64,000 bases of DNA, from NCBI RefSeq assembly GCF_003111665.1, contig NZ_CP022188.1, positions 1,550,001-1,614,000 on the forward strand. The letters run 5' to 3'. Position numbers and translations under genes: made by a program. Position 1 is the stretch's first letter. Each line of letters starts with the position of its first letter. Under the pieces are notes generated by a model that made no database searches, was not told where the DNA came from, and worked only from the letters and a program-made list of their open reading frames with translations. Positions 1-64,000 of this stretch are shown piece by piece. The stretch is from Parazoarcus communis (lineage in GTDB: Bacteria; Pseudomonadota; Gammaproteobacteria; Burkholderiales; Rhodocyclaceae).

Positions 1-54
1 TGAAAAATATGGCGCGCCCGAGACGATTCGAACGTCCGACCCCTGCCTTCGGAG
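1..54. repeat. Distal attachment-site repeat of the genomic island
   Basis: These 54 bases are identical to 42230-42283, which is the 3' part of the intact tRNA-Arg(CCG) gene plus nine bases beyond its CCA end. Bases 10-54 correspond to the tRNA from its CCA end through the anticodon loop. After base 54 the two copies diverge completely. The window begins inside the repeat, so it may be longer on the left. A tyrosine integrase beside the other copy supports reading the pair as attL/attR of a 42-kb island. Confidence 0.9.
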
Positions 55-287
55 ACTTCGCCGATTAGAGGGGCACATGAGCCGCTAAACCTGCTTAGGG
101 GATGAATTTCTTACGAAGTCAGGGCTTATGGGATGCCTGAAGAGGGCTGAGCTAAATTGCATTGTCTTGTTTTATAACGCTTAACAACGCATTCACGGCT
201 AACTGTGCTACTTCGCCGGTCGGCTGAGGATGACCCTTGCTTTCCATTGCTGCGATAATCCTTGAACAGCTAAACAAAGTCAATGGG
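55..287. other. Non-coding stretch inside the left island end
   Basis: No convincing gene is visible between the attachment repeat and the Fic promoter. One GGGGCACA at about 70-77 resembles the TGGGCACA units near the other island end and could be a remnant integrase site, but a single copy is weak evidence. Short overlapping reading frames here have no codon structure or ribosome binding site. Confidence 0.4.
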
Positions 288-316
288 TATAATCTTGCAT
301 GTTCCATTATGGAACA
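288..316 (+). promoter_or_regulatory. Putative promoter -10 and operator palindrome upstream of the Fic gene
   Basis: A perfect TATAAT lies at 288-293. A TTGAAC at 262-267 is 20 bp upstream, longer than ideal spacing. Immediately downstream, 300-316 reads TGTTCCATTATGGAACA, an 8-bp inverted repeat around one central base, placed where transcription would start. It may be the operator of a repressor, possibly the N-terminal winged-helix part of the Fic protein itself. Inference only. Confidence 0.4.
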
Positions 317-533
317 TGAGCGGGGCGGGTCGCTGGGGATATTTGCTAGATCGCCTCACCAGAGCAAGCCCAGCACCCCTCAGGCGCCACATACGCCACC
401 CGAGAATGGCACCCAAGCAGAACTTCCGATTGCCTCGTGACACTATTCGCTTGATCAGCGACACTTAGCGCGACGCAACAATGTCGCGCCTTGGCGCCAT
501 TACAGGTCATTACACACGTTGGAGGATGGACTG

Positions 534-1928
534 ATGCCGCGGGTTACCCCTACTGAAGAACTCGAACTCATCGAGTCCATCGTCGCGGATCACCCGAAGG
601 GGTTGGGTATATCCGCCATCGAGGCAAACCTTGAGCGTCGTCAGGGCTCGAAACCCAACCGTCGAACACTGCAGCGTCGCCTGCAAAAGCTTATCGACGC
701 GCAGCGACTGACGACCGAAGGCGAAAGTATCGCGCTGGTTTATAAGCCGAGCGCTGATGCAGTGGCCCGAGCCAAGAGTGGGAAGGTACCTGAGGCAGAC
801 TTGTATGTGCCGGTTTCCCCTGACGCGGCCGCCATTCGGGACCGGGTCAGATTGCCGCTGATGCATCGTAAGCCGGTCGGCTATCGGCGGGAGTTCCTCG
901 ACGCCTATCGGCCGGGCGCCACGTTCTATCTGCCCGAGTCACTGCGCAGCCAGCTTCACGAAATGGGACATACCCCAGTCGGCGAACGTCCTGCGGGCAC
1001 CTATGCCCGCGAAATCCTTGGCCGACTGCTGGTGGATCTGTCCTGGGCCTCCTCCAAACTGGAAGGCAACACCTACAGCCGCCTCGATACCCAGAACCTG
1101 ATTGAGTTCGGTCAGATCGCGCAGGGCAAGGATGCCATTGAGACGCAGATGATCCTGAATCACAAGGCGGCCATCGAGATGCTCGTCGAGAACACCGACG
1201 AGGTGGGCTTCGACGTCTTCACGTTCACGAACCTCCACGCTGTACTCTCGCAAGACTTGATGCGCGACCCGGGCGCCAGCGGCCGGTTGCGCCGGCGGCC
1301 GGTGGATATTTCCGGCACGGTGTTTCATCCCGTGGCCATGCCGCAGGTGATCGAAGACTGCTTCACCGTGCTGTTGGACAAGGCCGCCGCCATCCCGGAC
1401 CCGTTTGAGCAAGCGTTCTTTCTCATGGTGCAGTTGCCCTACCTGCAGCCATTCGAAGACGTGAACAAACGAGTTTCGCGAATCGGTGCCAACATCCCGC
1501 TAATCAAGGGCAACCTGTGTCCGATGTCGTTCATCGACGTCCCCGAACGCGCCTACGTTGAAGGAACGCTGGGCGTGTACGAACTGAACCAGATCGAGCT
1601 TCTGAGGGACGTGTTCGTCTGGGCCTATGAGCGCTCGTGTCAGCGCTATCTGGCCATGACCCAGACCATGGTCGAGCCTGATCCGCTGAAGATCAAATAT
1701 CGGGAAGCCTTGATTCAAGCCGTACAAGCCGTTGTCAAGGGCCTGCAACCGCCAACCGAAGCGGTGATCGCTCGACTCGCCGCGCAAAACGCGCAGGCGT
1801 CCGACGAGGAAGCCTTCGCAGATCTGCTCACGGCGGCGATTGCGCATTTGCATGAAGGCAGCGTCGCCCGTTATCGTCTGCGCCGTTCGGAGTACCTGGC
1901 CTGGCAACAAGTGCGCGGAGAAGACTGA
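534..1928 (+). CDS. Fic-family protein with N-terminal winged helix and altered Fic motif
   Basis: Fic proteins usually transfer AMP or another nucleotide monophosphate to a target hydroxyl. This one is 464 residues. Residues about 5-75 look like a winged helix-turn-helix, and the Fic fold spans about 165-370. The inhibitory helix SSKLEGN (Glu near 177) sits N-terminal to the core, as in class II Fic proteins. The catalytic loop reads LQPFEDVNKRVSR (Gln near 305) instead of HPFxxGNGRxxR, so the catalytic His and the GN pair are replaced. It may have different chemistry or be a binding protein. The start is ATG 534 because GGAGGA at 521-526 is well spaced; a TTG at 519 overlaps that site. It stands alone just inside the island end, upstream of the recombinase operon. 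No separate antitoxin is seen, consistent with a built-in inhibitory helix. Confidence 0.85.
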   Translation: MPRVTPTEELELIESIVADHPKGLGISAIEANLERRQGSKPNRRTLQRRLQKLIDAQRLTTEGESIALVYKPSADAVARAKSGKVPEADLYVPVSPDAAAIRDRVRLPLMHRKPVGYRREFLDAYRPGATFYLPESLRSQLHEMGHTPVGERPAGTYAREILGRLLVDLSWASSKLEGNTYSRLDTQNLIEFGQIAQGKDAIETQMILNHKAAIEMLVENTDEVGFDVFTFTNLHAVLSQDLMRDPGASGRLRRRPVDISGTVFHPVAMPQVIEDCFTVLLDKAAAIPDPFEQAFFLMVQLPYLQPFEDVNKRVSRIGANIPLIKGNLCPMSFIDVPERAYVEGTLGVYELNQIELLRDVFVWAYERSCQRYLAMTQTMVEPDPLKIKYREALIQAVQAVVKGLQPPTEAVIARLAAQNAQASDEEAFADLLTAAIAHLHEGSVARYRLRRSEYLAWQQVRGED

Positions 1929-2013
1929 CGGGCAATCTGATACCGCCGATTTGGCAACGTTAGTCGACGAACTACCGCTAACGCGCAACGCCCACACCCC
2001 GGAAGCCTGGACC

Positions 2014-2643
2014 ATGCATATACCTCGGACTGTAAAGTTACGCCTGAGTCAGATCGATGTTCCGTCCCCTACGCGACCCTGGTGCGTTGGATTACGGCAC
2101 TTGCCCCAAACCATTCCAACCGTGCGGCCTGCGGCACTTCCTCTGCTGTTATTGCTTCAACCGCTTGTTGTCTCCGAGGATTCGGACCGCAAAACCTCAA
2201 ACCAGCAACGGTTCAAACTACTCGCCGGCCGACGGACCCTGCAACTCCTGTTGGAACAGTATCCCCGTGACTACCGCACCTGGGCGCTATGTGTCGCGCA
2301 CGATGCTTCTCTGCCCAACACAGAGGACTTTGAGGTATTTGACACGCTGCTTGTAAAGCTTATCAGCAGACCCGACCCCGACGATCTCGCGATGATCGCC
2401 ACGGCCCTGAAGAATGACCAGACCTTGCGCGCCACGGCTGATCGCTACGTGGATGTCGCGGATGATGCTGCGATTGGACGCCTTGTCAACATGTCGCGCA
2501 CCACAATGCACCGACGTACCGTACCGACCCTCGCTGCCGGGACAGCACCGCCGGAAAAACGCGTTACGCTTGACTTTCTCGAGGACGCAGAGCCGTCACC
2601 GATCGAGCAGCCCTCCAGCGACCGAGGCATCTCCGATGAATAG
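2014..2643 (+). CDS. Small protein leading the recombinase operon, weakly ParB-like
   Basis: This 209-residue protein is the first gene of a three-gene operon. ATG 2014 follows GGAAG at 2001-2005; an upstream in-frame extension overlaps the Fic gene in another frame and is discarded. The middle segment (valine/leucine-rich strand, then RFKLLAGRRTLQLL) recalls the strand-plus-G-R-R box of ParB/sulfiredoxin-fold proteins, and IGRLVNMSRTTMHRR near the C-terminus could be a helix-turn-helix. Both resemblances are by eye and weak. It ends 8 bp inside the next gene (ATGAATAG), so translation is probably coupled. Small size and position ahead of two recombinases suggest a DNA-binding accessory factor. 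In architecture it could correspond to GmtX of Gamma-Mobile-Trio islands, which is unproven. Confidence 0.6.
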   Translation: MHIPRTVKLRLSQIDVPSPTRPWCVGLRHLPQTIPTVRPAALPLLLLLQPLVVSEDSDRKTSNQQRFKLLAGRRTLQLLLEQYPRDYRTWALCVAHDASLPNTEDFEVFDTLLVKLISRPDPDDLAMIATALKNDQTLRATADRYVDVADDAAIGRLVNMSRTTMHRRTVPTLAAGTAPPEKRVTLDFLEDAEPSPIEQPSSDRGISDE

Positions 2644-5146
2644 CCGCGAGGAGATTATGAGCCTACTTGCGCCACTCGCCCGCATGATGCGGATCCCAGA
2701 TGACCTGGTCGGGATTCTGGTCGTAGCCAGGCGACTTGCTCCTGTATTGCGGTCACTCATGTTCGTGATTGATAAACAGCACAAGGACCTGCTAAGCCAA
2801 AGCGTGTCAGCGCTTGAGCAGATCATCGATGCCGAATCCTGCGTCCTGCAGTATTTTCCGGACGCATCCGGAGGCGGCCAAAAAACCCTCAAAGGTTACT
2901 ACACGTCCCACCCCCACTATTGCGTCTTCTGGCACTACTGTGCGGACACTGAGATTGTGCAACAGTACGGTGCACTACTCGCATCAATGTTCCCCGTTCA
3001 GATCAAGCTTGAGCGAGACCGAGCGCTCATCCAGACTGCTCCCACCGCTGCCTACATGGTCGGCCTCAGTCTGCGCCAACTGACTGATCGGCCGGACGAA
3101 GCGTTGCGTGCATTTCTCTACAAACTCTCCACTGAGCCGATGCATCCGCAGGCGCTACTCGCGGACTTCGACACCCACATGCACAAACTGGGACTTAAAC
3201 CACAGGTGACCGGGGAACTGAGGAATCTTGGATATTTGCACCGGGCACTGCAATGGTTTGAGACTGGCACTTGGGAGGTGCACGGCCACGGCTGGACCGG
3301 CGGCAAAGCCAAAACGCACAAGGCTGGCCGGCATGGCGCCATCGGCGGGTCTGAAGCCACTCGTGCCATCTCGCGCACGCTTGAATCAGACGACGCCATG
3401 CCTGATATCGACGTCACGCAGTTCGCCGACGATGAGGGCTTGAGCCATAAAGGCGACCGTGACCAAGACTTCTCTCCTCCGGAGGATGCACCGACGCGAG
3501 GCATGCTGCTCACCGTTCCGCCACGGGCAGCCTCTGCAGCCAACAGAGCCGACCGTCGCACACTGGCACGCAATGTTGCACGTTACACTGCCCAGGCCAT
3601 CACCTTGGCGAACCAACAACTCCCCATCACCCATGCTACGCTGTCCGGGTTCGAGATGGATCTGATGCTGGCTCTGATCGGTGACATGTGCTCCGAGGAC
3701 TGGCGAGAAATCCGCGAAGCCGACAGACCGCTCGTGGCCGCCTGGGCAGCATGCCGGCTGTTCTTGTCAAGAACGCCGGAAGCTGTAAAAGCGCTGGAGG
3801 TCAGAAATGCGCGCACAGCGAAACGCAACTCGTCCCGTGTTCCGTCCAATATGGTCTGGATGCGAGCAACTGCGCGTATCTGGCTTCCCGTCGAATCTCC
3901 GAGGCATGTAGCACCGCGTATCGAGGGCGATTCGCCAATGCGAACCCTGCCCGCAGCCAAAGGCTTCGACCTTGAGCTACCGCCTGCACTTGCAAACACA
4001 CTGGGCCAGCTTGCGCCTGCGGGGGAGCAGCTATTTCAACGATCTTACGAACCCGAATTTGCACAGCTGCTCGCAGGCCTCAACAAAACGCGCGGAACGA
4101 ATCTAAACCCGGAACGCGTCGGGCGTTTGATTGCCAAGTTCATGGCCCAACTCGGCGGGTACGACCGCGTGTTCGAATTCTACTTTCGCGGCATGCCACC
4201 TAATCAGCATAATCCTTGTGTGTACTCGGGCGTCCCTGTGAGTCGCCTCCAGAGCCTTCATGCAAATGCCTGCTCCCACCTCTACCGACTCGCCGGACGG
4301 CCGCCGCCTTCCACCGCATCGATATCACCTACAAGCGCTCGTGCGCTTGGCTTGATGCATGTTGGCTCGCTACACGTACCAACACGCACGAGCGTGCGCA
4401 CTACCGTCCTCACCGCCATCGATGCCGTGGCGACGCTCGCATCGGAACCCGGGGCGATGTTCATCGAAAGACATAACGCCTACACGGCCTATTGCGCGTT
4501 TTTCCTGCTCGCAACAACGGGGCTGCGCGGCGTATCGAGCCTGCTGCCTGCCAGCTTCGACATCGACCCTGGGACGGGCCTGTGCTTCATCAGCGACAAG
4601 GATAACGAGCGCTACGAACGATCACGAATCGTCTGGATCCATCCGATGCTCCTCGATCAACTCAACGCATACGGCGATCACGTGACGCGCCTTCGGCAGT
4701 ATCTTGCCCTCACCAACCCGGAAGGCATCGATCACCTCGATGCCCGCGAGCGGCTTGCCCCCTTGTCCTCGCATGCGAGCCCGGATCGGAACCGGGATAT
4801 TGAACTTATCGACGCCACCATCCCCACCCTGTTCCTTTTGAGCAAACAAAACAGCAAGCTCACGCCAACCTTCCCGGCAGATCTTCAACACCTACTCGGC
4901 ACCACCTGGCAACTACGTATCGGAGCACTTCGCCATTTCTTCCGAACAGAGATGCTTCACCTTGGCGTTCCGGGTCCGGTAATCAACGCGACGCTGGGGC
5001 ATGCCGAGCGTGGCGAGGGACCTTGGGATCGATTCAGTTCGCTCCCGCCCCTGCAATGGCAACGCCTGGCCGGCGCGGCCATTACCAAAATATGTGACGC
5101 ATCGGGCTTTCGGGTTCTTTCCAGTCCGCTCTTGCGCAGCGTTTGA
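2636..5146 (+). CDS. Large tyrosine-recombinase-like protein lacking the nucleophile
   Basis: The protein has 836 residues. ATG 2636 overlaps the preceding stop; a longer upstream frame is arginine-rich shadow sequence. The C-terminal third shows a tyrosine-recombinase/integrase pattern: TTGLRGVSSL holds the first Arg, LRHFFRTEML the HxxR box and TLGHAERGEGPWDRF the last His. Where the catalytic Tyr should follow there are only Trp and Phe, so strand transfer by this subunit is doubtful. The long N-terminal two-thirds are not recognised. Its neighbour downstream has a complete catalytic set, so this could be a structural partner in a heteromeric recombinase, as in tandem-integrase elements. 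It overlaps the next gene by 4 bp if that gene starts at TTG. Confidence 0.65.
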   Translation: MNSREEIMSLLAPLARMMRIPDDLVGILVVARRLAPVLRSLMFVIDKQHKDLLSQSVSALEQIIDAESCVLQYFPDASGGGQKTLKGYYTSHPHYCVFWHYCADTEIVQQYGALLASMFPVQIKLERDRALIQTAPTAAYMVGLSLRQLTDRPDEALRAFLYKLSTEPMHPQALLADFDTHMHKLGLKPQVTGELRNLGYLHRALQWFETGTWEVHGHGWTGGKAKTHKAGRHGAIGGSEATRAISRTLESDDAMPDIDVTQFADDEGLSHKGDRDQDFSPPEDAPTRGMLLTVPPRAASAANRADRRTLARNVARYTAQAITLANQQLPITHATLSGFEMDLMLALIGDMCSEDWREIREADRPLVAAWAACRLFLSRTPEAVKALEVRNARTAKRNSSRVPSNMVWMRATARIWLPVESPRHVAPRIEGDSPMRTLPAAKGFDLELPPALANTLGQLAPAGEQLFQRSYEPEFAQLLAGLNKTRGTNLNPERVGRLIAKFMAQLGGYDRVFEFYFRGMPPNQHNPCVYSGVPVSRLQSLHANACSHLYRLAGRPPPSTASISPTSARALGLMHVGSLHVPTRTSVRTTVLTAIDAVATLASEPGAMFIERHNAYTAYCAFFLLATTGLRGVSSLLPASFDIDPGTGLCFISDKDNERYERSRIVWIHPMLLDQLNAYGDHVTRLRQYLALTNPEGIDHLDARERLAPLSSHASPDRNRDIELIDATIPTLFLLSKQNSKLTPTFPADLQHLLGTTWQLRIGALRHFFRTEMLHLGVPGPVINATLGHAERGEGPWDRFSSLPPLQWQRLAGAAITKICDASGFRVLSSPLLRSV

Positions 5147-8100
5147 GCCACATGACTCGATCGGCCCAAGAACGGAACACCGGCTGGCCAGAGTGGGCGA
5201 GCGACGCCACACCGAGAGATCTGAGGAAACGAAAATCCCTGTTCGGTGATTTCTGTACCTGGATGGCTACAAACGTGCCGCACCTTTGGAGCGGAACATC
5301 AGAACCCGGTTATACCCCGGAGATGCTCGAACGCCATTTATCCAGCCTTCTCGCCATCTCATCCGAGCTGAACGCCCACCGGATTCTCGGGAACTGGTGG
5401 GACACGCTGCTTTCAGAAGGTCACCGTCTGAAGCGCTGGAACATTCGTCCGGGGTCGCAACGAGTCAAGCTCCCTCCCGAGCGAGCCGCCTTCGTGAGGC
5501 GAGACTTCCAACTCCTCACGCACCTTCGTCCCATCGAAGCTGCTTTTCTGGATCGACTCTGCCGCCCGCTTGACCAAAGACAACGCTACGAAGCGTTTCT
5601 GATTTCCGCCTTATTGAATGGCGGAATACTCTCCCTGGGGCGACTTGACGCGCTTCTTGGCCTGCGCGCTGATGCCGTGCAAGCGATCAATGGTGTGCTC
5701 TGGGCAACGCTCAACCTGCCGGTGCCCGGATCGGAGCGCGCGCGCCCCCTCCGGTGGTATCCCGACGCACTCACAGCAACTTTGCTTACCAAAGCGCTTG
5801 AGAGTGGCCAGCTGTCTCATCCGGCCAACCCTACCGGCACGGATCGCGCTGCACTTTGGACCCGTCTTGAGCTGACGTTCAAAAGACTCGAGCTTCCACC
5901 ATGGCAAGGGGAGCTTAGAGACCTGCTGCGGGCCGTGCGCGTCGCCACCGCGCTTTCAACGCCTGGCTTCGTTGCGGCCTATCTTGCAGACGACCTGGAA
6001 AGTCACTCCCTGCCAGATCTCGTTTTCCAACGAGTGTTGGGCGCGAGTCTTCCAGGTGGCGATGAACCTTCAGCGGAAGACAAACCGCCCGACAAGCCTT
6101 CAGTGAAAAACGATCTGTCTTACCTAGGCAAGTCAGTCACCATCGAACTAAGTGTCAATTTCGATCCTGACTTGCCACGTAAAAGCCAGATGAGTATCGC
6201 CCGACTCGTGTGCAAGGCGCTCAACAACAGGAAAGGGGCAATCGATCGTCTGAAGGAGATTATTGAGGAGAACCAAGGGCGGTTGTGGCCGATCACCCAT
6301 GCGCTGATCGGCTGGGCAATGTGGCGACTGGACCCTAACTGTTCATCTGGAAAGATCAAGGCATCCAGTGCGCAAACTTATTTCAGAACCCTGGCAGTGC
6401 ATCTAATCTTTGAAGCGGAGGATCTCGATCTTCTTGATCTTGAGATCGATGACTTCGAGACGTTGTATGAACTCGCCGCCAGGCGAGTCGACTCTGAGTT
6501 CCGCCGGGCGTACTTCTGGGGCCGCATTCGGGACTTCCACGACTACCTTTTTCTGGGGGGAGTCCCTGATATTGATCTGCGCGAACTGGACGGTTGGGTG
6601 GCCACTGGAAGTGTCAGGGTATCAGCGAATCTCGTCACGGAAAGTGATTTCCGACGCTTCGCACAGGCTCTTGAGGCGGAGCAGATTCATCCCGCAGCAG
6701 AAACGGTCTTGCTTGCCGGCACGCTGGGTTACCGCACAGGTCTGCGACGACGTGAAATTCAGTTGCTCAGGGTCCAGGACATCCATCCAGGACCAGAACC
6801 CTTTCTGCTGATTCGACCATCGCGGCTTGCATCTCTCAAATCCAATGCATCCAAGCGCAGGATCCCCCTTCGCGCACTGCTGCCGGCTGATGAGCTGAAA
6901 ACATTGATGGCTTTCCATGAACGAAGGAAAGCCCAGGTTGACGAGCAAGATGGCTTGCTCTTCGCGAGCCCCGATGCCCCTTGGATACCCACGCCGTATT
7001 CCACGCTGATCGATCCGGTAACAGCACTCTTTACCGCCATCACGGGGAAGACTGGGGTGCGCTTTCGCTTTCATCATTTGCGGCATTCGTTTGCCAACTG
7101 GCTCTTGCTTGCATTGCTCTCAACAGATGCGCCAGAGTTACTGACACCCAAACTGCCGTTTCTCGACTCGCACCTGCTCGATCGTGAACGTCTAGCCCTG
7201 TTGCACGCATGTTTTTATCCGACGATTCCAGGTTCCGAGCGCTACCCCGAGCGCCGCCATCTCTTTCAGGTGGCGGCATTGATGGGTCACTTGAGTCCGA
7301 GCACAACGTGTCAAAGCTACATTCACTTACTCGACTGGATCAGCGGGCGATATCTCGACCTGAGACTGGATCATCACTTGCGCGAGTTGGGCGGACCGGG
7401 TCTTGGCCGCCTCTGCGGACTATCGAGTTCCATGCCCTACAAGCGGGAGTATCGGGATCTCACACATAGCGCGGCGGCATTCCTACGTCACCATGTCGCG
7501 GTGCGCGCCAAAACGCTTGCACCCATATTTGAGCAGACACCCACACCACCGGTACTGCCCGGGCTCAATGACCTGATCAAACCGACCCTACCCACACCGT
7601 CGTTGTTGATAACGCTGCTTCGTCGATATTTCTCGGGAACACCCATCCAAAGGTTAGAGGCGATCTACCTGATCCCAGCCAATGCCATCAAGGCCTCTGC
7701 CCAAGCATACAGCCGCATGTACGCGAAGCAATCAGTCCAACACGCAAAGCTTACGACCCCCGTTCCCCGTCCTCCGCGCACCAAGAGTCAGCAGGAGGAG
7801 TACTTCAAAATTGTCAATAAAGCGTACGGCTCAGCCGTCAATGCACAGAATCGTTCGGCAATGAGCGCTGTTGCAGAGGCATTGATTCAGCGCACGGGCC
7901 CCAGGACGGGAAAGCTTTACTTTGGGTCGAAGGGTCGCGACTTCGAGATGATCCTGAAGGGCCTTTTACTCCTGGGAGTCGATGTCGCCGAAATGACGCT
8001 TGTCGTCCGGTGTCCAGAGGTTATCAGGGAGTCTCCGGATTTCATCACTCACGCGGTCAATCACGCAAACAACTTGCGTGTGGCGATCGATTATCAACCG

Positions 8101-8250
8101 CTCGAATGGGAAAAGCGAGAGATGAAGGGGGTGCTCTTGCGACTGGATATCCGAGATACCCGGCCTACGGGGCAGCACTGGGAAGGGCGTGTTCGGGGGT
8201 TGAATCATGCGGCAGCGTGGATACGTTTGATTGACCACTTGCCCTCGTAG
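5143..8250 (+). CDS. Very large site-specific tyrosine recombinase
   Basis: The 1035-residue protein carries a complete tyrosine-recombinase core in its middle. Arg is in TGLRRREIQL near 532, a basic strand LKSNASKRRIPL supplies the Lys, HHLRHSFANW near 643 gives HxxR, and MGHLSPSTTCQSYIH carries the last His and the nucleophile Tyr near 726. About 300 residues follow the core, unusual for simple phage integrases of about 400 residues. The N-terminal 500 residues are not recognised apart from a possible SAM-like DNA-binding part. TTG 5143 overlaps the previous stop as TTGA; ATG 5152 is an equally reasonable start. Third gene of the operon 2014-8250. Likely role: movement of an island or of cargo within it. 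Confidence 0.75.
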   Translation: MSHMTRSAQERNTGWPEWASDATPRDLRKRKSLFGDFCTWMATNVPHLWSGTSEPGYTPEMLERHLSSLLAISSELNAHRILGNWWDTLLSEGHRLKRWNIRPGSQRVKLPPERAAFVRRDFQLLTHLRPIEAAFLDRLCRPLDQRQRYEAFLISALLNGGILSLGRLDALLGLRADAVQAINGVLWATLNLPVPGSERARPLRWYPDALTATLLTKALESGQLSHPANPTGTDRAALWTRLELTFKRLELPPWQGELRDLLRAVRVATALSTPGFVAAYLADDLESHSLPDLVFQRVLGASLPGGDEPSAEDKPPDKPSVKNDLSYLGKSVTIELSVNFDPDLPRKSQMSIARLVCKALNNRKGAIDRLKEIIEENQGRLWPITHALIGWAMWRLDPNCSSGKIKASSAQTYFRTLAVHLIFEAEDLDLLDLEIDDFETLYELAARRVDSEFRRAYFWGRIRDFHDYLFLGGVPDIDLRELDGWVATGSVRVSANLVTESDFRRFAQALEAEQIHPAAETVLLAGTLGYRTGLRRREIQLLRVQDIHPGPEPFLLIRPSRLASLKSNASKRRIPLRALLPADELKTLMAFHERRKAQVDEQDGLLFASPDAPWIPTPYSTLIDPVTALFTAITGKTGVRFRFHHLRHSFANWLLLALLSTDAPELLTPKLPFLDSHLLDRERLALLHACFYPTIPGSERYPERRHLFQVAALMGHLSPSTTCQSYIHLLDWISGRYLDLRLDHHLRELGGPGLGRLCGLSSSMPYKREYRDLTHSAAAFLRHHVAVRAKTLAPIFEQTPTPPVLPGLNDLIKPTLPTPSLLITLLRRYFSGTPIQRLEAIYLIPANAIKASAQAYSRMYAKQSVQHAKLTTPVPRPPRTKSQQEEYFKIVNKAYGSAVNAQNRSAMSAVAEALIQRTGPRTGKLYFGSKGRDFEMILKGLLLLGVDVAEMTLVVRCPEVIRESPDFITHAVNHANNLRVAIDYQPLEWEKREMKGVLLRLDIRDTRPTGQHWEGRVRGLNHAAAWIRLIDHLPS

Positions 8251-8374
8251 ACTGTCGGTGCCTGCGCAATCGAGGGGCGTCCGGTATTCGCGTACGCCGC
8301 CGAAAACTTGGCGTCCATCGAACCAAGAATCGCGTCGGCCAGCATCCGCTACTTCGTCAGCTAGGACTGGCGGT

Positions 8375-8545
8375 ATGCAACTGCAGATCGCCCCGTGCGG
8401 CTACGGGCACCATGCTGCCAAGAAGCGTAATACTGAACTACTGGGTGAGAGAGGGAAACGCGATGAGGCGTTGATCCCCGAGATCAAGCGTATCTGGCAA
8501 GCCAACCTGCAAGTCAATGGAGTCCGTAAGCTCTCCGAGCTTGCG
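8375..8545 (+). pseudogene. Remnant of an IS3-family transposase OrfB
   Basis: The reading frame from ATG 8375 gives about 57 residues including KRDEALIPEIKRIWQANLQVNGVRK. This matches the conserved N-terminal part of IS3-family OrfB, where a sequence like LIPEIRRVWQANFxVYGVRK precedes the missing DDE core. The frame then runs into unrelated sequence and stops. No terminal repeats or second orf are visible. Nothing recognisable fills 8546-8802. Confidence 0.6.
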
Positions 8546-8802
8546 TCCCCGGTGCTTGCGCCCTCATCCTGATCGTCGAGCGTACCGGCCCATTGCTCGG
8601 CTTGGGCGATCAGTTCATCGATCCGTTAAATGCGGCGTTACGCCAAGTTCGCCCCCCTGCTGGAGCATGCGCAACCACCAGAAGCCGTCCGTTCCGAGCC
8701 ACTTCGCCGGTCGATAATGTTCAACGGCGCATCGTTCAGCTGTCCATCCGGGCCACTACGAGCCCGGATATAATCTATGGCACGCAACGCACTTTTAGTG
8801 GC

Positions 8803-9855
8803 CTACCAGTCAACTAAGCTAATACCGAGACCAATGGCGTTTTTGCGAAAGTTGTAATCGATCAAGCTTTCACCGTATCCGCTGAAAATCTGCATATAGC
8901 CTTTAAGATAGCCTGAAATCGGGAAGGTCCACTCGAACATACCCGATCCGTGATTCGTCTTCTCGCTGAAACGCAGCGAATGGCGCAACGTAAGGGCAAA
9001 ATTGTGATCTCCCAGTCTGCGGTTAATTAGCAACTCGCCACGACCAACGTAATCCTCGATATCCGGATTGTCATCCTCGCCCGCCTCCTCCTTAATGCGA
9101 TGCCACGCTTGTACAGCGACAACCCAGTCGTCTTTCTGTAGGGCAACGAAAGCGGGGATCCGGTTCCAGCTACGAGAGAGGGGGTCGGCTCGACCGTTCG
9201 ACTGATGGTTTAAACCGAACCCCACCATCGACGCTTTCCAGCCGAAGAAATCGTAGTCCATCGCGTAGGTCATCAGGATTTCAGGCTCATAGTTCGTCTC
9301 ACGGAACGGGCGGCTGATGTCACCATTGTAAACTTGCCAACGTGACGACTGGGTATAGGCTGCCCAGATATCGCCCTTGCCATCAAAAAGCCCTGTGACA
9401 AGCTTAGTCTTGAAGCTCAGCTGGTATTTGCCCTCGGTGCTGTCTAGATTAACCGGGTTCGTGACGCAGCTACGGCCCCCTGCCGCACTGCACGGTGCCT
9501 CGTTCACCTTTGTGCTGTGAAAGACTGGCATGAAATAAATAGGCTTATAGGGCTGTAAGGTGAACACCGGGTGTTTGGTCTCTGGGGAGAGTTCCCAGCG
9601 GGAGTCGAGCAAGGTTACGCCCTGGGCGGTTGAGCCGAACGGCCGTTGCTGCTCAGATTCCGGCATGGACTTAATAGCGGATTTCAAAGCTCCTTCCGGA
9701 GCACTACGACCCACTTTACGATCGTAGCAGGCAAGCCGTTGGTTTCCATTCTCGATTCCAACACAATCGCCGACGCCTTGAGATCGAACCGCTCCCGACA
9801 GGGCTAGCAAACTCGATCCAACCAGCAACGCCCGAGAAAATCGAGCTACCTTCAT
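8803..9855 (-). CDS. pldA: Outer membrane phospholipase A
   Basis: OMPLA hydrolyses phospholipids that reach the outer leaflet of the outer membrane, keeping lipid asymmetry. The 350-residue protein has a signal peptide (basic start, LLVGSSLLALSGAVRSQG). The catalytic signature NHQSNGRADPLSRSWNR provides His, Ser and the conserved Arg/Asn pattern of the family. The C-terminus, with GYGESLIDYN and an aromatic-ending last strand, is typical of an outer-membrane barrel. The 80-residue segment before the barrel (DCVGIENGNQRLACYD) is common in longer beta-proteobacterial PldA. Start ATG 9855 is preceded by GAGGAAG at proper spacing; an ATG at 9882 has no site. Part of the island's envelope cargo. 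Confidence 0.93.
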   Translation of the reverse strand: MKVARFSRALLVGSSLLALSGAVRSQGVGDCVGIENGNQRLACYDRKVGRSAPEGALKSAIKSMPESEQQRPFGSTAQGVTLLDSRWELSPETKHPVFTLQPYKPIYFMPVFHSTKVNEAPCSAAGGRSCVTNPVNLDSTEGKYQLSFKTKLVTGLFDGKGDIWAAYTQSSRWQVYNGDISRPFRETNYEPEILMTYAMDYDFFGWKASMVGFGLNHQSNGRADPLSRSWNRIPAFVALQKDDWVVAVQAWHRIKEEAGEDDNPDIEDYVGRGELLINRRLGDHNFALTLRHSLRFSEKTNHGSGMFEWTFPISGYLKGYMQIFSGYGESLIDYNFRKNAIGLGISLVDW

Positions 9856-10278
9856 GATGACTTCCTCATTATTGGTCAACAAGACATCTAGAAACCCAGA
9901 TGCTTGGTAACTTCCGAAAAGCTAAAAATCTAAGCAACCCCGTAACTCGCCGGTGTGAAAACCCAGCCCTTGATAATTCACTTTCTAATGCCTTCCACAT
10001 AAATTGGCAGATTGCATAAAACAGATAGGTCCGAATTCACGCCGATACCCTGCGCAGGTCGAAGATATACGTGCATAGCAGCGCGCTTGGTAACCAAAAA
10101 TCTCGCCGGACGCTTCAGTGATCTCGGCGCAAGTCAAGATGGTTGTCGCGTGATCCATGCACATACTATGGGCATGGAGTGATATTCATGGCGACTTTCT
10201 CGCCGGAGTTAGATCTGCAATACAGCTCGAATTACCAAAGCAGCCACCGCCGTGTGCCGAAGATGCCATTTTCTCCGC
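9856..10278. other. Intergenic region upstream of pldA
   Basis: About 420 bases with no supported gene. It must hold the pldA promoter, but no clear -35/-10 pair was found. Small reading frames on the plus strand (for example 10143-10346) have no ribosome binding site or recognisable product. Confidence 0.4.
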
Positions 10279-10470
10279 CTAAGCCCTTACCTCCGAATCA
10301 CTCAACTTCCCGAATCTCAGGTGGTTGTATGCCGCATCAGAGATGAATGCCGCAATCGGGGTCTTTACCTGCCCGATAAATCGACGCTTGCGCATTCCGC
10401 CGCCCGTTCTAAGCCAGACGAAGATTCTCTCCACCGGTTTTCGAGGCGTCCGACGTTATCTGCATTGCAC
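10279..10470 (-). pseudogene. C-terminal remnant of an IS5-family transposase
   Basis: Reading the minus strand to the stop at 10279-10281 gives segments such as KPVERIFVWLRTGGGMRKRR and FIGQVKTPIAAFISDAAYNH, ending SEVRA. This is closely similar to the C-terminal end of the degenerate transposase at 16847-17814 (KRVEEIFGWLKTVGGLRK, FIGQAKTQMAAFIPA, TEVKA). Only about 60 residues survive and no terminal repeats are seen. Confidence 0.65.
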
Positions 10471-10480
10471 GTACTTGGCT

Positions 10481-10912
10481 TTACGCTGTCCTTTCTTGCT
10501 GCTCCAAACATTCCGGGCGCCGTTTTGCGAACACGCAGATAATGCCTGGAATCAATAGTATGATCCCGAAAATTCGAGCAGCTGTTGAGCCAAATAATAG
10601 GCAAATGATTGTAATTGCAATTATCGCTATGCCGGAAGAATTTGGTTGCTTGAGCGCAGCTAGACCTGAGATAAAGCCACCAAAAAAGACAAGCACTCCG
10701 AACCAGAAACCAAGGCCCTCCTTGGGCAAAAAAACACTTGTCTGAACATTGGCCCCTACTAGCTGAAACAGAACACTAAATACGCCAGCGAACAAACTAT
10801 AGAAAATGGACAAAACGAGAAAAGCGAGTGAAGTTAAGATGACCAGCCATCCTGCATATTTAATATATGCAATTCTCGGCTCGCTTGCATTTAAGTTTGC
10901 ATCCCTTTTCAT
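10481..10912 (-). CDS. Small four-helix membrane protein, unknown function
   Basis: The 143-residue protein has about four hydrophobic helices: WLVILTSLAFLVLSIFYSLF, a glycine-rich FWFGVLVFFGGFISGLAAL, IAIIAITIICLLF, and IFGIILLIPGIICVF followed by a basic tail. No family is recognised. ATG 10912 is preceded by GGAGTGTCTT, a usable ribosome site. It is AT-richer than the chromosomal genes on the right, consistent with acquired cargo. It is not obviously co-transcribed with its neighbours. Confidence 0.6.
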   Translation of the reverse strand: MKRDANLNASEPRIAYIKYAGWLVILTSLAFLVLSIFYSLFAGVFSVLFQLVGANVQTSVFLPKEGLGFWFGVLVFFGGFISGLAALKQPNSSGIAIIAITIICLLFGSTAARIFGIILLIPGIICVFAKRRPECLEQQERTA

Positions 10913-11057
10913 AAGACACTCCTAAGAACGCAAAATCAGATTCACATTAAATATAAACGAGTAAAGCAGGTTGCAAGCCATCTTAAGTATTTTATTAGCC
11001 ATGTTCGAAGATATCCAAGCTAATTTGGCAAGCCCGACTCACACGGCATTCACCTGA

Positions 11058-12716
11058 TCACGTGCCAGGCAGATCTATGTCCTTAGGTCGCTCAGCCGGC
11101 GCCGCAAACCATTTATCCTGCGGCACGAAAATATTAACATCCGGCTGCGACACGAAGTGCGGCGACATAATCTGGACACCGTATTCATTAAAAACATCCG
11201 CAATGTGCGCATGCAGTTGAGAATACAGCTGGGGCATGCGGGAAGCATCTCCGCAATATGCATTAATCTCATACTCGATGTAAAAATCCCCTAGCGTCTT
11301 TTTCAGAACAAATGGCTTGGGTTCTTTTAGCAGCCCTTCCGTGCGTTTGGCAGCCTCAATCAACATGGCCTCAACCTGGCGCCAGGGGGCGTCGTATCCG
11401 ATGGTGATGGTGGAGTGCAGAACCAGAGTTCCCGCTCGGGCAGAACTGCTGTAGTTCAATACCTCGGAGGAAAGAATCATCGAGTTGGGCAATACAACCT
11501 CTTCGTTCTTGAAGGTATGTAGGCGGGTCACCATCTGCCCGACCTCCTTGACCAAGCCCGTGTGACTGCCAATTTTCACATAGTCGCCCACCTTGTAGAT
11601 GCGACGATAGATCAGGTTATAGCCCGCCAGCATGCTGGTGATCATGCTGGTCGAACCGATCGAAAACAAAACGCCTATAAACAGTGAAATGCCCTTGAAC
11701 GCCTCACTGCCGGAACCCGGAATATAGGGGTACGCGATAACGATCGAAAAAGCGAGAATTCCCACCCGTAAGAGATTGAAGGTAGGAATCGCCCAGTCCG
11801 TATCGAAAGCAGACAGCCTGATCGTCCCGCGCGCGACGCCGAAAAAGAACAGATAAAGCAAACGAAGCAGATAACGAACGACGAAATACAGTATCGCCAG
11901 AAAGATCAGGTCAGGAAACGCAGTCGAAACCGCTCTCCACATCTCTTTCAGGGGGTTCAGAAACAGTTCGAATTCCCAGCGGGCGATCTGGCGTGTCCAG
12001 GGAAACATCTCCATGACAGCAGCAAAGCACACCAGAAGCGTGACCATAACCAACAGCCACCACAGGGAACTAATCAAACTCTTTAGCGCCGCCTCGAACT
12101 GCTGAGCGCCAATCACGCCATAGGCCTTCGACCCCAATTCCTCTAACTTCGCACGTTGGTGCGTCTGGATCATATGCAATAACCAGCGCTTCATCTGGCG
12201 AAATATCAGCAAAAGTAATGCTGTTGCCGTCATCATGCCCAAGGCGATTGCCAGACTTCTCAGCAGGTAGTTTTGGCTGCGTTCTTTCCGATACTGAGTG
12301 ACAGCCTCCGCGACAGCACTTTTAACTGCCTTCGCCAGAAGAGGGCGCTCAATATCCTCCATTTTGGCATCTGCATTAACCAGATAAATGACTCGCCTAT
12401 CGCCTGCCAGAATCACCGTCTCATTCTGGCCTTCTTCAATACGCAACTGGTCAATCGTAAAGCTAGGGTCATCAGCCAGCGCACGGATGCGCTCGACGAA
12501 AGCTTTTGCCCGCACCTCCGCAGGATATGCAGCCACCCCAATTACAGAAAACAACTCCCGGCCATCCAATACAACGCTAACGGATGCGCGCTTGGTGGCT
12601 TCTGCCGACTCTTCGGCAGAGGTTGCCCAACTATTGAAGCTGGCCCCATGAGCAAATAAAAAAAGCAACGCAGTTATAGCAATGCGTTGCCAAATTCCCG
12701 GGCGGAACAGGCACAT
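11058..12716 (-). CDS. MscS-family mechanosensitive channel with periplasmic N-domain
   Basis: MscS channels open under membrane tension and release solutes during hypo-osmotic shock. The 552-residue protein has a signal peptide or first helix, a periplasmic domain to about residue 150, several membrane helices from about 155 on, and the pore-lining helix region GVLFSIGSTSMITSMLAGYN. The MscS beta domain follows (KVGDYVKIGSHTGLVKEVGQMVTRL, then EVVLPNSMILSSEVLNYSS). It is longer than minimal MscS (about 290 residues), like the YbdG/YnaI-type enlarged members. A second, larger MscS-like gene lies at 22041-24614 in the same island. Short minus-strand periplasmic-protein genes sit just upstream. 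Confidence 0.9.
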   Translation of the reverse strand: MCLFRPGIWQRIAITALLFLFAHGASFNSWATSAEESAEATKRASVSVVLDGRELFSVIGVAAYPAEVRAKAFVERIRALADDPSFTIDQLRIEEGQNETVILAGDRRVIYLVNADAKMEDIERPLLAKAVKSAVAEAVTQYRKERSQNYLLRSLAIALGMMTATALLLLIFRQMKRWLLHMIQTHQRAKLEELGSKAYGVIGAQQFEAALKSLISSLWWLLVMVTLLVCFAAVMEMFPWTRQIARWEFELFLNPLKEMWRAVSTAFPDLIFLAILYFVVRYLLRLLYLFFFGVARGTIRLSAFDTDWAIPTFNLLRVGILAFSIVIAYPYIPGSGSEAFKGISLFIGVLFSIGSTSMITSMLAGYNLIYRRIYKVGDYVKIGSHTGLVKEVGQMVTRLHTFKNEEVVLPNSMILSSEVLNYSSSARAGTLVLHSTITIGYDAPWRQVEAMLIEAAKRTEGLLKEPKPFVLKKTLGDFYIEYEINAYCGDASRMPQLYSQLHAHIADVFNEYGVQIMSPHFVSQPDVNIFVPQDKWFAAPAERPKDIDLPGT

Positions 12717-12740
12717 GGCTCTGATGTTAATGGGCAGCGA

Positions 12741-13055
12741 TTATTTGGCAATCTTGCTGAAAGACTCAAGTGCCTTACTTGTAGGATTATCCAGACAATA
12801 GTCTGTGAAATCATCCGACACCTTACCAAGCTTCTCTGAAACATACGTGGTTGCGCCCTTCTTGCCCAGTACATAACCGTGCAAGACAGCGATTGCAATG
12901 GCCCGATCCTCTCCGGACAATCGCATCAGATCCTTACAAAGGATTGCATTCAGATCAGTGGTTGTCGACTCCTCCATGGAGAAAGCGGTCGTACCAAACG
13001 TCAATGCAGATGCCGCAACAGCGAAGACAACCAGGGCACGGGATGTTTTTATCAT
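12741..13055 (-). CDS. HdeA/HdeB-like periplasmic protein
   Basis: The 104-residue precursor has a signal peptide ending near FGTTAFS. The mature part carries two cysteines, in ILCKDLMRL and DYCLDNP, spaced as in HdeA/HdeB acid-stress chaperones (CxDFL then CxxNP). The middle AIAIAVLHGYVLGKKG also fits that fold. Those proteins bind unfolding periplasmic proteins at low pH. The match is by pattern only. ATG 13055 is chosen because GAGGAG lies six bases upstream; a TTG at 13061 overlaps that region. It lies just upstream of the MscS gene on the same strand, so co-transcription is possible. Confidence 0.6.
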   Translation of the reverse strand: MIKTSRALVVFAVAASALTFGTTAFSMEESTTTDLNAILCKDLMRLSGEDRAIAIAVLHGYVLGKKGATTYVSEKLGKVSDDFTDYCLDNPTSKALESFSKIAK

Positions 13056-13098
13056 GATCAACTCCTCAATGGATTAAAAATTTAAGGTGTAAATAGAT

Positions 13099-13422
13099 TT
13101 AGCGCGCTCTGCTCATGCAAGAGTCATAAACTTGGCGATACACTCGATCATTGTCGCCGTGCCGCTTCACACCGCCAACGATGCCCCCCAATGCGGCACC
13201 CCGGCCTGCTGAGTCTCCACCTCCTACAATGGCGCCAAAAAGTGCGCCTTTGACGGCTCCACGCGTAGCACCGCCAAGGGTTGACCCTCTGTCACGCACG
13301 GCTCGGTCCGCTTCAGCAGCGCAATCGGCTGCGCTTCGCGCATACGTCGCTGGTGCAGCAAAATAAAGACTCGCCATGGCAACTAGTGCCAAGCCTCGAT
13401 ATCTGTTAGGAATTCGATACAT
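13099..13422 (-). CDS. Glycine-zipper periplasmic protein
   Basis: The 107-residue protein has a signal peptide (ALVAMASLYFAAPATYA) and a glycine-zipper tract, GGATRGAVKGALFGAIVGGG followed by GRGAALGGIVGG. Two cysteines flank it (ADCAAEAD and DSCMSRAR). Glycine zippers of this type occur in small envelope-associated proteins and lipoproteins; this one has no lipobox. Function unknown. It lies upstream of the HdeA-like gene on the same strand with a 43-bp gap. From 13423 to 13658 no gene is seen. Confidence 0.6.
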   Translation of the reverse strand: MYRIPNRYRGLALVAMASLYFAAPATYARSAADCAAEADRAVRDRGSTLGGATRGAVKGALFGAIVGGGDSAGRGAALGGIVGGVKRHGDNDRVYRQVYDSCMSRAR

Positions 13423-13658
13423 ATCTCACCCTCCTTCAAACAGTGTTACGTTGCGACAAAAATATGCTGAGTTGCCGCTGTTTGATACAAACTAGAACAC
13501 ATTAACGTTGACACAGGCTGTACAAGAGAAAAGCTAGCCATCTAGTGACATGGAACCATTACGATCGTCGCGGCTAGGTCGGTTGAAACCGAGTTGGGCC
13601 ACAGTAAATGCGGGACTCAGGGTTTCAGCATTCGAGTCATGAATTGCCACTGCATTGA

Positions 13659-14080
13659 TCATGCCGCCGATGGCGATTGACACTTAGTTGGGCCCCAGCA
13701 GCTTGAAAGAACCCGAAAATTTTTGCCGGTAACGCTCGCTGATTTGAGATCGCCAACCGTGTCGCGCACCTTCCGTTCGGCGGGTGCAACTGTCTGCTGG
13801 GGAGCATATATGGACTCCGATGCAAAGTCATACGTGTCAGCTCTACCTTGCACCGTCTCAATCTTGCCCAGACAGCCAATCAAATTCTTCAACGTGCGGT
13901 CCTGTTCGTTGAGTGTGCGCTGTTGCGATTGGAGCCTGAGCGACTGCTCTTGAATAGTGCACGCTGTTCTTCAAGTTGTCTCTCTGGCGCGGCTGTATCA
14001 TCTGCGGCAACACCGAACTCGACATCCCGATCAGTGCTGTCACAACAACTGCTGACCACACCTAAGCTGTGGCGTTGCCA
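13659..14080 (-). pseudogene. Frameshifted gene with coiled-coil segment
   Basis: Two overlapping minus-strand frames join sensibly if one base is shifted near 13955. The upstream frame ends ERQLEEQRALF and the downstream frame begins QEQSLRLQSQQRTLNEQDRTL, then continues to SPSAA at 13659. The glutamine-rich heptad pattern across the join looks like one coiled coil, so this is probably one decayed periplasmic or lipoprotein gene. No family is recognised and the original start is unclear. Confidence 0.4.
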
Positions 14081-14658
14081 GAGTTAAAGTTGCATGACTT
14101 TGTCATTGCAATCTTTTTATGTCAGATTATCGCCAGAGACCTAGTGTTTAATCAAAAGCCGATGACTTTGTACCCCACTTGCACAGTAAAATCGATCGGT
14201 CGATCTTTGCCACCAAGCACCTGCGGTTTGATGTACACCTGACTGTCACCGCCGAAAGCCTTGCCGAGCATTCGTCCAAAGGTGATGGTCAAACTGGCGT
14301 ACGACTTTTCGTTTTCCCAGTCATGTACCAGCGCAGGGTCATACGTAACATAGTATTTGGGATTGGCCAATTTTGGCACGTAGTACAAATCGAATGTCGT
14401 GTTATTGATGCGCGCGCGGTTGCCAGGATTGTCCAAGCTGACCTGATGCACGAGGGAGGGCGCCAATATGCTGGCGGGAAGGAAAAAAGCGTAAAACCCG
14501 CTCGCCTTCAACCAGGTATGTCCCGCACCAAGTTCCGCGCGGCCAGCCGTATCTGCAAAAACCTCGGCGGTATAGGCGCTGCCACCTTCTTTATCAACAT
14601 TGAGGACGTGAGTAAATTTTACACTCAGATCGCCCAGATCGTAGTCGCTGTCCCTTAA

Positions 14659-16045
14659 CAGGATGTTGATTTAATAGGTTTTCCAGCATCCATGCGGGTT
14701 GTGAGGCTGATATAATTACATCTGCATTAAGAAACTGATTATTCTCATGCGCGGCATCGACCATAAACAGAACGCCCTGTTCAGCTACGTCAATATCGAA
14801 GACCGCATTGACCGGGATCATCCGTTGCGCCGGATCAAAACGCTGGCCGATATGGTTCTGCGCACGATGTCGCCGCAATTCGATGCGTTGTATGCCGATG
14901 GTGGCCGCCCGTCGATTGCACCGGAACGCTTGTTGCGGGCGTCGCTGTTGCAATGTCTGTTTTCGATTCGCTCGGAGCGTGCGCTGGTCGAGCATATCGA
15001 TTTCAACATGATGTTCCGGTGGTTCGTCGGCATGACGCTGGACGAGCCGGTCTGGGATCACTCGACGTTCAGCGCCAATCGCGAGCGGCTCCTCAAGGAG
15101 AGCGTGATGCGCGAGTTCTTCGGTGGCGTGGTGGCGATCGCCGAATGGGCCGAGCTGGTGTCGGACGAGCATTTCAGTGTCGACGGCTCGCTGTTGCGGG
15201 CGTGGGCCTCGCACAAGAGCATGATGGCCCGGGACGGCTCCGACGAGCCGCCCGGACCGGATCAGGGACGCAACCCCGAGGTGGACTTTCGCGGCAAGAA
15301 GCGCTCGAACAAGACGCACGTCTCGCGCACCGACCCGCAGGCCCTGCTCGCCAGCAAGGGCGGCGGCGTGGCGTACCTGAGCTACACCACGCATGCGTTG
15401 GCCGAGAATCGTCACGGTCTGATCGTCGATGTCCACACTACGACCGCCACCGGAACCGCTGAGCGTGAGGCGGCGTTGGTGATGGCCAGGCGCAGCATCA
15501 AGCCCGGCAATTCGGCGCACAAGCCGACGCTGGCGGCCGACCGGGGGTACGACACCGCCGAGTTCATCGCCGCGCTCGAGCCGCTGGGCATTGCCCCGCA
15601 TGTCGCGGCCAAGGTCAAGGGCAGCGCCGTGCCCAATGAGGTGAAGTCGTCCCCCGGTTACGCGGTCAGCCTGCGCCGACGCAAGATGATCGAAGAGGCC
15701 TTTGGCTGGGCGAAGGATATCGGCACGCTGCGCCATGCGATGGCGCGTGGGCTGGATCGAATCCGTGCGCATGCGTTGCTCAATTTCTCGGCTTATAACC
15801 TGACGAGATTGGGCAATCTGCTGGCGCCGTAATTCGCGGGCGCCCTGGCGCCCTGCGGATGGGAAACGTTGTAGTCGAAAAACCATGTCTTTGCGGCGAC
15901 AGGAGCGCTGCTGATTTGCGGTAGCACAATCGACGGAAAAGTCAGCTTGAATCGGCATGATCACGGGGAAAGCGGGCGATTTTCAAAGTCGATTTTTCCC
16001 AGGGGACTGGAAACCGAAGGTGAACCCGAGATTTTCAACACCCTG
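14659..16045 (+). mobile_element. Complete IS5-family insertion sequence, 1387 bp
   Basis: The ends read CAGGATGTTGA (left) and, on the reverse strand, CAGGGTGTTGA (right), 10/11 identical. TTAA is duplicated on both sides (14655-14658 and 16046-16049), matching the YTAR target of the IS5 group. It encodes one intact transposase (14747-15832) and interrupts an outer-membrane protein gene in frame, so insertion is probably fairly recent. Confidence 0.9.
14747..15832 (+). CDS. IS5-family transposase
   Basis: The 361-residue DDE transposase has the family's N-terminal region (DHPLRRIKTLADMVLRTMSP, RPSIAPERLLRASLLQCLFS). The first catalytic Asp is in FSVDGSLLRAW, the second in TLAADRGYD, and the Glu lies in the basic RRRKMIEEAFGWAK segment, the Y-(2)-R-(3)-E-(6)-K-like motif. 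The reading frame is intact, so the element may be active. ATG 14747 is the first plausible start inside the element. Confidence 0.92.
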   Translation: MRGIDHKQNALFSYVNIEDRIDRDHPLRRIKTLADMVLRTMSPQFDALYADGGRPSIAPERLLRASLLQCLFSIRSERALVEHIDFNMMFRWFVGMTLDEPVWDHSTFSANRERLLKESVMREFFGGVVAIAEWAELVSDEHFSVDGSLLRAWASHKSMMARDGSDEPPGPDQGRNPEVDFRGKKRSNKTHVSRTDPQALLASKGGGVAYLSYTTHALAENRHGLIVDVHTTTATGTAEREAALVMARRSIKPGNSAHKPTLAADRGYDTAEFIAALEPLGIAPHVAAKVKGSAVPNEVKSSPGYAVSLRRRKMIEEAFGWAKDIGTLRHAMARGLDRIRAHALLNFSAYNLTRLGNLLAP

Positions 16046-16392
16046 TTAAACCCGATGCATAGGGCACGGTGAGCGCAAGGGCCATGTTCTTTCTTTCACC
16101 CAGCGGCTGGGAGTAGATTGCCTCAAACAAACCCGTCGATGACCCATCGCGGAAATTGTTGTGCTTGTACTGCACAGCAGCGGACGAGGACAGAACTGTC
16201 GGGTTGGTGCCGTTATTCACCTCTTCTGCCAGACAAGAGGAAGCGCCGAAAGCACCGAGAGTGACGGCAAACACGGTTTTAGGTAATAAATGTTTCATCG
16301 AGGAACCCCTCCAAAAAATAAAAATGAATTACCCGTATAGCTGTAAGGGATACCTTAAATACCGATATTGGCACAATACTATCTGGATCGAC

Positions 16393-16651
16393 TCAGCGAT
16401 TTATTCGTACCGCATCAAACTGCTGCTGGCTAATCGCTCTTTCATTCAACGCGTGCTGCAGATTCTGCATTTCCATTCCAGTGGGTACCGTCGATGTTCC
16501 TTGCACCTGCACATTCGCACCCTCCGCCGCAACCAACTGGCGGGAGAAAGCCAAGGAGCGCAGCAAGGATCGGTTGTCTGATTTTCGCAGTATCTCCCAC
16601 TTGCTCAGCAAACGCTATCGAAAAGTGTTGTCGTTTGGTGCTCGAATTCAC
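16393..16651 (-). pseudogene. Decayed fragment of unknown gene next to an IS5 remnant
   Basis: Two minus-strand frames seem to be pieces of one gene: FAEQVGDTAKIRQPI in one frame, and LRSLAFSRQLVAAEGANVQV running to the stop at 16393 in the other. A ribosome-site-plus-ATG (GGAGAACAGGGATG on the minus strand) lies beyond the neighbouring IS near 17910, so the IS5 element at 16694-17893 may have split this gene. The protein is not recognised. Confidence 0.35.
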
Positions 16652-16693
16652 TCTGGTCAGCCTTCCGGAGTTATTAATCGGTGCATGAGTTAG

Positions 16694-17893
16694 CAGGATG
16701 ATGCAAAAACCGGCGATACCGCGTCAGCACTGAGGTTCAGGTCGAATTTCATCGTGACATCGTTTTCCGAAATATCTTTGTCGCTGCTTTCGAAGTGCCG
16801 TCGTGGCCGCAACGGCGGCCGCGAAGGTCCATTTGAGCTCTTGTGCTCATGCCTTCACCTCCGTAACGCTCAATTTCGCGATTCGGAGCAGGTTGTATGC
16901 AGCGCCGGAATAAAGGCCGCCATTTGGGTCTTCGCCTGGCCGATGAAGCGGGTCTTTCTCAACCCGCCGACCGTTTTCAACCAGCCAAATATTTCCTCGA
17001 CGCGCTTTCGCTTTCGCTGGCTGACCCGGTAGCCCTCGGTCCGGGTGGTCCGCCCATCCAGTCCAGGCGTCTTCCGATCCTTGATGCGCGCAATGTGCGG
17101 ACGGATCTGAAGCTCGCGCAGATGCTCGACGAACGCCTTCACGTGATAGCCCTTGTCCGCATCCAGTGTCTCGGGGTGAATGTGCCTGCGTCGCGCTCAC
17201 GTGAGCAACTGCCGGGCCGCACGGTGCTCGGGGTCCGTTGTGCTTTGATGCGTGGCGTTCGAGCGCTTCTCGCCTTTGAAGTCGACCATCCCCGTGCCAT
17301 GGACAACGTCATTGGGCGGGGTGCCGTCCTTGCGTTTGAAGCTCTTGAACGAGGCCCAGGCGTCGATCAGCGTGCCGTCTACCGTGAAGTGGTCCGAGGA
17401 CAGCAGATTCTGCTTCTGGGCCGGCTTGACGACCTCGTCGAAGAAGCGTCGGGCTACGTCAGTGGCGACCAGGCGCTCACGCAGACGGCTGAAATTCGAT
17501 TGGTCCAGCGTCGGACTCTCGAGATCCATGTCGAGGAACCAGCGGAACAGGATGTTGTAGTCGAGTTGGTCGCAGAACTGCCGGTCGGAGCGAACCGAAT
17601 ACAGCGCGATAATCAGTTGCGCCTTGAGCAGACGCTCTGGCGGAATCGACGGACGGCCGACCGACGAGTAAAGCGCATCCAATTCCGCGCAAATCACACC
17701 AAGGGCTCGATCCGCCAAACGCTTCACTCGTCACAGCGGATGATCGGCAGGCACACGCGATTCCGGCGAGAAATAATGGAACATCGAGGACTGGGGGTCT
17801 AGTTGGCCGCGCATCGTTGCAGTACCGGGAGTTTGGAGATGGTTCTATGACAAGCAGCTTGATGGGTCGTTCACTGACTTTTGCATCATCCTG
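16694..17893 (-). mobile_element. Degenerate IS5-family insertion sequence, 1200 bp
   Basis: Both ends carry a perfect 15-bp inverted repeat CAGGATGATGCAAAA, flanked by the direct duplication TTAG (16690-16693 and 17894-17897), again a YTAR target. The transposase inside is broken, so the element cannot move by itself. Confidence 0.88.
16847..17814 (-). pseudogene. Broken IS5-family transposase
   Basis: Translation from ATG 17814 gives MRGQLDPQSSMFHYFSPES and then DHPL, followed by an in-frame TGA where relatives have Arg. The frame resumes as RVKRLADRALGVICAELDAL and continues past FTVDGTLIDAW, then breaks after DPEHRAARQLLT. The middle, holding the second Asp, is shortened. A later segment KAFVEHLRELQIRPHIARIK and FGWLKTVGGLRKTRFIGQAK is in another frame, and one more shift is needed to reach the stop at 16847. 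At least one nonsense mutation, one internal deletion and two frameshifts. Confidence 0.85.
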
Positions 17894-17974
17894 TTAGTAC
17901 GTCGAACCATCCCTGTTCTCCTTTTCTTATCATGCACAATTAGCGCCCTGCATAATGCTGAATGCCGTCACACG

Positions 17975-20239
17975 TTAGTAGGGCTTGCCAAGGTAGAAAT
18001 AGAAACTGGAATCACCGGCCGCCGCGCGCCCATACCCAAGATAAACTGCCCCGAGCGGGGTATCTATGGCTGTAAAAATACTGGCAGACTTCAGCAAACC
18101 TGTGGGACTTCCCCTCACAAGCGGATTACCAACCTTTCCTGCTTCAAGTGATACGCCTGCATAGCCCCCTTCAAGCAGTCCGCTATCAAATATTTGCCGA
18201 TAGTACATAAGTCGGCTAAACGCGAGTCTCTCTCCGAGCAACTGGCCCGTCGTATAGCCAGACAAGCTCAGAAACCCACCCAGTTGAAACAGGTCGTACT
18301 GTGGCAACGGGCCCTGACCAACATGTCCCCCGGCCTTAAACGAAAGATTAAAACTATGTGAACCGAATGAACGAACAATAGTGCTATCGGCACTCCATTT
18401 CGTATAGTTGTCGTCAGCGCCTAGCGACCTATGCGATTTAAATATTTCTGCTCTAACTGACCAGCCATCTCGAGGGAACGATGTATTATCAAGCTGATCA
18501 AGCAGCAAGCTCGCCCTGAACGCCGCTTGAGCAATGCTAGATGCACTTGGCGCAAGGCTGGTCGGGCCGGTATCAAGTTTCGGATAGCGGACGCCTTTTA
18601 GCAGACCGATCCGCGCCTCACCATACTCCTTCCACTGCGTCCCCAGATCCAACCCGACCTTGCTGGTACGGTAACTAATGGTCGCGATGCGGTTATCTCC
18701 TTGATAAACGTCGGTCTTACGACTTTCATATCCCACGTAAGGAGCGACAAAAAAGGGACCTTCCGCACTGAGTGGTTGATAGAACTCGCTGAGGAAACCA
18801 TTGGGGGTGCCAGCTTTAAAAACTGTGCGCCACTCGGCTCCAAAGGAATTGATCCAGGTTTTGCGATAGCTGGCCAGCAGGTTGTAATTCGACTCAGAAT
18901 TAAGATCAGACGACAGTCCGAGACCGAAACGTACATAATCTGGCCCCCAAGACTTCTCGATCGCATCGACCATCAGGACCCGCTTATCGGAGTCATCGAT
19001 AAAGCGGTACGCCACGCGCTCATAATCGCCTGTACCATAGAGACGGCGCAAATCAGCGTCGAGCGTTGCCTGGTCCGCTGGTTTGCCTACTTCAGTAATC
19101 AAGGATTGTCGCGCCACTTGCGGGTTGATGTGTTTGAAATCGCTGAAGCGTATATCGTCAATGGGGCGAGTATCGGATGCCATAACCTGCGTCTGGCGGA
19201 CGCGTAATGCAGCATATTCTTCTTGCGGAATGGAAAGTGCTTTCAGCCGCTCGGAAACCATACGCGCCGCAGCTTCTCCTAGTGGAGAGATTTCTGCCAA
19301 GCGATCAAAATCACCTGTTGAAAACCCTTCGAGTTCCGGTGAAATCAGAATATCATCCTGCTTCATCGACGCCAGCGATGCCTGCACATTTTGTTCCGTA
19401 AGAATGCTCAGCATCTGTCCTGCAACACCAAAAATGGAGCTCAATTCCTCACGCTTCAGCAACGGGGTGCCGACATTAACGGCAATTACAATGTCCGCCC
19501 CCATTTCTCGTGCGGTCTGCACAGGTAAGTTGCTGGTCAACATGCCGTCAGCAAGAATCATCCCGTCGAATTCAGCAGGCGCCACCGCACCAGGCACAGC
19601 CATGCTGGCACGCATGACGTTCGCCAACACGCCTTCCTTGAAAATGACCGCTTTACCAGTCACCAGATCCGTGGCCACCGCTCGGAAAGGAATCGGCAAG
19701 TCATCAAACCGGTAGAAGCCCTGCACCTTGGATAGGCGCCGCAATACGGTTTCGATCTGGACACCGCTAACCAAACCCTTGGGAAGCTTGAGGCCGCCCT
19801 CGCCCACACCGAACTCAGGACCGAAAAAGCTCAGGTAGTCATCCTGCTTGCGTCGCATGCTCAGTTCCTGCCGCGGCGGCTTTTCTTTGATCAAAAAACC
19901 GGTAGTCATCCCTGCCACGATCCGGTCCATTTCCGGCGAAGTGAGTCCTGTTGCATAGGCCGCACCGACCAGGGCCCCCATACTGGTGCCGGCAATGCAG
20001 TCAACCGGTACGCGATACTCCTCAAGTACCCTGAGCACGCCAATGTGCGCCGCACCCCGCGCACCGCCACCGGACAGCACCAGGCAGATTTTCGGACGCA
20101 TGGCAGATCCGGTTTCACCACGCGGCTCATCCGCCTTTGCCAGCGGAGTCATTCCCGAGAATAAGGATGCCACGGCAATCCAGAAAGCCACCATCCCACG
20201 CATACACTGACCGTGCATTCCAAGCCCTTTAAGAATCAT
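17975..20239 (-). CDS. Patatin-like phospholipase fused to a surface-exposed beta barrel (PlpD type)
   Basis: Type Vd autotransporters such as PlpD join a patatin lipase to a POTRA domain and a 16-strand Omp85-like barrel. This 754-residue protein has a signal peptide and the patatin oxyanion loop GGGARG near 57-62. The nucleophile elbow is GTSMG (Ser86), and the catalytic Asp is in LADGML (Asp231). A POTRA-like segment spans about 355-430, and a barrel with many aromatic strands ends in FYFYLGKPY. The catalytic Ser-Asp dyad is intact. It starts 4 bp after the stop of the upstream DUF4105 gene, so the two form an operon. ATG 20239 or the downstream ATG 20218 are both possible starts. Confidence 0.9.
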   Translation of the reverse strand: MILKGLGMHGQCMRGMVAFWIAVASLFSGMTPLAKADEPRGETGSAMRPKICLVLSGGGARGAAHIGVLRVLEEYRVPVDCIAGTSMGALVGAAYATGLTSPEMDRIVAGMTTGFLIKEKPPRQELSMRRKQDDYLSFFGPEFGVGEGGLKLPKGLVSGVQIETVLRRLSKVQGFYRFDDLPIPFRAVATDLVTGKAVIFKEGVLANVMRASMAVPGAVAPAEFDGMILADGMLTSNLPVQTAREMGADIVIAVNVGTPLLKREELSSIFGVAGQMLSILTEQNVQASLASMKQDDILISPELEGFSTGDFDRLAEISPLGEAAARMVSERLKALSIPQEEYAALRVRQTQVMASDTRPIDDIRFSDFKHINPQVARQSLITEVGKPADQATLDADLRRLYGTGDYERVAYRFIDDSDKRVLMVDAIEKSWGPDYVRFGLGLSSDLNSESNYNLLASYRKTWINSFGAEWRTVFKAGTPNGFLSEFYQPLSAEGPFFVAPYVGYESRKTDVYQGDNRIATISYRTSKVGLDLGTQWKEYGEARIGLLKGVRYPKLDTGPTSLAPSASSIAQAAFRASLLLDQLDNTSFPRDGWSVRAEIFKSHRSLGADDNYTKWSADSTIVRSFGSHSFNLSFKAGGHVGQGPLPQYDLFQLGGFLSLSGYTTGQLLGERLAFSRLMYYRQIFDSGLLEGGYAGVSLEAGKVGNPLVRGSPTGLLKSASIFTAIDTPLGAVYLGYGRAAAGDSSFYFYLGKPY

Positions 20240-20242
20240 TCC

Positions 20243-21289
20243 TTAGCCACCAAAACGCAGGGCCTCTACGGCTGCACCCGGCATCAATGTCCGGATTCGC
20301 TTCGAGAATTCATGATCCGTTCCTGCGGCTCGTGCCCTGGCATTGATGTGCGCGCGCGTTTGAATCTCCACAAATGGCAAATCGTCCATTTGCAGCCTGC
20401 CCATTTCAAAGAGATATTCTGGAACGTAACCGCTTGCAATAATTTTCCAACTAAATGGAAGCTGCTGCGGATTGACACGAGTATTCATCCATATTGCGGT
20501 CGTGCAGTTCGTCGTAAGCGAATTATAAAACTCCGGTTGCACGCTCAGTGCGTTGATTCTGTTCATGTACTCCAGAAACAGGCGGCGCCGGTTCTCGGGC
20601 GAAGTCTTTGTGCGGTACAAATAAACGTCTTCCGGAGGATCCTGCCGATAATTGGTGCGCACGCCAATCACATCCCGCTCATCCGCCACCACGTAATAGA
20701 GCTCGTACTGGCGGAAGAACCCCTTGAGGTTGGAGTAGGCTTCACCCTTGGTCTTACGCACCTCGATCGAAATCGCCAGGTACTCATCATCGGCAAAGGC
20801 AAAGCTTAAAAACACATGCGCAATCGCTGGCCCCATCCAGTGAGATGTCACCAGATCAACCGCCTCCAGTTTCCGCAGATCGAAACGTTTATTGTAATAA
20901 GATGGCGTGAAGTCCGTTTCGCTGCGGTAGGTGAAGTTGCGGATATTATAGACTGTCACAAAATCGCCTTCGATTTTGGCATGGGGCAACAAGGACGTCT
21001 CATCCTGCCAATCGCGCGTATTGCTAGGCTCCAGCTGCGACCACAAAACCATGAGAAGGGAGAGCAGGACAAAGTAGGGGGCAACCCGCTCCCAGCGCCG
21101 TCGAGTAATTGCAAAGACGGCAAAGATGGCAAACAGAGCCAGGACGGCAATCAGGCCAAAACGTGCAAAGCTATTGGCTGGCCCCGCATAGGCAATAAAC
21201 CCTCCGCCCCATACTGCACTCCCAAGCACCAGCATCCCGAACAGCAGCGTGCTTAACACGCGGAAAAAGCGTAATAGCAATGTCTGCAT
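20243..21289 (-). CDS. DUF4105 membrane/periplasmic protein
   Basis: The 348-residue protein has three N-terminal hydrophobic helices (residues about 10-32, 40-62 and 72-88). A large soluble domain follows, typical of DUF4105 (Lnb N-terminal periplasmic domain), with NIRNFTYRSETDFTPSYYNK, DLVTSHWMGPAIAHVFLSF and the conserved NSLTTNCTTAIW. The Cys in NCTTAIW and the His in TSHW are candidate catalytic residues, because the related Lnb domain is papain-like; whether this one is an enzyme is unknown. It is the first gene of an operon with the PlpD-type phospholipase. A 7-bp tandem repeat sits 50-98 bp upstream of its start. Confidence 0.8.
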   Translation of the reverse strand: MQTLLLRFFRVLSTLLFGMLVLGSAVWGGGFIAYAGPANSFARFGLIAVLALFAIFAVFAITRRRWERVAPYFVLLSLLMVLWSQLEPSNTRDWQDETSLLPHAKIEGDFVTVYNIRNFTYRSETDFTPSYYNKRFDLRKLEAVDLVTSHWMGPAIAHVFLSFAFADDEYLAISIEVRKTKGEAYSNLKGFFRQYELYYVVADERDVIGVRTNYRQDPPEDVYLYRTKTSPENRRRLFLEYMNRINALSVQPEFYNSLTTNCTTAIWMNTRVNPQQLPFSWKIIASGYVPEYLFEMGRLQMDDLPFVEIQTRAHINARARAAGTDHEFSKRIRTLMPGAAVEALRFGG

Positions 21290-21338
21290 TCCTCACTCTA
21301 AAATTAACTTGGCGGTTTCAAGTCTGAAGTGCAACAAT

Positions 21339-21387
21339 CGGCATACGGCATACGGCATACGGCATACGGCGTACGGCATACGGCATT
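21339..21387. repeat. Seven-unit heptanucleotide tandem repeat
   Basis: CGGCATA is repeated seven times without gaps; unit 5 is CGGCGTA and unit 7 is CGGCATT. It lies 50 bp upstream of the start of the DUF4105/PlpD operon (minus strand) and 64 bp before a decayed plus-strand gene. Repeats of this kind can change copy number by slippage and alter promoter spacing. Confidence 0.9.
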
Positions 21388-21451
21388 CAAATACCACATT
21401 CCAGTTTGAGGTAGCATACATCCTGTAAATTTCGATGTGAGGAGTGTGGAC

Positions 21452-22013
21452 ATGAAAATACGTGCGCATGCAGTCCCCGACGGGGTTATCGAGTTCGCGC
21501 AGAATGATACCGCACTGGAAAAGGAAATCATCACCAGCTTGAGTCCTGGCGCCTGTTCGCTAACAAGACGCTGATTCTCGACTCTGAGCGTACCTGTACC
21601 GTATTGCAGTCCGCGGCAATCAGCCGCATCGCTTTTCTCACTGCCCTGCCCATTTCCCTGCTCGAAGCCCCCCACAACGACGACTTACCGAGAACACTGC
21701 CGCCCTGAGCAATTGGGCGACCGACGGCGGTTTTACCCAATTAACGGGAGCAAACCCCGGCGAGAACTATAAAGGCCACGTGCTTTTCGAGATGGCCGGC
21801 AGCCACCGGCTGCTGGTGAATCTTGAGGGCGAACTCGCAAGCCAGCCCGATTTGTTCTCGAAACTTAACCATATCTACGATCTGCCTTTCTATGCCCTAC
21901 CTCATCCCCAAGGCGGCTTAGTCGTTATGAATATGCGTAACATCGTTGCCTTAACCTATCTACCCGGCCTGAAGGAATACCCGAAAGGCTATCTGCCCGC
22001 TGAGCGGTGCTAA
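21452..22013 (+). pseudogene. Frameshifted gene of unknown function
   Basis: A gene of about 187 codons can be followed from ATG 21452 (ribosome site GGAGTGTGGAC). The first frame reads MKIRAHAVPDGVIEFAQND, then shifts near 21540 to SWRLFANKTLILDSERTCTV, then shifts again near 21700 to LSNWATDGGFTQLTGANPGE, ending KEYPKGYLPAERC at 22013. Continuity of sense across two shifts indicates a decayed single gene. The family is not recognised. Confidence 0.55.
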
Positions 22014-22040
22014 CCGTGCCGTCCCACCTGCACCGACTTT

Positions 22041-24614
22041 TTATTTATCGGTTCCCGTTTCCGTACTCGGCATGACCTGCACAACCAGTGGCGCACTGGC
22101 GTCGAGATGCACGTCACGCTGCGGGAACGCAATGACAATGCCGTGCTCGGCAAATCTCGCAGCAATCAACAGGCGCAACTCGCTGAGCACGCTCCGTGTT
22201 GTCGGCATGTTGGCGCTGATCTCTAGCCAGACATAAAGGACAAGCAGTTGGGCGTTGTCGCCAAAATCCTCGAACAAAGCCTCTGGGGCGGGTGTCCGAG
22301 CAACCTGCGGATGATTCACGGCCAACTCCAGCAAAAGTGCGGTGGCTTTCTGGAGCGATGTCCCATAGGCGACACCAACCTTTACCGCAAAGCGCACGCT
22401 GCGACTACTATGTGTCCAGTTGGTGACATTCTGCTCGATGAAGGTGCTGTTCGGCACCAGAGTATCAATGCCGTTGACGTTACGGATAGTGCATGAGCGC
22501 ACATTGATGTCGGTAACTACACCAAGGACGGTTCCAACCTCAACCAGATCGCCGGGCCGGAATGGGCGCTCAATCAGAAGCATCAGGCCGCTAATAAGGT
22601 TTTTCAGCATTGTTTGCATGCCAAAACCAACGCCGATGGCAATAGCACCGCCAAGGAAGGCGAAGGCTGCGAGAGGGATTTTGACAATCGCCAAACTGAC
22701 CAGCAGCAGGATGACAATGCTCAAGGCGAGAATCCATTTGCGGGCAATCCGTGCCTGCGTTGCATCCATTGTCATGCGCCTTACGGCAACACGGAAGTAC
22801 CAGCGTGTCAGCACCGCTATCAGAAAGTAACCAATCACCAGTATCGCCACAGCCACGAATGCCTTGGCAACAGTAATGCTTCGTGTCCCGGTAATCTTGC
22901 GTCCGTCAACCTCAAGCGTATCCTCGATAGAAAAAAGTTCGTAATACCAGACTTTGCGCGCTCCGTTGACGAAACTGGACAGCCCTTGCTGAGCCTTGTC
23001 GCCCAATCCCAACCCCTTTGAAACGGACTCGAATTCCGCTCTCCCGCGTTGCACCAGTTGCCGCAATTCCTCGAGTTCACTATATCCATTCAAGTAAACC
23101 AGCTGGCGATCCGTAAGAATCTCCAACATCTGCTGATGGAACTTTTGCTCCATGTGCTCGATCTGGCCATGACGTACCCGCTCATGTTTGTTGATCGAGT
23201 CCAGTGTCAGCTTGAGTTGTGCCTCGATATGTCGAATGACCGGATCGAGCTTTGTTATCAGGCTAAGACTGCCCTCGTAGATCTTGCGCAAATCGGGATG
23301 TTGACCCTGACTGGCGAGGGCCACGTCATAGCGCATCTCCCAAAAGGCCAACTGGATATCCAGTCCTATCAACTGGTTGCTGATCATCTCCAGTGAGGTT
23401 GCCACATTATTCCTGCGTGCCTCAGCCAATGTCAGTTCGTGGTCAGTCGTTGCGACGTCGGCCTCTGTTGTCGCAACCCTTCTGTCAAGATCAGCGACTT
23501 GACCCTTCATGCGCTTGATCACACTTTCGGTCTTGCTTCGTTCGATGGCGCGCAACGGGTTGATCTTTCGCAACAACCCGGTGTTTTCCTCCTGTTCCTT
23601 CTTGAGCTTCGCCTCTTCTGCAGCCAGATCCTGTCGACCCTTGTAGAGCGAACCACGCAGATCAGCCAATTTTCGAGTCAACGCATTCAACTGTGCGCGC
23701 CGGTCCGCCACCGTCTTGTTCGCCGCTTCTCGCGCCGTGGAATTGGTCTCGAGTTGCTGTAGATAGTCGTCCCGTCGCTCGGCAATACGCTCTCTGATGG
23801 ACCGAATATCCGTTTCAGAAAAGCTGACAGAAGCTTCTGCTGCCTCAATCATCCGGCGACTCAGATCAACCTCCAGTTGATCGCCAGCGCGGCGGGCATC
23901 AACTGCCTGACGCTCGACAACCAACTTAGCCAGATAGGCGGCATTCGCACGCGCCTCAAGCTCAGCCAGTTGATATTGCCAACGCATTCGTTCCTCATCT
24001 CTTTCTTGCCGGCTTTCTTCCATGCGCTCCCGCGCTTGCCGCTCCCGAACCTGGCTCTTGGCGGTAAGCAGCCGAGCATTTTCGATTTGTCCATCGATGA
24101 TTTGCAGTTGTGCTTCCTGACCGCGCAGGGTGAGAAGGTTATTCTGCAGTTCCGCGCGCAAACGATCGACCAGTAAAATCGAATACGGTGGGGGATCAGA
24201 AAATCCCTGCCAGAGTTGTATGCGCGACTCAATCTGCTGCCTCTGCTTTTCCTGTTCGACACGATCGTTCAGCGCATTGATATGCTGCTGATAGGAAAAA
24301 GCCAGATACTTCAGAAAATTGTAGCGATCGGACAATTCCTTGTCTGATGCGCCTTGGGGTGCGCCCCCTTGCCGACCGGGCGATTTGTCGATGCGCGCAA
24401 TGTCAGCCAGTACGCTTTTACGCAATTTGTCTAACTCTTCGACCGTGATGTCCTTCTGCGGCGCTTCTACCTGTCTCTCGGGTGCGGTTGCCGCAGGTGC
24501 ATTCATAAATGGCACAGACATTTGCGCAGCGGCCGGCAAGGCCAGCACTAGCCCAGTCCAGGTAATCAGGAAAACTGACCACAATTTCCGGGAAGGCGAC
24601 AAGAATGAATTCAT
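22041..24614 (-). CDS. Large MscS-type channel with periplasmic coiled coil (MscK-like)
   Basis: The 857-residue protein begins with a signal peptide (WSVFLITWTGLVLALPAAAQ). A long charged coiled coil spans residues about 60-560. Membrane helices (FVAVAILVIGYFLIAVLTRW, ALSIVILLLVSLAIVKIPL) lead to the pore helix AFAFLGGAIAIGVGFGMQTM. The MscS beta and alpha-beta domains follow (RPGDLVEVGTVLGVVTDINV, DTLVPNSTFIEQNVTNWTHS). The architecture matches MscK/YjeP-type channels that release ions or solutes on membrane stretch. The open frame extends to 24836, but that extension (MAWFNNHLLIAPIGYIPPA) is the C-terminus of an IS3 transposase, so the true start is taken as ATG 24614. Confidence 0.9.
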   Translation of the reverse strand: MNSFLSPSRKLWSVFLITWTGLVLALPAAAQMSVPFMNAPAATAPERQVEAPQKDITVEELDKLRKSVLADIARIDKSPGRQGGAPQGASDKELSDRYNFLKYLAFSYQQHINALNDRVEQEKQRQQIESRIQLWQGFSDPPPYSILLVDRLRAELQNNLLTLRGQEAQLQIIDGQIENARLLTAKSQVRERQARERMEESRQERDEERMRWQYQLAELEARANAAYLAKLVVERQAVDARRAGDQLEVDLSRRMIEAAEASVSFSETDIRSIRERIAERRDDYLQQLETNSTAREAANKTVADRRAQLNALTRKLADLRGSLYKGRQDLAAEEAKLKKEQEENTGLLRKINPLRAIERSKTESVIKRMKGQVADLDRRVATTEADVATTDHELTLAEARRNNVATSLEMISNQLIGLDIQLAFWEMRYDVALASQGQHPDLRKIYEGSLSLITKLDPVIRHIEAQLKLTLDSINKHERVRHGQIEHMEQKFHQQMLEILTDRQLVYLNGYSELEELRQLVQRGRAEFESVSKGLGLGDKAQQGLSSFVNGARKVWYYELFSIEDTLEVDGRKITGTRSITVAKAFVAVAILVIGYFLIAVLTRWYFRVAVRRMTMDATQARIARKWILALSIVILLLVSLAIVKIPLAAFAFLGGAIAIGVGFGMQTMLKNLISGLMLLIERPFRPGDLVEVGTVLGVVTDINVRSCTIRNVNGIDTLVPNSTFIEQNVTNWTHSSRSVRFAVKVGVAYGTSLQKATALLLELAVNHPQVARTPAPEALFEDFGDNAQLLVLYVWLEISANMPTTRSVLSELRLLIAARFAEHGIVIAFPQRDVHLDASAPLVVQVMPSTETGTDK

Positions 24615-24683
24615 GGAATTAGCGGTCCTGCAAAAAATATTTTTTCGAAATGAAGACTTAGCATCAAAAGAGCCCAGCTTAAC

Positions 24684-25134
24684 TGAAGCGCCTCGGTTTA
24701 TGTGGAGGCCGGTTGGTTTAAATCGGACCGCAATTGCTATTTGATTGGCGAGTTGCCTGTAGTAGTTTGCGTCAGCTTTCGCAGGCGGGATATAGCCGAT
24801 GGGTGCGATTAGTAGGTGGTTATTGAACCAGGCCACTCATTCCAACGTCGCCATTTCTAATGCTGCCTTGTTTCTCCATGGTGCGCGGCGGTGAATGAGC
24901 TCGGCTTTGCAGAGCCCGTTGATGGTCTCTGCCGAAGCGTTATCGTAGCTTTCGCCCCTTCTACCAACTGACGGCTCCACGCCAGCTGCTGCAAGACGGT
25001 CTGTATAGCGAATAGAGACGTATTGGGACCATCCGCATCGCACGCTCGCGCACCTCTGGGGAAGACTTGTTTAACTTGTTCTTCGCTACATCTTCTCAAG
25101 AGTTGGAGCCTCCATCAAACCTCGGGGTGTTTCA
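24684..25134 (-). mobile_element. IS3-family element reduced to 451 bp by internal deletion
   Basis: The outer ends are still recognisable: TGAAACACCCCGAGG (minus-strand left end, at 25134) and TGAAGCGCCTCGG (at 24684), resembling the TGAACCGCCCCGG ends of one IS3 subgroup. Inside, the N-terminal OrfA trace KSSPEVRERAMRMV is followed directly by the OrfB C-terminal region: SQYVSIRYTDRLAAAGVEPS, then ESYDNASAETINGLCKAELI, a stop, then AWFNNHLLIAPIGYIPPA. Most of both genes is gone. No target duplication was confirmed. Confidence 0.75.
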
Positions 25135-25339
25135 CAATGCCACTTCGCTCTGAAGCATTACAGCCTAGTGAGCGATCATCTGTGGCTCTTTGGGTTTGAC
25201 CGTCTGGATTTTGGTGATAACGATGGGAAAGAGTGGATTATGCCTTTCAGGTTATGAGTTTTGGTATTGATTGCGTTACAGATGGCCGATATACCGCGTG
25301 AGTAATGTTCTTGAAGAGGGTGTGATTGAAACAGAGCAG

Positions 25340-26115
25340 TGACCTGCTCCAGGCTTTTCGGGCCAGCTGAAACTTGAGAGGATGGCTTCCAGAGAAAAGA
25401 GGAAGTCATGCGCAAGAGCCGTTTTACAGAAGAACAGATGGTCAAGATCCTGCGGGAGGCCGACCGCACGCCGGTCGCGGATGTCTCAAACAAGCACGTA
25501 GTGAGCGAGCAGACGATCTATACGTGGCGCAAGCGCTTCGGCGCCATGAGCTCGAACGAGGTCAAGCGACTGCGGCAGCTGGAGGCCGAGAACGCGCGGC
25601 TCAAGAAGATGCTGGCCGAGCGGGATCTGGAGATCGACGTGATGAAGGAGATCACGGCAAAAAAATGGTGGCGAGGCGCTGGCGATCGACGTCGCGGGCA
25701 GCATCCGCTCGGAGCGCGTCTTCGATGTCTTGAGCCGCTTGATCAGCGAACGCGGAGCGCCGAAAGCATTGCGCTCGGACAACGGCCCGGAGTTCGTCTC
25801 GACGCGGTTGCTCCAGTGGGCGACCGATGAGGGATTGCAAATGGCGCTGTCGCAGCCGGGCAAGCCATGGCAAAACGGCACCGACGAGAGCTTCAACGGC
25901 AAGTTCCGCGACGAGTGCCTATCCATGGAATACTTTCGCAACCGCCTTGAGGCACGCGTCGTCATCGAGCAGTGGCGCCGTCGTTACGACGAAGTACGAC
26001 CGCATTCTGCGCTGGGATACCTGACCCCGGCGCAGTACGTTCAGAACCAGTCAGGCAACGACCACGAGGCCATCCGTCTCAAGTAACTCGTGGTCCGAAG
26101 AATCGGGGCAGGTCA
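25340..26115 (+). mobile_element. Second IS3-family element, 776 bp, internally deleted
   Basis: The ends TGACCTGCTCC (25340) and, reversed, TGACCTGCCCC (26115) form imperfect inverted repeats. OrfA is nearly whole from ATG 25408 (MRKSRFTEEQMVKILREADR, RLKKMLAERDLEIDVMKEI) up to the A-rich frameshift site near 25660. The first part of OrfB is deleted; it resumes as ALAIDVAGSIRSERVFDVLS and keeps NGPEFVS, then KPWQNGTDESFNGKFRDECL to the stop at 26086. The flanks show no target duplication. It sits immediately upstream of cas3, so cas3 may use a promoter near the IS end. Nothing is recognised in 25135-25339. Confidence 0.85.
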
Positions 26116-26252
26116 ATGCCCCTCGGCTGGATGCCTCCTATGCCGCGAATCTGCCGACCTGTCCTCCAATTACCGGTCTCTCCGTCAGGTCGTATGGTCA
26201 AGTTTGTTTTCGCAGGACTTTATCGCCTAAGGAAAATGGATATCATGATGGC

Positions 26253-26291
26253 ATGAGTGACAACTTATCGCCGTTTTGGCGTGTTCCGTGA
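26253..26291 (+). CDS. Possible 12-codon leader peptide ahead of cas3
   Basis: ATG 26253 opens MSDNLSPFWRVP, and its TGA (26289-26291) shares a base with the cas3 ATG (TGATG), an arrangement that often couples translation. AAGGAAAA upstream at about 26230 is distant. The peptide could also be a chance frame. Confidence 0.25.
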   Translation: MSDNLSPFWRVP

Positions 26292-28543
26292 TGGCTTACT
26301 ACGCGCATTCCACGCCGAGCGTGGATAAATCCGATTGGCAAAGCCTAGCGGAGCATCTTCATAGCGTCGGCAAGATTGCCGGTAAGAACGCGGCGACCTT
26401 CGGCGCTTCAACATTGGCTGAGGTAGCCGGGTTACTTCACGATCTCGGCAAGTATTCGGAAGACTTTCAACGACGCATCGCGGGGAATGCGATTCGTGTT
26501 GATCACGCCACCCGAGGTGCGATGATCGCTGCAGAGCGCTTCGGCCCGATCGGCATGTTGCTCGCCTATGGCATCGCCGGCCATCACGCAGGTTTGGCGA
26601 ACGGAGCTGAGGGCGGTGAACGCACGGGACTTCGCGACCGCATGAAGGGCATCGGCTTACCGCCGCTGAAGGACGACTGGGCACAGGAGATATTCCTGCC
26701 GGAGCAACTGCACGCACCGAAACTCTTGCTCCACAAAGAGCGCAGCATGTTTCAGTTCGCATTCCTTGCGCGCATGCTGTTCTCCAGCCTGGTGGATGCC
26801 GACTACCTCGATACCGAGGCCTTTTACGATCGGGTCGCCCCTCCCGGACAGCCCAACGACCGCAACGCATCGCGCGCGCTCGAAGTCCCCTCCCTGCAAG
26901 CGTTGCGCGAGCGCCTCGATACTCATCTTTTGGGCTTCACAGCCGACTCCGACGTCAATCGCATCCGCGCGGACATTCTCGCCTATACGCGCCAAGCCGC
27001 GCAGCATGCGCCCAGCCTATTCTCGCTCACGGTACCGACCGGCGGTGGTAAGACGCTTGCCTCGCTCGCCTTCGCGCTCGATCACGCGATTAAGCATGGG
27101 CTGCGGCGGGTGATCTTCGTGATTCCCTTCACCAGCATCGTCGAGCAGACCGCTGCGGTATTCCGTTCCGCGCTGAGCGATCTGGGCGAAGCGGCGGTGC
27201 TTGAACACCACAGCGCCTTCGTCGCAGCGCCACTTCCGCGCTCGGACGCCGAGCGTTACCAGGCCCGGGAAAAACTGCGGCTGGCGATGGAGAACTGGGA
27301 TGCACCCATCGTCGTCACCACAGCAGTGCAGTTCTTCGAGAGTCTGTTCGCGGCACGCCCGTCGCAATGCCGCAAGCTGCACAACATCGCCGGCAGCGTG
27401 GTCATCCTCGACGAGGCGCAGACCCTGCCGCTGAAGCTGTTACGGCCGGCGGTCGCGGCCATCGACGAACTGGCCCGGAACTACCGCAGCAGCGTCGTCC
27501 TGTGCACAGCCACCCAGCCGGCCTTGAACGCGCCGGATTTTCGCGGCGGACTGGAGAACGTGCGTGAACTCGCCCCGAATCCGCCGGAACTCTTCCGCAA
27601 GTTGGACCGGGTACGTGTGCGCCATGTCGGCACGCTCGACGATGACGCGCTCGCGGCGCAACTCCGCGATCTCGATCAAGTGTTGTGCATCGTCAACAAC
27701 CGCCGCCACGCCCGCGCCCTGTATCAGGCACTCGCCTACCAACCCGGCGCGCGCCACCTGACCACGCTGATGTGCGCCAAGCATCGCAGCCAGGTGCTCG
27801 CCGAGGTACGGGTACGCCTCAAGGCCGGTGAGCCCTGCCGGCTGGTGTCGACGTCGCTGATCGAAGCCGGCGTCGACATCTCGCTGCCCACCGTCTACCG
27901 CGCCGAAGCCGGCCTGGACTCAGTCGCCCAGGCGGCCGGGCGTTGCAACCGCAACGGCGAGCGCGCAGCGGAGCTGAGCGAGGTGCGCGTGTTCGGCACC
28001 GCCAACAGCGACTGGGCACCGCCGCCGGAACTGCGCCAGTTTGCCCAGGCCGCGCAGGAGGTCATGCGCCAGCCGCGGTTCCGCGACGATCCGCTGTCGC
28101 CGTCCGCGATCGAAGCCTACTTCCGACTCCTTTACTGGCAGAAAGGCGACAAGGAACTGGATGCCGCTAACCTGCTTGGCCTGTGCGCGGAAAGCCGCAT
28201 CGATTCCCTGCCGTTGGAAACGCTGGCGGCCAAGTTCCGCATGATCGACACCGTGCAGATGCCGGTGATCGTACCCTTCGACGACGACGCCCGCGAGTAC
28301 CTGAAGAGCCTGCATCACGTGGACAAGAGCGGCGGCCTCGCACGCAAGCTGCAGCCGTATCTGGTGCAGTTGCCGCGCAACGGCTTCGATGCGCTGCGCA
28401 AGGCGGGCGCGATTCAGCCGGTTGCGCCGGAGAGATGGGGGGAACAGTTCATGGAACTGGTGAACGAAGACTTGTACAACCAACATTCTGGGCTGTCTTG
28501 GGACGATCCTTCCTTCCTAAGCACAGAGCGACTGCTTTGGTGA
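26291..28543 (+). CDS. cas3: CRISPR-associated nuclease-helicase Cas3, type I-C
   Basis: Cas3 is recruited by Cascade bound to target DNA, unwinds it and degrades one strand. The 750-residue protein has an N-terminal HD nuclease (HLHSVGK near 22-28, LLHDLGK with His50-Asp51, later GIAGHHAGL). The superfamily 2 helicase follows: Walker A PTGGGKT near 249, DEAQ near 373, CTATQ motif III, and the arginine-finger motif VI QAAGRCNR near 546. All catalytic motifs look intact. ATG 26291 is preferred over a TTG at 26276. It heads the locus in the usual I-C order but is separated from cas5c by about 500 bp holding a promoter and a crRNA-like unit, so cas3 and the effector operon may be expressed separately. 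Confidence 0.97.
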   Translation: MAYYAHSTPSVDKSDWQSLAEHLHSVGKIAGKNAATFGASTLAEVAGLLHDLGKYSEDFQRRIAGNAIRVDHATRGAMIAAERFGPIGMLLAYGIAGHHAGLANGAEGGERTGLRDRMKGIGLPPLKDDWAQEIFLPEQLHAPKLLLHKERSMFQFAFLARMLFSSLVDADYLDTEAFYDRVAPPGQPNDRNASRALEVPSLQALRERLDTHLLGFTADSDVNRIRADILAYTRQAAQHAPSLFSLTVPTGGGKTLASLAFALDHAIKHGLRRVIFVIPFTSIVEQTAAVFRSALSDLGEAAVLEHHSAFVAAPLPRSDAERYQAREKLRLAMENWDAPIVVTTAVQFFESLFAARPSQCRKLHNIAGSVVILDEAQTLPLKLLRPAVAAIDELARNYRSSVVLCTATQPALNAPDFRGGLENVRELAPNPPELFRKLDRVRVRHVGTLDDDALAAQLRDLDQVLCIVNNRRHARALYQALAYQPGARHLTTLMCAKHRSQVLAEVRVRLKAGEPCRLVSTSLIEAGVDISLPTVYRAEAGLDSVAQAAGRCNRNGERAAELSEVRVFGTANSDWAPPPELRQFAQAAQEVMRQPRFRDDPLSPSAIEAYFRLLYWQKGDKELDAANLLGLCAESRIDSLPLETLAAKFRMIDTVQMPVIVPFDDDAREYLKSLHHVDKSGGLARKLQPYLVQLPRNGFDALRKAGAIQPVAPERWGEQFMELVNEDLYNQHSGLSWDDPSFLSTERLLW

Positions 28544-28570
28544 ACGTTCGTTGAGCTATTGGATAAACTT

Positions 28571-28606
28571 GTTCATTGAACTGTTAGCTGAAAGCGATGA
28601 TATAAT
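28571..28606 (+). promoter_or_regulatory. Promoter overlapping a PAM-flanked pseudo-protospacer
   Basis: TATAAT at 28601-28606 is preceded by TG (TGATATAAT, an extended -10), and TTGAAC lies at 28576-28581 (19-bp spacing). Bases 28572-28574 are TTC, the known PAM of type I-C. The 22 bases after it (28575-28596) match the pseudo-spacer at 28892-28913 at 20 of 22 positions; the mismatches are positions 6 and 15. A Cascade bound here would cover the -35 and reach the -10. The promoter reads toward a structured leader, the solitary repeat and cas5c. Confidence 0.75.
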
Positions 28607-28612
28607 TTGACG

Positions 28613-28860
28613 GCATCCCCATTGTCTGTGTACGCTAGCTACGAAATGGCGAAGACCCCGGTGTCTGCCAACACCGAGGCCTTCAAGTAGCAACCGCTGC
28701 CACGCGGCAGAGCTAGCGTCTGGGGCTAGTAAGGAGGGCTCGTATATGGCTAGAACCCATATGACCCTGATAGGAGATTGAACTCAATCACCCACGACTC
28801 AACTCGCACCTCGCCTGCCAATCAAGGTGCGTTTGAACTGTACCGTACTTTGCAGTTCTC
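28613..28860 (+). ncRNA. Structured leader with mini-ORFs; candidate CreT-like toxin RNA
   Basis: Downstream of the promoter the RNA would fold strongly. A 9-bp outer stem pairs 28632-28640 (ACGCTAGCT) with 28711-28719. It encloses a 14-position hairpin (28651-28664 with 28671-28684, 12 pairs) and a small CTGCC/GGCAG hairpin near 28698-28710. After it, AAGGAGG (28731-28737) stands 8 bases before ATG 28746, which opens MARTHMTLIGD, stop at 28779-28781. This mini-ORF contains AGA at codon 3 and ATA at codon 9, both rare in a GC-rich genome. A second mini-ORF, MAKTPVSANTEAFK (28646-28690), has no good ribosome site. Known CreT toxins are mini-ORF RNAs with rare Arg codons next to the start. The alternative is a plain untranslated leader of the cas operon. 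Confidence 0.45.
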
Positions 28861-28957
28861 GTCGCACCTCCGTGGGCGCGTGGATTGAAACATTGAGCTG
28901 TTAGCCGAAAGCGTTTGATGAAACCGTGCCTCCGGCAGGTGATCTTGTCGGAGGCAC
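28861..28957 (+). ncRNA. Solitary degenerate CRISPR repeat with pseudo-spacer: crRNA-like guide (CreR/CreA type)
   Basis: Bases 28861-28891 are a 31-nt variant of the array repeat. The last 21 bases (CGTGGGCGCGTGGATTGAAA plus C) are identical, so the Cas5c processing handle is kept; the 5' half has two substitutions and one missing base. The stem can still form with one mismatch and one G-T pair. The next 34 bases (28892-28925) have normal spacer length. A perfect 9-bp hairpin GTGCCTCCG/CGGAGGCAC (28926-28957) then stands where a second repeat would be. The first 22 bases of the pseudo-spacer match the promoter site at 28575-28596. Partial matches of this kind let Cascade bind without Cas3 cleavage, as known for CreA and CreR RNAs. 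Confidence 0.75.
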
Positions 28958-29040
28958 TACCCAGAAGAGCAGCCTTGTCGTTAACTGCGTCGAGCACGTT
29001 CGCGACATACGCACAGCCCGATTTGGGAGGGAGGGTGTCA

Positions 29041-29715
29041 ATGAGCTACGGAATCCGCCTGCACGTCTGGGGCGATCGGGCCTGCTTCACGCGGCCGGAA
29101 ATGAAGGTGGAGCGGGTGAGCTACGACGTCATCACGCCGTCGGCCGCGCGCGGCATCCTGGAGGCCATTCACTGGAAGCCGGCGATCCGCTGGGTGGTGG
29201 ATCGCATCCATGTGCTCAAGCCGGTGCGCTTTGAATCCATCCGTCGCAATGAGGTTGGCAGCAAGCTGTCACCCGGCAACGTGAGCAGGGCGATGAAGGC
29301 GGGCACCACCGCCGGGCTGGCGACCTATGTCGATGAAGACCGCCAGCAGCGTGCCGCCACGGTGTTGCGCGACGTGGCCTACGTGATCGAGGCCCACTTC
29401 GAACTCACCGACAAAGCCGGGCCGGACGATTCGGTGGGCAAGCATCTGGACATTTTCAACCGCCGCGCCCGCAAGGGGCAGCACTTCCACGCCCCCTGCC
29501 TGGGCGTGCGCGAGTTTCCCGCCCATTTCAGCCTGATCGAGGACGGCCAGCCGCTGCCCGACGCGCACCCCGCACGCGATGCGGACAAGGACTTGGGCTG
29601 GATGCTGCACGACATCGATTTCGCCCGGGACATGACGCCGCGCTTCTTTCGCGCGCAGTTGAAGGCAGGCGTGATCGAGGTGCCGCCATGGCAGGGCGAG
29701 GGGGTCAAGTCATGA
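29041..29715 (+). CDS. cas5c: Cas5c (Cas5d), pre-crRNA endoribonuclease of type I-C
   Basis: In type I-C there is no Cas6; Cas5c cuts the repeat RNA and stays on the 5' handle as part of Cascade. The 224-residue protein starts MSYGIRLHVWGDRACFTRPE, the usual Cas5d N-terminus. It has the conserved MKVERVSYDVITPSAARGIL and the IHWKPAIRW segment, and a glycine-rich C-terminal part around HAPCLGVREFPAHF. ATG 29041 follows GGGAGGGAGGGTGTCA, a strong ribosome site; an upstream in-frame extension to 28915 runs through the crRNA-like unit and is rejected. Its stop overlaps cas8c (ATGA). First gene of the effector-adaptation operon. Confidence 0.97.
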   Translation: MSYGIRLHVWGDRACFTRPEMKVERVSYDVITPSAARGILEAIHWKPAIRWVVDRIHVLKPVRFESIRRNEVGSKLSPGNVSRAMKAGTTAGLATYVDEDRQQRAATVLRDVAYVIEAHFELTDKAGPDDSVGKHLDIFNRRARKGQHFHAPCLGVREFPAHFSLIEDGQPLPDAHPARDADKDLGWMLHDIDFARDMTPRFFRAQLKAGVIEVPPWQGEGVKS

Positions 29716-31547
29716 TCCTGCAGGCGTTGAACCGCTATTACGAGCGGCTGATCGAGCAACAGGCCGAGGATGTGGCGCCTGCGGGCTGCAGCCCGGAAAA
29801 GATCAGCTTCGAGATCCTGCTCACGCCGGATGGCGATGTGGCGCAGGTCAACGACATTCGCGACACCTCCGGCAAGAAGCCCCTGCCGCGCATGCTCAAC
29901 GTGCCGCAGGCCGAAAAACGCACCGTCGGCATCAAGTCCAACTTCCTTTGGGACAAGACCAGCTACGTGCTTGGTGTGAGCAACACAAGCAAGCGCACCG
30001 ACAAGGAGCATGAGGACTTCGTCGAATTGCACGAAACTGTGCTCGCCGGCGAGGACGACCCCGGACTCAAGGCCTTGCTCAGCTTCCTGCGCGGCTGGTC
30101 GCCGGATCAGTTCGAGGCACGTGGTTTCCCTGCCGACATGGTCGACGCCAACCTCGTGTTCCGGATGGACGGCGAGCATTGCTTCCTGCACGACCGGCCA
30201 GCCGCACGGGCGGTGCGCGCCCGGCTGCTCGCAGGCGACGGGGGACAGGAAGCGGCGGCAAGCGGGACGGTTTGCCTGGTCAGCGGGGAAGTGGCACCGG
30301 TGGCCCGCCTGCATCCCGCGATCAAGGGGGTGAACGGAGCGCAGAGCTCGGGTGCGTCCATCGTTTCCTTCAATCTCGATGCCTTCACGTCCTATGCCAA
30401 GAGTCAGGGCGACAACGCACCGGTATCCGAACAAGCCGCCTTCGCCTACACCACGGCGCTGAACTACCTGCTACGCCGGGGCGAACACAACCGTCAACGC
30501 CTGCAGGTGGGCGACGCCTCAGTGGTGTTCTGGGCCGAAGCGGTCGATGCAAAGCAAGCAAGCGCCGCCGAGGATCTCTTCGCCTCCATGCTCAGCCCGC
30601 CCGCCGATGACGCTTCGGAGGCCGCGCGGGTGCGTGCGGTGTTGGACTGCATCGCGAAAGGCCACCCGGTGGCGGACCTCGCCCCGAATCTCGAACCCAG
30701 CACCCGCATGTACGTGCTGGGCCTCGCGCCCAACGCGTCGCGTCTGTCGGTGCGCTTCTGGCAAGTGGATACGCTGGGCGTGCTCGCTGGCCGTATCGCC
30801 CAGCACGCTGAAGACCTGCGTCTCGAACCGCTGCCGTGGCGCACCGAACCATCCGCGTATCGGCTGGTGCTGGCGACCGTGCCGCATCGCGAGGGCGCCA
30901 AGCCCAAGGCCGACGACGCGATCAACATCGTCATTGGCGAGACGATGCGAGCCATTCTGAGCGGCGGGCCGTATCCACGCAGTCTGTTGGCCAACACCAT
31001 CATGCGGTTTCGGGCGGACGGAGACATTTCCGGCCTGCGCGTGGCCTTGTGCAAGGGCGTTCTGGCGCGTGAACGGCGCCGGGACATTCGTACATCCGAG
31101 GAGGAAATCCCCGTGAGTCTCGACAAGCAATCCACCAAACCCGGCTACCTGCTCGGGCGGCTGTTCGCAGTGCTGGAAAACGTGCAGCGCGCCGCCCTGG
31201 GCGGCCAGGTCAACGCCACGATTCGCGACCGCTTCTACGGCGCGGCATCGGCAACGCCGGCCTCGATCTTTCCGGTGCTGTTGCGCAACACCCAGAACCA
31301 CCTCGGCAAACTGCGCAAGGAACGCATGGGCCAGGCGGTGAACCTGGAGAAGGACATCCGCGAGATCGTCGGCGGCCTGCCCGAGCAGTTCCCGCGCAGC
31401 CTCAAGATCGAAGACCAGGGCCGCTTCGCCATCGGCTACTACCACCAGTCGCAGTCCTACTTCACGCGCCGCGACGCGGTCGGGGACGCGCCCGCCGACG
31501 AATCCGCCGAACCCACCGACATCGAAACCGAAGGAGCCGACCAATGA
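29712..31547 (+). CDS. cas8c: Cas8c (Csd1), large subunit of type I-C Cascade
   Basis: Cas8c recognises the PAM and stabilises target binding. The 611-residue protein has the Csd1 opening MILQALNRYYERLIEQQAED, then the NVPQAEKRTVGIKSNFLWDK region and VSNTSKRTDKEHEDFVELH. Further typical blocks are VSFNLDAFTSYAKSQGDNAP, the NYLLRRGEHNRQRLQVGDAS strand and a helical C-terminus (GYLLGRLFAVLENVQRAALG). In type I-C an internal start can yield a separate Cas11c small subunit from the 3' end; an internal start was not pinned down here. It overlaps cas5c and cas7c by 4 bp each, indicating tight coupling. Confidence 0.97.
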   Translation: MILQALNRYYERLIEQQAEDVAPAGCSPEKISFEILLTPDGDVAQVNDIRDTSGKKPLPRMLNVPQAEKRTVGIKSNFLWDKTSYVLGVSNTSKRTDKEHEDFVELHETVLAGEDDPGLKALLSFLRGWSPDQFEARGFPADMVDANLVFRMDGEHCFLHDRPAARAVRARLLAGDGGQEAAASGTVCLVSGEVAPVARLHPAIKGVNGAQSSGASIVSFNLDAFTSYAKSQGDNAPVSEQAAFAYTTALNYLLRRGEHNRQRLQVGDASVVFWAEAVDAKQASAAEDLFASMLSPPADDASEAARVRAVLDCIAKGHPVADLAPNLEPSTRMYVLGLAPNASRLSVRFWQVDTLGVLAGRIAQHAEDLRLEPLPWRTEPSAYRLVLATVPHREGAKPKADDAINIVIGETMRAILSGGPYPRSLLANTIMRFRADGDISGLRVALCKGVLARERRRDIRTSEEEIPVSLDKQSTKPGYLLGRLFAVLENVQRAALGGQVNATIRDRFYGAASATPASIFPVLLRNTQNHLGKLRKERMGQAVNLEKDIREIVGGLPEQFPRSLKIEDQGRFAIGYYHQSQSYFTRRDAVGDAPADESAEPTDIETEGADQ

Positions 31548-32437
31548 CCGCCATCGCCCACCGCTACGAGTTCGTCTATCTGTTCGACGTCATCAACGGC
31601 AACCCCAACGGCGACCCGGACGCCGGCAACCTGCCGCGCCTGGACCCGGAAACCAACTGCGGCCTGGTGACCGACGTCGCGCTCAAGCGCAAGATCCGCA
31701 ACTTCGTCGCTTTGGATAGAAACGGCGGATCGGGCTACGCGATTTATATGCAAGAAAAGGCCATTCTCAACGCACAGCACCTTCTGGGCCGCGAAGGCGT
31801 CGGTCTAACGAATGAAACCAAGGAAGAACTGAAGAAGCTGCCGAAAGACGAGGCCAAGGCACGCGAAATCACCGCGTGGATGTGCGCGAACTTCTTCGAC
31901 GTGCGCACCTTCGGCGCGGTGATGACTACGGGTGTCAATGCCGGCCAAGTACGGGGGCCGGTACAACTGGCGTTTGCGACATCAGTCGAGCCAGTCCTTC
32001 CGTTGGAAATCTCAATTACCCGTATGGCAGTGACGACTGCGGAGGAAGCGGAGAAGCAGTCGGGCGACAACCGCACCATGGGCCGCAAGCACATCCTGCC
32101 CTATGGGTTGTATCGCGCGCACGGCTTTGTCTCCGCCAAGCTGGCCGAGCGCACCGGCTTTTCCGACGACGACCTGCGACTGCTGTGGAACGCGCTCATC
32201 AACATGTTCGAGCACGACCGCTCCGCTGCGCGGGGTGAGATGGCGGCGCGCAAACTGATCGTGTTCGAACACGAAAACGCCATGGGCAACGCCCCGGCGC
32301 ACGTGCTGTTCGACGCGGTCAAGGTGCAGCGCGCCGAGGGCACGGAAGACCGACCCGCGCGCAACTTTGCGGACTATCGCGTCCGCGTCGATGCCGGAGC
32401 TATGCCCAAGGGCGTGAGCGTGCGCGAGCTGCTGTAA
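31544..32437 (+). CDS. cas7c: Cas7c (Csd2), backbone subunit of type I-C Cascade
   Basis: Cas7 copies line the crRNA spacer and hold it in 6-nt steps. The 297-residue protein begins with the family signature YEFVYLFDVINGNPNGDPDA, followed by GLVTDVALKRKIRNFV. The segment DVRTFGAVMTTGVNAGQVRG, PVQLAFATSVEPVLPLEISI and the HILPYGLYRAHGFVSAKLAE block complete the RRM-based fold. Overlaps cas8c by ATGA. A 25-bp gap separates it from cas4. Confidence 0.97.
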   Translation: MTAIAHRYEFVYLFDVINGNPNGDPDAGNLPRLDPETNCGLVTDVALKRKIRNFVALDRNGGSGYAIYMQEKAILNAQHLLGREGVGLTNETKEELKKLPKDEAKAREITAWMCANFFDVRTFGAVMTTGVNAGQVRGPVQLAFATSVEPVLPLEISITRMAVTTAEEAEKQSGDNRTMGRKHILPYGLYRAHGFVSAKLAERTGFSDDDLRLLWNALINMFEHDRSAARGEMAARKLIVFEHENAMGNAPAHVLFDAVKVQRAEGTEDRPARNFADYRVRVDAGAMPKGVSVRELL

Positions 32438-32462
32438 GGCAGCGGGCGAAGGGGGGCGAAGC

Positions 32463-33098
32463 ATGGACGAATCCGACGACCTCGTTCCCCTGTCCGCGCT
32501 GCAGCACTATCTCTACTGCCCGCGGCAGTGCGCGTTGATCCATGTCGAGCGCCTGTGGGCCGAGAACCGCCAGACCGCGGAAGGGCGCTTGCTGCACGAC
32601 CGCGCCGACACCCCGCAGATCGAGCGCCGCCACGGCGTGCGCACGATTACCGCGATGCCGCTGTCCAGAGCGGAACTGGGCATCGCCGGGGTGGCGGATG
32701 TCGTCGAGTTTCGGGCGGAAGAGGGAGGCGAGCATCCCGTGCCGGTCGAGTACAAGCGCGGCCGTCCCAAAGCCCACCGTGCCGACGAGGTACAGCTGTG
32801 CGCGCAGGCGCTGTGCCTGGAAGCGATGTTCGGCTGCCGGGTGGCGGAGGGCGTCTTGTTCTACGGTCAGACACGTCGCCGGCAGACTGTGGTGTTTGAC
32901 GACGCGCTTCGTCAGCTGACTCTGGAAACCATACAGGCCACGCGCGAGATGATCCGCGCGGGGCAAACACCAACGGCGAGCTATCTGGCGAAACGCTGCG
33001 ACGCCTGTTCGCTCATCGAACTGTGCCAACCCAAGCTGCTCGACAAGGGGCGGGATGTCGAAGCCTGGCTACGCGAGCAGATTGCTGAGGAACCCTAA
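32463..33098 (+). CDS. cas4: Cas4, spacer-adaptation exonuclease
   Basis: Cas4 trims prespacers and selects those with a correct PAM together with Cas1-Cas2. The 211-residue protein shows the iron-sulfur cysteines: one in YCPRQCALIH and three in CDACSLIELC near the C-terminus. RecB-like nuclease motifs include ADVVEFRAEE, VEYKRGRPK and QLCAQALCLE. All four cluster cysteines and the EYK motif are present, so it should be active. Located between cas7c and cas1 as in other I-C loci. Confidence 0.96.
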   Translation: MDESDDLVPLSALQHYLYCPRQCALIHVERLWAENRQTAEGRLLHDRADTPQIERRHGVRTITAMPLSRAELGIAGVADVVEFRAEEGGEHPVPVEYKRGRPKAHRADEVQLCAQALCLEAMFGCRVAEGVLFYGQTRRRQTVVFDDALRQLTLETIQATREMIRAGQTPTASYLAKRCDACSLIELCQPKLLDKGRDVEAWLREQIAEEP

Positions 33099-33101
33099 CG
33101 C

Positions 33102-34142
33102 ATGCGTCGCCAGCTCAACACCGTGTATGTAACTACCGAAGGCGCGTGGCTGCGCAAGGATGGCGAAAACATCGTCATGGAGGTGGAAGGCGAAACCCGC
33201 GCCCGCCTGCCGGCACACATGCTCGACAGCCTGGTGTGCTTCGGCCGCGTCCTAGTTTCCCCGCCGTTGCTCGGCTACTGCGCCGAGCAGGGGATCTGCG
33301 TGAGCTATCTGAGCCCCAACGGCAAGTTCCTCGCCCGCGTGGAAGGGCCGGTTTCCGGCAATGTGTTGCTGCGCCGCGAGCAGTACCGACGAAGCGACGA
33401 CGGGCCGCGTTGTGCCGCCATCGTGCGCAACGTTCTTGTGGGCAAGGTGCATAACCAGCGCGCCGTGGTGTCACGCGGACTGCGTGATTACGGCGAAGTT
33501 CTGCCGCCGGAGGCACGCGCAGCGCTATTGCATACCGATAAGCGCTTGAAGCGGATCGGCGTGCGACTGCTTGCCGATGCGCCGGTCGACGTTCTGCGTG
33601 GCCTGGAAGGAGAAGCAGCACAGGCCTATTTCGGAGTGCTTGACCACTTGATACGAGTACCTGATGCGGCGATGCGTTTTGGCGGGCGTAGCCGCCGTCC
33701 TCCCACTGATTCGGCGAATGCGCTGCTGTCCTTCCTGTACACATTATTGACCCACGATTGCCGGTCGGCGCTCGAAACAGTGGGGCTTGATCCCGCCGTG
33801 GGTTTCCTCCACCGAGACCGCCCCGGTCGCCCTAGTCTCGCACTGGATCTTGTTGAGGAGTTCCGCCCCGTGTTTGCTGATCGTCTGGTCTTGTCGCTGA
33901 TCAATCGTAAACAGGTGTCCGCGCGTGATTTCACGCGTATGGACAATGGCGCTGTCCTGCTTAAGGAGGACGCGCGCAAGACCGTTCTCACCGCCTACCA
34001 GGAGCGTAAGAGAGAGCAATTGCGCCACGCCTTTATCGACGAAAAAATCGACATCGGGCTGTTTCCCGCTATCCAGGCACAGTTGCTTGCTAGGCACCTG
34101 CGAGGCGATCTTGATGCTTACCCTCCTTTTCTCTGGAAGTAG
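33102..34142 (+). CDS. cas1: Cas1, CRISPR integrase, type I-C
   Basis: Cas1 inserts new spacers at the leader end of the array. The 346-residue protein has the N-terminal beta domain (LNTVYVTTEGAWLRKDGENI) and the metal-binding residues: Glu in GLEGEAAQAYFGVLDHLI, His in VGLDPAVGFLHRDRPGR and Asp in ALDLVEEFRPVFADR. The length is typical. It begins 3 bp after cas4 and is followed 9 bp later by cas2. Confidence 0.97.
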   Translation: MRRQLNTVYVTTEGAWLRKDGENIVMEVEGETRARLPAHMLDSLVCFGRVLVSPPLLGYCAEQGICVSYLSPNGKFLARVEGPVSGNVLLRREQYRRSDDGPRCAAIVRNVLVGKVHNQRAVVSRGLRDYGEVLPPEARAALLHTDKRLKRIGVRLLADAPVDVLRGLEGEAAQAYFGVLDHLIRVPDAAMRFGGRSRRPPTDSANALLSFLYTLLTHDCRSALETVGLDPAVGFLHRDRPGRPSLALDLVEEFRPVFADRLVLSLINRKQVSARDFTRMDNGAVLLKEDARKTVLTAYQERKREQLRHAFIDEKIDIGLFPAIQAQLLARHLRGDLDAYPPFLWK

Positions 34143-34151
34143 GGTTTCATC

Positions 34152-34442
34152 ATGATGGTCCTCGTTAGCTACGACGTGAGTACGATCACAGCGAGCGGAC
34201 AGAAACGCCTACGGCGACTGGCCAAGGCGTGTCGCGATTACGGCCAGCGCGTGCAATATTCCGTGTTCGAGATCGAAGTGGATTTTGCCCAGTGGACCTT
34301 TCTCAAGAGCAAGTTGTGTGAGCTGATCGACCCAGAGCAGGACAGTCTGCGCTTCTATTATCTTGGTAAAAATTGGCAGACAAAGGTTGAGCATGTCGGT
34401 GCAAAACCGGTTCTTGACTTGAATGGTCCGCTCATTCTCTGA
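34152..34442 (+). CDS. cas2: Cas2, adaptation protein
   Basis: Cas2 bridges two Cas1 dimers in the spacer-integration complex. The 96-residue protein is [20 protein letters not shown] with the conserved Asp in SYDV, then [19 protein letters not shown] and the basic [16 protein letters not shown] tail. ATG 34152 or 34155 are both possible. Last cas gene before the leader. Confidence 0.96.
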
Positions 34443-35852
<1,410 letters not shown>

Positions 35853-35892
35853 AACAAACTGAGGTAGGTCGTCAATCGTGGAGTCCAACGGA

Positions 35893-36798
35893 TTAAGCTG
35901 CCATCTGTTTTGCATAGTACTGCTGACTGAAAGCGGCAGGTGAGAGATAGCCAAGGCGTGCCTGCTTGCGTATGCGGTTGTAAAAGATCTCGATGTATTC
36001 GGTGATCTCACGCCTCGCCTGCTCGCGGGTGGCATAGGATTGGTGATGGACCAGTTCGTTCTTCAGAGAACCCCAGAAGCTTTCCATCGGGGCATTGTCC
36101 CAGCAGTCCGCCTTGCGACTCATTGATGCGCGCATGCCGAATTGCCGCAGCGATGTCTGATAGGTGTACGCGCAATACTGACTGCCGCGATCCGAATGGT
36201 GAATCAGCCCTTTGGTCGGTCGCTTCGCGACGACTGCTCGGAATAATGCTTTCGTAACCAGCTCTTTGGTCATCCGCTCAGCCATGGCGTAGCCGACCAA
36301 TTCGCCGTTGAACAAATCCTTGACGCCAGCAAGGTATAGCCAGCCCTCATCGGTCGCAATGTAGGTGATGTCGGCCACCCAAGCCCGATTGGGCGCTGCC
36401 ACATCAAATTGACGATCCAGCAGATTAGGCGCCAGCGGCAGTGAATGATTCGAATTCGTTGTCGCCTTGAATTTGCGTTTCTGCTTGCAACGCAGTCCCA
36501 GCTTTGTGCGTAACCTTTTGATGCGATACACGCTGGCCGGGATGCCGTGATCCGCAAGATCTGATTGCAGGCGTTGTGGCCCGTAGGTTTCTCGTGTGCG
36601 TCGATGCGCAACCTTGATCTCGGTCTCCAGGTGCGCATTCTCTTGCGCCCGTAACGAGGGTGGGCGTTGGCGCCAGGCGTGATAGCCGCTCTCCGAAACA
36701 CTCAGCAGCCGGCACATCACCGCCACAGGGTGGTGTAGTCGCAGTTGGTCAATCTGTGCGTACTTCACCGCGACTCCTTCGCGAAATACGCCGCACAT
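35893..36798 (-). CDS. IS3-family transposase OrfB (copy 1)
   Basis: The 301-residue product carries the rve/DDE integrase core: Asp in WVADITYIATDEGWLYLAGV, Asp in HHSDRGSQYCAYTY, Glu in APMESFWGSLKNEL. The N-terminal part has the HTH_21-like RETYGPQRLQSDL segment. It is normally made as an OrfAB fusion by a -1 frameshift on the A7 run shared with OrfA. ORF intact. Confidence 0.95.
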   Translation of the reverse strand: MCGVFREGVAVKYAQIDQLRLHHPVAVMCRLLSVSESGYHAWRQRPPSLRAQENAHLETEIKVAHRRTRETYGPQRLQSDLADHGIPASVYRIKRLRTKLGLRCKQKRKFKATTNSNHSLPLAPNLLDRQFDVAAPNRAWVADITYIATDEGWLYLAGVKDLFNGELVGYAMAERMTKELVTKALFRAVVAKRPTKGLIHHSDRGSQYCAYTYQTSLRQFGMRASMSRKADCWDNAPMESFWGSLKNELVHHQSYATREQARREITEYIEIFYNRIRKQARLGYLSPAAFSQQYYAKQMAA

Positions 36799-37067
36799 TT
36801 TTTTAGCAGATCGCGCTCCAGCTTCACTTCCGCCAATTCCTTGCGCAATCGCGCCAGCTCAACTTCCGTCTCTGTCGGCAACCGTTGGCCTTGCCCCACT
36901 TTGGCAAGCTTGCCCGCACGCGAGGCCCTGACCCAGTTGCCAAGACTGCTCTTCGGCACCGAAAGGCGCTTGGCCGCTGCATCCACCGAAAGCCCTTCTG
37001 CCTCCACCAACTTCACTGCTTCCGCCCGAAATTCCGGCGTGTAAATCCCTTTCGGCATCCGTTCCAT
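36765..37067 (-). CDS. IS3-family transposase OrfA (copy 1)
   Basis: The 100-residue helix-turn-helix protein (MERMPKGIYTPEFRAEAVKL, then SVDAAAKRLSVPKSSLGNWV) ends in a leucine zipper (ELARLRKELAEVKLERDLLK). It binds the IS ends and regulates OrfAB. ATG 37067 follows GGAGG at good spacing. The frameshift site CTAAAAAAATG lies near its end. Confidence 0.93.
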   Translation of the reverse strand: MERMPKGIYTPEFRAEAVKLVEAEGLSVDAAAKRLSVPKSSLGNWVRASRAGKLAKVGQGQRLPTETEVELARLRKELAEVKLERDLLKKCAAYFAKESR

Positions 37068-37158
37068 GTGCGTCCTCCGTTCGTGCAATTTTACAAAACG
37101 TTGGACTCCATTTTTTTCAGCCTACCTCAAACTGCAGGTGCGCATCTGATGGGCATTA

Positions 37159-37718
<560 letters not shown>

Positions 37719-37802
37719 GTTGACGTGCGGTATCGCGTTTTGAGGTAGGCTGAAAAAAATGGAGTCCAACGTTTTGTAAAATTGCACGAACGGAGGACGC
37801 AC

Positions 37803-38105
37803 ATGGAACGGATGCCGAAAGGGATTTACACGCCGGAATTTCGGGCGGAAGCAGTGAAGTTGGTGGAGGCAGAAGGGCTTTCGGTGGATGCAGCGGCCAA
37901 GCGCCTTTCGGTGCCGAAGAGCAGTCTTGGCAACTGGGTCAGGGCCTCGCGTGCGGGCAAGCTTGCCAAAGTGGGGCAAGGCCAACGGTTGCCGACAGAG
38001 ACGGAAGTTGAGCTGGCGCGATTGCGCAAGGAATTGGCGGAAGTGAAGCTGGAGCGCGATCTGCTAAAAAAATGTGCGGCGTATTTCGCGAAGGAGTCGC
38101 GGTGA
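37803..38105 (+). CDS. IS3-family transposase OrfA (copy 2)
   Basis: Identical in sequence to OrfA of copy 1 (100 residues, MERMPKGIYTPEFRAEAVKL to YFAKESR). GGAGG precedes ATG 37803; an upstream in-frame ATG at 37782 lacks a site. It overlaps OrfB in the frameshift region. Confidence 0.93.
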   Translation: MERMPKGIYTPEFRAEAVKLVEAEGLSVDAAAKRLSVPKSSLGNWVRASRAGKLAKVGQGQRLPTETEVELARLRKELAEVKLERDLLKKCAAYFAKESR

Positions 38106-38977
38106 AGTACGCACAGATTGACCAACTGCGACTACACCACCCTGTGGCGGTGATGTGCCGGCTGCTGAGTGTTTCGGAGAGCGGCTATCACGCCTGGCGC
38201 CAACGCCCACCCTCGTTACGGGCGCAAGAGAATGCGCACCTGGAGACCGAGATCAAGGTTGCGCATCGACGCACACGAGAAACCTACGGGCCACAACGCC
38301 TGCAATCAGATCTTGCGGATCACGGCATCCCGGCCAGCGTGTATCGCATCAAAAGGTTACGCACAAAGCTGGGACTGCGTTGCAAGCAGAAACGCAAATT
38401 CAAGGCGACAACGAATTCGAATCATTCACTGCCGCTGGCGCCTAATCTGCTGGATCGTCAATTTGATGTGGCAGCGCCCAATCGGGCTTGGGTGGCCGAC
38501 ATCACCTACATTGCGACCGATGAGGGCTGGCTATACCTTGCTGGCGTCAAGGATTTGTTCAACGGCGAATTGGTCGGCTACGCCATGGCTGAGCGGATGA
38601 CCAAAGAGCTGGTTACGAAAGCATTATTCCGAGCAGTCGTCGCGAAGCGACCGACCAAAGGGCTGATTCACCATTCGGATCGCGGCAGTCAGTATTGCGC
38701 GTACACCTATCAGACATCGCTGCGGCAATTCGGCATGCGCGCATCAATGAGTCGCAAGGCGGACTGCTGGGACAATGCCCCGATGGAAAGCTTCTGGGGT
38801 TCTCTGAAGAACGAACTGGTCCATCACCAATCCTATGCCACCCGCGAGCAGGCGAGGCGTGAGATCACCGAATACATCGAGATCTTTTACAACCGCATAC
38901 GCAAGCAGGCACGCCTTGGCTATCTCTCACCTGCCGCTTTCAGTCAGCAGTACTATGCAAAACAGATGGCAGCTTAA
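38072..38977 (+). CDS. IS3-family transposase OrfB (copy 2)
   Basis: Identical to OrfB of copy 1 (301 residues) with the same DDE residues. Expected to be translated mainly as OrfAB by frameshifting at the A7 run near 38068-38074. An intact pair of identical elements suggests recent transposition within this strain. Confidence 0.95.
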   Translation: MCGVFREGVAVKYAQIDQLRLHHPVAVMCRLLSVSESGYHAWRQRPPSLRAQENAHLETEIKVAHRRTRETYGPQRLQSDLADHGIPASVYRIKRLRTKLGLRCKQKRKFKATTNSNHSLPLAPNLLDRQFDVAAPNRAWVADITYIATDEGWLYLAGVKDLFNGELVGYAMAERMTKELVTKALFRAVVAKRPTKGLIHHSDRGSQYCAYTYQTSLRQFGMRASMSRKADCWDNAPMESFWGSLKNELVHHQSYATREQARREITEYIEIFYNRIRKQARLGYLSPAAFSQQYYAKQMAA

Positions 38978-39026
38978 TCCGTTGGACTCCACGATTGACG
39001 ACCTACCTCATTTTGCCTTGGACTGA

Positions 39027-39195
39027 GTCGCGCCCCGCGTGGGCGCGTGGATTGAAACGTCCAGTTGTCGCTTGAGCACTTCGATGTTCTCTGGTCGCGC
39101 CCCGCGTGGGCGCGTGGATTGAAACATCAGCGGCAAGATCGGCTATGAGGCGCAGCTTGGTCGCGCACCTCTCACGGGGTGCGCGTGGATTGAAC
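39027..39195 (+). CRISPR. CRISPR array, leader-distal block ending in a degenerate repeat
   Basis: Two perfect repeats (39027, 39094) and a 36-bp terminal variant at 39160-39195. The variant keeps GTCGCGC at the start and GCGCGTGGATTGAA near the end but has a different middle, which still forms a hairpin (GCGCACC with GGGTGCGC), and has lost one A of the GAAAC tail. Degenerate last repeats mark the oldest end of an array. Confidence 0.95.
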
Positions 39196-39287
39196 TTTCC
39201 TGACTTATCCTCCGATGCCGAATACAAAAAAGCCCGTGCTCACCTCTCAGTGGCCCGGGCCTCTAGGCATACTCCTCGCTCGATGTC

Positions 39288-40262
39288 TCACAAGTGCTCA
39301 CTTGCCCCGCTCACAATCACATACGGCTGCATGCCAAGATGCCGATGGTACTGCCCAAACCCCGTGCTCTTTGGCGCGTGCCGTCGGATCAATTCGCCCT
39401 CTCCAGATGCCCTGTCTGCCATTGAGAGCAATTTCGCCTCAAGGCTTTGCGGTTCCCGCAGGCCGAGCCAGAGCGGCGCGCCCTTGGCGCTCGACAGGAT
39501 ATGAATCAGTGCCAACCGGTGATCATGGGGAATATCCACGTTGTGCTTTGCACACGCTGCGGCGACCCACTCGATCACCGTGGTGCGATGCCCGATGAGA
39601 CGCCCGCGGTCCGAAAGCACAAGCCGTCGGTTGGCCAGGCGGTATTCATCGGCTTTGCCTGCATCGTGAAGTAGAGCTGCAAGAATAAGTGCTTCTTCGC
39701 AGACAACGGGATCACCGGCGGCCAGTGCGAGGGCTCGCTCGGCAACCTCAACGCTGTGCCGGAGGTTGCCTTCACGGTCGTTATGATGACCGTTGAGCGA
39801 GCTTGGTCCCATGACGAAGCGATGAAAGCGGTTGTCGTCCCAGAAGATCGCGTTCAGCAGATGCCGATACGGCAGTGGAAGCGCTTCCCACAACTTGGCA
39901 GCACGCTTAAGCAATGCACGATCGCGCACCCAGCTCGGGAGCACTGTCGCGAAGAGATTCAATGAGGGCATGGGCCGCTCAAGCACCGCGAGGCGAGCAA
40001 TGTTCACCGCACCACCAATGGAGGTTGGGCGACCGCGCCAGCGGATTGAGACCAGTGCGCCCGCCACAATCCGGTTGTCCGCGTGGCGATCGGACCATTC
40101 GACCGAGAGCGAAGCTGCATCATGATAAAGCGCGGCACGTGACAGCACGCCAGCGTCTCCGTGGGGGTATCGCTCGATCGAGCAGACACGGAAGGCGGGC
40201 GGCAGCTTCTGGACGACCAGATCTTCGGAAGCGCTGGGCACCGGGAAGTAGTGATCACTCAT
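39288..40262 (-). CDS. HD-domain protein resembling YhaM-type 3'-5' exoribonuclease
   Basis: The 324-residue protein has an N-terminal OB-like half (LSVEWSDRHADNRIVAGALV) and a C-terminal HD domain: His in NLRHSVEVAERAL, the HD pair in LAALLHDAGKADEYRL, then GHRTTVIEWV and a late Asp in LLSMADRAS. This order matches YhaM-like exoribonucleases and TraI-type HD proteins of conjugative islands. ATG 40262 lies inside the integrase stop region (8-bp overlap), so it is translationally coupled to the integrase. Its connection with integration or excision is unknown. Confidence 0.7.
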   Translation of the reverse strand: MSDHYFPVPSASEDLVVQKLPPAFRVCSIERYPHGDAGVLSRAALYHDAASLSVEWSDRHADNRIVAGALVSIRWRGRPTSIGGAVNIARLAVLERPMPSLNLFATVLPSWVRDRALLKRAAKLWEALPLPYRHLLNAIFWDDNRFHRFVMGPSSLNGHHNDREGNLRHSVEVAERALALAAGDPVVCEEALILAALLHDAGKADEYRLANRRLVLSDRGRLIGHRTTVIEWVAAACAKHNVDIPHDHRLALIHILSSAKGAPLWLGLREPQSLEAKLLSMADRASGEGELIRRHAPKSTGFGQYHRHLGMQPYVIVSGASEHL

Positions 40263-41499
40263 GGTCGCCCCCTCCGTTTGCCGCCACAGTGACATCCAGC
40301 GGATGCTCGGCGATGGCGCCCGTGATCAGTCGCTCGAAGGCCGAGCCATCCCGGCGCGTGAGGTTCGGGACATACCGGCTGTAGACGCGAAAGAGCATCT
40401 CGGTCGTCGTGTGTCCGAGCTGGCGGGCGATCCATTCCGGTGCCTCGCCGGCGGCGAGCCACAGCGTTGCTGCCGTGTGCCGGCACTGGTAGGGACGGCG
40501 CTTCTTCAGCCCGAGGTGGCGCAGCAGCGGGTACCACACCCTGTTGGTGATGTTCTTGTGATCGAGCGGCTTGCCGAGCCGGTTACAGAACACGTACTCG
40601 GAGAGCGTGCCCGTAGCGGCCTGCTGTCGCTTCAGCGCCTCGAATACGATCTGGCTCATTTGGATATCGCGCTGACTGCCGTCGGTCTTGGTGTATTCGT
40701 CCTCGCCATTCACCACGGTCTCCCGGATGAGGAGCAGACGGTTTTCGAAGTCGACGTACTTCCACTTCAGCCCATCGACCTCGCCCGTGCGCATGCCGGT
40801 GAAGAAGCGCACGGTGAAGTAGTCGCGAAAGTCCGCCCGGATCGTGTCCAGGATGGTCTTCACCTCATCGAGCGAGAATGGATCGACGTCGGTCCGTTTG
40901 ATACGAAGCTGTTTGATGCTGTGGAACGGTGTGCGAAAATCAAAGCGGTCGGCCGCTTCATTGAGGATTTGCCTGAGTGGGTTCATCACTTTGTTGATCC
41001 TTGCTGCAGACAGCTTCGTCTTTTTGCCTTTCGCGGTTGCTTTCCCGAGCTCGGCGCGATAGGCAAGCACTTCCGCCTTGGAGATCTGGCCGACCTCCTT
41101 ATCCCCGAAATGGGGAATCAAATGACTGTCGAGTGTCGCCCTGAGCGTGAGCTTGTACGACTTGCGCCACTCGATCTCCCGTTCGCCGTACCAGACCTCC
41201 GCAAAGTCACGAAAGAGCGGGGTGGCGGGCGCTGGCGCGGCTCCAACGATAGCGGCCGCAGTGATGGTCAGAGACAGCTTGTCGTCGAACTTGGCGGCGT
41301 TCTTGCTGTTCGGGAAGTAGCTGCGGTACTGGAAGGTGCCGGCTGCGATGTCGGCTTCGATACGATCGAGCGCTTTCTGTAGCTTCTTCCTGTTTGCTGC
41401 GGTGTCGGTCAATGCTGTTTGCTCCCGACAACGAATGCCCCGATAGCGGAAATCGATGAAGAGCAGTCCGTTCTCGTCGCGACAACGAATGCTACCCAT
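40255..41499 (-). CDS. int: Island tyrosine integrase
   Basis: The integrase probably recombines the tRNA-Arg attachment sites. The 414-residue protein has an N-terminal arm-type DNA-binding region of the DUF3596 kind (MGSIRCRDENGLLFIDFRYR) and a core-binding domain around residues 100-200. The catalytic residues are Arg in FTGMRTGEVDGL, HxxR in YQCRHTAATLWLA, His in LGHTTTEMLFRVYSRY and the terminal Tyr in the same segment. ATG 41499 follows GGAGGTG; ATG 41514 overlaps that site and is less likely. It overlaps the excisionase-like gene upstream by 8 bp. It lies 0.7 kb from the intact tRNA, the usual place for the integrase of such islands. Confidence 0.93.
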   Translation of the reverse strand: MGSIRCRDENGLLFIDFRYRGIRCREQTALTDTAANRKKLQKALDRIEADIAAGTFQYRSYFPNSKNAAKFDDKLSLTITAAAIVGAAPAPATPLFRDFAEVWYGEREIEWRKSYKLTLRATLDSHLIPHFGDKEVGQISKAEVLAYRAELGKATAKGKKTKLSAARINKVMNPLRQILNEAADRFDFRTPFHSIKQLRIKRTDVDPFSLDEVKTILDTIRADFRDYFTVRFFTGMRTGEVDGLKWKYVDFENRLLLIRETVVNGEDEYTKTDGSQRDIQMSQIVFEALKRQQAATGTLSEYVFCNRLGKPLDHKNITNRVWYPLLRHLGLKKRRPYQCRHTAATLWLAAGEAPEWIARQLGHTTTEMLFRVYSRYVPNLTRRDGSAFERLITGAIAEHPLDVTVAANGGGDHE

Positions 41500-41725
41500 G
41501 GCAGACACCTCCATTTGCCATCGGGATCGCGAACGCGTGGCTGGACTGATCGCTCATGTCGCATTCGATGTGTTCCCAGATGTAGAGGATCTTGCGTCCG
41601 CCAAACGGGCGAATGTAGTGGCGACCCTCGATCAGCACGCTGTCTTTAAGACGCTCCCTGATCGTGCGAGGGTCATACTTGATGCGCCCAGAAAGTTCAT
41701 CGGTGGTTAGGTAGGTGAGTGACAT
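41492..41725 (-). CDS. Excisionase-like DNA-binding protein
   Basis: The 77-residue protein begins MSLTYLTTDELSGRIKYDPR with TIRERLKDSVLIEGRHYIRP, a winged-helix pattern of AlpA/excisionase proteins (choice of site by TTDELSxRI, then a wing with FGGRKILYIWEHIE). Such proteins bend DNA at att sites to favour excision or activate the integrase promoter. It is first in the xis-int-HD operon and overlaps int by 8 bp. Confidence 0.75.
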   Translation of the reverse strand: MSLTYLTTDELSGRIKYDPRTIRERLKDSVLIEGRHYIRPFGGRKILYIWEHIECDMSDQSSHAFAIPMANGGVCHG

Positions 41726-41750
41726 GAATGCCTCCAGTGATTAAAATTAA

Positions 41751-41847
41751 TCTGGATGGCAAAACGTTGCTTTAAATCTCGTTTTGTCATCCTGAATGTA
41801 ATTTTAAACAACAAGAAGCCATCGTCAAGGCCTTTTTGTCATCCTGA
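41751..41847. promoter_or_regulatory. Three putative operators between the xis-int operon and the repressor gene
   Basis: TTTTGTCATCCTGA occurs at 41782-41795 and 41834-41847 on the plus strand, and a near copy lies inverted at 41751-41764 (TCTGGATGGCAAAA). They fill the divergent intergenic region. The likely binder is the XRE-type protein encoded at 41873, which would control both itself and the excision-integration operon. Confidence 0.6.
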
Positions 41848-41872
41848 GTGAAATATTTACGCAGAGAATGAA

Positions 41873-42085
41873 ATGATTAAATGCCATCTCTCGCGAATGA
41901 TGGGCGAGCGCAAGATGAAGATCGCTGATGTAGCGCGGGAAACCGGCCTTCATCGGAACACCGTTACCTTGCTCTACAACGAAACTGCCACCCGGATCGA
42001 TCTTGAAGCAATTGAACGCTTATGCGATTTTTTTGAGTGTTCGGTTGGAGAGCTGCTCGAGCGGGTACCAAGCACACTAACTTAA
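41873..42085 (+). CDS. XRE-family transcriptional regulator
   Basis: The 70-residue protein is a bare Cro/C1-type helix-turn-helix: MGERKMKIADVARETGLHRN, then TVTLLYNETATRIDLEAIER and LCDFFECSVGELLE. Small stand-alone regulators of this subfamily often control mobile-element genes. Transcribed divergently from xis-int over the three repeated operator-like sites. Confidence 0.85.
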   Translation: MIKCHLSRMMGERKMKIADVARETGLHRNTVTLLYNETATRIDLEAIERLCDFFECSVGELLERVPSTLT

Positions 42086-42151
42086 CGAGTGTTTATTGGC
42101 ACGGAGAGCAGGTGTCAGTTTTTGACGATTCAAAAAAAGCTGGGTTTTTGG

Positions 42152-42192
42152 TGGGCGCAGACTGGGCACAAAATGGGCACAGCGTGGGCACA
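42152..42192. repeat. Four 11-bp-phased TGGGC(A/G)CA repeats near the attachment site
   Basis: TGGGCGCA at 42152 and TGGGCACA at 42163, 42174 and 42185 start exactly 11 bp apart, so all face the same side of the helix. They lie 38 bp from the attachment core and are good candidates for arm-type binding sites of the integrase or sites of the excisionase-like protein. Confidence 0.6.
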
Positions 42193-42198
42193 TAAAGA

Positions 42199-42230
42199 AA
42201 ATGGGTCAGGCCGATATGACCTAACCCATT
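42199..42230 (-). terminator. Terminator-like hairpin downstream of tRNA-Arg
   Basis: Reading the minus strand, AATGGGTTAGG pairs with CCTGACCCATT (one mismatch) followed by TTCTTT. It lies directly after the tRNA 3' end on the island side of the attachment core, so the island seems to supply a new terminator to the tRNA gene. Confidence 0.6.
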
Positions 42231-42283
42231 GAAAAATATGGCGCGCCCGAGACGATTCGAACGTCCGACCCCTGCCTTCGGAG
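42230..42283. repeat. Proximal attachment-site repeat (tRNA side)
   Basis: Identical over 54 bases to positions 1-54. It covers 45 bases of the tRNA 3' part, through the anticodon loop, and nine bases beyond. The intact tRNA continues to the right, which fixes this copy as the junction with the host tRNA gene. Confidence 0.9.
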
Positions 42284-42315
42284 GGCAGTACTCTATCCAG
42301 CTGAGCTACGGGCGC
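42239..42315 (-). tRNA. tRNA-Arg (anticodon CCG)
   Basis: The 77-nt gene folds as a normal cloverleaf. The acceptor GCGCCCG pairs with CGGGCGC and CCA is encoded. The D arm is GCTC...GAGT, the anticodon stem CTGCC/GGCAG has loop CTCCGAA (anticodon CCG), and the T arm carries GTTCGAATC. The gene serves as the integration target of the island to its left and remains whole. Confidence 0.97.
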
Positions 42316-42419
42316 AGAGTGGGCCGGTCAGAACGACCAGCGCACGAAGGCCGGAAGGATATACCGCTTCGCAGGGGAAGTCCATTCGGCCTTAGTGGGT
42401 CAATGAAGCGGCGTGGGGT

Positions 42420-43652
42420 TCAGTCGCGCAGAAAGACCTGCAGCAGATCGTTCAGAAAGCGGCGGCCTTGCTCGGTGGGGCGCAGGGTGTTGTTGGCGGT
42501 GTCCAGCAGGCCGCGTTTGCGGGCGTCGATGAGTTCGGCTTCGATGCTGGCCAGCGGCAGGCCGGTGCGTTCGGCGAACAGGGTGTGGGGCACGCCGCCG
42601 GTGAGGCGCAGGGCGTTCATCATGAATTCGAAGGGGAGTTCGGTGGTGCCGACGTCGCGGCGCTCCTGGATGAAGTCGCCTTTGGCGGCGCCTTCGAGGT
42701 AGCGGCCGGGGTGCTTGTGGCGCATCTCGCGCACGATGCCTTCGTGGCTGGATAGCTTGCCGTGAGCGCCGGGGCCGACGCCGAGGTAGTCGCCAAACGC
42801 CCAGTAGTTGAGGTTGTGGCGGCATTCCTGGCCGGGGCGGGCAAATGCGGAGGTTTCGTAGTGCCTGAAGCCGGCGTCGGCCAGGCGCGCTTCGATGGCG
42901 TCCTGCATGTCGGCGGAGAGATCGTCGTCCGGCAGCGAGGGCGGCGTGTGGGCGAAGGGCGTGTTGGGTTCGAGCGTGAGGTGGTAGCACGACAGGTGGC
43001 TGACGCCGGTGGCGAGCGCGCTGTCGAGATCCTTGAGTGCGCCTTCGAGCGTTTGCTCGGGCAGGGCGTACATCAGGTCGAGGTTGATGCGCTCGAAGTG
43101 CTGCTGGGCGATGTCGATGGCACGGCGCGCTTCACCGCTGTCGTGAATGCGCCCGAGGCGCTTGAGCATGGTGTCGTCGAAGCTCTGGATGCCGATCGAC
43201 AGCCGATTGACGCCGGCGGCGCGGTAGTCGCGGAAGCGTTCGGACTCGAAGGTGCCGGGGTTGGCTTCGAGGGTGATCTCGGCCATCGGGTCGAGCTGCA
43301 GGCGCATGCGCAGGGCGACGAGCAGGCGGTCGAGGGTGGCGGCGGACATCAGGCTGGGCGTGCCGCCACCAATGAAGATGCTGAGTACGCGACGGCCCCA
43401 GACTTGTGGCAGTGCGGATTCGACGTCGGCAATGACGGCGTCGAGCCACGCATCCTCGGGCAGGCTGCCGTCGCTGCTGCGACGAGTGTGCGAGTTGAAG
43501 TCGCAGTACGGGCATTTGCGCACGCACCACGGGAAATGAACGTACAGCGACAGCGGGGGCGAGGCGCTGAGCTGGGGTTTTTCGATGGCGTCGGGGCGGG
43601 CGCTGACGGCGGGCGGGGCCGGCGTCAGCGTGATGATGCGGCGATCACTCAC
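42420..43652 (-). CDS. hemW: HemW-type radical SAM protein (heme chaperone)
   Basis: HemW proteins, once annotated as oxygen-independent coproporphyrinogen oxidase, bind heme and a 4Fe-4S cluster and help deliver heme. The 410-residue protein has the radical-SAM motif CVRKCPYCDFNSH, the SAM-binding FIGGGTPSLM, and the family blocks EANPGTFE and GVNRLSIGIQSFDD. Coproporphyrinogen oxidases have an extra N-terminal Cys and about 50 more residues, absent here. GTG 43652 overlaps the rdgB stop; the longer frame upstream lies within rdgB and is rejected. Last gene of the minus-strand run. Confidence 0.93.
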   Translation of the reverse strand: MSDRRIITLTPAPPAVSARPDAIEKPQLSASPPLSLYVHFPWCVRKCPYCDFNSHTRRSSDGSLPEDAWLDAVIADVESALPQVWGRRVLSIFIGGGTPSLMSAATLDRLLVALRMRLQLDPMAEITLEANPGTFESERFRDYRAAGVNRLSIGIQSFDDTMLKRLGRIHDSGEARRAIDIAQQHFERINLDLMYALPEQTLEGALKDLDSALATGVSHLSCYHLTLEPNTPFAHTPPSLPDDDLSADMQDAIEARLADAGFRHYETSAFARPGQECRHNLNYWAFGDYLGVGPGAHGKLSSHEGIVREMRHKHPGRYLEGAAKGDFIQERRDVGTTELPFEFMMNALRLTGGVPHTLFAERTGLPLASIEAELIDARKRGLLDTANNTLRPTEQGRRFLNDLLQVFLRD

Positions 43653-44245
43653 AGCGGATGGGCGGCGAGGCTGTCGAGCAGATGACGCATGGCCGCGCCG
43701 CGATGGCTGAGCGTGTTCTTGAGCGCAGCGTCGAGTTCGGCGGCGGTCTGTTCGAGATCGGGCAGCCAGAACAGCGGGTCGTAGCCGAAGCCGCTGTCGC
43801 CACGCGGCGCTTCGAGGATTTCGCCATGCCATTCGCCGTCGGCGATCAGCGGGCGCGGGTCCTGAGCGTGGCGTACGAGCACGACGGCAGAATAGAAATA
43901 CGCTGTGCGGTCGGTCTCGTTGGCGAGCTTGTCGAGCAGCAGCAGGTTGTTGCGCGCATCGGATTTCGGCTCGCCGGCGAAGCGTGCCGAGTGCACGCCG
44001 GGGGCGCCGCCGAGCGCGGTGACGCACAGGCCGGAGTCGTCGGCGATGGCCGGCAGCCCGGTGGCCGCCGAGGCATGGCGGGCCTTGGCGAGCGCATTCT
44101 CGACGAAGGTGGCGTGGGGCTCTTCGGCTTCAGAAACGCCAAGTTCGGATTGCGGCACCACCTCGATGCCGAGCGGCGCGAGCAGCGCCTGCATTTCGGC
44201 GGCTTTCTTGGCGTTGTTGCTGGCGAGAACGAGACGCTGGCTCAT
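43649..44245 (-). CDS. rdgB: Non-canonical purine NTP pyrophosphatase (RdgB/HAM1)
   Basis: This enzyme hydrolyses dITP, XTP and similar aberrant nucleotides to monophosphates. The 198-residue protein has the N-terminal LVLASNNAKKAAEMQALLAP, the metal-binding region AIADDSGLCVTALGGAPGVH SAR and the GFGYDPLFWLPD and LSHRGAAM blocks. Between rph and hemW, a conserved order in Betaproteobacteria. Confidence 0.96.
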   Translation of the reverse strand: MSQRLVLASNNAKKAAEMQALLAPLGIEVVPQSELGVSEAEEPHATFVENALAKARHASAATGLPAIADDSGLCVTALGGAPGVHSARFAGEPKSDARNNLLLLDKLANETDRTAYFYSAVVLVRHAQDPRPLIADGEWHGEILEAPRGDSGFGYDPLFWLPDLEQTAAELDAALKNTLSHRGAAMRHLLDSLAAHPL

Positions 44246-44249
44246 GGTT

Positions 44250-44966
44250 TCAACCCCCTAGTGCAGCCTGTTGCAGTTCGGTCAGGCGACCGATGCCGGC
44301 CTCGGCGAGATCGAGCAGGGCGTTGAGTTCGGTACGCGAAAAGGCAGCGCCTTCGGCCGTGCCCTGCACTTCGATGAGACCGCCGGCGCCGGTCATGACC
44401 ACATTCATGTCGGTGTCGCAGTCGGAATCTTCATCGTAGTCGAGGTCGAGCACCGGTGTGCCCTTGTAGATGCCCACCGATACGGCGGCCACGAAGTCGG
44501 TCATCGGGCTGGTGGCAAGCTTGCCGTCGGCGACCAGCTTGTCGAGCGCATCGCGTACCGCGACACAGGCGCCGGTGATGGCAGCCGTGCGGGTGCCACC
44601 ATCGGCCTGCAGCACGTCGCAGTCGATGGTGATCTGGCGTTCGCCGAGCGCGGTGAGGTCGACCACTGCACGCAGGCTGCGGCCGATCAGGCGCTGGATT
44701 TCCTGGGTGCGGCCGCTTTGCTTGCCCTTGGCCGCTTCACGCGCGCTGCGGGTATGAGTGGCACGCGGCAGCATGCCGTATTCGGCGGTGAGCCAGCCCT
44801 GACCCTTGCCGCGCAGGAAGCCCGGCACGGTTTCTTCCACGCTGGCAGTGCACAGCACCCGGGTTTCACCGAACTCGACCAGCACCGAACCTTCGGCGTG
44901 ACGGGTGAAGCCGCGGGTGATGCGGACGGGGCGGAGTTGATCGGGCTTGCGTTGACTGGGTCGCAT
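44250..44966 (-). CDS. rph: Ribonuclease PH
   Basis: RNase PH trims tRNA 3' ends by phosphorolysis. The 238-residue protein has the full family pattern: [19 protein letters not shown] at the start, [20 protein letters not shown], the [20 protein letters not shown] active-site loop and [20 protein letters not shown]. Length is normal. It precedes rdgB by 4 bp. Confidence 0.97.
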
Positions 44967-44983
44967 TGCAGATTCCTGTTGCT

Positions 44984-45901
44984 TTACTTGGTGAATTTCT
45001 TGATGGCCGAGTTGATCTCGGAGATGGCGCGTTCGATTTCGTCGTCGGTGAGGTCTGCCGCGCTGACCGGGCTACGGGTGCGCTGGAAGGCTTCCATCTG
45101 CGTGGTGAAGTCGTGCAGAGCCATGGTCTGGGTGGATACCGAGTCGGGCACGGCCTCGCCCAGATCGTCGTGCCAGCACATGGTGACCATCGACAGGTTG
45201 TCGCAGGTTGCGCCGGCAAGCGTCTCGGCCTCGGACATGAGCTTCGGAACGGCCTCGAGCAGATTGGTTCCGGTCAGGCCGCGCAGCAGGCCCTGATTGC
45301 CCACTGGCCCCCATACGCCGTCCGAGCAGATGGCGATGATGTCGCCGTCCTGCAGCAGGGTGCGGCGCGAGAACTCGATCTGCGGCGGATGGGTGCCACC
45401 CAGGCAGGAGTAGATGCGGTTGCGCCCGGGGTGGGTCGCCGCGCCTTCCGCGTCGAGCAGGCCCTGATCCATCATCAGCTGCACGCGCGAGTGGTCGCGG
45501 GTCTGCACGTTGATCCTGCCCTGGCGCAGCAGGTAGAGACGCGAGTCGCCGGCATGAGCCCAGTGCGCGTAGCCTTCCTGCACCACGCAGACGACGATGG
45601 TCGTGCGCGGCGCCTCGGGCAGATTCTTGTCGAGGGCGTAGTCGAGGATGGCATGGTGCGCGCTCGACAGCACCCGCGACAGGAACAGCGCTGGGTCTTC
45701 CAGCTTGGGCTGGGCCTCGCGCTGGAAGGCCTGAGTGATGTACTGCACGGCAATATGAGAGGCGACCTCGCCATGGAGGTGGCCACCCATGCCGTCGGCA
45801 AGCACCATGATCAGGGCGTCGCGCGAGTAGCAGTAGGCGATGCGGTCCTGATTGGTCTTGCGTTTGCCGATACGGCTTTCCTGGAAGATGGTGAATCTCA
45901 C
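44984..45901 (-). CDS. PP2C-family serine/threonine phosphatase
   Basis: The 305-residue protein has the metal-binding Asp residues of PP2C phosphatases: [39 protein letters not shown] and a late ICSDGVWG and CDNLSMV. It should reverse phosphorylation by the kinase encoded 11 bp upstream. The GTG at 45901 has GGGAG before it and the reading frame further up lies within the kinase gene, so GTG is chosen. The C-terminal 60 residues beyond the phosphatase fold are helical and variable. Confidence 0.92.
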
Positions 45902-45912
45902 GACGTGCTCCC

Positions 45913-46860
45913 TCAGCCCTTGCCGATGAAGGTTTTGAGCCGGGACCCGAGGTCGGTAAACCAGGTCGCCGGCATGGCTTCGCCCGCCTGCTTTTGCATC
46001 AGCGCCTTCTGCAACGAGTAGACGCTTTGCGGACGCTTCAGGGGGTCGAGGTGCAGGCACCACTCGACCAGCTCCAATAGCTGTTCAGAATACTTGCCGG
46101 CATGCGTTTTTGATACCGGTTGTACGGTATCGCGCTTGATGCGCTCGTCCGAGCGCAGCGGCGCGGTGCCGACGATGCAGGCATACATGCTGGCGCCGAC
46201 ACTGTAGATGTCGCTCCACGGCCCGAGGGCTTCGCGGTTGCCGAACTGCTCGGGCGAGGCGAAGCCGGGGGTGTACATCGGCTTGAGCATCGGCTGCTCG
46301 AGCGCCAGCGTCTGGCGCGCGGCGCCGAAGTCGAGCAGCACCGGCGTGCTGTCTGCACGCAGGTAGATGTTCGATGGCTTGATGTCGAGGTGCAGCAGCT
46401 TGTGCGCATGCACTTCGCGCAGGCCGTTGAGCATGCGCGTGAACACGCCGCGGATGAAGCGCTCGCGCACTTCGCCCTTGTGTTTCTGGATGTAGTCGTG
46501 AAGGGTGCGGCCGCGCTCGAACTGCATCACCATGTACACCGTCTGGTTGGCGCGGAAGAAGTTGAGCACGCGCACAACGTTGGGATGCATCAGCTTGGCC
46601 AGCGAGCGCCCTTCCTCGAAAAAGCACTTCATGCCGTAGCGGAAGGCGGGCTGGTTTTCGTCCGAGACCTGCGGTTCGATCTCGCCGTCCTTGCGCAGGG
46701 CGAGCGAGTTCGGCAGGTACTCCTTGATCGCGACCGGCGTGCCGTCGGTATCGTAAGCGAGATACACAATGGAGAAGCCGCCGAGCGATAGCTGGCGCTC
46801 GATCTTGTAATGATCGAGTTGAAAGCCGGAGGGGAGTGCGCAGTTTGCTTGAGGCGGCAT
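45913..46860 (-). CDS. Serine/threonine protein kinase
   Basis: The 315-residue kinase has the glycine loop LSLGGFSIVYLA, the lysine in VAIKEYLPNSLALR, the catalytic HLDIKPSNIYL (Asp in place of HRD), LLDFGAARQ as the DFG motif and PGFASPEQF in the activation segment. No transmembrane segment is visible, so it is cytosolic. It pairs with the PP2C phosphatase gene downstream. Divergent from yicC over about 90 bp. Confidence 0.93.
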   Translation of the reverse strand: MPPQANCALPSGFQLDHYKIERQLSLGGFSIVYLAYDTDGTPVAIKEYLPNSLALRKDGEIEPQVSDENQPAFRYGMKCFFEEGRSLAKLMHPNVVRVLNFFRANQTVYMVMQFERGRTLHDYIQKHKGEVRERFIRGVFTRMLNGLREVHAHKLLHLDIKPSNIYLRADSTPVLLDFGAARQTLALEQPMLKPMYTPGFASPEQFGNREALGPWSDIYSVGASMYACIVGTAPLRSDERIKRDTVQPVSKTHAGKYSEQLLELVEWCLHLDPLKRPQSVYSLQKALMQKQAGEAMPATWFTDLGSRLKTFIGKG

Positions 46861-46952
46861 CTTCGAGGGCGCTAATATTCGGCTTTCCGCAGCTTCATCT
46901 GACAGGGCCCTGCAGTGTAAACGATCGCAGCAGGTTCCCGGAGACCCTACCC

Positions 46953-47819
46953 ATGATTCACAGCATGACAGGCTTCGCGGTGCAAACCCGTGACCTAGGC
47001 CCCGTTAGCCTTCATCTAGAGCTGCGCAGCGTCAACTCCCGCTATCTGGACCTCAACTTCCGCATTGTCGAAGATCTGCGCCAGGCCGAGCCCGCGATTC
47101 GCGAGCAGATCACCGGCCGCCTCAGCCGGGGCAAGGTCGAGTGCCGTCTGAACCTGCAGACCAACAATGCTGCGCCGCGCACGCTGGCGCTCAATAGTGG
47201 TCTGCTGGCCCAGCTCGCCGACGCCCAGACCAAGGTGCAGGCGCAGTTTCCGTCGGCCAAGCCGATGTCGGTGGGCGAGTTGCTGCGCTGGCCGGGCATG
47301 CTGGCCGATGATGGCGTGACCTTCGAGCAGATGCAGCCGGCCATTGCCGAGCTGGCGCGCGCGGCGCTCGACGAGCTCGTCGCCACCCGCGGGCGCGAGG
47401 GTGAGAAGCTGGCCGAGATGATCCGCGAGCGCATCACGCGCATGCGCGAACTGGTGGAGCTTGCCACGCCGCGCATGCCGGCGATCGTCGTCGAGTATCA
47501 GAACAAGCTCACCGCCCGCCTGCGCGATGCGGTGGCCACGCTGGACGAAGATCGCATCCGCCAGGAAGTTGCGCTTTACGCTCAGCGCATCGACGTGGCC
47601 GAAGAGCTCACCCGCCTCACCACGCACCTCGACGAGCTCGAGCGCATCCTCAAGGCAGGGGGTTCGGCCGGCAAGCGTCTCGACTTCCTGATGCAGGAGC
47701 TCAATCGCGAGGCCAACACCCTGGCTTCAAAATCGCCGGCAACCGACATCACGGCGGTGGCGATGGAGATGAAGGTGCTGATCGAACAGATCCGCGAGCA
47801 GGTTCAGAACCTGGAGTAG
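46953..47819 (+). CDS. yicC: YicC/YloC-family endoribonuclease
   Basis: The 288-residue protein has the conserved N-terminus MIHSMTGFAV, the ELRSVNSRYLDLNFRI block and the C-terminal signature GKRLDFLMQELNREANTLAS KS. The family cuts RNA, including small RNAs. ATG 46953 is chosen; a longer frame overlaps the kinase. In related genomes yicC commonly precedes gmk; here gmk is 16 kb away at 63788. Confidence 0.95.
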   Translation: MIHSMTGFAVQTRDLGPVSLHLELRSVNSRYLDLNFRIVEDLRQAEPAIREQITGRLSRGKVECRLNLQTNNAAPRTLALNSGLLAQLADAQTKVQAQFPSAKPMSVGELLRWPGMLADDGVTFEQMQPAIAELARAALDELVATRGREGEKLAEMIRERITRMRELVELATPRMPAIVVEYQNKLTARLRDAVATLDEDRIRQEVALYAQRIDVAEELTRLTTHLDELERILKAGGSAGKRLDFLMQELNREANTLASKSPATDITAVAMEMKVLIEQIREQVQNLE

Positions 47820-47823
47820 AAAA

Positions 47824-48714
47824 ATGACCCCGCGCGACTTGCTGCTGGCCTTGTTGGTGGTTGTGGTGTGGGGTGTGAATTTCGTGGTCATCAAGGCGGG
47901 CGTGTCCGAGCTGCCCCCATTGCTGCTCGGCGCCTTGCGCTTTGTCGCCGCGGCCTTCCCGGCGGTGCTGCTGTTCCGTCGCCCGGACGTGCCCTTGCGC
48001 CTCTTGCTGGCTTACGGGCTGACGATTTCGGTGGGGCAGTTCGCCTTTCTGTTCACCGCCATCCATGTCGGCATGCCGTCCGGCCTGGCATCACTGGTGC
48101 TGCAGTCGCAGGCCTTCTTCACCATGCTCTTTGCCGCCTTCTGGCTCAAGGAGACGTGGCGTCCAAGCCAGCTGGGCGGGCTGGTGCTGGCGGCCTGCGG
48201 TCTGGCGCTGATCGGATCCGCCCACGGCGTGAGCATGCCGCTTGGCGGCTTTCTGCTGACCCTGCTGGCTGCGTCGATGTGGGCCGCCGGCAATATCGTG
48301 ACGCGCGAGATCGGGCGCCACGGTCCGGTGGACATGCAGGCGCTGGTGGTGTGGGCCAGCCTGGTGCCGCCGCTGCCTTTCCTGCTGCTGTCGCTTCTGA
48401 TCGAGGGGCCGACGGCCATCGGGCACGCGCTTGCCGCGTTCAGCCTGCAATCCGCTGCTGCCATCGCCTATCTCGCCTGGGTCGCAACGCTGCTGGGCTA
48501 CGGCATCTGGAGCCGGCTGTTGTCGCGCTACCCGGCCAACCAGGTCGCACCGTTCTCCTTGCTGGTGCCGGTGGTAGGCCTGACGACCGGATGGGTGGTC
48601 TATGGCGAAGAGCTGCAGCCGGTCCACTTCGCCGGCGGCGCGCTCCTGATGGCGGGGCTTGCGGTCAATCTGTTCGGCGCGCGAATCATGGCGCGCTTGA
48701 AGCGGATGGCTTGA
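47824..48714 (+). CDS. EamA/DMT-family transporter
   Basis: The 296-residue protein has ten hydrophobic helices in two EamA repeats, starting LLLALLVVVVWGVNFVVIKA. SGLASLVLQSQAFFTMLFAA ends the first half, and the second half has VVWASLVPPLPFLLLSLL and PFSLLVPVVGLTTGWVVYGE. Members export amino acids or other metabolites; the substrate cannot be told. Begins 4 bp after yicC. Confidence 0.9.
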   Translation: MTPRDLLLALLVVVVWGVNFVVIKAGVSELPPLLLGALRFVAAAFPAVLLFRRPDVPLRLLLAYGLTISVGQFAFLFTAIHVGMPSGLASLVLQSQAFFTMLFAAFWLKETWRPSQLGGLVLAACGLALIGSAHGVSMPLGGFLLTLLAASMWAAGNIVTREIGRHGPVDMQALVVWASLVPPLPFLLLSLLIEGPTAIGHALAAFSLQSAAAIAYLAWVATLLGYGIWSRLLSRYPANQVAPFSLLVPVVGLTTGWVVYGEELQPVHFAGGALLMAGLAVNLFGARIMARLKRMA

Positions 48715-48718
48715 GCCT

Positions 48719-50359
48719 TCAGCGTCGGCCCAGTTGCTCGTGCAGTTGTGTCAGTGCCCGCGACAGGGCCGCAGGGCGCAGCACGGTGCGGTAGTTGCCA
48801 TGGCCGAACACCCGGCGCAGGGCGTCGCCGGCCTGGCTGTCGAGCGCGAGGCAGAAGACATGGATGCCCGCCTTGCGCGCCTCACGCACTGCGGCGGCGG
48901 CGTCTTCACGCAGGTAGGCGTCGTCGAATACGTCGATGTCCGAGGCTTCGCCGTCGCTGAGCAGCACCAGGTGCCGGCTGCCTTCGCGCTCGTCGCGCAT
49001 GCACGTCACCGCGTGGCGGATGGCCGCGCCCATGCGGGTGGAGTGGCGCGCGTGCACGCCGCTCAGCGTCTGCTCGAGCCGTCCGGGATCGTCCATGCCG
49101 AATTCGCTCAGGCGCAGGTAATCGACCTGCTCGCGGGTGTTAGACGAAAAGCCGTGCACCGCCACCCGGTCGCCGCTGCGGATGGCCGCCGCCTGCAGTG
49201 CGATGGCGGCTTCACGCTCGAGATCGAGCACGGTGGTGCCATCGGCGTCGATCACGTCGTTGGCTGAGGTGGACAGGTCGAGCAACAGCAGCAGGCTTCG
49301 GCGGCGCGGGCTGCGGCCGCTGCGGCGGTGGATGCGCGGCTCGGGCGGCGCGCCGATGCGGCGGTCGATCATCAGCTCGGTGGCGGCGTCGAGGTCGATG
49401 TCCTCACCCTCCTGCTGCCTGCGCAGGCGTACACGGTGATCCAGTTGCGTCACGCGGTGGGGCGCGGTTCCGGAGCGGTGCCGGGTGGCGGTGTGGGGCC
49501 CTGCTGGAGGCGGGGTGCTGCGTTCGACCACGGTGCTCCAGCGCACGCGCTCGCGCTCGAGCCGGTAGTCCCATTCCGGGTAGGGGTAGCGGGCGAGAAT
49601 GATCTCCTGCGGCGACGCGCTCTGGTTGCTGCGGCTGCCCGCCGGTGCGGACGGGGCGTCGACACTGGCCGTGGCCTGCTCGCCTGTCTTGTCGAACATC
49701 CACAGATAGCTGTTGTCGTCGCCGTGCGCATAGGGGACGGCATAGCCCTGCAGGTTCATCCGCACCCGCATCTGACCAAGGTCGTTGGCGAGCACCGAGG
49801 CGACGGCGCGCAACGCGGCCGGATCGTCGAGTCGTGCGGCTTGCGCTTCGAAAAGGCCCCGACCCTTGCTGACCCAGTAACCGTCGTCCTCGTGGCTGGG
49901 GTCGAGCAGCGCCAGGTGAAGCCGGGCGACGAGGTCGGGAAAGCTGCCCTCCGGACCCTGCGGCTGCCGGCAGGCGAGCCTGGCCTGGTGCAGCAGCGGG
50001 GCGCGCAGCCCCGGGTAGCGTGCGATCAACAGACGCTCGACGCGAGCATCCTCGATGGTCGAGGCCATGGCGATACCCATCGGCTTGAGCTTGCCCACCG
50101 CCTGCGCCGCGGGCGAGAACAGCAGATGGGCAGCAGCATGCGCGATGGCGGCGAGGCGCAGATCATCGTCGGTGTCTGCCGGCAGCAGGAGCCTGTCGGC
50201 GCGCAGGATCGGGCGTGACTGTTCCGATCCGGGCTGGTCGGCCGTAAGCCATTGAACGTCTATCCGGCGCCCGCTCAGCGCGTCGATGAGGTGGCCGAGG
50301 GACTCCAGGCTGCGCGAAGCGGTATCCGCCGCAGGCAAGGACTCAGCCGAGGCAGGCAT
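48719..50359 (-). CDS. VWA-domain protein of the NorD/CbbO type
   Basis: The 546-residue protein has a helical N-terminal region (residues 1-300) and a C-terminal von Willebrand A domain. Its MIDAS motif is LLLLDLSTSANDVI (DxSxS), followed by GDRVAVHGFSSNTREQVDYL and HLVLLSDGEASDIDV. Such proteins partner a MoxR-type AAA ATPase to activate or remodel metalloenzymes (NorD with NorQ, CbbO with CbbQ). It overlaps the ATPase gene by 17 bp. The location next to amidase genes suggests an amide- or urea-related client, which is inference. Confidence 0.85.
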   Translation of the reverse strand: MPASAESLPAADTASRSLESLGHLIDALSGRRIDVQWLTADQPGSEQSRPILRADRLLLPADTDDDLRLAAIAHAAAHLLFSPAAQAVGKLKPMGIAMASTIEDARVERLLIARYPGLRAPLLHQARLACRQPQGPEGSFPDLVARLHLALLDPSHEDDGYWVSKGRGLFEAQAARLDDPAALRAVASVLANDLGQMRVRMNLQGYAVPYAHGDDNSYLWMFDKTGEQATASVDAPSAPAGSRSNQSASPQEIILARYPYPEWDYRLERERVRWSTVVERSTPPPAGPHTATRHRSGTAPHRVTQLDHRVRLRRQQEGEDIDLDAATELMIDRRIGAPPEPRIHRRSGRSPRRRSLLLLLDLSTSANDVIDADGTTVLDLEREAAIALQAAAIRSGDRVAVHGFSSNTREQVDYLRLSEFGMDDPGRLEQTLSGVHARHSTRMGAAIRHAVTCMRDEREGSRHLVLLSDGEASDIDVFDDAYLREDAAAAVREARKAGIHVFCLALDSQAGDALRRVFGHGNYRTVLRPAALSRALTQLHEQLGRR

Positions 50360-51143
50360 CCACGATGTCCTGCAGGGCCTGACGCAGATCGGGGTCGTCG
50401 GTGATGGCGCTGGTCATGGCCATGTGGCAGCTCTCGGCCGCTGGCAGTCCATCGCGGATGAGCACGCCGGCATAGACCAGCATCCGGGTGGAGATGCCTT
50501 CGTCCAGGCCGCGGGCACGCAGCGCGCGCGAGTGACGGGCGATATCGACCAAGGTGGCGGCAAGCGCGGGCTCGATTCGAGCTTCGTGGGCGACGATTTC
50601 GGCTTCGGCGCTTGCGTCCGGATAATCGAACTCGAGTGCGGCAAAGCGCTGGCGGGTGGAGGGCTTGAGGCTCTTCGCACTGCTCTGGTAGCCCGGGTTG
50701 TAGGACACCACGAGCTGGAAGTCTGGATGTGCCGTGACCACTTCACCCTTGCGGTCGAGCGGCAGCTTGCGCCGCGAGTCGGTGAGCGGGTGGATCACCA
50801 CGGTGGTGTCCTGGCGCGTCTCGACCACTTCGTCGAGATAGCAGATGGCTCCGCGGCGGGCGGCCACGGTCAGCGGGCCGTCGTGCCAGTGGGTGCCGTC
50901 GGCGTCGAGCAGGAAGCGCCCGACGAGGTCGGCTGCGGTCATGTCTTCGTTGCAGGCGAGGGTGATCAGCGGCTTGCCCAGGCGCCAGGCCATGTATTCG
51001 ACGAAGCGCGTCTTGCCACAGCCGGTGGGCCCTTTCAGGATCAGGGGCAGGCGGTGGGCGTAGGCGTGCTCGTAGAGCGCGATCTCGTGGCCGACCGGAC
51101 GGTAGTAGGGTTCTGCGCTGAAACGGTAGTCGGAGAGGTCCAT
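50343..51143 (-). CDS. MoxR-type AAA+ ATPase (CbbQ/NirQ/NorQ family)
   Basis: The 266-residue ATPase has Walker A GPTGCGKTRFVEY, the family block ITLACNEDMTAADLVGRFLL, Walker B GAICYLDEVVETR, the sensor VSYNPGYQ and the arginine stretch KPSTRQRFAALEF. ATG 51143 (MDLSDYRFSAEPYYRPVGHE) matches relatives; the longer frame upstream is non-coding and contains a large palindrome. Acts with the VWA protein downstream as a chaperone-like pair. Confidence 0.9.
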   Translation of the reverse strand: MDLSDYRFSAEPYYRPVGHEIALYEHAYAHRLPLILKGPTGCGKTRFVEYMAWRLGKPLITLACNEDMTAADLVGRFLLDADGTHWHDGPLTVAARRGAICYLDEVVETRQDTTVVIHPLTDSRRKLPLDRKGEVVTAHPDFQLVVSYNPGYQSSAKSLKPSTRQRFAALEFDYPDASAEAEIVAHEARIEPALAATLVDIARHSRALRARGLDEGISTRMLVYAGVLIRDGLPAAESCHMAMTSAITDDPDLRQALQDIVDACLG

Positions 51144-51275
51144 TATTGCTGGTCCGGTTTTTGCGTTGAGTGCGCTGTTCGAATCTGCTTTTGGCTGGCC
51201 GCGGTCCGCGGTCAACGGGTAGTGTGAAGCACTGTGTGGCTCTCGGTTTTCGGCGAACTGGGCACAAACGTCGGT

Positions 51276-51458
51276 CGGAGCGGGGTGGGTGACGGAGCGG
51301 CGATTTCGGGCCCGCCGCAGTCGGTCCTGGCATCCCGGGGATGTCCGGGCCGGCTGTTTGAGCGCAGCGAGTTCCGGCCCGGCCGGGATGGCGGGGGCGA
51401 CTGCGGGAACCCGAAGGGCGAGGCCCGCATGAGCCGATCCGTCACCCACCCCGCTCCG
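51276..51458. repeat. Palindromic MITE-like intergenic element
   Basis: The ends are a 20-bp perfect inverted repeat, CGGAGCGGGGTGGGTGACGG at 51276-51295 and its complement at 51439-51458. Inside, further complementary pairs are nested: CCGCAGTCG/CGACTGCGG, GGCATCCCGG/CCGGGATGGC and CCGGGCCGG/CCGGCCCGG. They surround a loop CTGTTTGAGCGCAGCGAGTT. The whole 183 bp could fold as one long hairpin. It has no coding capacity and separates the MoxR pair from amiE. Upstream 51144-51275 holds nothing recognisable. Confidence 0.7.
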
Positions 51459-51483
51459 GCTACAGTCGATGAAGACGGTCGTT

Positions 51484-52521
51484 TCAGCGGTGTTCCGGTT
51501 CCTGGTTCGGAATGCCGTCGATCGGGCATTCGGGCGTGCCCACCGTGCTGCGGGTGATGGCCTCCACCTTCTTGCGCGTGCCTTCGGGATCGTTGATCCA
51601 GTCGGCGTAGAAACCGTAGGGACAGGCGGCGACGCCAGCGGCTTCCTCGCCGGAGTTGATCTTGCCGGTGTAGCCACGGTGCAGCAGCTTGAACAGGTGG
51701 TTCTGCGACTGCGCGTTCTTGCGGAAGTCGCGAATCAGGCTGGTCGACAGCTCGGCGTACTGGATGCCCATGTCCTCCTCACCGCATTCGCCCAGCGTGC
51801 GGCCGTCGAAGCCGACGATCGCGGAGTGGCCGAAGTAGGAATACACGCCGTCGAAGCCCGAGGCATTGGCCACGGCAACGTAGCAGTTGTTCATCCACGC
51901 CATGGCCTTGGCCACCAGCACCTGCTGATCCTTGGCCGGATACATGTAGCCCTGACAGCGCACGATCAGCTCGGCGCCCTTCATTGCGCAGTCGCGCCAG
52001 ATCTCGGGGTAGTTGCCGTCGTCGCAGATGATGAGGCTGATCTTCATGCCCTTGGGGCCGTCGGACACATAGGTGCAGTCGCCCGGATACCAGCCCTCGA
52101 TGGGCACCCAGGGCATGATCTTGCGGTACTTCTGCACGATCTCGCCCTGGTCGTTCATCAGGATCAGGGTGTTGTACGGGGCCTTGTTCGGGTGCTCTTC
52201 GTGGCGCTCGCCGGTGAGCGAGAACACGCCCCACACCTTGGCCGTGCGGCAGGCGGCGGCAAAGATCTCGGTTTCCTCGCCGGGAATGGCCGCGGCGGTG
52301 TCGTACATCTCCTTGGGGTCATACATGATGCCGTGGGTCGAGTACTCGGGAAACACCACCAGGTCCATGCCGGGCAGGCCGCGCTTCATGCCGACTACCA
52401 TGTCGGCGATCTTGCGGGCGTTGGCGATGACCTCTGCCTTGGTATGCAGGCGGGGCATCTTGTAGTTGACGACTGCAACGCCGACGCAGTCCTTGCTGCT
52501 GGAAATATCTCCGTGTCTCAT
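51484..52521 (-). CDS. amiE: Aliphatic amidase
   Basis: AmiE hydrolyses short aliphatic amides such as acetamide and propionamide to the acid and ammonia. The 345-residue protein begins [20 protein letters not shown], almost as in the Pseudomonas enzyme. The nitrilase-superfamily catalytic triad sits at the same numbers: Glu59 (VVFPEYS), Lys134 (KYRKIMPW) and Cys166 ([11 protein letters not shown]). Formamidase AmiF has a different N-terminus, so AmiE is preferred. It follows fmdB in the operon. No amiC/amiR regulators are nearby; the fused kinase and response regulator at 59-63 kb probably replace them. Confidence 0.95.
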
Positions 52522-52556
52522 CTTGCGTGTCCTCGAAACTGGGTTTCAGTGCGCCA

Positions 52557-52898
52557 TCAATGGCTGATCATCCACGGGCGCTTGGTAGGGAAGGTCTTGG
52601 CACCGTCGGGGCTCTTGACGGTCGATTTGGAGAGGCCCGATCCGCATCCGCAGCCCGGCCCGTGACGATGGGTGGCGTGGTGTTCGGCGCTGGTTCTGGG
52701 CGCGTGCGCGGCGCGTTCGTTGGTGGCGTGGGCGATGCGGTTGGTGGATGACATCGTCGCCAGCGTCGGCGCGCTGAGGATCACGCGCTCCGAGCCCTTG
52801 CCGCAGTACGGGCAGATGCACGGGTCGTTGCGCACGGCGATCGGGCGGTAGGCCGTGAAGTCGCCGCAGTCGTCACAGCGGTATTCGTAAGTAGGCAT
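52557..52898 (-). CDS. fmdB: FmdB-family zinc-ribbon protein
   Basis: The 113-residue protein has the zinc ribbon MPTYEYRCDDCGDFTAYRPI with a second pair of cysteines in CICPYCGKGSERVI. A His- and Cys-containing tail follows (HATHRHGPGCGCGSG) that could bind metal. FmdB proteins are encoded next to formamidase genes and were proposed to be regulatory. ATG 52898 follows GAGGAG. It lies between fmdA and amiE. Confidence 0.9.
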   Translation of the reverse strand: MPTYEYRCDDCGDFTAYRPIAVRNDPCICPYCGKGSERVILSAPTLATMSSTNRIAHATNERAAHAPRTSAEHHATHRHGPGCGCGSGLSKSTVKSPDGAKTFPTKRPWMISH

Positions 52899-52966
52899 CC
52901 CGGAACTCCTCGAATCTTGCAGGGCAAAGCGCTGCGCGCCGCGAGGGCGCGCAGCGATGGTCAGGC

Positions 52967-54199
52967 TCAGACCTTGTCGTAGGCGATCGGCAGGTCGGCC
53001 GTGCCGGTGATGAACTTGGTCGGACCCGATGCGTTGGGGTTGATGTCGAACTCGAAGATCTCGGTCGGCAGCCACAGGGTCGCGCAGGCGTTCGGAATAT
53101 CGACCACGCCACTGATGTGGCCCTGCACCGGCGCAGTACCGAGCAGCGAGTAGGCCTGCGCGCCCGAATAGCCGAACTTCTTCAGATACTCGATGGCGTT
53201 GAGGCAGGCCTGGCGATAGGCGACATGCACGTCCAGATAGTGCTGCTTGCCTTCCTCATCCACCGAGATGCCCTCGAAGATGACGTAGTCCTTGTAGTTC
53301 GGCGTGATCGGGCTGGGCTTGAAGATCGGATTCTTGATCGCGTACTTCTCCATGCCGCCCTTGATCAGCGACACACGCATGTGCACCCAGCCGGCCATCT
53401 CGATGGCGCCGCAGAAGGTGATCTCGCCATCGCCCTGCGAGAAGTGCAGGTCGCCCACCGACAGACCGGCGCCCTTTACATAGACCGGGAAGAAGATCTT
53501 CGCGCCGCGCGACAGATCCTTGATGTCGCAGTTGCCGCCGTGTTCGCGCGGCGGCACCGTGCGTGCGCCTTCGGCTGCGGCCTTGTCGCGTGCTTCGCCC
53601 TGCATCTTGCCCATGTGGGCGGTCTTCGGGGCCGGCGGGTTGGCCAGCGGCGGCACGCGGTCGGGCTGGGTGGCGATGAAGTCCACTTCGCGCTCGTTCC
53701 ACATGTCGAGCATCTTCTGGTCGGGCAGGCAGCCGATCAGGCCGGGGTGGATCAGGCCGGCGAAGTTCACGCCGGGAATGTGGCGGCTCTTGGTGAACAT
53801 GCCTTCGAAGTCCCAGATCGACTTCTGTGCATGGGGGAAGTGCTCGGTGAGGAAGCCACCGCCATTGGTCTTGGAGAAGAAGCCGTTGAAGCCCCACAGG
53901 CTGTCGTCGCGGGCGCCGATGTCGAGCAGGTCGACCACCAGCAGGTCGCCCGGCTCGGCACCTTCGACGCCGACCGGGCCGGACAGGAAGTGCACGGTGG
54001 ACAGATCGACATCGCGCACGTCGGCAGCGTCGTCGTCGTTCTTGATCGCGCCACCGGTCCAGTCATAGGTTTCGAGCACGAAATCGTCGCCCGGCTTGAC
54101 CCAGCAGGCCATGGGAATATCCGGGTGCCAGCGGTTGTGGACCATCTCGTTTTCATACGGGGACTGCTTGAGATCGACCTTGATCAGAGTTTCAGGCAT
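52967..54199 (-). CDS. fmdA: Formamidase (acetamidase/formamidase family)
   Basis: FmdA hydrolyses formamide to formate and ammonia. The 410-residue protein begins MPETLIKVDLKQSPYENEMV HNRWHPDIP and has the conserved GDDFVLETYDWTGG, SGPVGVEGAEPGDLLVVDLL, FPGVNF-like HIPGVNFAGLIHPGLIGCLP and GDLHFSQGDGEITFCGAIEM blocks. It belongs to the metal-dependent, non-nitrilase formamidases. It lies directly downstream of the ABC transporter genes, consistent with uptake followed by hydrolysis. Confidence 0.96.
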   Translation of the reverse strand: MPETLIKVDLKQSPYENEMVHNRWHPDIPMACWVKPGDDFVLETYDWTGGAIKNDDDAADVRDVDLSTVHFLSGPVGVEGAEPGDLLVVDLLDIGARDDSLWGFNGFFSKTNGGGFLTEHFPHAQKSIWDFEGMFTKSRHIPGVNFAGLIHPGLIGCLPDQKMLDMWNEREVDFIATQPDRVPPLANPPAPKTAHMGKMQGEARDKAAAEGARTVPPREHGGNCDIKDLSRGAKIFFPVYVKGAGLSVGDLHFSQGDGEITFCGAIEMAGWVHMRVSLIKGGMEKYAIKNPIFKPSPITPNYKDYVIFEGISVDEEGKQHYLDVHVAYRQACLNAIEYLKKFGYSGAQAYSLLGTAPVQGHISGVVDIPNACATLWLPTEIFEFDINPNASGPTKFITGTADLPIAYDKV

Positions 54200-54220
54200 G
54201 GCATACCTCTTTGGTGTGAG

Positions 54221-54910
54221 TTAAACCGAAAGGAACTGCTTGATACGCGCCTCGTCGGTATCCGCGCGCGTGCTTTCATGGACCAGACGACCGCCTTCGA
54301 TGACGAACAGGCGGTCCGCGACGTCCATGGCAAAGGAAAGGACCTGCTCTGAGACCACGATGGTGATCTGGCGCAGCTTGCGGATCTCGTTCAGCGCCTT
54401 GGCAATGTCCTTGATGATCGAGGGCTGGATGCCTTCGGTGGGTTCGTCGAGCAGCAGGACCTTGGGGTCGGTGACCAACGCGCGCGCAATGGCGAGCTGC
54501 TGCTGCTGTCCGCCCGAGAGGTTGCCGCCCTTGCGGCGGCGCATGTCCCACAGCACCGGGAAGAGGGCGTAGATTTCCTCGGGGATATGCTTGGTCTTCG
54601 AGTTCTCGAGACCGGTCTGGATGTTCTCTTCCACGGTCAGCGTCGGAAAGATCATCCGGCCCTGGGGCACGTAGGCGATGCCTTTGGCGACACGACGATA
54701 GCTCTCGTCCTTCGACACCTCCTGCCCGTCCACCTCGACCGAGCCCGAGCGGATGGGCAGCACGCCCATCAGGGACTTGAACAGGGTGGTCTTGCCCATT
54801 CCGTTGCGGCCCATGATGGCGATGGCCTCATTGCGTTCGGCCTTGAACGAGATGCCGTGCAGCGCCTCGCTCTGACCGTAATTCACCACGACATCCGATA
54901 CGTTCAGCAT
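54221..54910 (-). CDS. urtE: Amide/urea ABC transporter ATP-binding protein UrtE-like
   Basis: The 229-residue ATPase has Walker A MGRNGMGKTTLFKSL, the Q-loop VPQGRMIFPTLTV, signature NLSGGQQQQLAIAR and Walker B VLLLDEPTEGIQP. GMGKTT and the EGIQPSII motif are typical of UrtE rather than general LivF. Fifth transporter gene in order urtABCDE. Confidence 0.93.
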   Translation of the reverse strand: MLNVSDVVVNYGQSEALHGISFKAERNEAIAIMGRNGMGKTTLFKSLMGVLPIRSGSVEVDGQEVSKDESYRRVAKGIAYVPQGRMIFPTLTVEENIQTGLENSKTKHIPEEIYALFPVLWDMRRRKGGNLSGGQQQQLAIARALVTDPKVLLLDEPTEGIQPSIIKDIAKALNEIRKLRQITIVVSEQVLSFAMDVADRLFVIEGGRLVHESTRADTDEARIKQFLSV

Positions 54911-54922
54911 GATTGGCTCCTG

Positions 54923-55666
54923 TCAGTGGCCGAGATAGACGTCGATGACCTTGGGATCGGCCTGCACTTTTTCCATCGATCCTTCGGCAAGGATCTTTCC
55001 CTGGTGCATGACGGTGACCTTGTGTGCGATGCGCGACACGAAGGCCATGTCGTGCTCGATGACGATGACCGAGCGGTTCTTGCAGATGCGCAGCAGAAGG
55101 TCGGCGGTGAGCTCGCGTTCGCGGGCACTCATGCCGGCGATGGGCTCGTCGAGCATCAGCAGTTCCGGGTCCTGCATCAGCAGCATGCCGATCTCGAGCC
55201 ATTGCTTCTGGCCATGCGAGAGCAGGCCGGACTCCAGTTCGAGACGATCGGAGAGGCCGATCATCTCCGCCACCTCCATCACCTTGTTGCGCACCTCGTC
55301 GTCACACTTGAAGCCGAGCGCACCGAACACGCCGCGGCCGCGCGGGAATGACACCTCGAGGTTCTTGAACACGCTCAGGTTTTCGTAGATCGACGGCGTC
55401 TGAAACTTCCGTCCGATGCCGGCGCGCACGATCATGTGCTCGGAGAGCTTGGTCATCTCCTCGTTCTTGAACTTGATGCTGCCGGCCGAGGCCCGCGTTT
55501 TGCCGCAGATCAGGTCGAGCAAGGTGGTCTTACCCGCGCCGTTCGGCCCGATCACCACGCGCAACTCACCACGGTCGAGATAGAGGTTGAGGTTGTCGAT
55601 GGCCTTGAAGCCGTCGAATGACACCGTCAGGTCTTCAACGGCGAGCACGAAGTCGGTATTGCTCAT
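54923..55666 (-). CDS. urtD: Amide/urea ABC transporter ATP-binding protein UrtD-like
   Basis: The 247-residue ATPase has Walker A GPNGAGKTTLLDLI, FQTPSIYENLSVFKNLEVSF, the variant signature LLSHGQKQWLEIGMLL and Walker B LLMLDEPIAGMSAREREL. The SHGQKQWLEI signature is characteristic of UrtD. Pairs with UrtE. Confidence 0.94.
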   Translation of the reverse strand: MSNTDFVLAVEDLTVSFDGFKAIDNLNLYLDRGELRVVIGPNGAGKTTLLDLICGKTRASAGSIKFKNEEMTKLSEHMIVRAGIGRKFQTPSIYENLSVFKNLEVSFPRGRGVFGALGFKCDDEVRNKVMEVAEMIGLSDRLELESGLLSHGQKQWLEIGMLLMQDPELLMLDEPIAGMSARERELTADLLLRICKNRSVIVIEHDMAFVSRIAHKVTVMHQGKILAEGSMEKVQADPKVIDVYLGH

Positions 55667-55687
55667 GGTCTGTTTCTCCGTTGCAGG

Positions 55688-56884
55688 TCAGGCGGACTGG
55701 CTGCTGATCTTCCCGCCCAGGCCCATGTCGCCGGCCTCTGCAGAAGATGGGGTGGCGGGGGGGCGGGCTTCGCTGGTTGCGCTGGCGGGGGCTTCCGGCG
55801 CTACAGGCTTGCGCCGCGTCAGACGGGGTTTGACGTGGGACTCGTACAGACCGGCGAGGCCGTTGGGGAAGACCATCACCACGCTGATGAAGAGTGCCGA
55901 CATCAGGAACAGCCACAGGTCGGGGAAGCTCTCGGAGAAGTAGGTCTTGCCGAAGTTCACCAGCAAGGTGCCGTACACCGCGCCCACCAGGCTCATGCGC
56001 CCTCCGATGGCGGCGAAGATGACCATCTCGATCGACGGCACGATGCCGACGAAGGAGGGCGACATGAAACCGACCTGCAGCGTGAACATCGCCCCGCCGA
56101 CCGCCGACAGTGCCGCGGCCAGGCAGAAGGCGAAGACCTTGAACATCGACACGTCATAACCGGAGAAGCGCACCCGGTCTTCCTTGTCGCGCATCGCCAG
56201 CAGCAGGGTGCCGAGCTTGCTGATCTGGATCCAGCGGCACAGCAGGATGGCGCCGAGCAGCAGACCCACATTGACGAAGTACAGGATGTACTTGGAACTG
56301 TCGTCGCGGATGTCCCAGCCCATCAGGGTCTTGAGGTCGGTCATGCCGTTGACCCCGCCGGTGAAGCCCTGCTGGCCGATGATCAGTACGGTCAGGATCA
56401 GCGCCACGGCCTGGGTGATGATGGCGAAGTACACCCCGCCGACGCGGCGCTTGAACATCGCGTAGCTGATGATGAAGGCCAGCAGCGTGGGAACCGCGAT
56501 CACCGCAATCAGGGTCAGTGGCAGCGACTTGAACGGGAGCCACCACATCGGCAGTTCGGTGAGCTGATTCCAGTCCATGAAGTCGGGAATGCCCGGCGTC
56601 GATTGAATGGCGGTGCTCTCGGGGTCGGATGCTTCGAGCTTGAGGAACATCGCCATGGCGTAGCCCCCGAGACCGAAGAACACGCCCTGGCCGAGGCTGA
56701 GCACGCCGCCGTAGCCCCACAGCATGACCAGACCGATGGCCACGAAACCGTAGGTCAGGTACTTGCCCACGAGGTTGAGACGGAAGATGTCCATCAGCAG
56801 CGGAAACGCTACCAGCAGGATGAGGGCGAGGATCACGAAGCTGCCGTAGCCGCCTCGCATCACCCAGTTCTTGATTGCATTCAT
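55688..56884 (-). CDS. urtC: Amide/urea ABC transporter permease UrtC-like
   Basis: The 398-residue branched-chain-type permease has about nine or ten membrane helices. It carries the conserved LWGYGGVLSLGQGVFFGLGG YAMAMFLKLE region and VGAVYGTLLVNFGKTYFSES near the end. It is longer than LivM, as is usual for UrtC, with an extended cytosolic loop after YAMAMFLKLE. The last 50 residues are proline- and alanine-rich. Confidence 0.92.
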   Translation of the reverse strand: MNAIKNWVMRGGYGSFVILALILLVAFPLLMDIFRLNLVGKYLTYGFVAIGLVMLWGYGGVLSLGQGVFFGLGGYAMAMFLKLEASDPESTAIQSTPGIPDFMDWNQLTELPMWWLPFKSLPLTLIAVIAVPTLLAFIISYAMFKRRVGGVYFAIITQAVALILTVLIIGQQGFTGGVNGMTDLKTLMGWDIRDDSSKYILYFVNVGLLLGAILLCRWIQISKLGTLLLAMRDKEDRVRFSGYDVSMFKVFAFCLAAALSAVGGAMFTLQVGFMSPSFVGIVPSIEMVIFAAIGGRMSLVGAVYGTLLVNFGKTYFSESFPDLWLFLMSALFISVVMVFPNGLAGLYESHVKPRLTRRKPVAPEAPASATSEARPPATPSSAEAGDMGLGGKISSQSA

Positions 56885-56911
56885 GGTTGGCTCTCCGGAA
56901 TGGGCGGGGGG

Positions 56912-57826
56912 TCAGCGACGGACCTTGGCTGCAAACAGACCTTGCGGGCGCAGCATCAGGATGGTCACGATCATCAGCAGGGTCAGCACCTTGGCGTTCG
57001 AGCCGCTGAGGAAGAACTCCGAGATCGACTGTGTCTGTGCGATGCCGAAGGCCGAGACCACCGTCCCCCACAGGCTGGCCGCACCGCCGAAGGTCACGAC
57101 GAGGAAGGCGTCCACGATGTAGAGCGAGCCGCTGGTCGGTCCGGTGGAGCCGATCGTGGTGAAGGCCGCGCCCGCCACACCGGCGACGCCGCAGCCGATG
57201 GCGAAGGTCAGACGGTCGGTGCGCGTGGTGTTGATGCCGATGGCGTTGGCCATGGTGCGGTTGGCGACCGTGGCGCGAACACGCAGGCCCCAGCGCGATT
57301 TGTACAGCGCGAGCAGCACGCAGCCGGTCACGAAGATGGTCAGGGCGAGCACGAACATGCCATTGATGGGGATGTCGAGGCCCTCGGTCGGCGCCCATGA
57401 GCCCATCAGCCAGTCAGGCAGCGTCGGGCTGACTTCCTTGGGGCCGAAGGTGGAGCGGAACAGTTGCTGCATGCCCAGCGACAGGCCCCAGGTGGCGAGC
57501 AGGGTGTCGAGCGGGCGCTTGTACAGATGCCGGATCAATGCCCACTCGGCCAGCCAGCCGAAGGCGAAGGCGATCAGGAAGGCACACAGGATCGCGACCG
57601 GGAAGTAGACCTGAATCAGGCCGGGGGCGAGGGATTCGGTGAGGCTGGAAAACAGGAAGATGGTGTAGGCGCCGATGGTCATGAACTCGCCGTGCGCCAT
57701 GTTGATGACGCCCATCTGGCCGAAGATGATCGCGAGGCCGAGTCCCATCAGCAGCAGCACCGCAAACAGGCTCAGACCTGCAAAACCCTGCATCAGGGTG
57801 ATGTTGTAGATTTCGTCGAATGTCAT
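56912..57826 (-). CDS. urtB: Amide/urea ABC transporter permease UrtB-like
   Basis: The 304-residue permease has eight or so helices and the UrtB/LivH blocks LGLAIIFGQMGVINMAHGEF MTIGAYT and TRTDRLTFAIGCGVAGVAGA. ATG 57826 (MTFDEIYNITLMQGFAGLSL) follows GGAGCTCC; the upstream extension in the frame is non-coding. A 27-bp gap separates it from urtC. Confidence 0.92.
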   Translation of the reverse strand: MTFDEIYNITLMQGFAGLSLFAVLLLMGLGLAIIFGQMGVINMAHGEFMTIGAYTIFLFSSLTESLAPGLIQVYFPVAILCAFLIAFAFGWLAEWALIRHLYKRPLDTLLATWGLSLGMQQLFRSTFGPKEVSPTLPDWLMGSWAPTEGLDIPINGMFVLALTIFVTGCVLLALYKSRWGLRVRATVANRTMANAIGINTTRTDRLTFAIGCGVAGVAGAAFTTIGSTGPTSGSLYIVDAFLVVTFGGAASLWGTVVSAFGIAQTQSISEFFLSGSNAKVLTLLMIVTILMLRPQGLFAAKVRR

Positions 57827-57898
57827 GACGGAGCTCCGGGAGTTGATGCACTGAACGGCCGAAAACCGCCGCGGCATGTACCGCGGCGGATGCCTGTC

Positions 57899-59155
57899 TT
57901 ACTGGTAGCCCTTGGGGAAGGGGTTCGGTTCGATCAGCTCGGGGGATTCGGCCACAACCTTGAACTGGCCATCGGCCTGACCCATGCCGATGCGGGTCTT
58001 GCTCCACAGGTGATGGTTCTCGTGAACCTTCACATAGCCTTCCGGTGCGGTCTTGAGTTCGATGCCAGGCGAGGCCGCGACGACCTTGTCGACATCGAAG
58101 CTGCCTGCCTTTTCGACTGCCGCCTTCCACAGCCATGGCCCGAGATAGGCCGCCTGGGTGACGTCGCCGATGACCGCCTTGGGTCCGTACTTGGCCCTGA
58201 AGGCGGCGACGAACTTCTTGTTGTTCTCGTTCTCAAGCGACTGGAAGTACTTCATCGAGGCATAGAAGCCCTCGAAGTTCTCGCCGCCGATGCCGAGCAT
58301 TTCGTCTTCGGTGACCGACAGGGTGAGCAGGAACTGCTTGTTCGCGGTGATGCCCGCGGCCTTGAGCTGCTTGTAGAAGGCGACGTTGGAGCCACCCACC
58401 ACGGCGCAGAAGATGCAGTCGGGCTTGGCGATCTTGATCTTGTTGATCAGGGAGTTGAAGTTGGTGTTGCCGAGCGGGTAGTACTCTTCGCCGACGACGC
58501 TGCCCTTCTGGAAGTTCTCGATGTGCTTGCGCGCGATCTTCATCGAGGTACGCGGCCAGATGTAGTCCGAGCCGACGAGGAAGAACTTCTTCGCCGATTT
58601 TTCCTTCTGTGCCCAGTCCAGGCCCCAGATGATCTGCTGCGTGGCTTCCTGGCCGGTGTAGATGACGTTCTTCGACTGCTCCAGGCCTTCGTAGAAGGTC
58701 GGGTAGTAGAGCAGGCCGTTTTCCTTCTCGAAGATCGGCAGCACGGCCTTGCGCGAGGCGGAGGTCCAGCAGCCGAACACGGTCGCCACCTTGTCGTTGA
58801 CCAGCAGCTTGCGCGACTTTTCGGCGAAGGTCGGCCAGTCGGAGGCGCCGTCTTCCTTGATGACCTTGATCTTGCGGCCGAGGATGCCGCCCATGGCGTT
58901 GATTTCGTCGATTGCCAGCTGTTCGGCCTGGATCGAGCCGGTTTCGGAAATCGCCATCGTGCCGGTGCCGGAGTGAAGCTGGCCGACGGTGACTTCGGTG
59001 TCGGTGACCGCGAGGCCGGTGGTGTTGACCTTGGCTGTCGGGAGCTGCTGGCCGAAGCTGATACCGGACATGCTTACCAGGGGCAGTGCCGCGAGCCCTT
59101 GCAGCAGACGGCGACGGTCGAGGGAAATCTTGTTCTGGTCAGACTTTGAAGACAT
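57899..59155 (-). CDS. urtA: Amide/urea ABC transporter substrate-binding protein UrtA-like
   Basis: The 418-residue protein has a twin-arginine-like leader (SLDRRRLLQGLAALPLVSMS), suggesting Tat export. A Peripla_BP_5/6 fold follows: VTVGQLHSGTGTMAISETGS, GGILGRKIKVIKEDGASDWP and TVFGCWTSASRKAVLPIFEK. NGLLYYPTFYEGLEQSKNVI YTG is the UrtA/AmiC/FmdD signature. The substrate is a urea or short-chain amide; the neighbouring formamidase and amidase favour amides, as for FmdD of Methylophilus. First gene of the operon that runs down to the amidases. ATG 59155 follows AAGGAGTCATCC. Confidence 0.94.
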   Translation of the reverse strand: MSSKSDQNKISLDRRRLLQGLAALPLVSMSGISFGQQLPTAKVNTTGLAVTDTEVTVGQLHSGTGTMAISETGSIQAEQLAIDEINAMGGILGRKIKVIKEDGASDWPTFAEKSRKLLVNDKVATVFGCWTSASRKAVLPIFEKENGLLYYPTFYEGLEQSKNVIYTGQEATQQIIWGLDWAQKEKSAKKFFLVGSDYIWPRTSMKIARKHIENFQKGSVVGEEYYPLGNTNFNSLINKIKIAKPDCIFCAVVGGSNVAFYKQLKAAGITANKQFLLTLSVTEDEMLGIGGENFEGFYASMKYFQSLENENNKKFVAAFRAKYGPKAVIGDVTQAAYLGPWLWKAAVEKAGSFDVDKVVAASPGIELKTAPEGYVKVHENHHLWSKTRIGMGQADGQFKVVAESPELIEPNPFPKGYQ

Positions 59156-59264
59156 GGATGACTCCTTGCTCTGCGGGAATGAAAAGCGTCGGCATGGCGC
59201 CGCATCCGGATTGCAGCGGCGTTGCTGCTGCGCACAATCTATTCGCAGGGGTGCGTAGTCCCAA

Positions 59265-59280
59265 TACGTCGTTTGACGTA
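59265..59280. promoter_or_regulatory. Inverted repeat in the divergent urtA/kinase region
   Basis: TACGTCGTTTGACGTA has 6-bp arms around GTTT. It lies 110 bp upstream of urtA and 155 bp upstream of the sensor kinase. It is a candidate operator for the LuxR-type response regulator encoded at 62809. The rest of 59156-59434 shows no other clear motif. Confidence 0.45.
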
Positions 59281-59434
59281 GTGAGGACAGCCTCAGAGTG
59301 GTGCGTGGTTGCACCAGAAACGGGCACAACCCTTGACGCGGCAGGCAGCAGGCGGCGCAGGTCGCCGGGTTGGCCGTGCTCTCACCGGTGGTGGCGGGTG
59401 TGGAGCGCGTCTTGCTTGAGGAGTCACTCTTTCA

Positions 59435-62400
59435 TTGCCGCCCAGACCCATGCCTGCAAACACGCAGCGCATCTTCAGGGTCCGTCGCGACTACAACACC
59501 TGGGTCGCCAACGAGACGCTCGAGGACTACGCACTTCGCTACACCCCGCGCTCATTCCGCCGCTGGTCGGAGTTCCGCGTTGCCAACACCGCGTTCGGCG
59601 CCGTGTCCTTTCTGGCGATGGAGGCGATTGGCGGCACCATGGTGGTCAACTATGGTTTCGCCAATGCGCTGATCGCGATTCTGGTGGTGGGATTGCTGAC
59701 CTTTCTGACCGGGCTGCCGATCAGCTATTACGCTGCCCGCTACGGCGTCGACATGGACCTGCTGACCCGTGGGGCGGGTTTCGGCTACCTCGGTTCGACC
59801 TTTACCTCGCTGATCTACGCGACCTTCACCTTCATCTTCTTCGCCCTCGAAGCGGCCATCATGGCGCTTGCGCTGCAGATGGCCTTCGACTGGCCGATTG
59901 CCTGGTGCTACGTCGTGTCTGCGGTGGTCGTCGTGCCAATGGTCATCTACGGGGTCACGTTCATTTCACGCCTGCAGTGGTGGACCCAGCCTGTGTGGCT
60001 GTTGCTGTGGCTTGGCCCTTTCGTTTTCATCCTGTTCAAACAGCCGCAGGCTTTCGTCGATTTTGTCGGCATGACCGGACGTACTTCCGGTGACAGCGGC
60101 TTTGACTGGATGATGTTCGGCTCAGCGGCAACCGTGGCGTTTGCGCTCATCGTGCAGATTGGCGAGCAGGTGGACTTCCTGCGCTTCATGCCTGAGAAGA
60201 CCGCGTTCAACCGTCGGCGCTGGTGGTCGGCCGTCATCGTTGCCGGCCCGGGATGGATCGTGCCCGGCATGCTCAAGATGCTGGGCGGTGCCTTTCTCGC
60301 CTTCCTCGCCCTGCAGCACGAGATCCGCCCGTCAAATGCCACCGAGCCCACGCAGATGTACCTCGCTGCCTACGGCTATGTGTTTGCAGAACCGTTCTGG
60401 GCGGTCGCGGCGACCACCGTGTTCGTGATCATTTCCCAGATCAAGATCAACGTGACCAACGCCTATGCCGGATCGCTGGCGTGGTCCAATTTCTTTGCAC
60501 GTGCCACGCACAGCCACCCCGGGCGCGTGGTGTGGCTGGTATTCAATGTCCTGATCGCCACGCTGCTGATGCTGTTCGGCGTATTCCAGGCGCTGGAGCC
60601 GGTGCTGGGGCTGTATGCAAACGTCGCGGTGGCCTGGGTCGGGGCGCTGGTGGCCGATCTGGTGATCAACAAGCCACTCGGCCTGTCGCCTGCCCATATC
60701 GAGTTCAAGCGTGCCCATCTTTTCGACATCAATCCGGTGGGCCCGGGCGCCATGCTGATTGCGGCGACGGTGGCGATCATTGCCTACTCGGGTTCCTTCG
60801 GACCCATGGCGCAGGCGTATTCGCCATTCATCGCCCTGTTTCTGGCGTTTCTGTGCGCCCCGGTGATCGCGTGGCTGACGCGCGGACGCTACTACCTGGC
60901 GCGTCAGAGTCATCCCGCCTGGCGCCCGGGCGAGATGGTGGGGTGCGTGGTGTGCGAAAACCAGTTCGAATCGGAAGACATGGCCGCCTGTCCGGCCTAC
61001 GGGGCGCCGATCTGCTCGCTGTGCTGCACCCTCGAATCACGCTGCCACGATCGCTGCAAGGCCGGCGCGCGGGTAACCGAGCAGGTGCAGCGCCTGCTGA
61101 CCGTGCTGCTGCCGGTCGCCATTTCGCGACGCTTCAACTTCCGTGTCGGGCACTACATGCTGCTGCTGTGCAGCCTCTTTCTGCTCATCGGCACCGTACT
61201 GGGCATCAACTACTACCAGGCGACCGTGACGGCGGGCTTCAATCCGGACGTCGATCATTTTCTTCGCAGCGCATTCGGCAAGAGCTTCAGCATGATGGCG
61301 CTGCTGGCTGCGGTGGGGGCCTGGTGGATGGTGCTGAGCAGCGAGAGCCGGCAGCTTGCCGAGGATGAGTCGAATCGCCAGAACCTGCTGCTGAGCCGGG
61401 AGATCGAGGCGCACCGCCAGACCGATGTCGCCCTGCAGCAGGCCAAGGAGCTCGCGGAGTCGGCCAACCGTGCCAAGACGCGCTACGTCACGGGGGTCAG
61501 TCATGAGCTGCGCACACCACTCAACAGCATTCTCGGCTATGCGCAGATTCTCATTCACGACGTCAGGCTGGAGCGCGACCAGTTGCGCTCGGTGTCCACC
61601 ATTCATCGCAGCGGAGAGCATCTCGCCAGCCTGATCGACGGCCTGCTCGATCTTGCGCGCATCGAAGCGGGACGCCTGACGCTCGACCCCACGGTGTTCG
61701 ATCTGCCCGAGTTCATCGACGATCTCGAGCGCATGGTGGGGCCGATGGCCGCGGCGAAGCAGCTTGGCTTTCGCGTGGAGCTGGGTGCCGGCTTGCCCGG
61801 TCTCGTGCGCGCTGACCTCAAGCGGCTGCGCCAGATCCTGATCAACCTGCTGGTGAATGCGGTCAAGTTCACGCTGCGTGGCGAGGTGCTGCTGCGCATC
61901 AGCTACCGTGCAGACGTTGCGCGTTTCGAGGTCATCGACAGTGGCGTTGGCATTGCGGATGAGGATCTTGAGCGCATCTTCCTGCCCTTCGAGCGCAGCG
62001 GTGTGCAGAACCGGGAGCCGGGAACCGGACTGGGGCTGACCATCACACAGTTGCTGACCGAGTTGATGGGCGGCGAGCTCAGTGTGCGCAGCGAGCCGGG
62101 CAAGGGGAGTTATTTCGGGGTGCGCATCTACCTCCCGGCGCAGACCGCGGATCAGGGCGACACTCAGGTCATGACCGCGGTGACCGGATATGGCGGGCAG
62201 CGGTGCAGGGTATTGGTGGTCGATGACGAGGCCGACCACCGGCAACTGATCATCGGGCTGCTCAATCCGCTGGGCTTTCTCTGCACAGAGGCCGCAAGCG
62301 GCGCCGACTGCCTGTCCCTGCTCGAAACCGAGGTGCCCGACGTGGTGCTGCTCGACATCAGCATGAGCGGCATGGACGGCTGGACCTGCGCACACCGGAT

Positions 62401-62812
62401 TCGTACTGCCGGTCATCGCTGTCCGATCATCATGGTTTCGGCCAATGTATTCGACAACCGCCCCGAGCAACTGCTCGCAGCGCAGTGCCAGGGTTTCGTC
62501 AGCAAGCCGGTGCGCGAGTCGGAACTGCTCGCCTGCCTGGGGGCCGTGCTGGAGATCGACTGGTTGCGCGCCGAGCGCCCGCCGCGGGAGAGTGCGGGCG
62601 CCGAGCTGCCGGAGAACACGCTTGCGGCCGATGATCGGGCCAGTCTTACCGCACTGCTCAGAATCGGTCATGTGCAGGGTGCGCGGCGGGAGTTGCAGCG
62701 CATTGCCGCTGGCGCACCGGGCGTGACTGCCGCGTGCGAACATCTTTCCGCCCTGATCGATAACTATGAGCTGGAGCGTTGTATGGACTATCTCGGAGTG
62801 CCCGCGTCATGA
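59435..62812 (+). CDS. NCS1-type transporter fused to a hybrid sensor histidine kinase
   Basis: The 1125-residue protein begins with an NCS1-like permease (residues about 20-490, twelve helices), related to cytosine/purine/allantoin/hydantoin transporters. A Cys-rich ribbon follows (CVVCENQFESEDMAACPAYG to HDRCK, about 505-545), then two more helices. The histidine kinase has HisKA GVSHELRTPLNSIL with His690, N box NLLVNAVKFT, G boxes DSGVGIADE and GTGLGLTI. A receiver domain has Asp974 in VVLLDISMSGMDG and Lys in FVSKPV. Transporter-kinase fusions such as CbrA sense their transported substrate. Divergent to the amide operon, it probably senses an amide or nitrogenous base. A TTG at 59435 has GAGGAG 10 bases upstream; ATG 59450 is the alternative start. 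Confidence 0.9.
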   Translation: MPPRPMPANTQRIFRVRRDYNTWVANETLEDYALRYTPRSFRRWSEFRVANTAFGAVSFLAMEAIGGTMVVNYGFANALIAILVVGLLTFLTGLPISYYAARYGVDMDLLTRGAGFGYLGSTFTSLIYATFTFIFFALEAAIMALALQMAFDWPIAWCYVVSAVVVVPMVIYGVTFISRLQWWTQPVWLLLWLGPFVFILFKQPQAFVDFVGMTGRTSGDSGFDWMMFGSAATVAFALIVQIGEQVDFLRFMPEKTAFNRRRWWSAVIVAGPGWIVPGMLKMLGGAFLAFLALQHEIRPSNATEPTQMYLAAYGYVFAEPFWAVAATTVFVIISQIKINVTNAYAGSLAWSNFFARATHSHPGRVVWLVFNVLIATLLMLFGVFQALEPVLGLYANVAVAWVGALVADLVINKPLGLSPAHIEFKRAHLFDINPVGPGAMLIAATVAIIAYSGSFGPMAQAYSPFIALFLAFLCAPVIAWLTRGRYYLARQSHPAWRPGEMVGCVVCENQFESEDMAACPAYGAPICSLCCTLESRCHDRCKAGARVTEQVQRLLTVLLPVAISRRFNFRVGHYMLLLCSLFLLIGTVLGINYYQATVTAGFNPDVDHFLRSAFGKSFSMMALLAAVGAWWMVLSSESRQLAEDESNRQNLLLSREIEAHRQTDVALQQAKELAESANRAKTRYVTGVSHELRTPLNSILGYAQILIHDVRLERDQLRSVSTIHRSGEHLASLIDGLLDLARIEAGRLTLDPTVFDLPEFIDDLERMVGPMAAAKQLGFRVELGAGLPGLVRADLKRLRQILINLLVNAVKFTLRGEVLLRISYRADVARFEVIDSGVGIADEDLERIFLPFERSGVQNREPGTGLGLTITQLLTELMGGELSVRSEPGKGSYFGVRIYLPAQTADQGDTQVMTAVTGYGGQRCRVLVVDDEADHRQLIIGLLNPLGFLCTEAASGADCLSLLETEVPDVVLLDISMSGMDGWTCAHRIRTAGHRCPIIMVSANVFDNRPEQLLAAQCQGFVSKPVRESELLACLGAVLEIDWLRAERPPRESAGAELPENTLAADDRASLTALLRIGHVQGARRELQRIAAGAPGVTAACEHLSALIDNYELERCMDYLGVPAS

Positions 62813-63714
62813 CGGTGGAGATCCCGGAGGTCGAACGCGTCGTTCTTCTGGTGGACGACATGCCGTCGAGCCTGGATTTTCTGGTTCAGGCGCTGGACCA
62901 GGCGGGTTATACCGTGCTCGTTGCCTCCGGCGGCGAATCGGCCTTGCGTCTGCTCGATCTCAGTGTGCCGGATGCAATCCTGATGGATGCAGTCATGCCG
63001 GGCATGGACGGTTTCGAGGTCTGCCGCCGGATCAAGGCAGTCGATGCCTACGCGCATGTTCCGGTCATCTTCATGACCGGGCTGGCTGAAACGGAGGATG
63101 TGCTTGCCGGCTTCGCTGCGGGCGGCGTGGACTATGTGGTGAAGCCGGTCCGGATTCCCGAGGTCCTTGCGCGCCTGGCCACGCATGCGCGTAACGCGCG
63201 GCTTGCACGACTGTCGCGCGAGGCGCTGGATATCGGAGGCCACGGCGTGGTGTTGCTCGACGGACTGGGGCGGATTGCCTGGCAGTCGCCGCAGGCCGAG
63301 GGCTGGCTCACCGTGCTCTTTGGCAGTGCGGAGGCGGCGGCGGAATGGCTGCGGGGGCTGATTGCAGATCCCGCCCGGGATAGCGGCGAAACCCGGGTGA
63401 TGCCCGATGGGCGGAGCCTGCAGTTGCGCCCGCTGGGGCCTGCCGGAATAGGCGAGACCATGATCTTTCTGTCGCTGCGGCAGCCGGGCAATGTCCAGCC
63501 CGCGCGGCCTGCGCTGTCTACGCTGACCCGGCGCGAAACCGAGGTGCTGTCGTGGATCGCGAAGGGCAAGACCAATCGTGACATTGGCGACATCCTCGGG
63601 ATGAGTCCGCGCACGGTCAACAAGCATCTTGAGCACGTTTTCGAGAAGCTGGGCGTGGAAACGCGCGCTGCTGCGGCCGCGCTGGCAATCCGCGAGTTTG
63701 ATCCGGAGCCCTGA
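62809..63714 (+). CDS. LuxR-type response regulator
   Basis: The 301-residue protein has an N-terminal receiver (VVLLVDDMPSSLDFLVQALD, phospho-acceptor Asp60 in AILMDAVMPGMDG, Lys in VVKPVRIPE). A middle segment resembles a degenerate PAS (HGVVLLDGLGRIAWQSPQAE), and a C-terminal GerE/LuxR helix-turn-helix follows (LTRRETEVLSWIAKGKTNRD, then IGDILGMSPRTVNKHLEHVF). Its ATG overlaps the kinase stop (ATGA), so they are a cognate pair. The likely target is the urt-fmd-ami operon. Confidence 0.93.
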   Translation: MTVEIPEVERVVLLVDDMPSSLDFLVQALDQAGYTVLVASGGESALRLLDLSVPDAILMDAVMPGMDGFEVCRRIKAVDAYAHVPVIFMTGLAETEDVLAGFAAGGVDYVVKPVRIPEVLARLATHARNARLARLSREALDIGGHGVVLLDGLGRIAWQSPQAEGWLTVLFGSAEAAAEWLRGLIADPARDSGETRVMPDGRSLQLRPLGPAGIGETMIFLSLRQPGNVQPARPALSTLTRRETEVLSWIAKGKTNRDIGDILGMSPRTVNKHLEHVFEKLGVETRAAAAALAIREFDPEP

Positions 63715-63787
63715 GCGCCCGGGGGCGTTACAATCCTCACTTTCCGCCGCATTGTCCCAGCGGCGCGCCGTATAGTGAGAGCCTGAA

Positions 63788-64000
63788 ATGTCCGGAACCC
63801 TTTTTATCGTCACCGCGCCTTCCGGCGCCGGCAAGACCACGCTGGTGCGGGGTCTGCTCGAACGCGATCCGCAGGTGCAGTTGTCCATCTCCTACGCCAC
63901 CCGCGAGCCGCGCCCGGGCGAGCAGAACGGGCGTGAGTACCACTTCGTTGACGTACCCACGTTCCGTGCCCTGCGCGACCGCGGTGAGTTTCTCGAATGG
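63788..64000 (+). CDS. gmk: Guanylate kinase (5' part, cut by the window edge)
   Basis: The first 71 codons of a typical guanylate kinase: [20 protein letters not shown] with the P-loop, then [22 protein letters not shown] and DRGEFLEW. It phosphorylates GMP to GDP. Continues beyond the window. Confidence 0.97.

What the first reader, a model, noticed from the sequence alone, without database searches (positions are those of the whole stretch)
28571..28957. Type I-C crRNA-like guide aimed at a promoter inside its own cas locus
Seen: a solitary degenerate repeat (28861-28891) keeps the 3' 21 bases of the array repeat exactly and is followed by a 34-nt pseudo-spacer and a hairpin. The first 22 nt of the pseudo-spacer match 28575-28596 at 20 of 22 positions. 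That site has TTC directly 5' of it, the established type I-C PAM, and overlaps TTGAAC and an extended -10 TGATATAAT. The position-6 mismatch is at a base type I crRNAs leave unpaired and would also be a G-T wobble. Known: CreA and CreR RNAs use partial matches so that Cascade represses promoters without cleavage. Inference: this RNA represses either the cas5c-cas2 operon (autoregulation) or a toxin RNA encoded between (CreTA). If it is a toxin pair, loss of Cascade would kill the cell, making the CRISPR locus addictive.
Basis: partly seen in the sequence, partly recalled or inferred. Interest (0 to 1): 0.95.

Follow-up and report, generated by a model that had tools for sequence, protein, structure and literature searches.

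The report
CRISPR-guided toxin switch, type I-C
Inside this bacterium's type I-C CRISPR locus sits a tiny CRISPR-like guide aimed at a promoter next to it, which probably keeps a toxic small RNA switched off as long as the CRISPR machinery works; related loci carry the same kind of device with different contents.

Summary
A solitary repeat (28861-28891) and pseudo-spacer match a TTC-flanked site (28575-28596) at 20 of 22 positions; it is the only exact TTC+seed place in the 4.89-Mb genome. In 41 related loci with such a handle, chosen without regard to targets, 33 have a TTC-flanked match of at least 8/10 seed positions in their own locus, against 26 of 1596 cross-locus controls; positions 6 and 12 are not conserved. 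Four orthologues keep guide, target and TTC; in L187 guide and target changed together. Between them lies a conserved RNA with a 5' hairpin, a strong Shine-Dalgarno and a start codon that can pair with codon 5 (AUG-CAU; GUG-CAC in L187), the pairing that the Acinetobacter I-F CreT toxin needs. Folding predicts this stem only partly (0.43 in the window). Best reading: a CreTA toxin-antitoxin module in type I-C. The cas3-cas5c gap is a swap slot: a locus 92% identical on both sides holds another guide, target and a small hydrophobic protein. Nothing was tested experimentally. The papers seen place CreTA in I-B and I-F; key papers and supplements were not held.

The parts
26276..28543 (+). cas3 (HD + helicase); its last 26 codons lie inside the swapped cassette
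   Evidence: NCBIfam cas3_HD 4.3e-30, PADLOC Cas3c 2.8e-225; cassette border at 28465
28572..28574 (+). TTC, PAM of the target
   Evidence: present in the 4 orthologues
28575..28596 (+). target (protospacer) of the guide; a full 34-nt protospacer would end at 28608
   Evidence: 20/22 match; only exact TTC+seed place in the genome
28607..28636 (+). probable creT promoter: TTGACG (28607-28612), 18 nt, TACGCT (28631-28636)
   Evidence: TTGAC-N17/18-TA, 32-44 nt after target start, in 8 of 8 class-A loci; control 17 of 4000; below threshold of the promoter scan
28651..28684 (+). 5' hairpin (H1) of the putative creT RNA
   Evidence: 13 pairs counted, 2 with change on both sides; in the predicted folds
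28731..28738 (+). Shine-Dalgarno AAGGAGGG
   Evidence: GGAGGG invariant in the window and 4 orthologues
28746..28781 (+). mini-ORF of putative creT: ATG GCT AGA ACC CAT ATG ACC CTG ATA GGA GAT TGA
28744..28762 (+). possible start-codon hairpin (H3): AUG with CAU of codon 5, 7-nt loop
   Evidence: 6 pairs possible in 5 of 5, AUG-CAU to GUG-CAC in L187; predicted pair probability only 0.43
28805..28831 (+). stem-loop downstream of the mini-ORF (H4)
   Evidence: predicted; stems of other sequence at a like place in L117, L184, L185, L187 by eye
28861..28891 (+). psi-R1: solitary degenerate repeat of putative creA (gives the 5' handle)
28892..28925 (+). psi-S: pseudo-spacer (guide) of putative creA
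28926..28957 (+). hairpin in the place of a second repeat (psi-R2-like)
28466..29040 (+). whole swappable cassette (cas3 tail, target, promoter, creT, creA)
   Evidence: 92% DNA identity to L113 on both sides, no match inside
29041..29715 (+). cas5c, first gene of cas5c-cas8c-cas7-cas4-cas1-cas2
   Evidence: NCBIfam Cas5c 4.3e-55
34627..39146 (+). CRISPR array, 30 repeats, interrupted by two IS copies

Best explanation
The cas3-cas5c gap holds a CreTA-type toxin-antitoxin module run by the type I-C Cascade. creA (28861-28957) would be processed by Cas5c into a crRNA-like RNA; with Cas5c, Cas8c and Cas7 it binds the TTC-flanked site 28575-28596 by a partial match too short for Cas3 to destroy the DNA, and so blocks the adjoining promoter. 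That promoter drives creT, a small RNA whose strong Shine-Dalgarno and start-codon hairpin engage ribosomes and jam translation. If Cascade is lost or blocked by an anti-CRISPR, creT is made and the cell stops or dies. Shown by sequence: guide, target, PAM, co-variation, conserved RNA signals, cassette swapping. Inferred: transcription, processing, repression, toxicity.
For: Own-locus TTC+seed matches of at least 8/10 in 33 of 41 loci vs 26 of 1596 controls; 10/10 in 21 of 41 vs 0 of 1596 (the earlier hand-made set gave 28 of 35 vs 19 of 1186). Match frequency 0.94-1.0 at positions 1-5, 0.24 at 6, 0.88-1.0 at 7-11, 0.30 at 12, 0.73-0.82 at 13-17. Single exact place in the genome. Orthologues L117, L184, L185, L187 keep handle, TTC and seed; L187 changed seed in guide and target alike. 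SD invariant, start-codon pairing possible in 5 of 5 with AUG-CAU to GUG-CAC. PMC10097628 (sections 11 and 12 and passages seen): the I-F CreT needs an SD and AUG in a stem with pairs 1-15, 2-14, 3-13, 4-12, has a 7-nt loop, and stays toxic with G1-C15. The same pairs and loop length are possible here. Promoter-like TTGAC-N17/18-TA after the target in 8 of 8 class-A loci vs 17 of 4000 shuffled windows.
Against: No RNA, repression or toxicity data. The start hairpin is not a firm prediction: mean probability of its three start-codon pairs is 0.43 in the window, 0.06-0.42 in L117, L184 and L185, 0.38-0.98 in L187, 1.00 in L043 and L059, 0.00 in L051; the lowest-energy fold of L117 lacks it. SD-plus-start-hairpin sites also turned up at 16 other places in 3.3 Mb of fetched sequence. 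In the I-F CreT a transversion at loop position 9 abolished toxicity; its base 9 is C and the window's is A. Eight of 41 loci lack a TTC-flanked match; four of these have a TTT-flanked one, the other four (L053, L083, L091, L186) none. The 41 loci include close relatives. The RNA model recovers L043 but not L051 or L059, which I put in class A by eye. A like RNA with ACG for AUG lies away from CRISPR in G006. No promoter passed the scan. The window RNA folds no better than shuffles (z -0.32 and -1.64), though L117, L051 and L059 do (z -3.8 to -4.8).
Confidence: 0.67

Rival explanations
1. CreR-type autoregulation: the guide represses a promoter that serves the cas5c-cas2 operon, and the RNA between is only a leader.
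For: The promoter points at cas5c and the scan of 28400-29100 found no terminator. L041 has guide and target but, by eye, no SD or mini-ORF, so a toxin-free form exists in the slot. CreR is named for I-B, I-E and V-A (PMC13131331, passage).
Against: SD, start-codon pairing and 5' hairpin are conserved, with three compensated pairs, which a plain leader does not need. 55 of the 100 loci labelled for the tree have a gap of at most 113 nt and no guide in it (L081 has one further upstream), so cas5c does not generally need a promoter there.
Confidence: 0.15
2. [quoted passage not shown]
For: The mini-ORF has AGA and ATA, both rare here (2.6 and 3.7 per 1000 of 16090 codons in 34 window ORFs). L043, L051 and L059 have AGG AGA, AGA AGA and AGA ATA. 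Known for haloarchaeal CreT (PMC8501985, passages and Discussion seen). The start hairpin, the alternative, is only partly predicted.
Against: In orthologues AGA becomes GGA (L184) or AAA (L187), and the codons after codon 7 and the stop vary, while SD and start-codon pairing stay. The two rare codons in the window are not consecutive.
Confidence: 0.13
3. A decayed minimal CRISPR or self-targeting remnant without function.
For: The repeat is degenerate and the guide matches its target only in part.
Against: Positions 6 and 12 are free while 1-5, 7-11 and 13-17 are kept across 33 loci; guide and target changed together in L187; other guides in sister cassettes fit their own targets.
Confidence: 0.05
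4. The mini-ORF product, an 11-residue peptide, is the active toxin.
For: Nucleotides of codons 1-7 are nearly fixed in window, L117, L184 and L185.
Against: Residues differ in L184 and L187, length and stop vary, and the compensatory start-codon pair concerns RNA, not peptide.
Confidence: 0.05

Closest known systems
CreTA of Acinetobacter WCHA45, type I-F (PMC10097628; passages and sections 11-12 seen)
   Same: Intergenic cassette after cas3; repeat-like sequences around a guide; partial match with PAM; SD plus mini-ORF (33 bp there, 36 bp here, 33 bp in L117); start codon able to pair with the CAU of codon 5; 7-nt loop sharing U6, A7, G8 and C11.
   Different: Type I-C; creA runs the same way as creT (divergent there); the guides here follow the ordinary seed rule, the I-F one does not; loop base 9 differs (A for C); a conserved 5' hairpin.
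CreTA of Haloarcula hispanica and Halobacterium hubeiense, type I-B (PMC8501985; passages and Discussion seen)
   Same: TTC PAM and seed 1-5 and 7-11 (H. hubeiense); degenerate repeat(s) giving the 5' handle; mini-ORF with strong initiation; stem-loop after it.
   Different: Bacterial I-C; no consecutive rare codons in the window; possible start-codon hairpin.
CreR (Liu et al. 2023, not held; passages of PMC13131331 and PMC12737573 seen)
   Same: crRNA-like RNA in the cas locus with partial match to a local promoter.
   Different: Named for I-B, I-E and V-A; no toxin. L041 is the nearest case here.
CrePA (PMC12737573, section 10 read)
   Same: Cascade-repressed protein toxin; the small hydrophobic proteins of sister cassettes could work alike.
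   Different: CreP typically has a KilA-N domain; the sister proteins are about 50 residues; the four sent to Pfam had no match above cut-off.

Membership tests
CreTA | ectopic degenerate repeat(s) beside the cas genes that keep the 5' handle | tested here: met
   3' 21 bases of the repeat exact; a hairpin stands in the place of the second repeat
CreTA | guide partly complementary to a PAM-flanked site at the toxin promoter | tested here: met
   20/22 with TTC; a TTGAC promoter-like pattern starts 32 nt after the target start; the promoter itself is predicted, not mapped
CreTA | guide and target co-vary in relatives | tested here: met
   L187 against window, L117, L184, L185
CreTA | toxin RNA with strong translation-start signals | tested here: met
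   SD invariant and start codon kept (AUG, once GUG) in window and 4 orthologues
CreTA of the I-F kind | start codon held in a hairpin stem | tested here: inconclusive
   pairs possible in 5 of 5 with one compensation, but predicted probability 0.06-0.98
CreTA | CreT is toxic and CreA with Cascade represses it | not testable with these tools
   needs experiment
CreR | no toxin between target and guide; a cas promoter is the target | tested here: inconclusive
   a conserved RNA lies between, but its toxicity is untested and read-through into cas5c is not excluded
CrePA | protein toxin between target and guide | tested here: not met
   the conserved RNA holds only an 11-residue mini-ORF; the most hydrophobic other ORF found in the gap has 25 residues and is not membrane-like
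type I-C CRISPR-Cas | cas3-cas5c-cas8c-cas7-cas4-cas1-cas2 with I-C repeat | tested here: met
Racr / viral solitary repeat unit (PMC10651486, passages seen) | solitary repeat in a viral genome, apart from cas genes | tested here: not met
   lies inside a complete cas operon and has a guide-target pair

The most novel reading that the evidence does not exclude
In proteobacterial type I-C systems the cas3-cas5c gap is a dedicated cassette slot. Complete Cascade-repressed units (guide, target, promoter, payload) are swapped there as one piece, and the payloads are of several unrelated kinds: translation-start RNAs, a loose family of about 50-residue proteins with one hydrophobic stretch, and short basic peptides. 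Together they would be interchangeable tripwires against loss or anti-CRISPR inhibition of Cascade.
Probability: 0.55. Interest if true: 0.86.

Novelty: new variant of a known kind. Interest (0 to 1): 0.75.

Why it matters
If true, CRISPR-addiction modules are not rarities of haloarchaea and Acinetobacter but a regular, swappable part of a widespread CRISPR subtype. A translation-start RNA toxin would then occur in two subtypes, with natural variants (GUG-CAC for AUG-CAU) that repeat mutants tested in the laboratory. The slot also gives a simple way to find new Cascade-repressed toxins: read what lies between cas3 and cas5c.

Tried and rejected
Autoregulation only and tRNA sequestration: kept as rivals, less likely. 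Rfam: no match up to E 5 for 28400-29100. Viral origin of the RNA: two patterns from its core have 0 exact matches in viral contigs. GIY-YIG nuclease as another occupant (L036, L039, L180, L191): motif seen by eye only; Pfam gave no match for L180, the one tested. L203 as a further creT: rejected, a terminator-like stem after a gene. Modules elsewhere: in the 80 named loci and the window, 13 solitary handles lie outside the 700 nt before cas5c; two, both in L081, have a TTC-flanked match of 9/10 or more.

Limits of the counts. One search used 35 loci chosen; one search had picked among candidate handles by target score, which favours matches (L083 and L152 for example), and duplicates L144 and L146 were dropped. 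therefore repeated the test on 41 loci with handles chosen by similarity alone (at most 1 mismatch, within 420 nt of cas5c, plus strand only), leaving out L112, L144, L146, L188 and loci whose Cas5c is under 35% identical, and leaving known relatives out of the controls; L059, L063 and L073 do not meet that rule. Minus-strand handles had no control. Slot labels for the tree were set by hand for 100 loci; unclear ones were left out (for example L074, L079, L083, L086, L090, L093, L107, L127, L134, L151, L152, L153, L157). Of the 25 loci labelled small-protein, 22 have an ORF with a hydrophobic stretch (mean Kyte-Doolittle at least 1.6 over 17 residues); L145, L092 and L103 do not reach it; of 8 class-A loci and L041, none does.

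Full report
What was checked first. The window holds a complete type I-C operon: cas3 26276-28543, cas5c 29041-29715, then cas8c, cas7, cas4, cas1 and cas2 (PADLOC Cas3c, Cas5c and Cas8c). The array downstream has 30 repeats from 34627. The solitary repeat, pseudo-spacer, TTC-flanked partial match and following hairpin are at the stated places. TTC plus guide positions 1-14, leaving 6 and 12 free, occurs once in the window against 0 of 100 shuffles and once without mismatch in the whole genome; the next places have two mismatches, one of them being the guide itself. The genome has 4,886,933 bases and five held genomes in its genus including itself; an IS match to two Thauera plasmids at 81% hints at the Rhodocyclaceae, which is a weak inference. 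A search of the four sister genomes with the intergenic region found nothing.

Related loci. Searches of 150 and 395 genomes of the family (overlapping), 369 of the class and 398 of the phylum gave more. Over 131 loci, the window among them, the gap between the upstream ORF and cas5c, by an automatic rule, was at least 100 nt in 50 and shorter in 81. In the long gaps a solitary handle like GTGGATTGAAAC is common, with the 5' half of the repeat degenerate.

Is the guide-target match real? In one search handles were chosen by likeness to a repeat end alone, without looking at targets: 41 loci. The bases after each handle were taken as guide and compared with TTC-flanked sites on both strands of the same locus. 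At least 8 of the 10 positions 1-5 and 7-11 matched in 33 of 41, all 10 in 21 of 41. For the same guides against the other loci, known relatives left out, the figures were 26 of 1596 and 0 of 1596. With TTT also allowed: 37 of 41 against 47 of 1596. Matching was 0.94-1.0 at positions 1-5, 0.24 at 6, 0.88-1.0 at 7-11, 0.30 at 12, 0.73-0.82 at 13-17, then 0.45, 0.48, 0.30, 0.61 at 18-21 and 0.18-0.33 at 22-24. Sites were chosen on positions 1-5 and 7-11, so the fall at 6 is what free bases give; the contrast between 12 and 13-17, which played no part in the choice in this call, is the informative one. Position 18 cannot be told from the general fall. Every sixth base free is what Cascade-bound crRNA shows (established knowledge) and is hard to get from mere duplication. 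An earlier hand-made set of 35 gave 28 of 35 against 19 of 1186. The 41 loci include close relatives, so they are not 41 independent cases. Handles on the other strand with a TTC-flanked match of at least 8/10 were found in L086, L099, L127, L151 and L157 (no control); in L134 only the handle was seen, by eye.

The closest orthologues. L117, L184, L185 and L187, all of the window's family, carry the same module as the window. In the window, L117, L184 and L185 the seed reads ATTGA.CTGTT in guide and target; in L187 it reads AGTGA.GTTCT in both. TTC and TTGAC are kept.

What lies between target and guide. The five sequences share a hairpin at the 5' end, an invariant GGAGGG, and a start codon that can pair with codon 5. 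Of 19 pairs counted, 95.8% of 95 cells pair, against 26-52% when slid; three pairs changed on both sides, all in L187 (10 of 500 shuffles reach this; five sequences only). One is the first base of the start codon with its partner: AUG-CAU in four, GUG-CAC in L187. The loop has 7 nt in all five. PMC10097628 (sections 11 and 12 and passages seen) reports that the bactericidal Acinetobacter I-F CreT needs a Shine-Dalgarno, a start codon in a 5-bp stem with pairs 1-15, 2-14, 3-13 and 4-12, and a 7-nt loop in which transversions other than at C11 abolish toxicity; a G1-C15 pair keeps toxicity, and U5 may be C. From its text codon 2 is TTT and codon 3 AGC, so its loop shares U6, A7, G8 and C11 with the window, which has C5. 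Against this, base 9 is C there and A here, a change of the kind that killed toxicity there. Nor is the stem a firm prediction: the three start-codon pairs have a mean probability of 0.43 in the window, 0.06-0.42 in L117, L184 and L185, 0.38-0.98 in L187, 1.00 in L043 and L059 and 0.00 in L051, depending on the stretch folded. A scan for SD plus start hairpin over 3.3 Mb of fetched sequence found window, L117, L043 and L059 and also 16 other places, one of them (L087) in the slot. So the likeness to the I-F toxin is strong in layout and compensation, weaker in predicted stability, and its action is inferred.

Rare codons. AGA in codon 3 becomes GGA in L184 and AAA in L187, and the end of the mini-ORF varies, so sequestration of rare tRNAs, the haloarchaeal mechanism (PMC8501985), is less likely here, although AGA and ATA are rare in this window. 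L043, L051 and L059 have adjoining rare codons and might act in that way. A covariance model of the five recovers L043 (E 5e-11) but not L051 or L059 among 76 sources.

Promoter. In 8 of 8 class-A loci (window, L117, L184, L185, L187, L043, L051, L059) TTGAC, 17 or 18 nt, then TA begins 32-44 nt after the target start; the rule is met in 17 of 4000 base-shuffled windows. In the window this is 28607-28636. Neither promoter passed the consensus scan.

The slot. Window and L113 have Cas5c proteins 98% identical; DNA identity is 92% up to 28465 and again from 29041, with no BLAST match in between. L113 holds a different guide, a target on the other strand and a 46-residue protein with one hydrophobic stretch. 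On a Cas5c tree of 100 loci, labels for slot content set by hand (8 translation-start RNA, 25 small protein, 3 short basic peptide, 4 other ORF, 5 guide only, 55 nothing) need 38 changes, against a shuffled mean of 41.1 (14 of 200 shuffles as low). The tree is a FastTree with 36 of 96 inner branches weak; well-supported branches alone force at least 14 changes for small protein and 6 for RNA. The window's seven-row clade (support 99) holds one RNA, three small-protein, one other-ORF and two empty loci. Of the 25 small-protein loci 22 have a clearly hydrophobic ORF, and none of 8 class-A loci or L041. Nine of the proteins align as a loose family; four sent to Pfam had nothing above cut-off (two weak matches at E 0.08-0.1), and three sent to PADLOC had no match.

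How rare is this RNA? A core pattern hit 1 of 369 genomes of the class, the window's own, and two versions hit no viral contig. In 249 genomes of the family the model matched 11 at E up to 0.001: G000, G089 and G530 (I-C loci used to build it; G650 and G750, the other two, do not appear, and whether they were searched is not shown), G006 strongly, and seven weakly, of which I looked at one and judged it a terminator-like stem. The G006 copy has ACG in place of AUG; in the 19 kb around it there is no array or handle and no ORF that I recognise as cas (by eye), and G006 had no Cas5c match.

Novelty. In the listings shown by searches I saw no paper on CreTA, CreR or CrePA in type I-C; 'I-C' does not occur in the main text of PMC8501985, PMC9458426, PMC10097628, PMC12737573 or PMC12948488. 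PMC13131331 (passage) names I-B, I-E and V-A for CreR. The founding Science paper with its predicted bacterial modules, the CreR paper and the CrePA paper did not appear among the papers found, so an earlier I-C listing cannot be excluded.

Verdict. A CreTA-type module in a type I-C locus is the best reading; the guide-target part is strongly supported, the toxin part rests on analogy and conservation.

Noticed in passing
L113, L114, L179, L116, L118, L038, L040, L054, L066 (cas3-cas5c gap): Same guide-target architecture, but the payload is a 46-54-residue protein with one hydrophobic stretch; of these nine, the four sent to Pfam had no match above cut-off. Possibly a new Cascade-repressed membrane toxin family.
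   Followed up: partly
L087, L098, L099 (cas3-cas5c gap): Third payload kind: short basic peptides beginning MRRxR or MARRK, in alphaproteobacteria; in L099 the whole module is inverted.
   Followed up: partly
L212 about 9440-9580, minus strand (G006): RNA of the same shape as creT, with ACG for AUG and a compensated stem, between a 151-aa ORF and a transposase-like ORF, with no CRISPR seen in 19 kb.
   Followed up: partly
window 28547-28563: A second, weaker TTC-flanked likeness of the target (TTCGTTGAGCTATTGGA) 25 bases upstream of the main one; perhaps a decayed duplicate.
   Followed up: no
window 35860-37129 and 37741-39010: Two copies of an IS with an integrase-core transposase, in opposite orientation, inside the CRISPR array; another transposase ORF lies upstream of cas3 (25408-26086). 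The cas ORFs are uninterrupted.
   Followed up: partly
L041 9745-10000: Guide and TTC-flanked target but, by eye, no SD or mini-ORF between; looks like an autoregulatory (CreR-like) or toxin-less form.
   Followed up: partly
L081 2781 and 2947: Two solitary handles with the same guide and a TTC-flanked match, 740-906 nt before cas5c rather than in the usual gap.
   Followed up: no
L181 and L188 (G740): Two Cas5c-encoding stretches about 500 bases apart, one partial; a duplication in the cas operon.
   Followed up: no
L180, L191, L036, L039: The slot holds an ORF of about 100 residues with a GIY-YIG-like start (by eye; no Pfam match for L180, the only one tested) and no guide found.
   Followed up: partly
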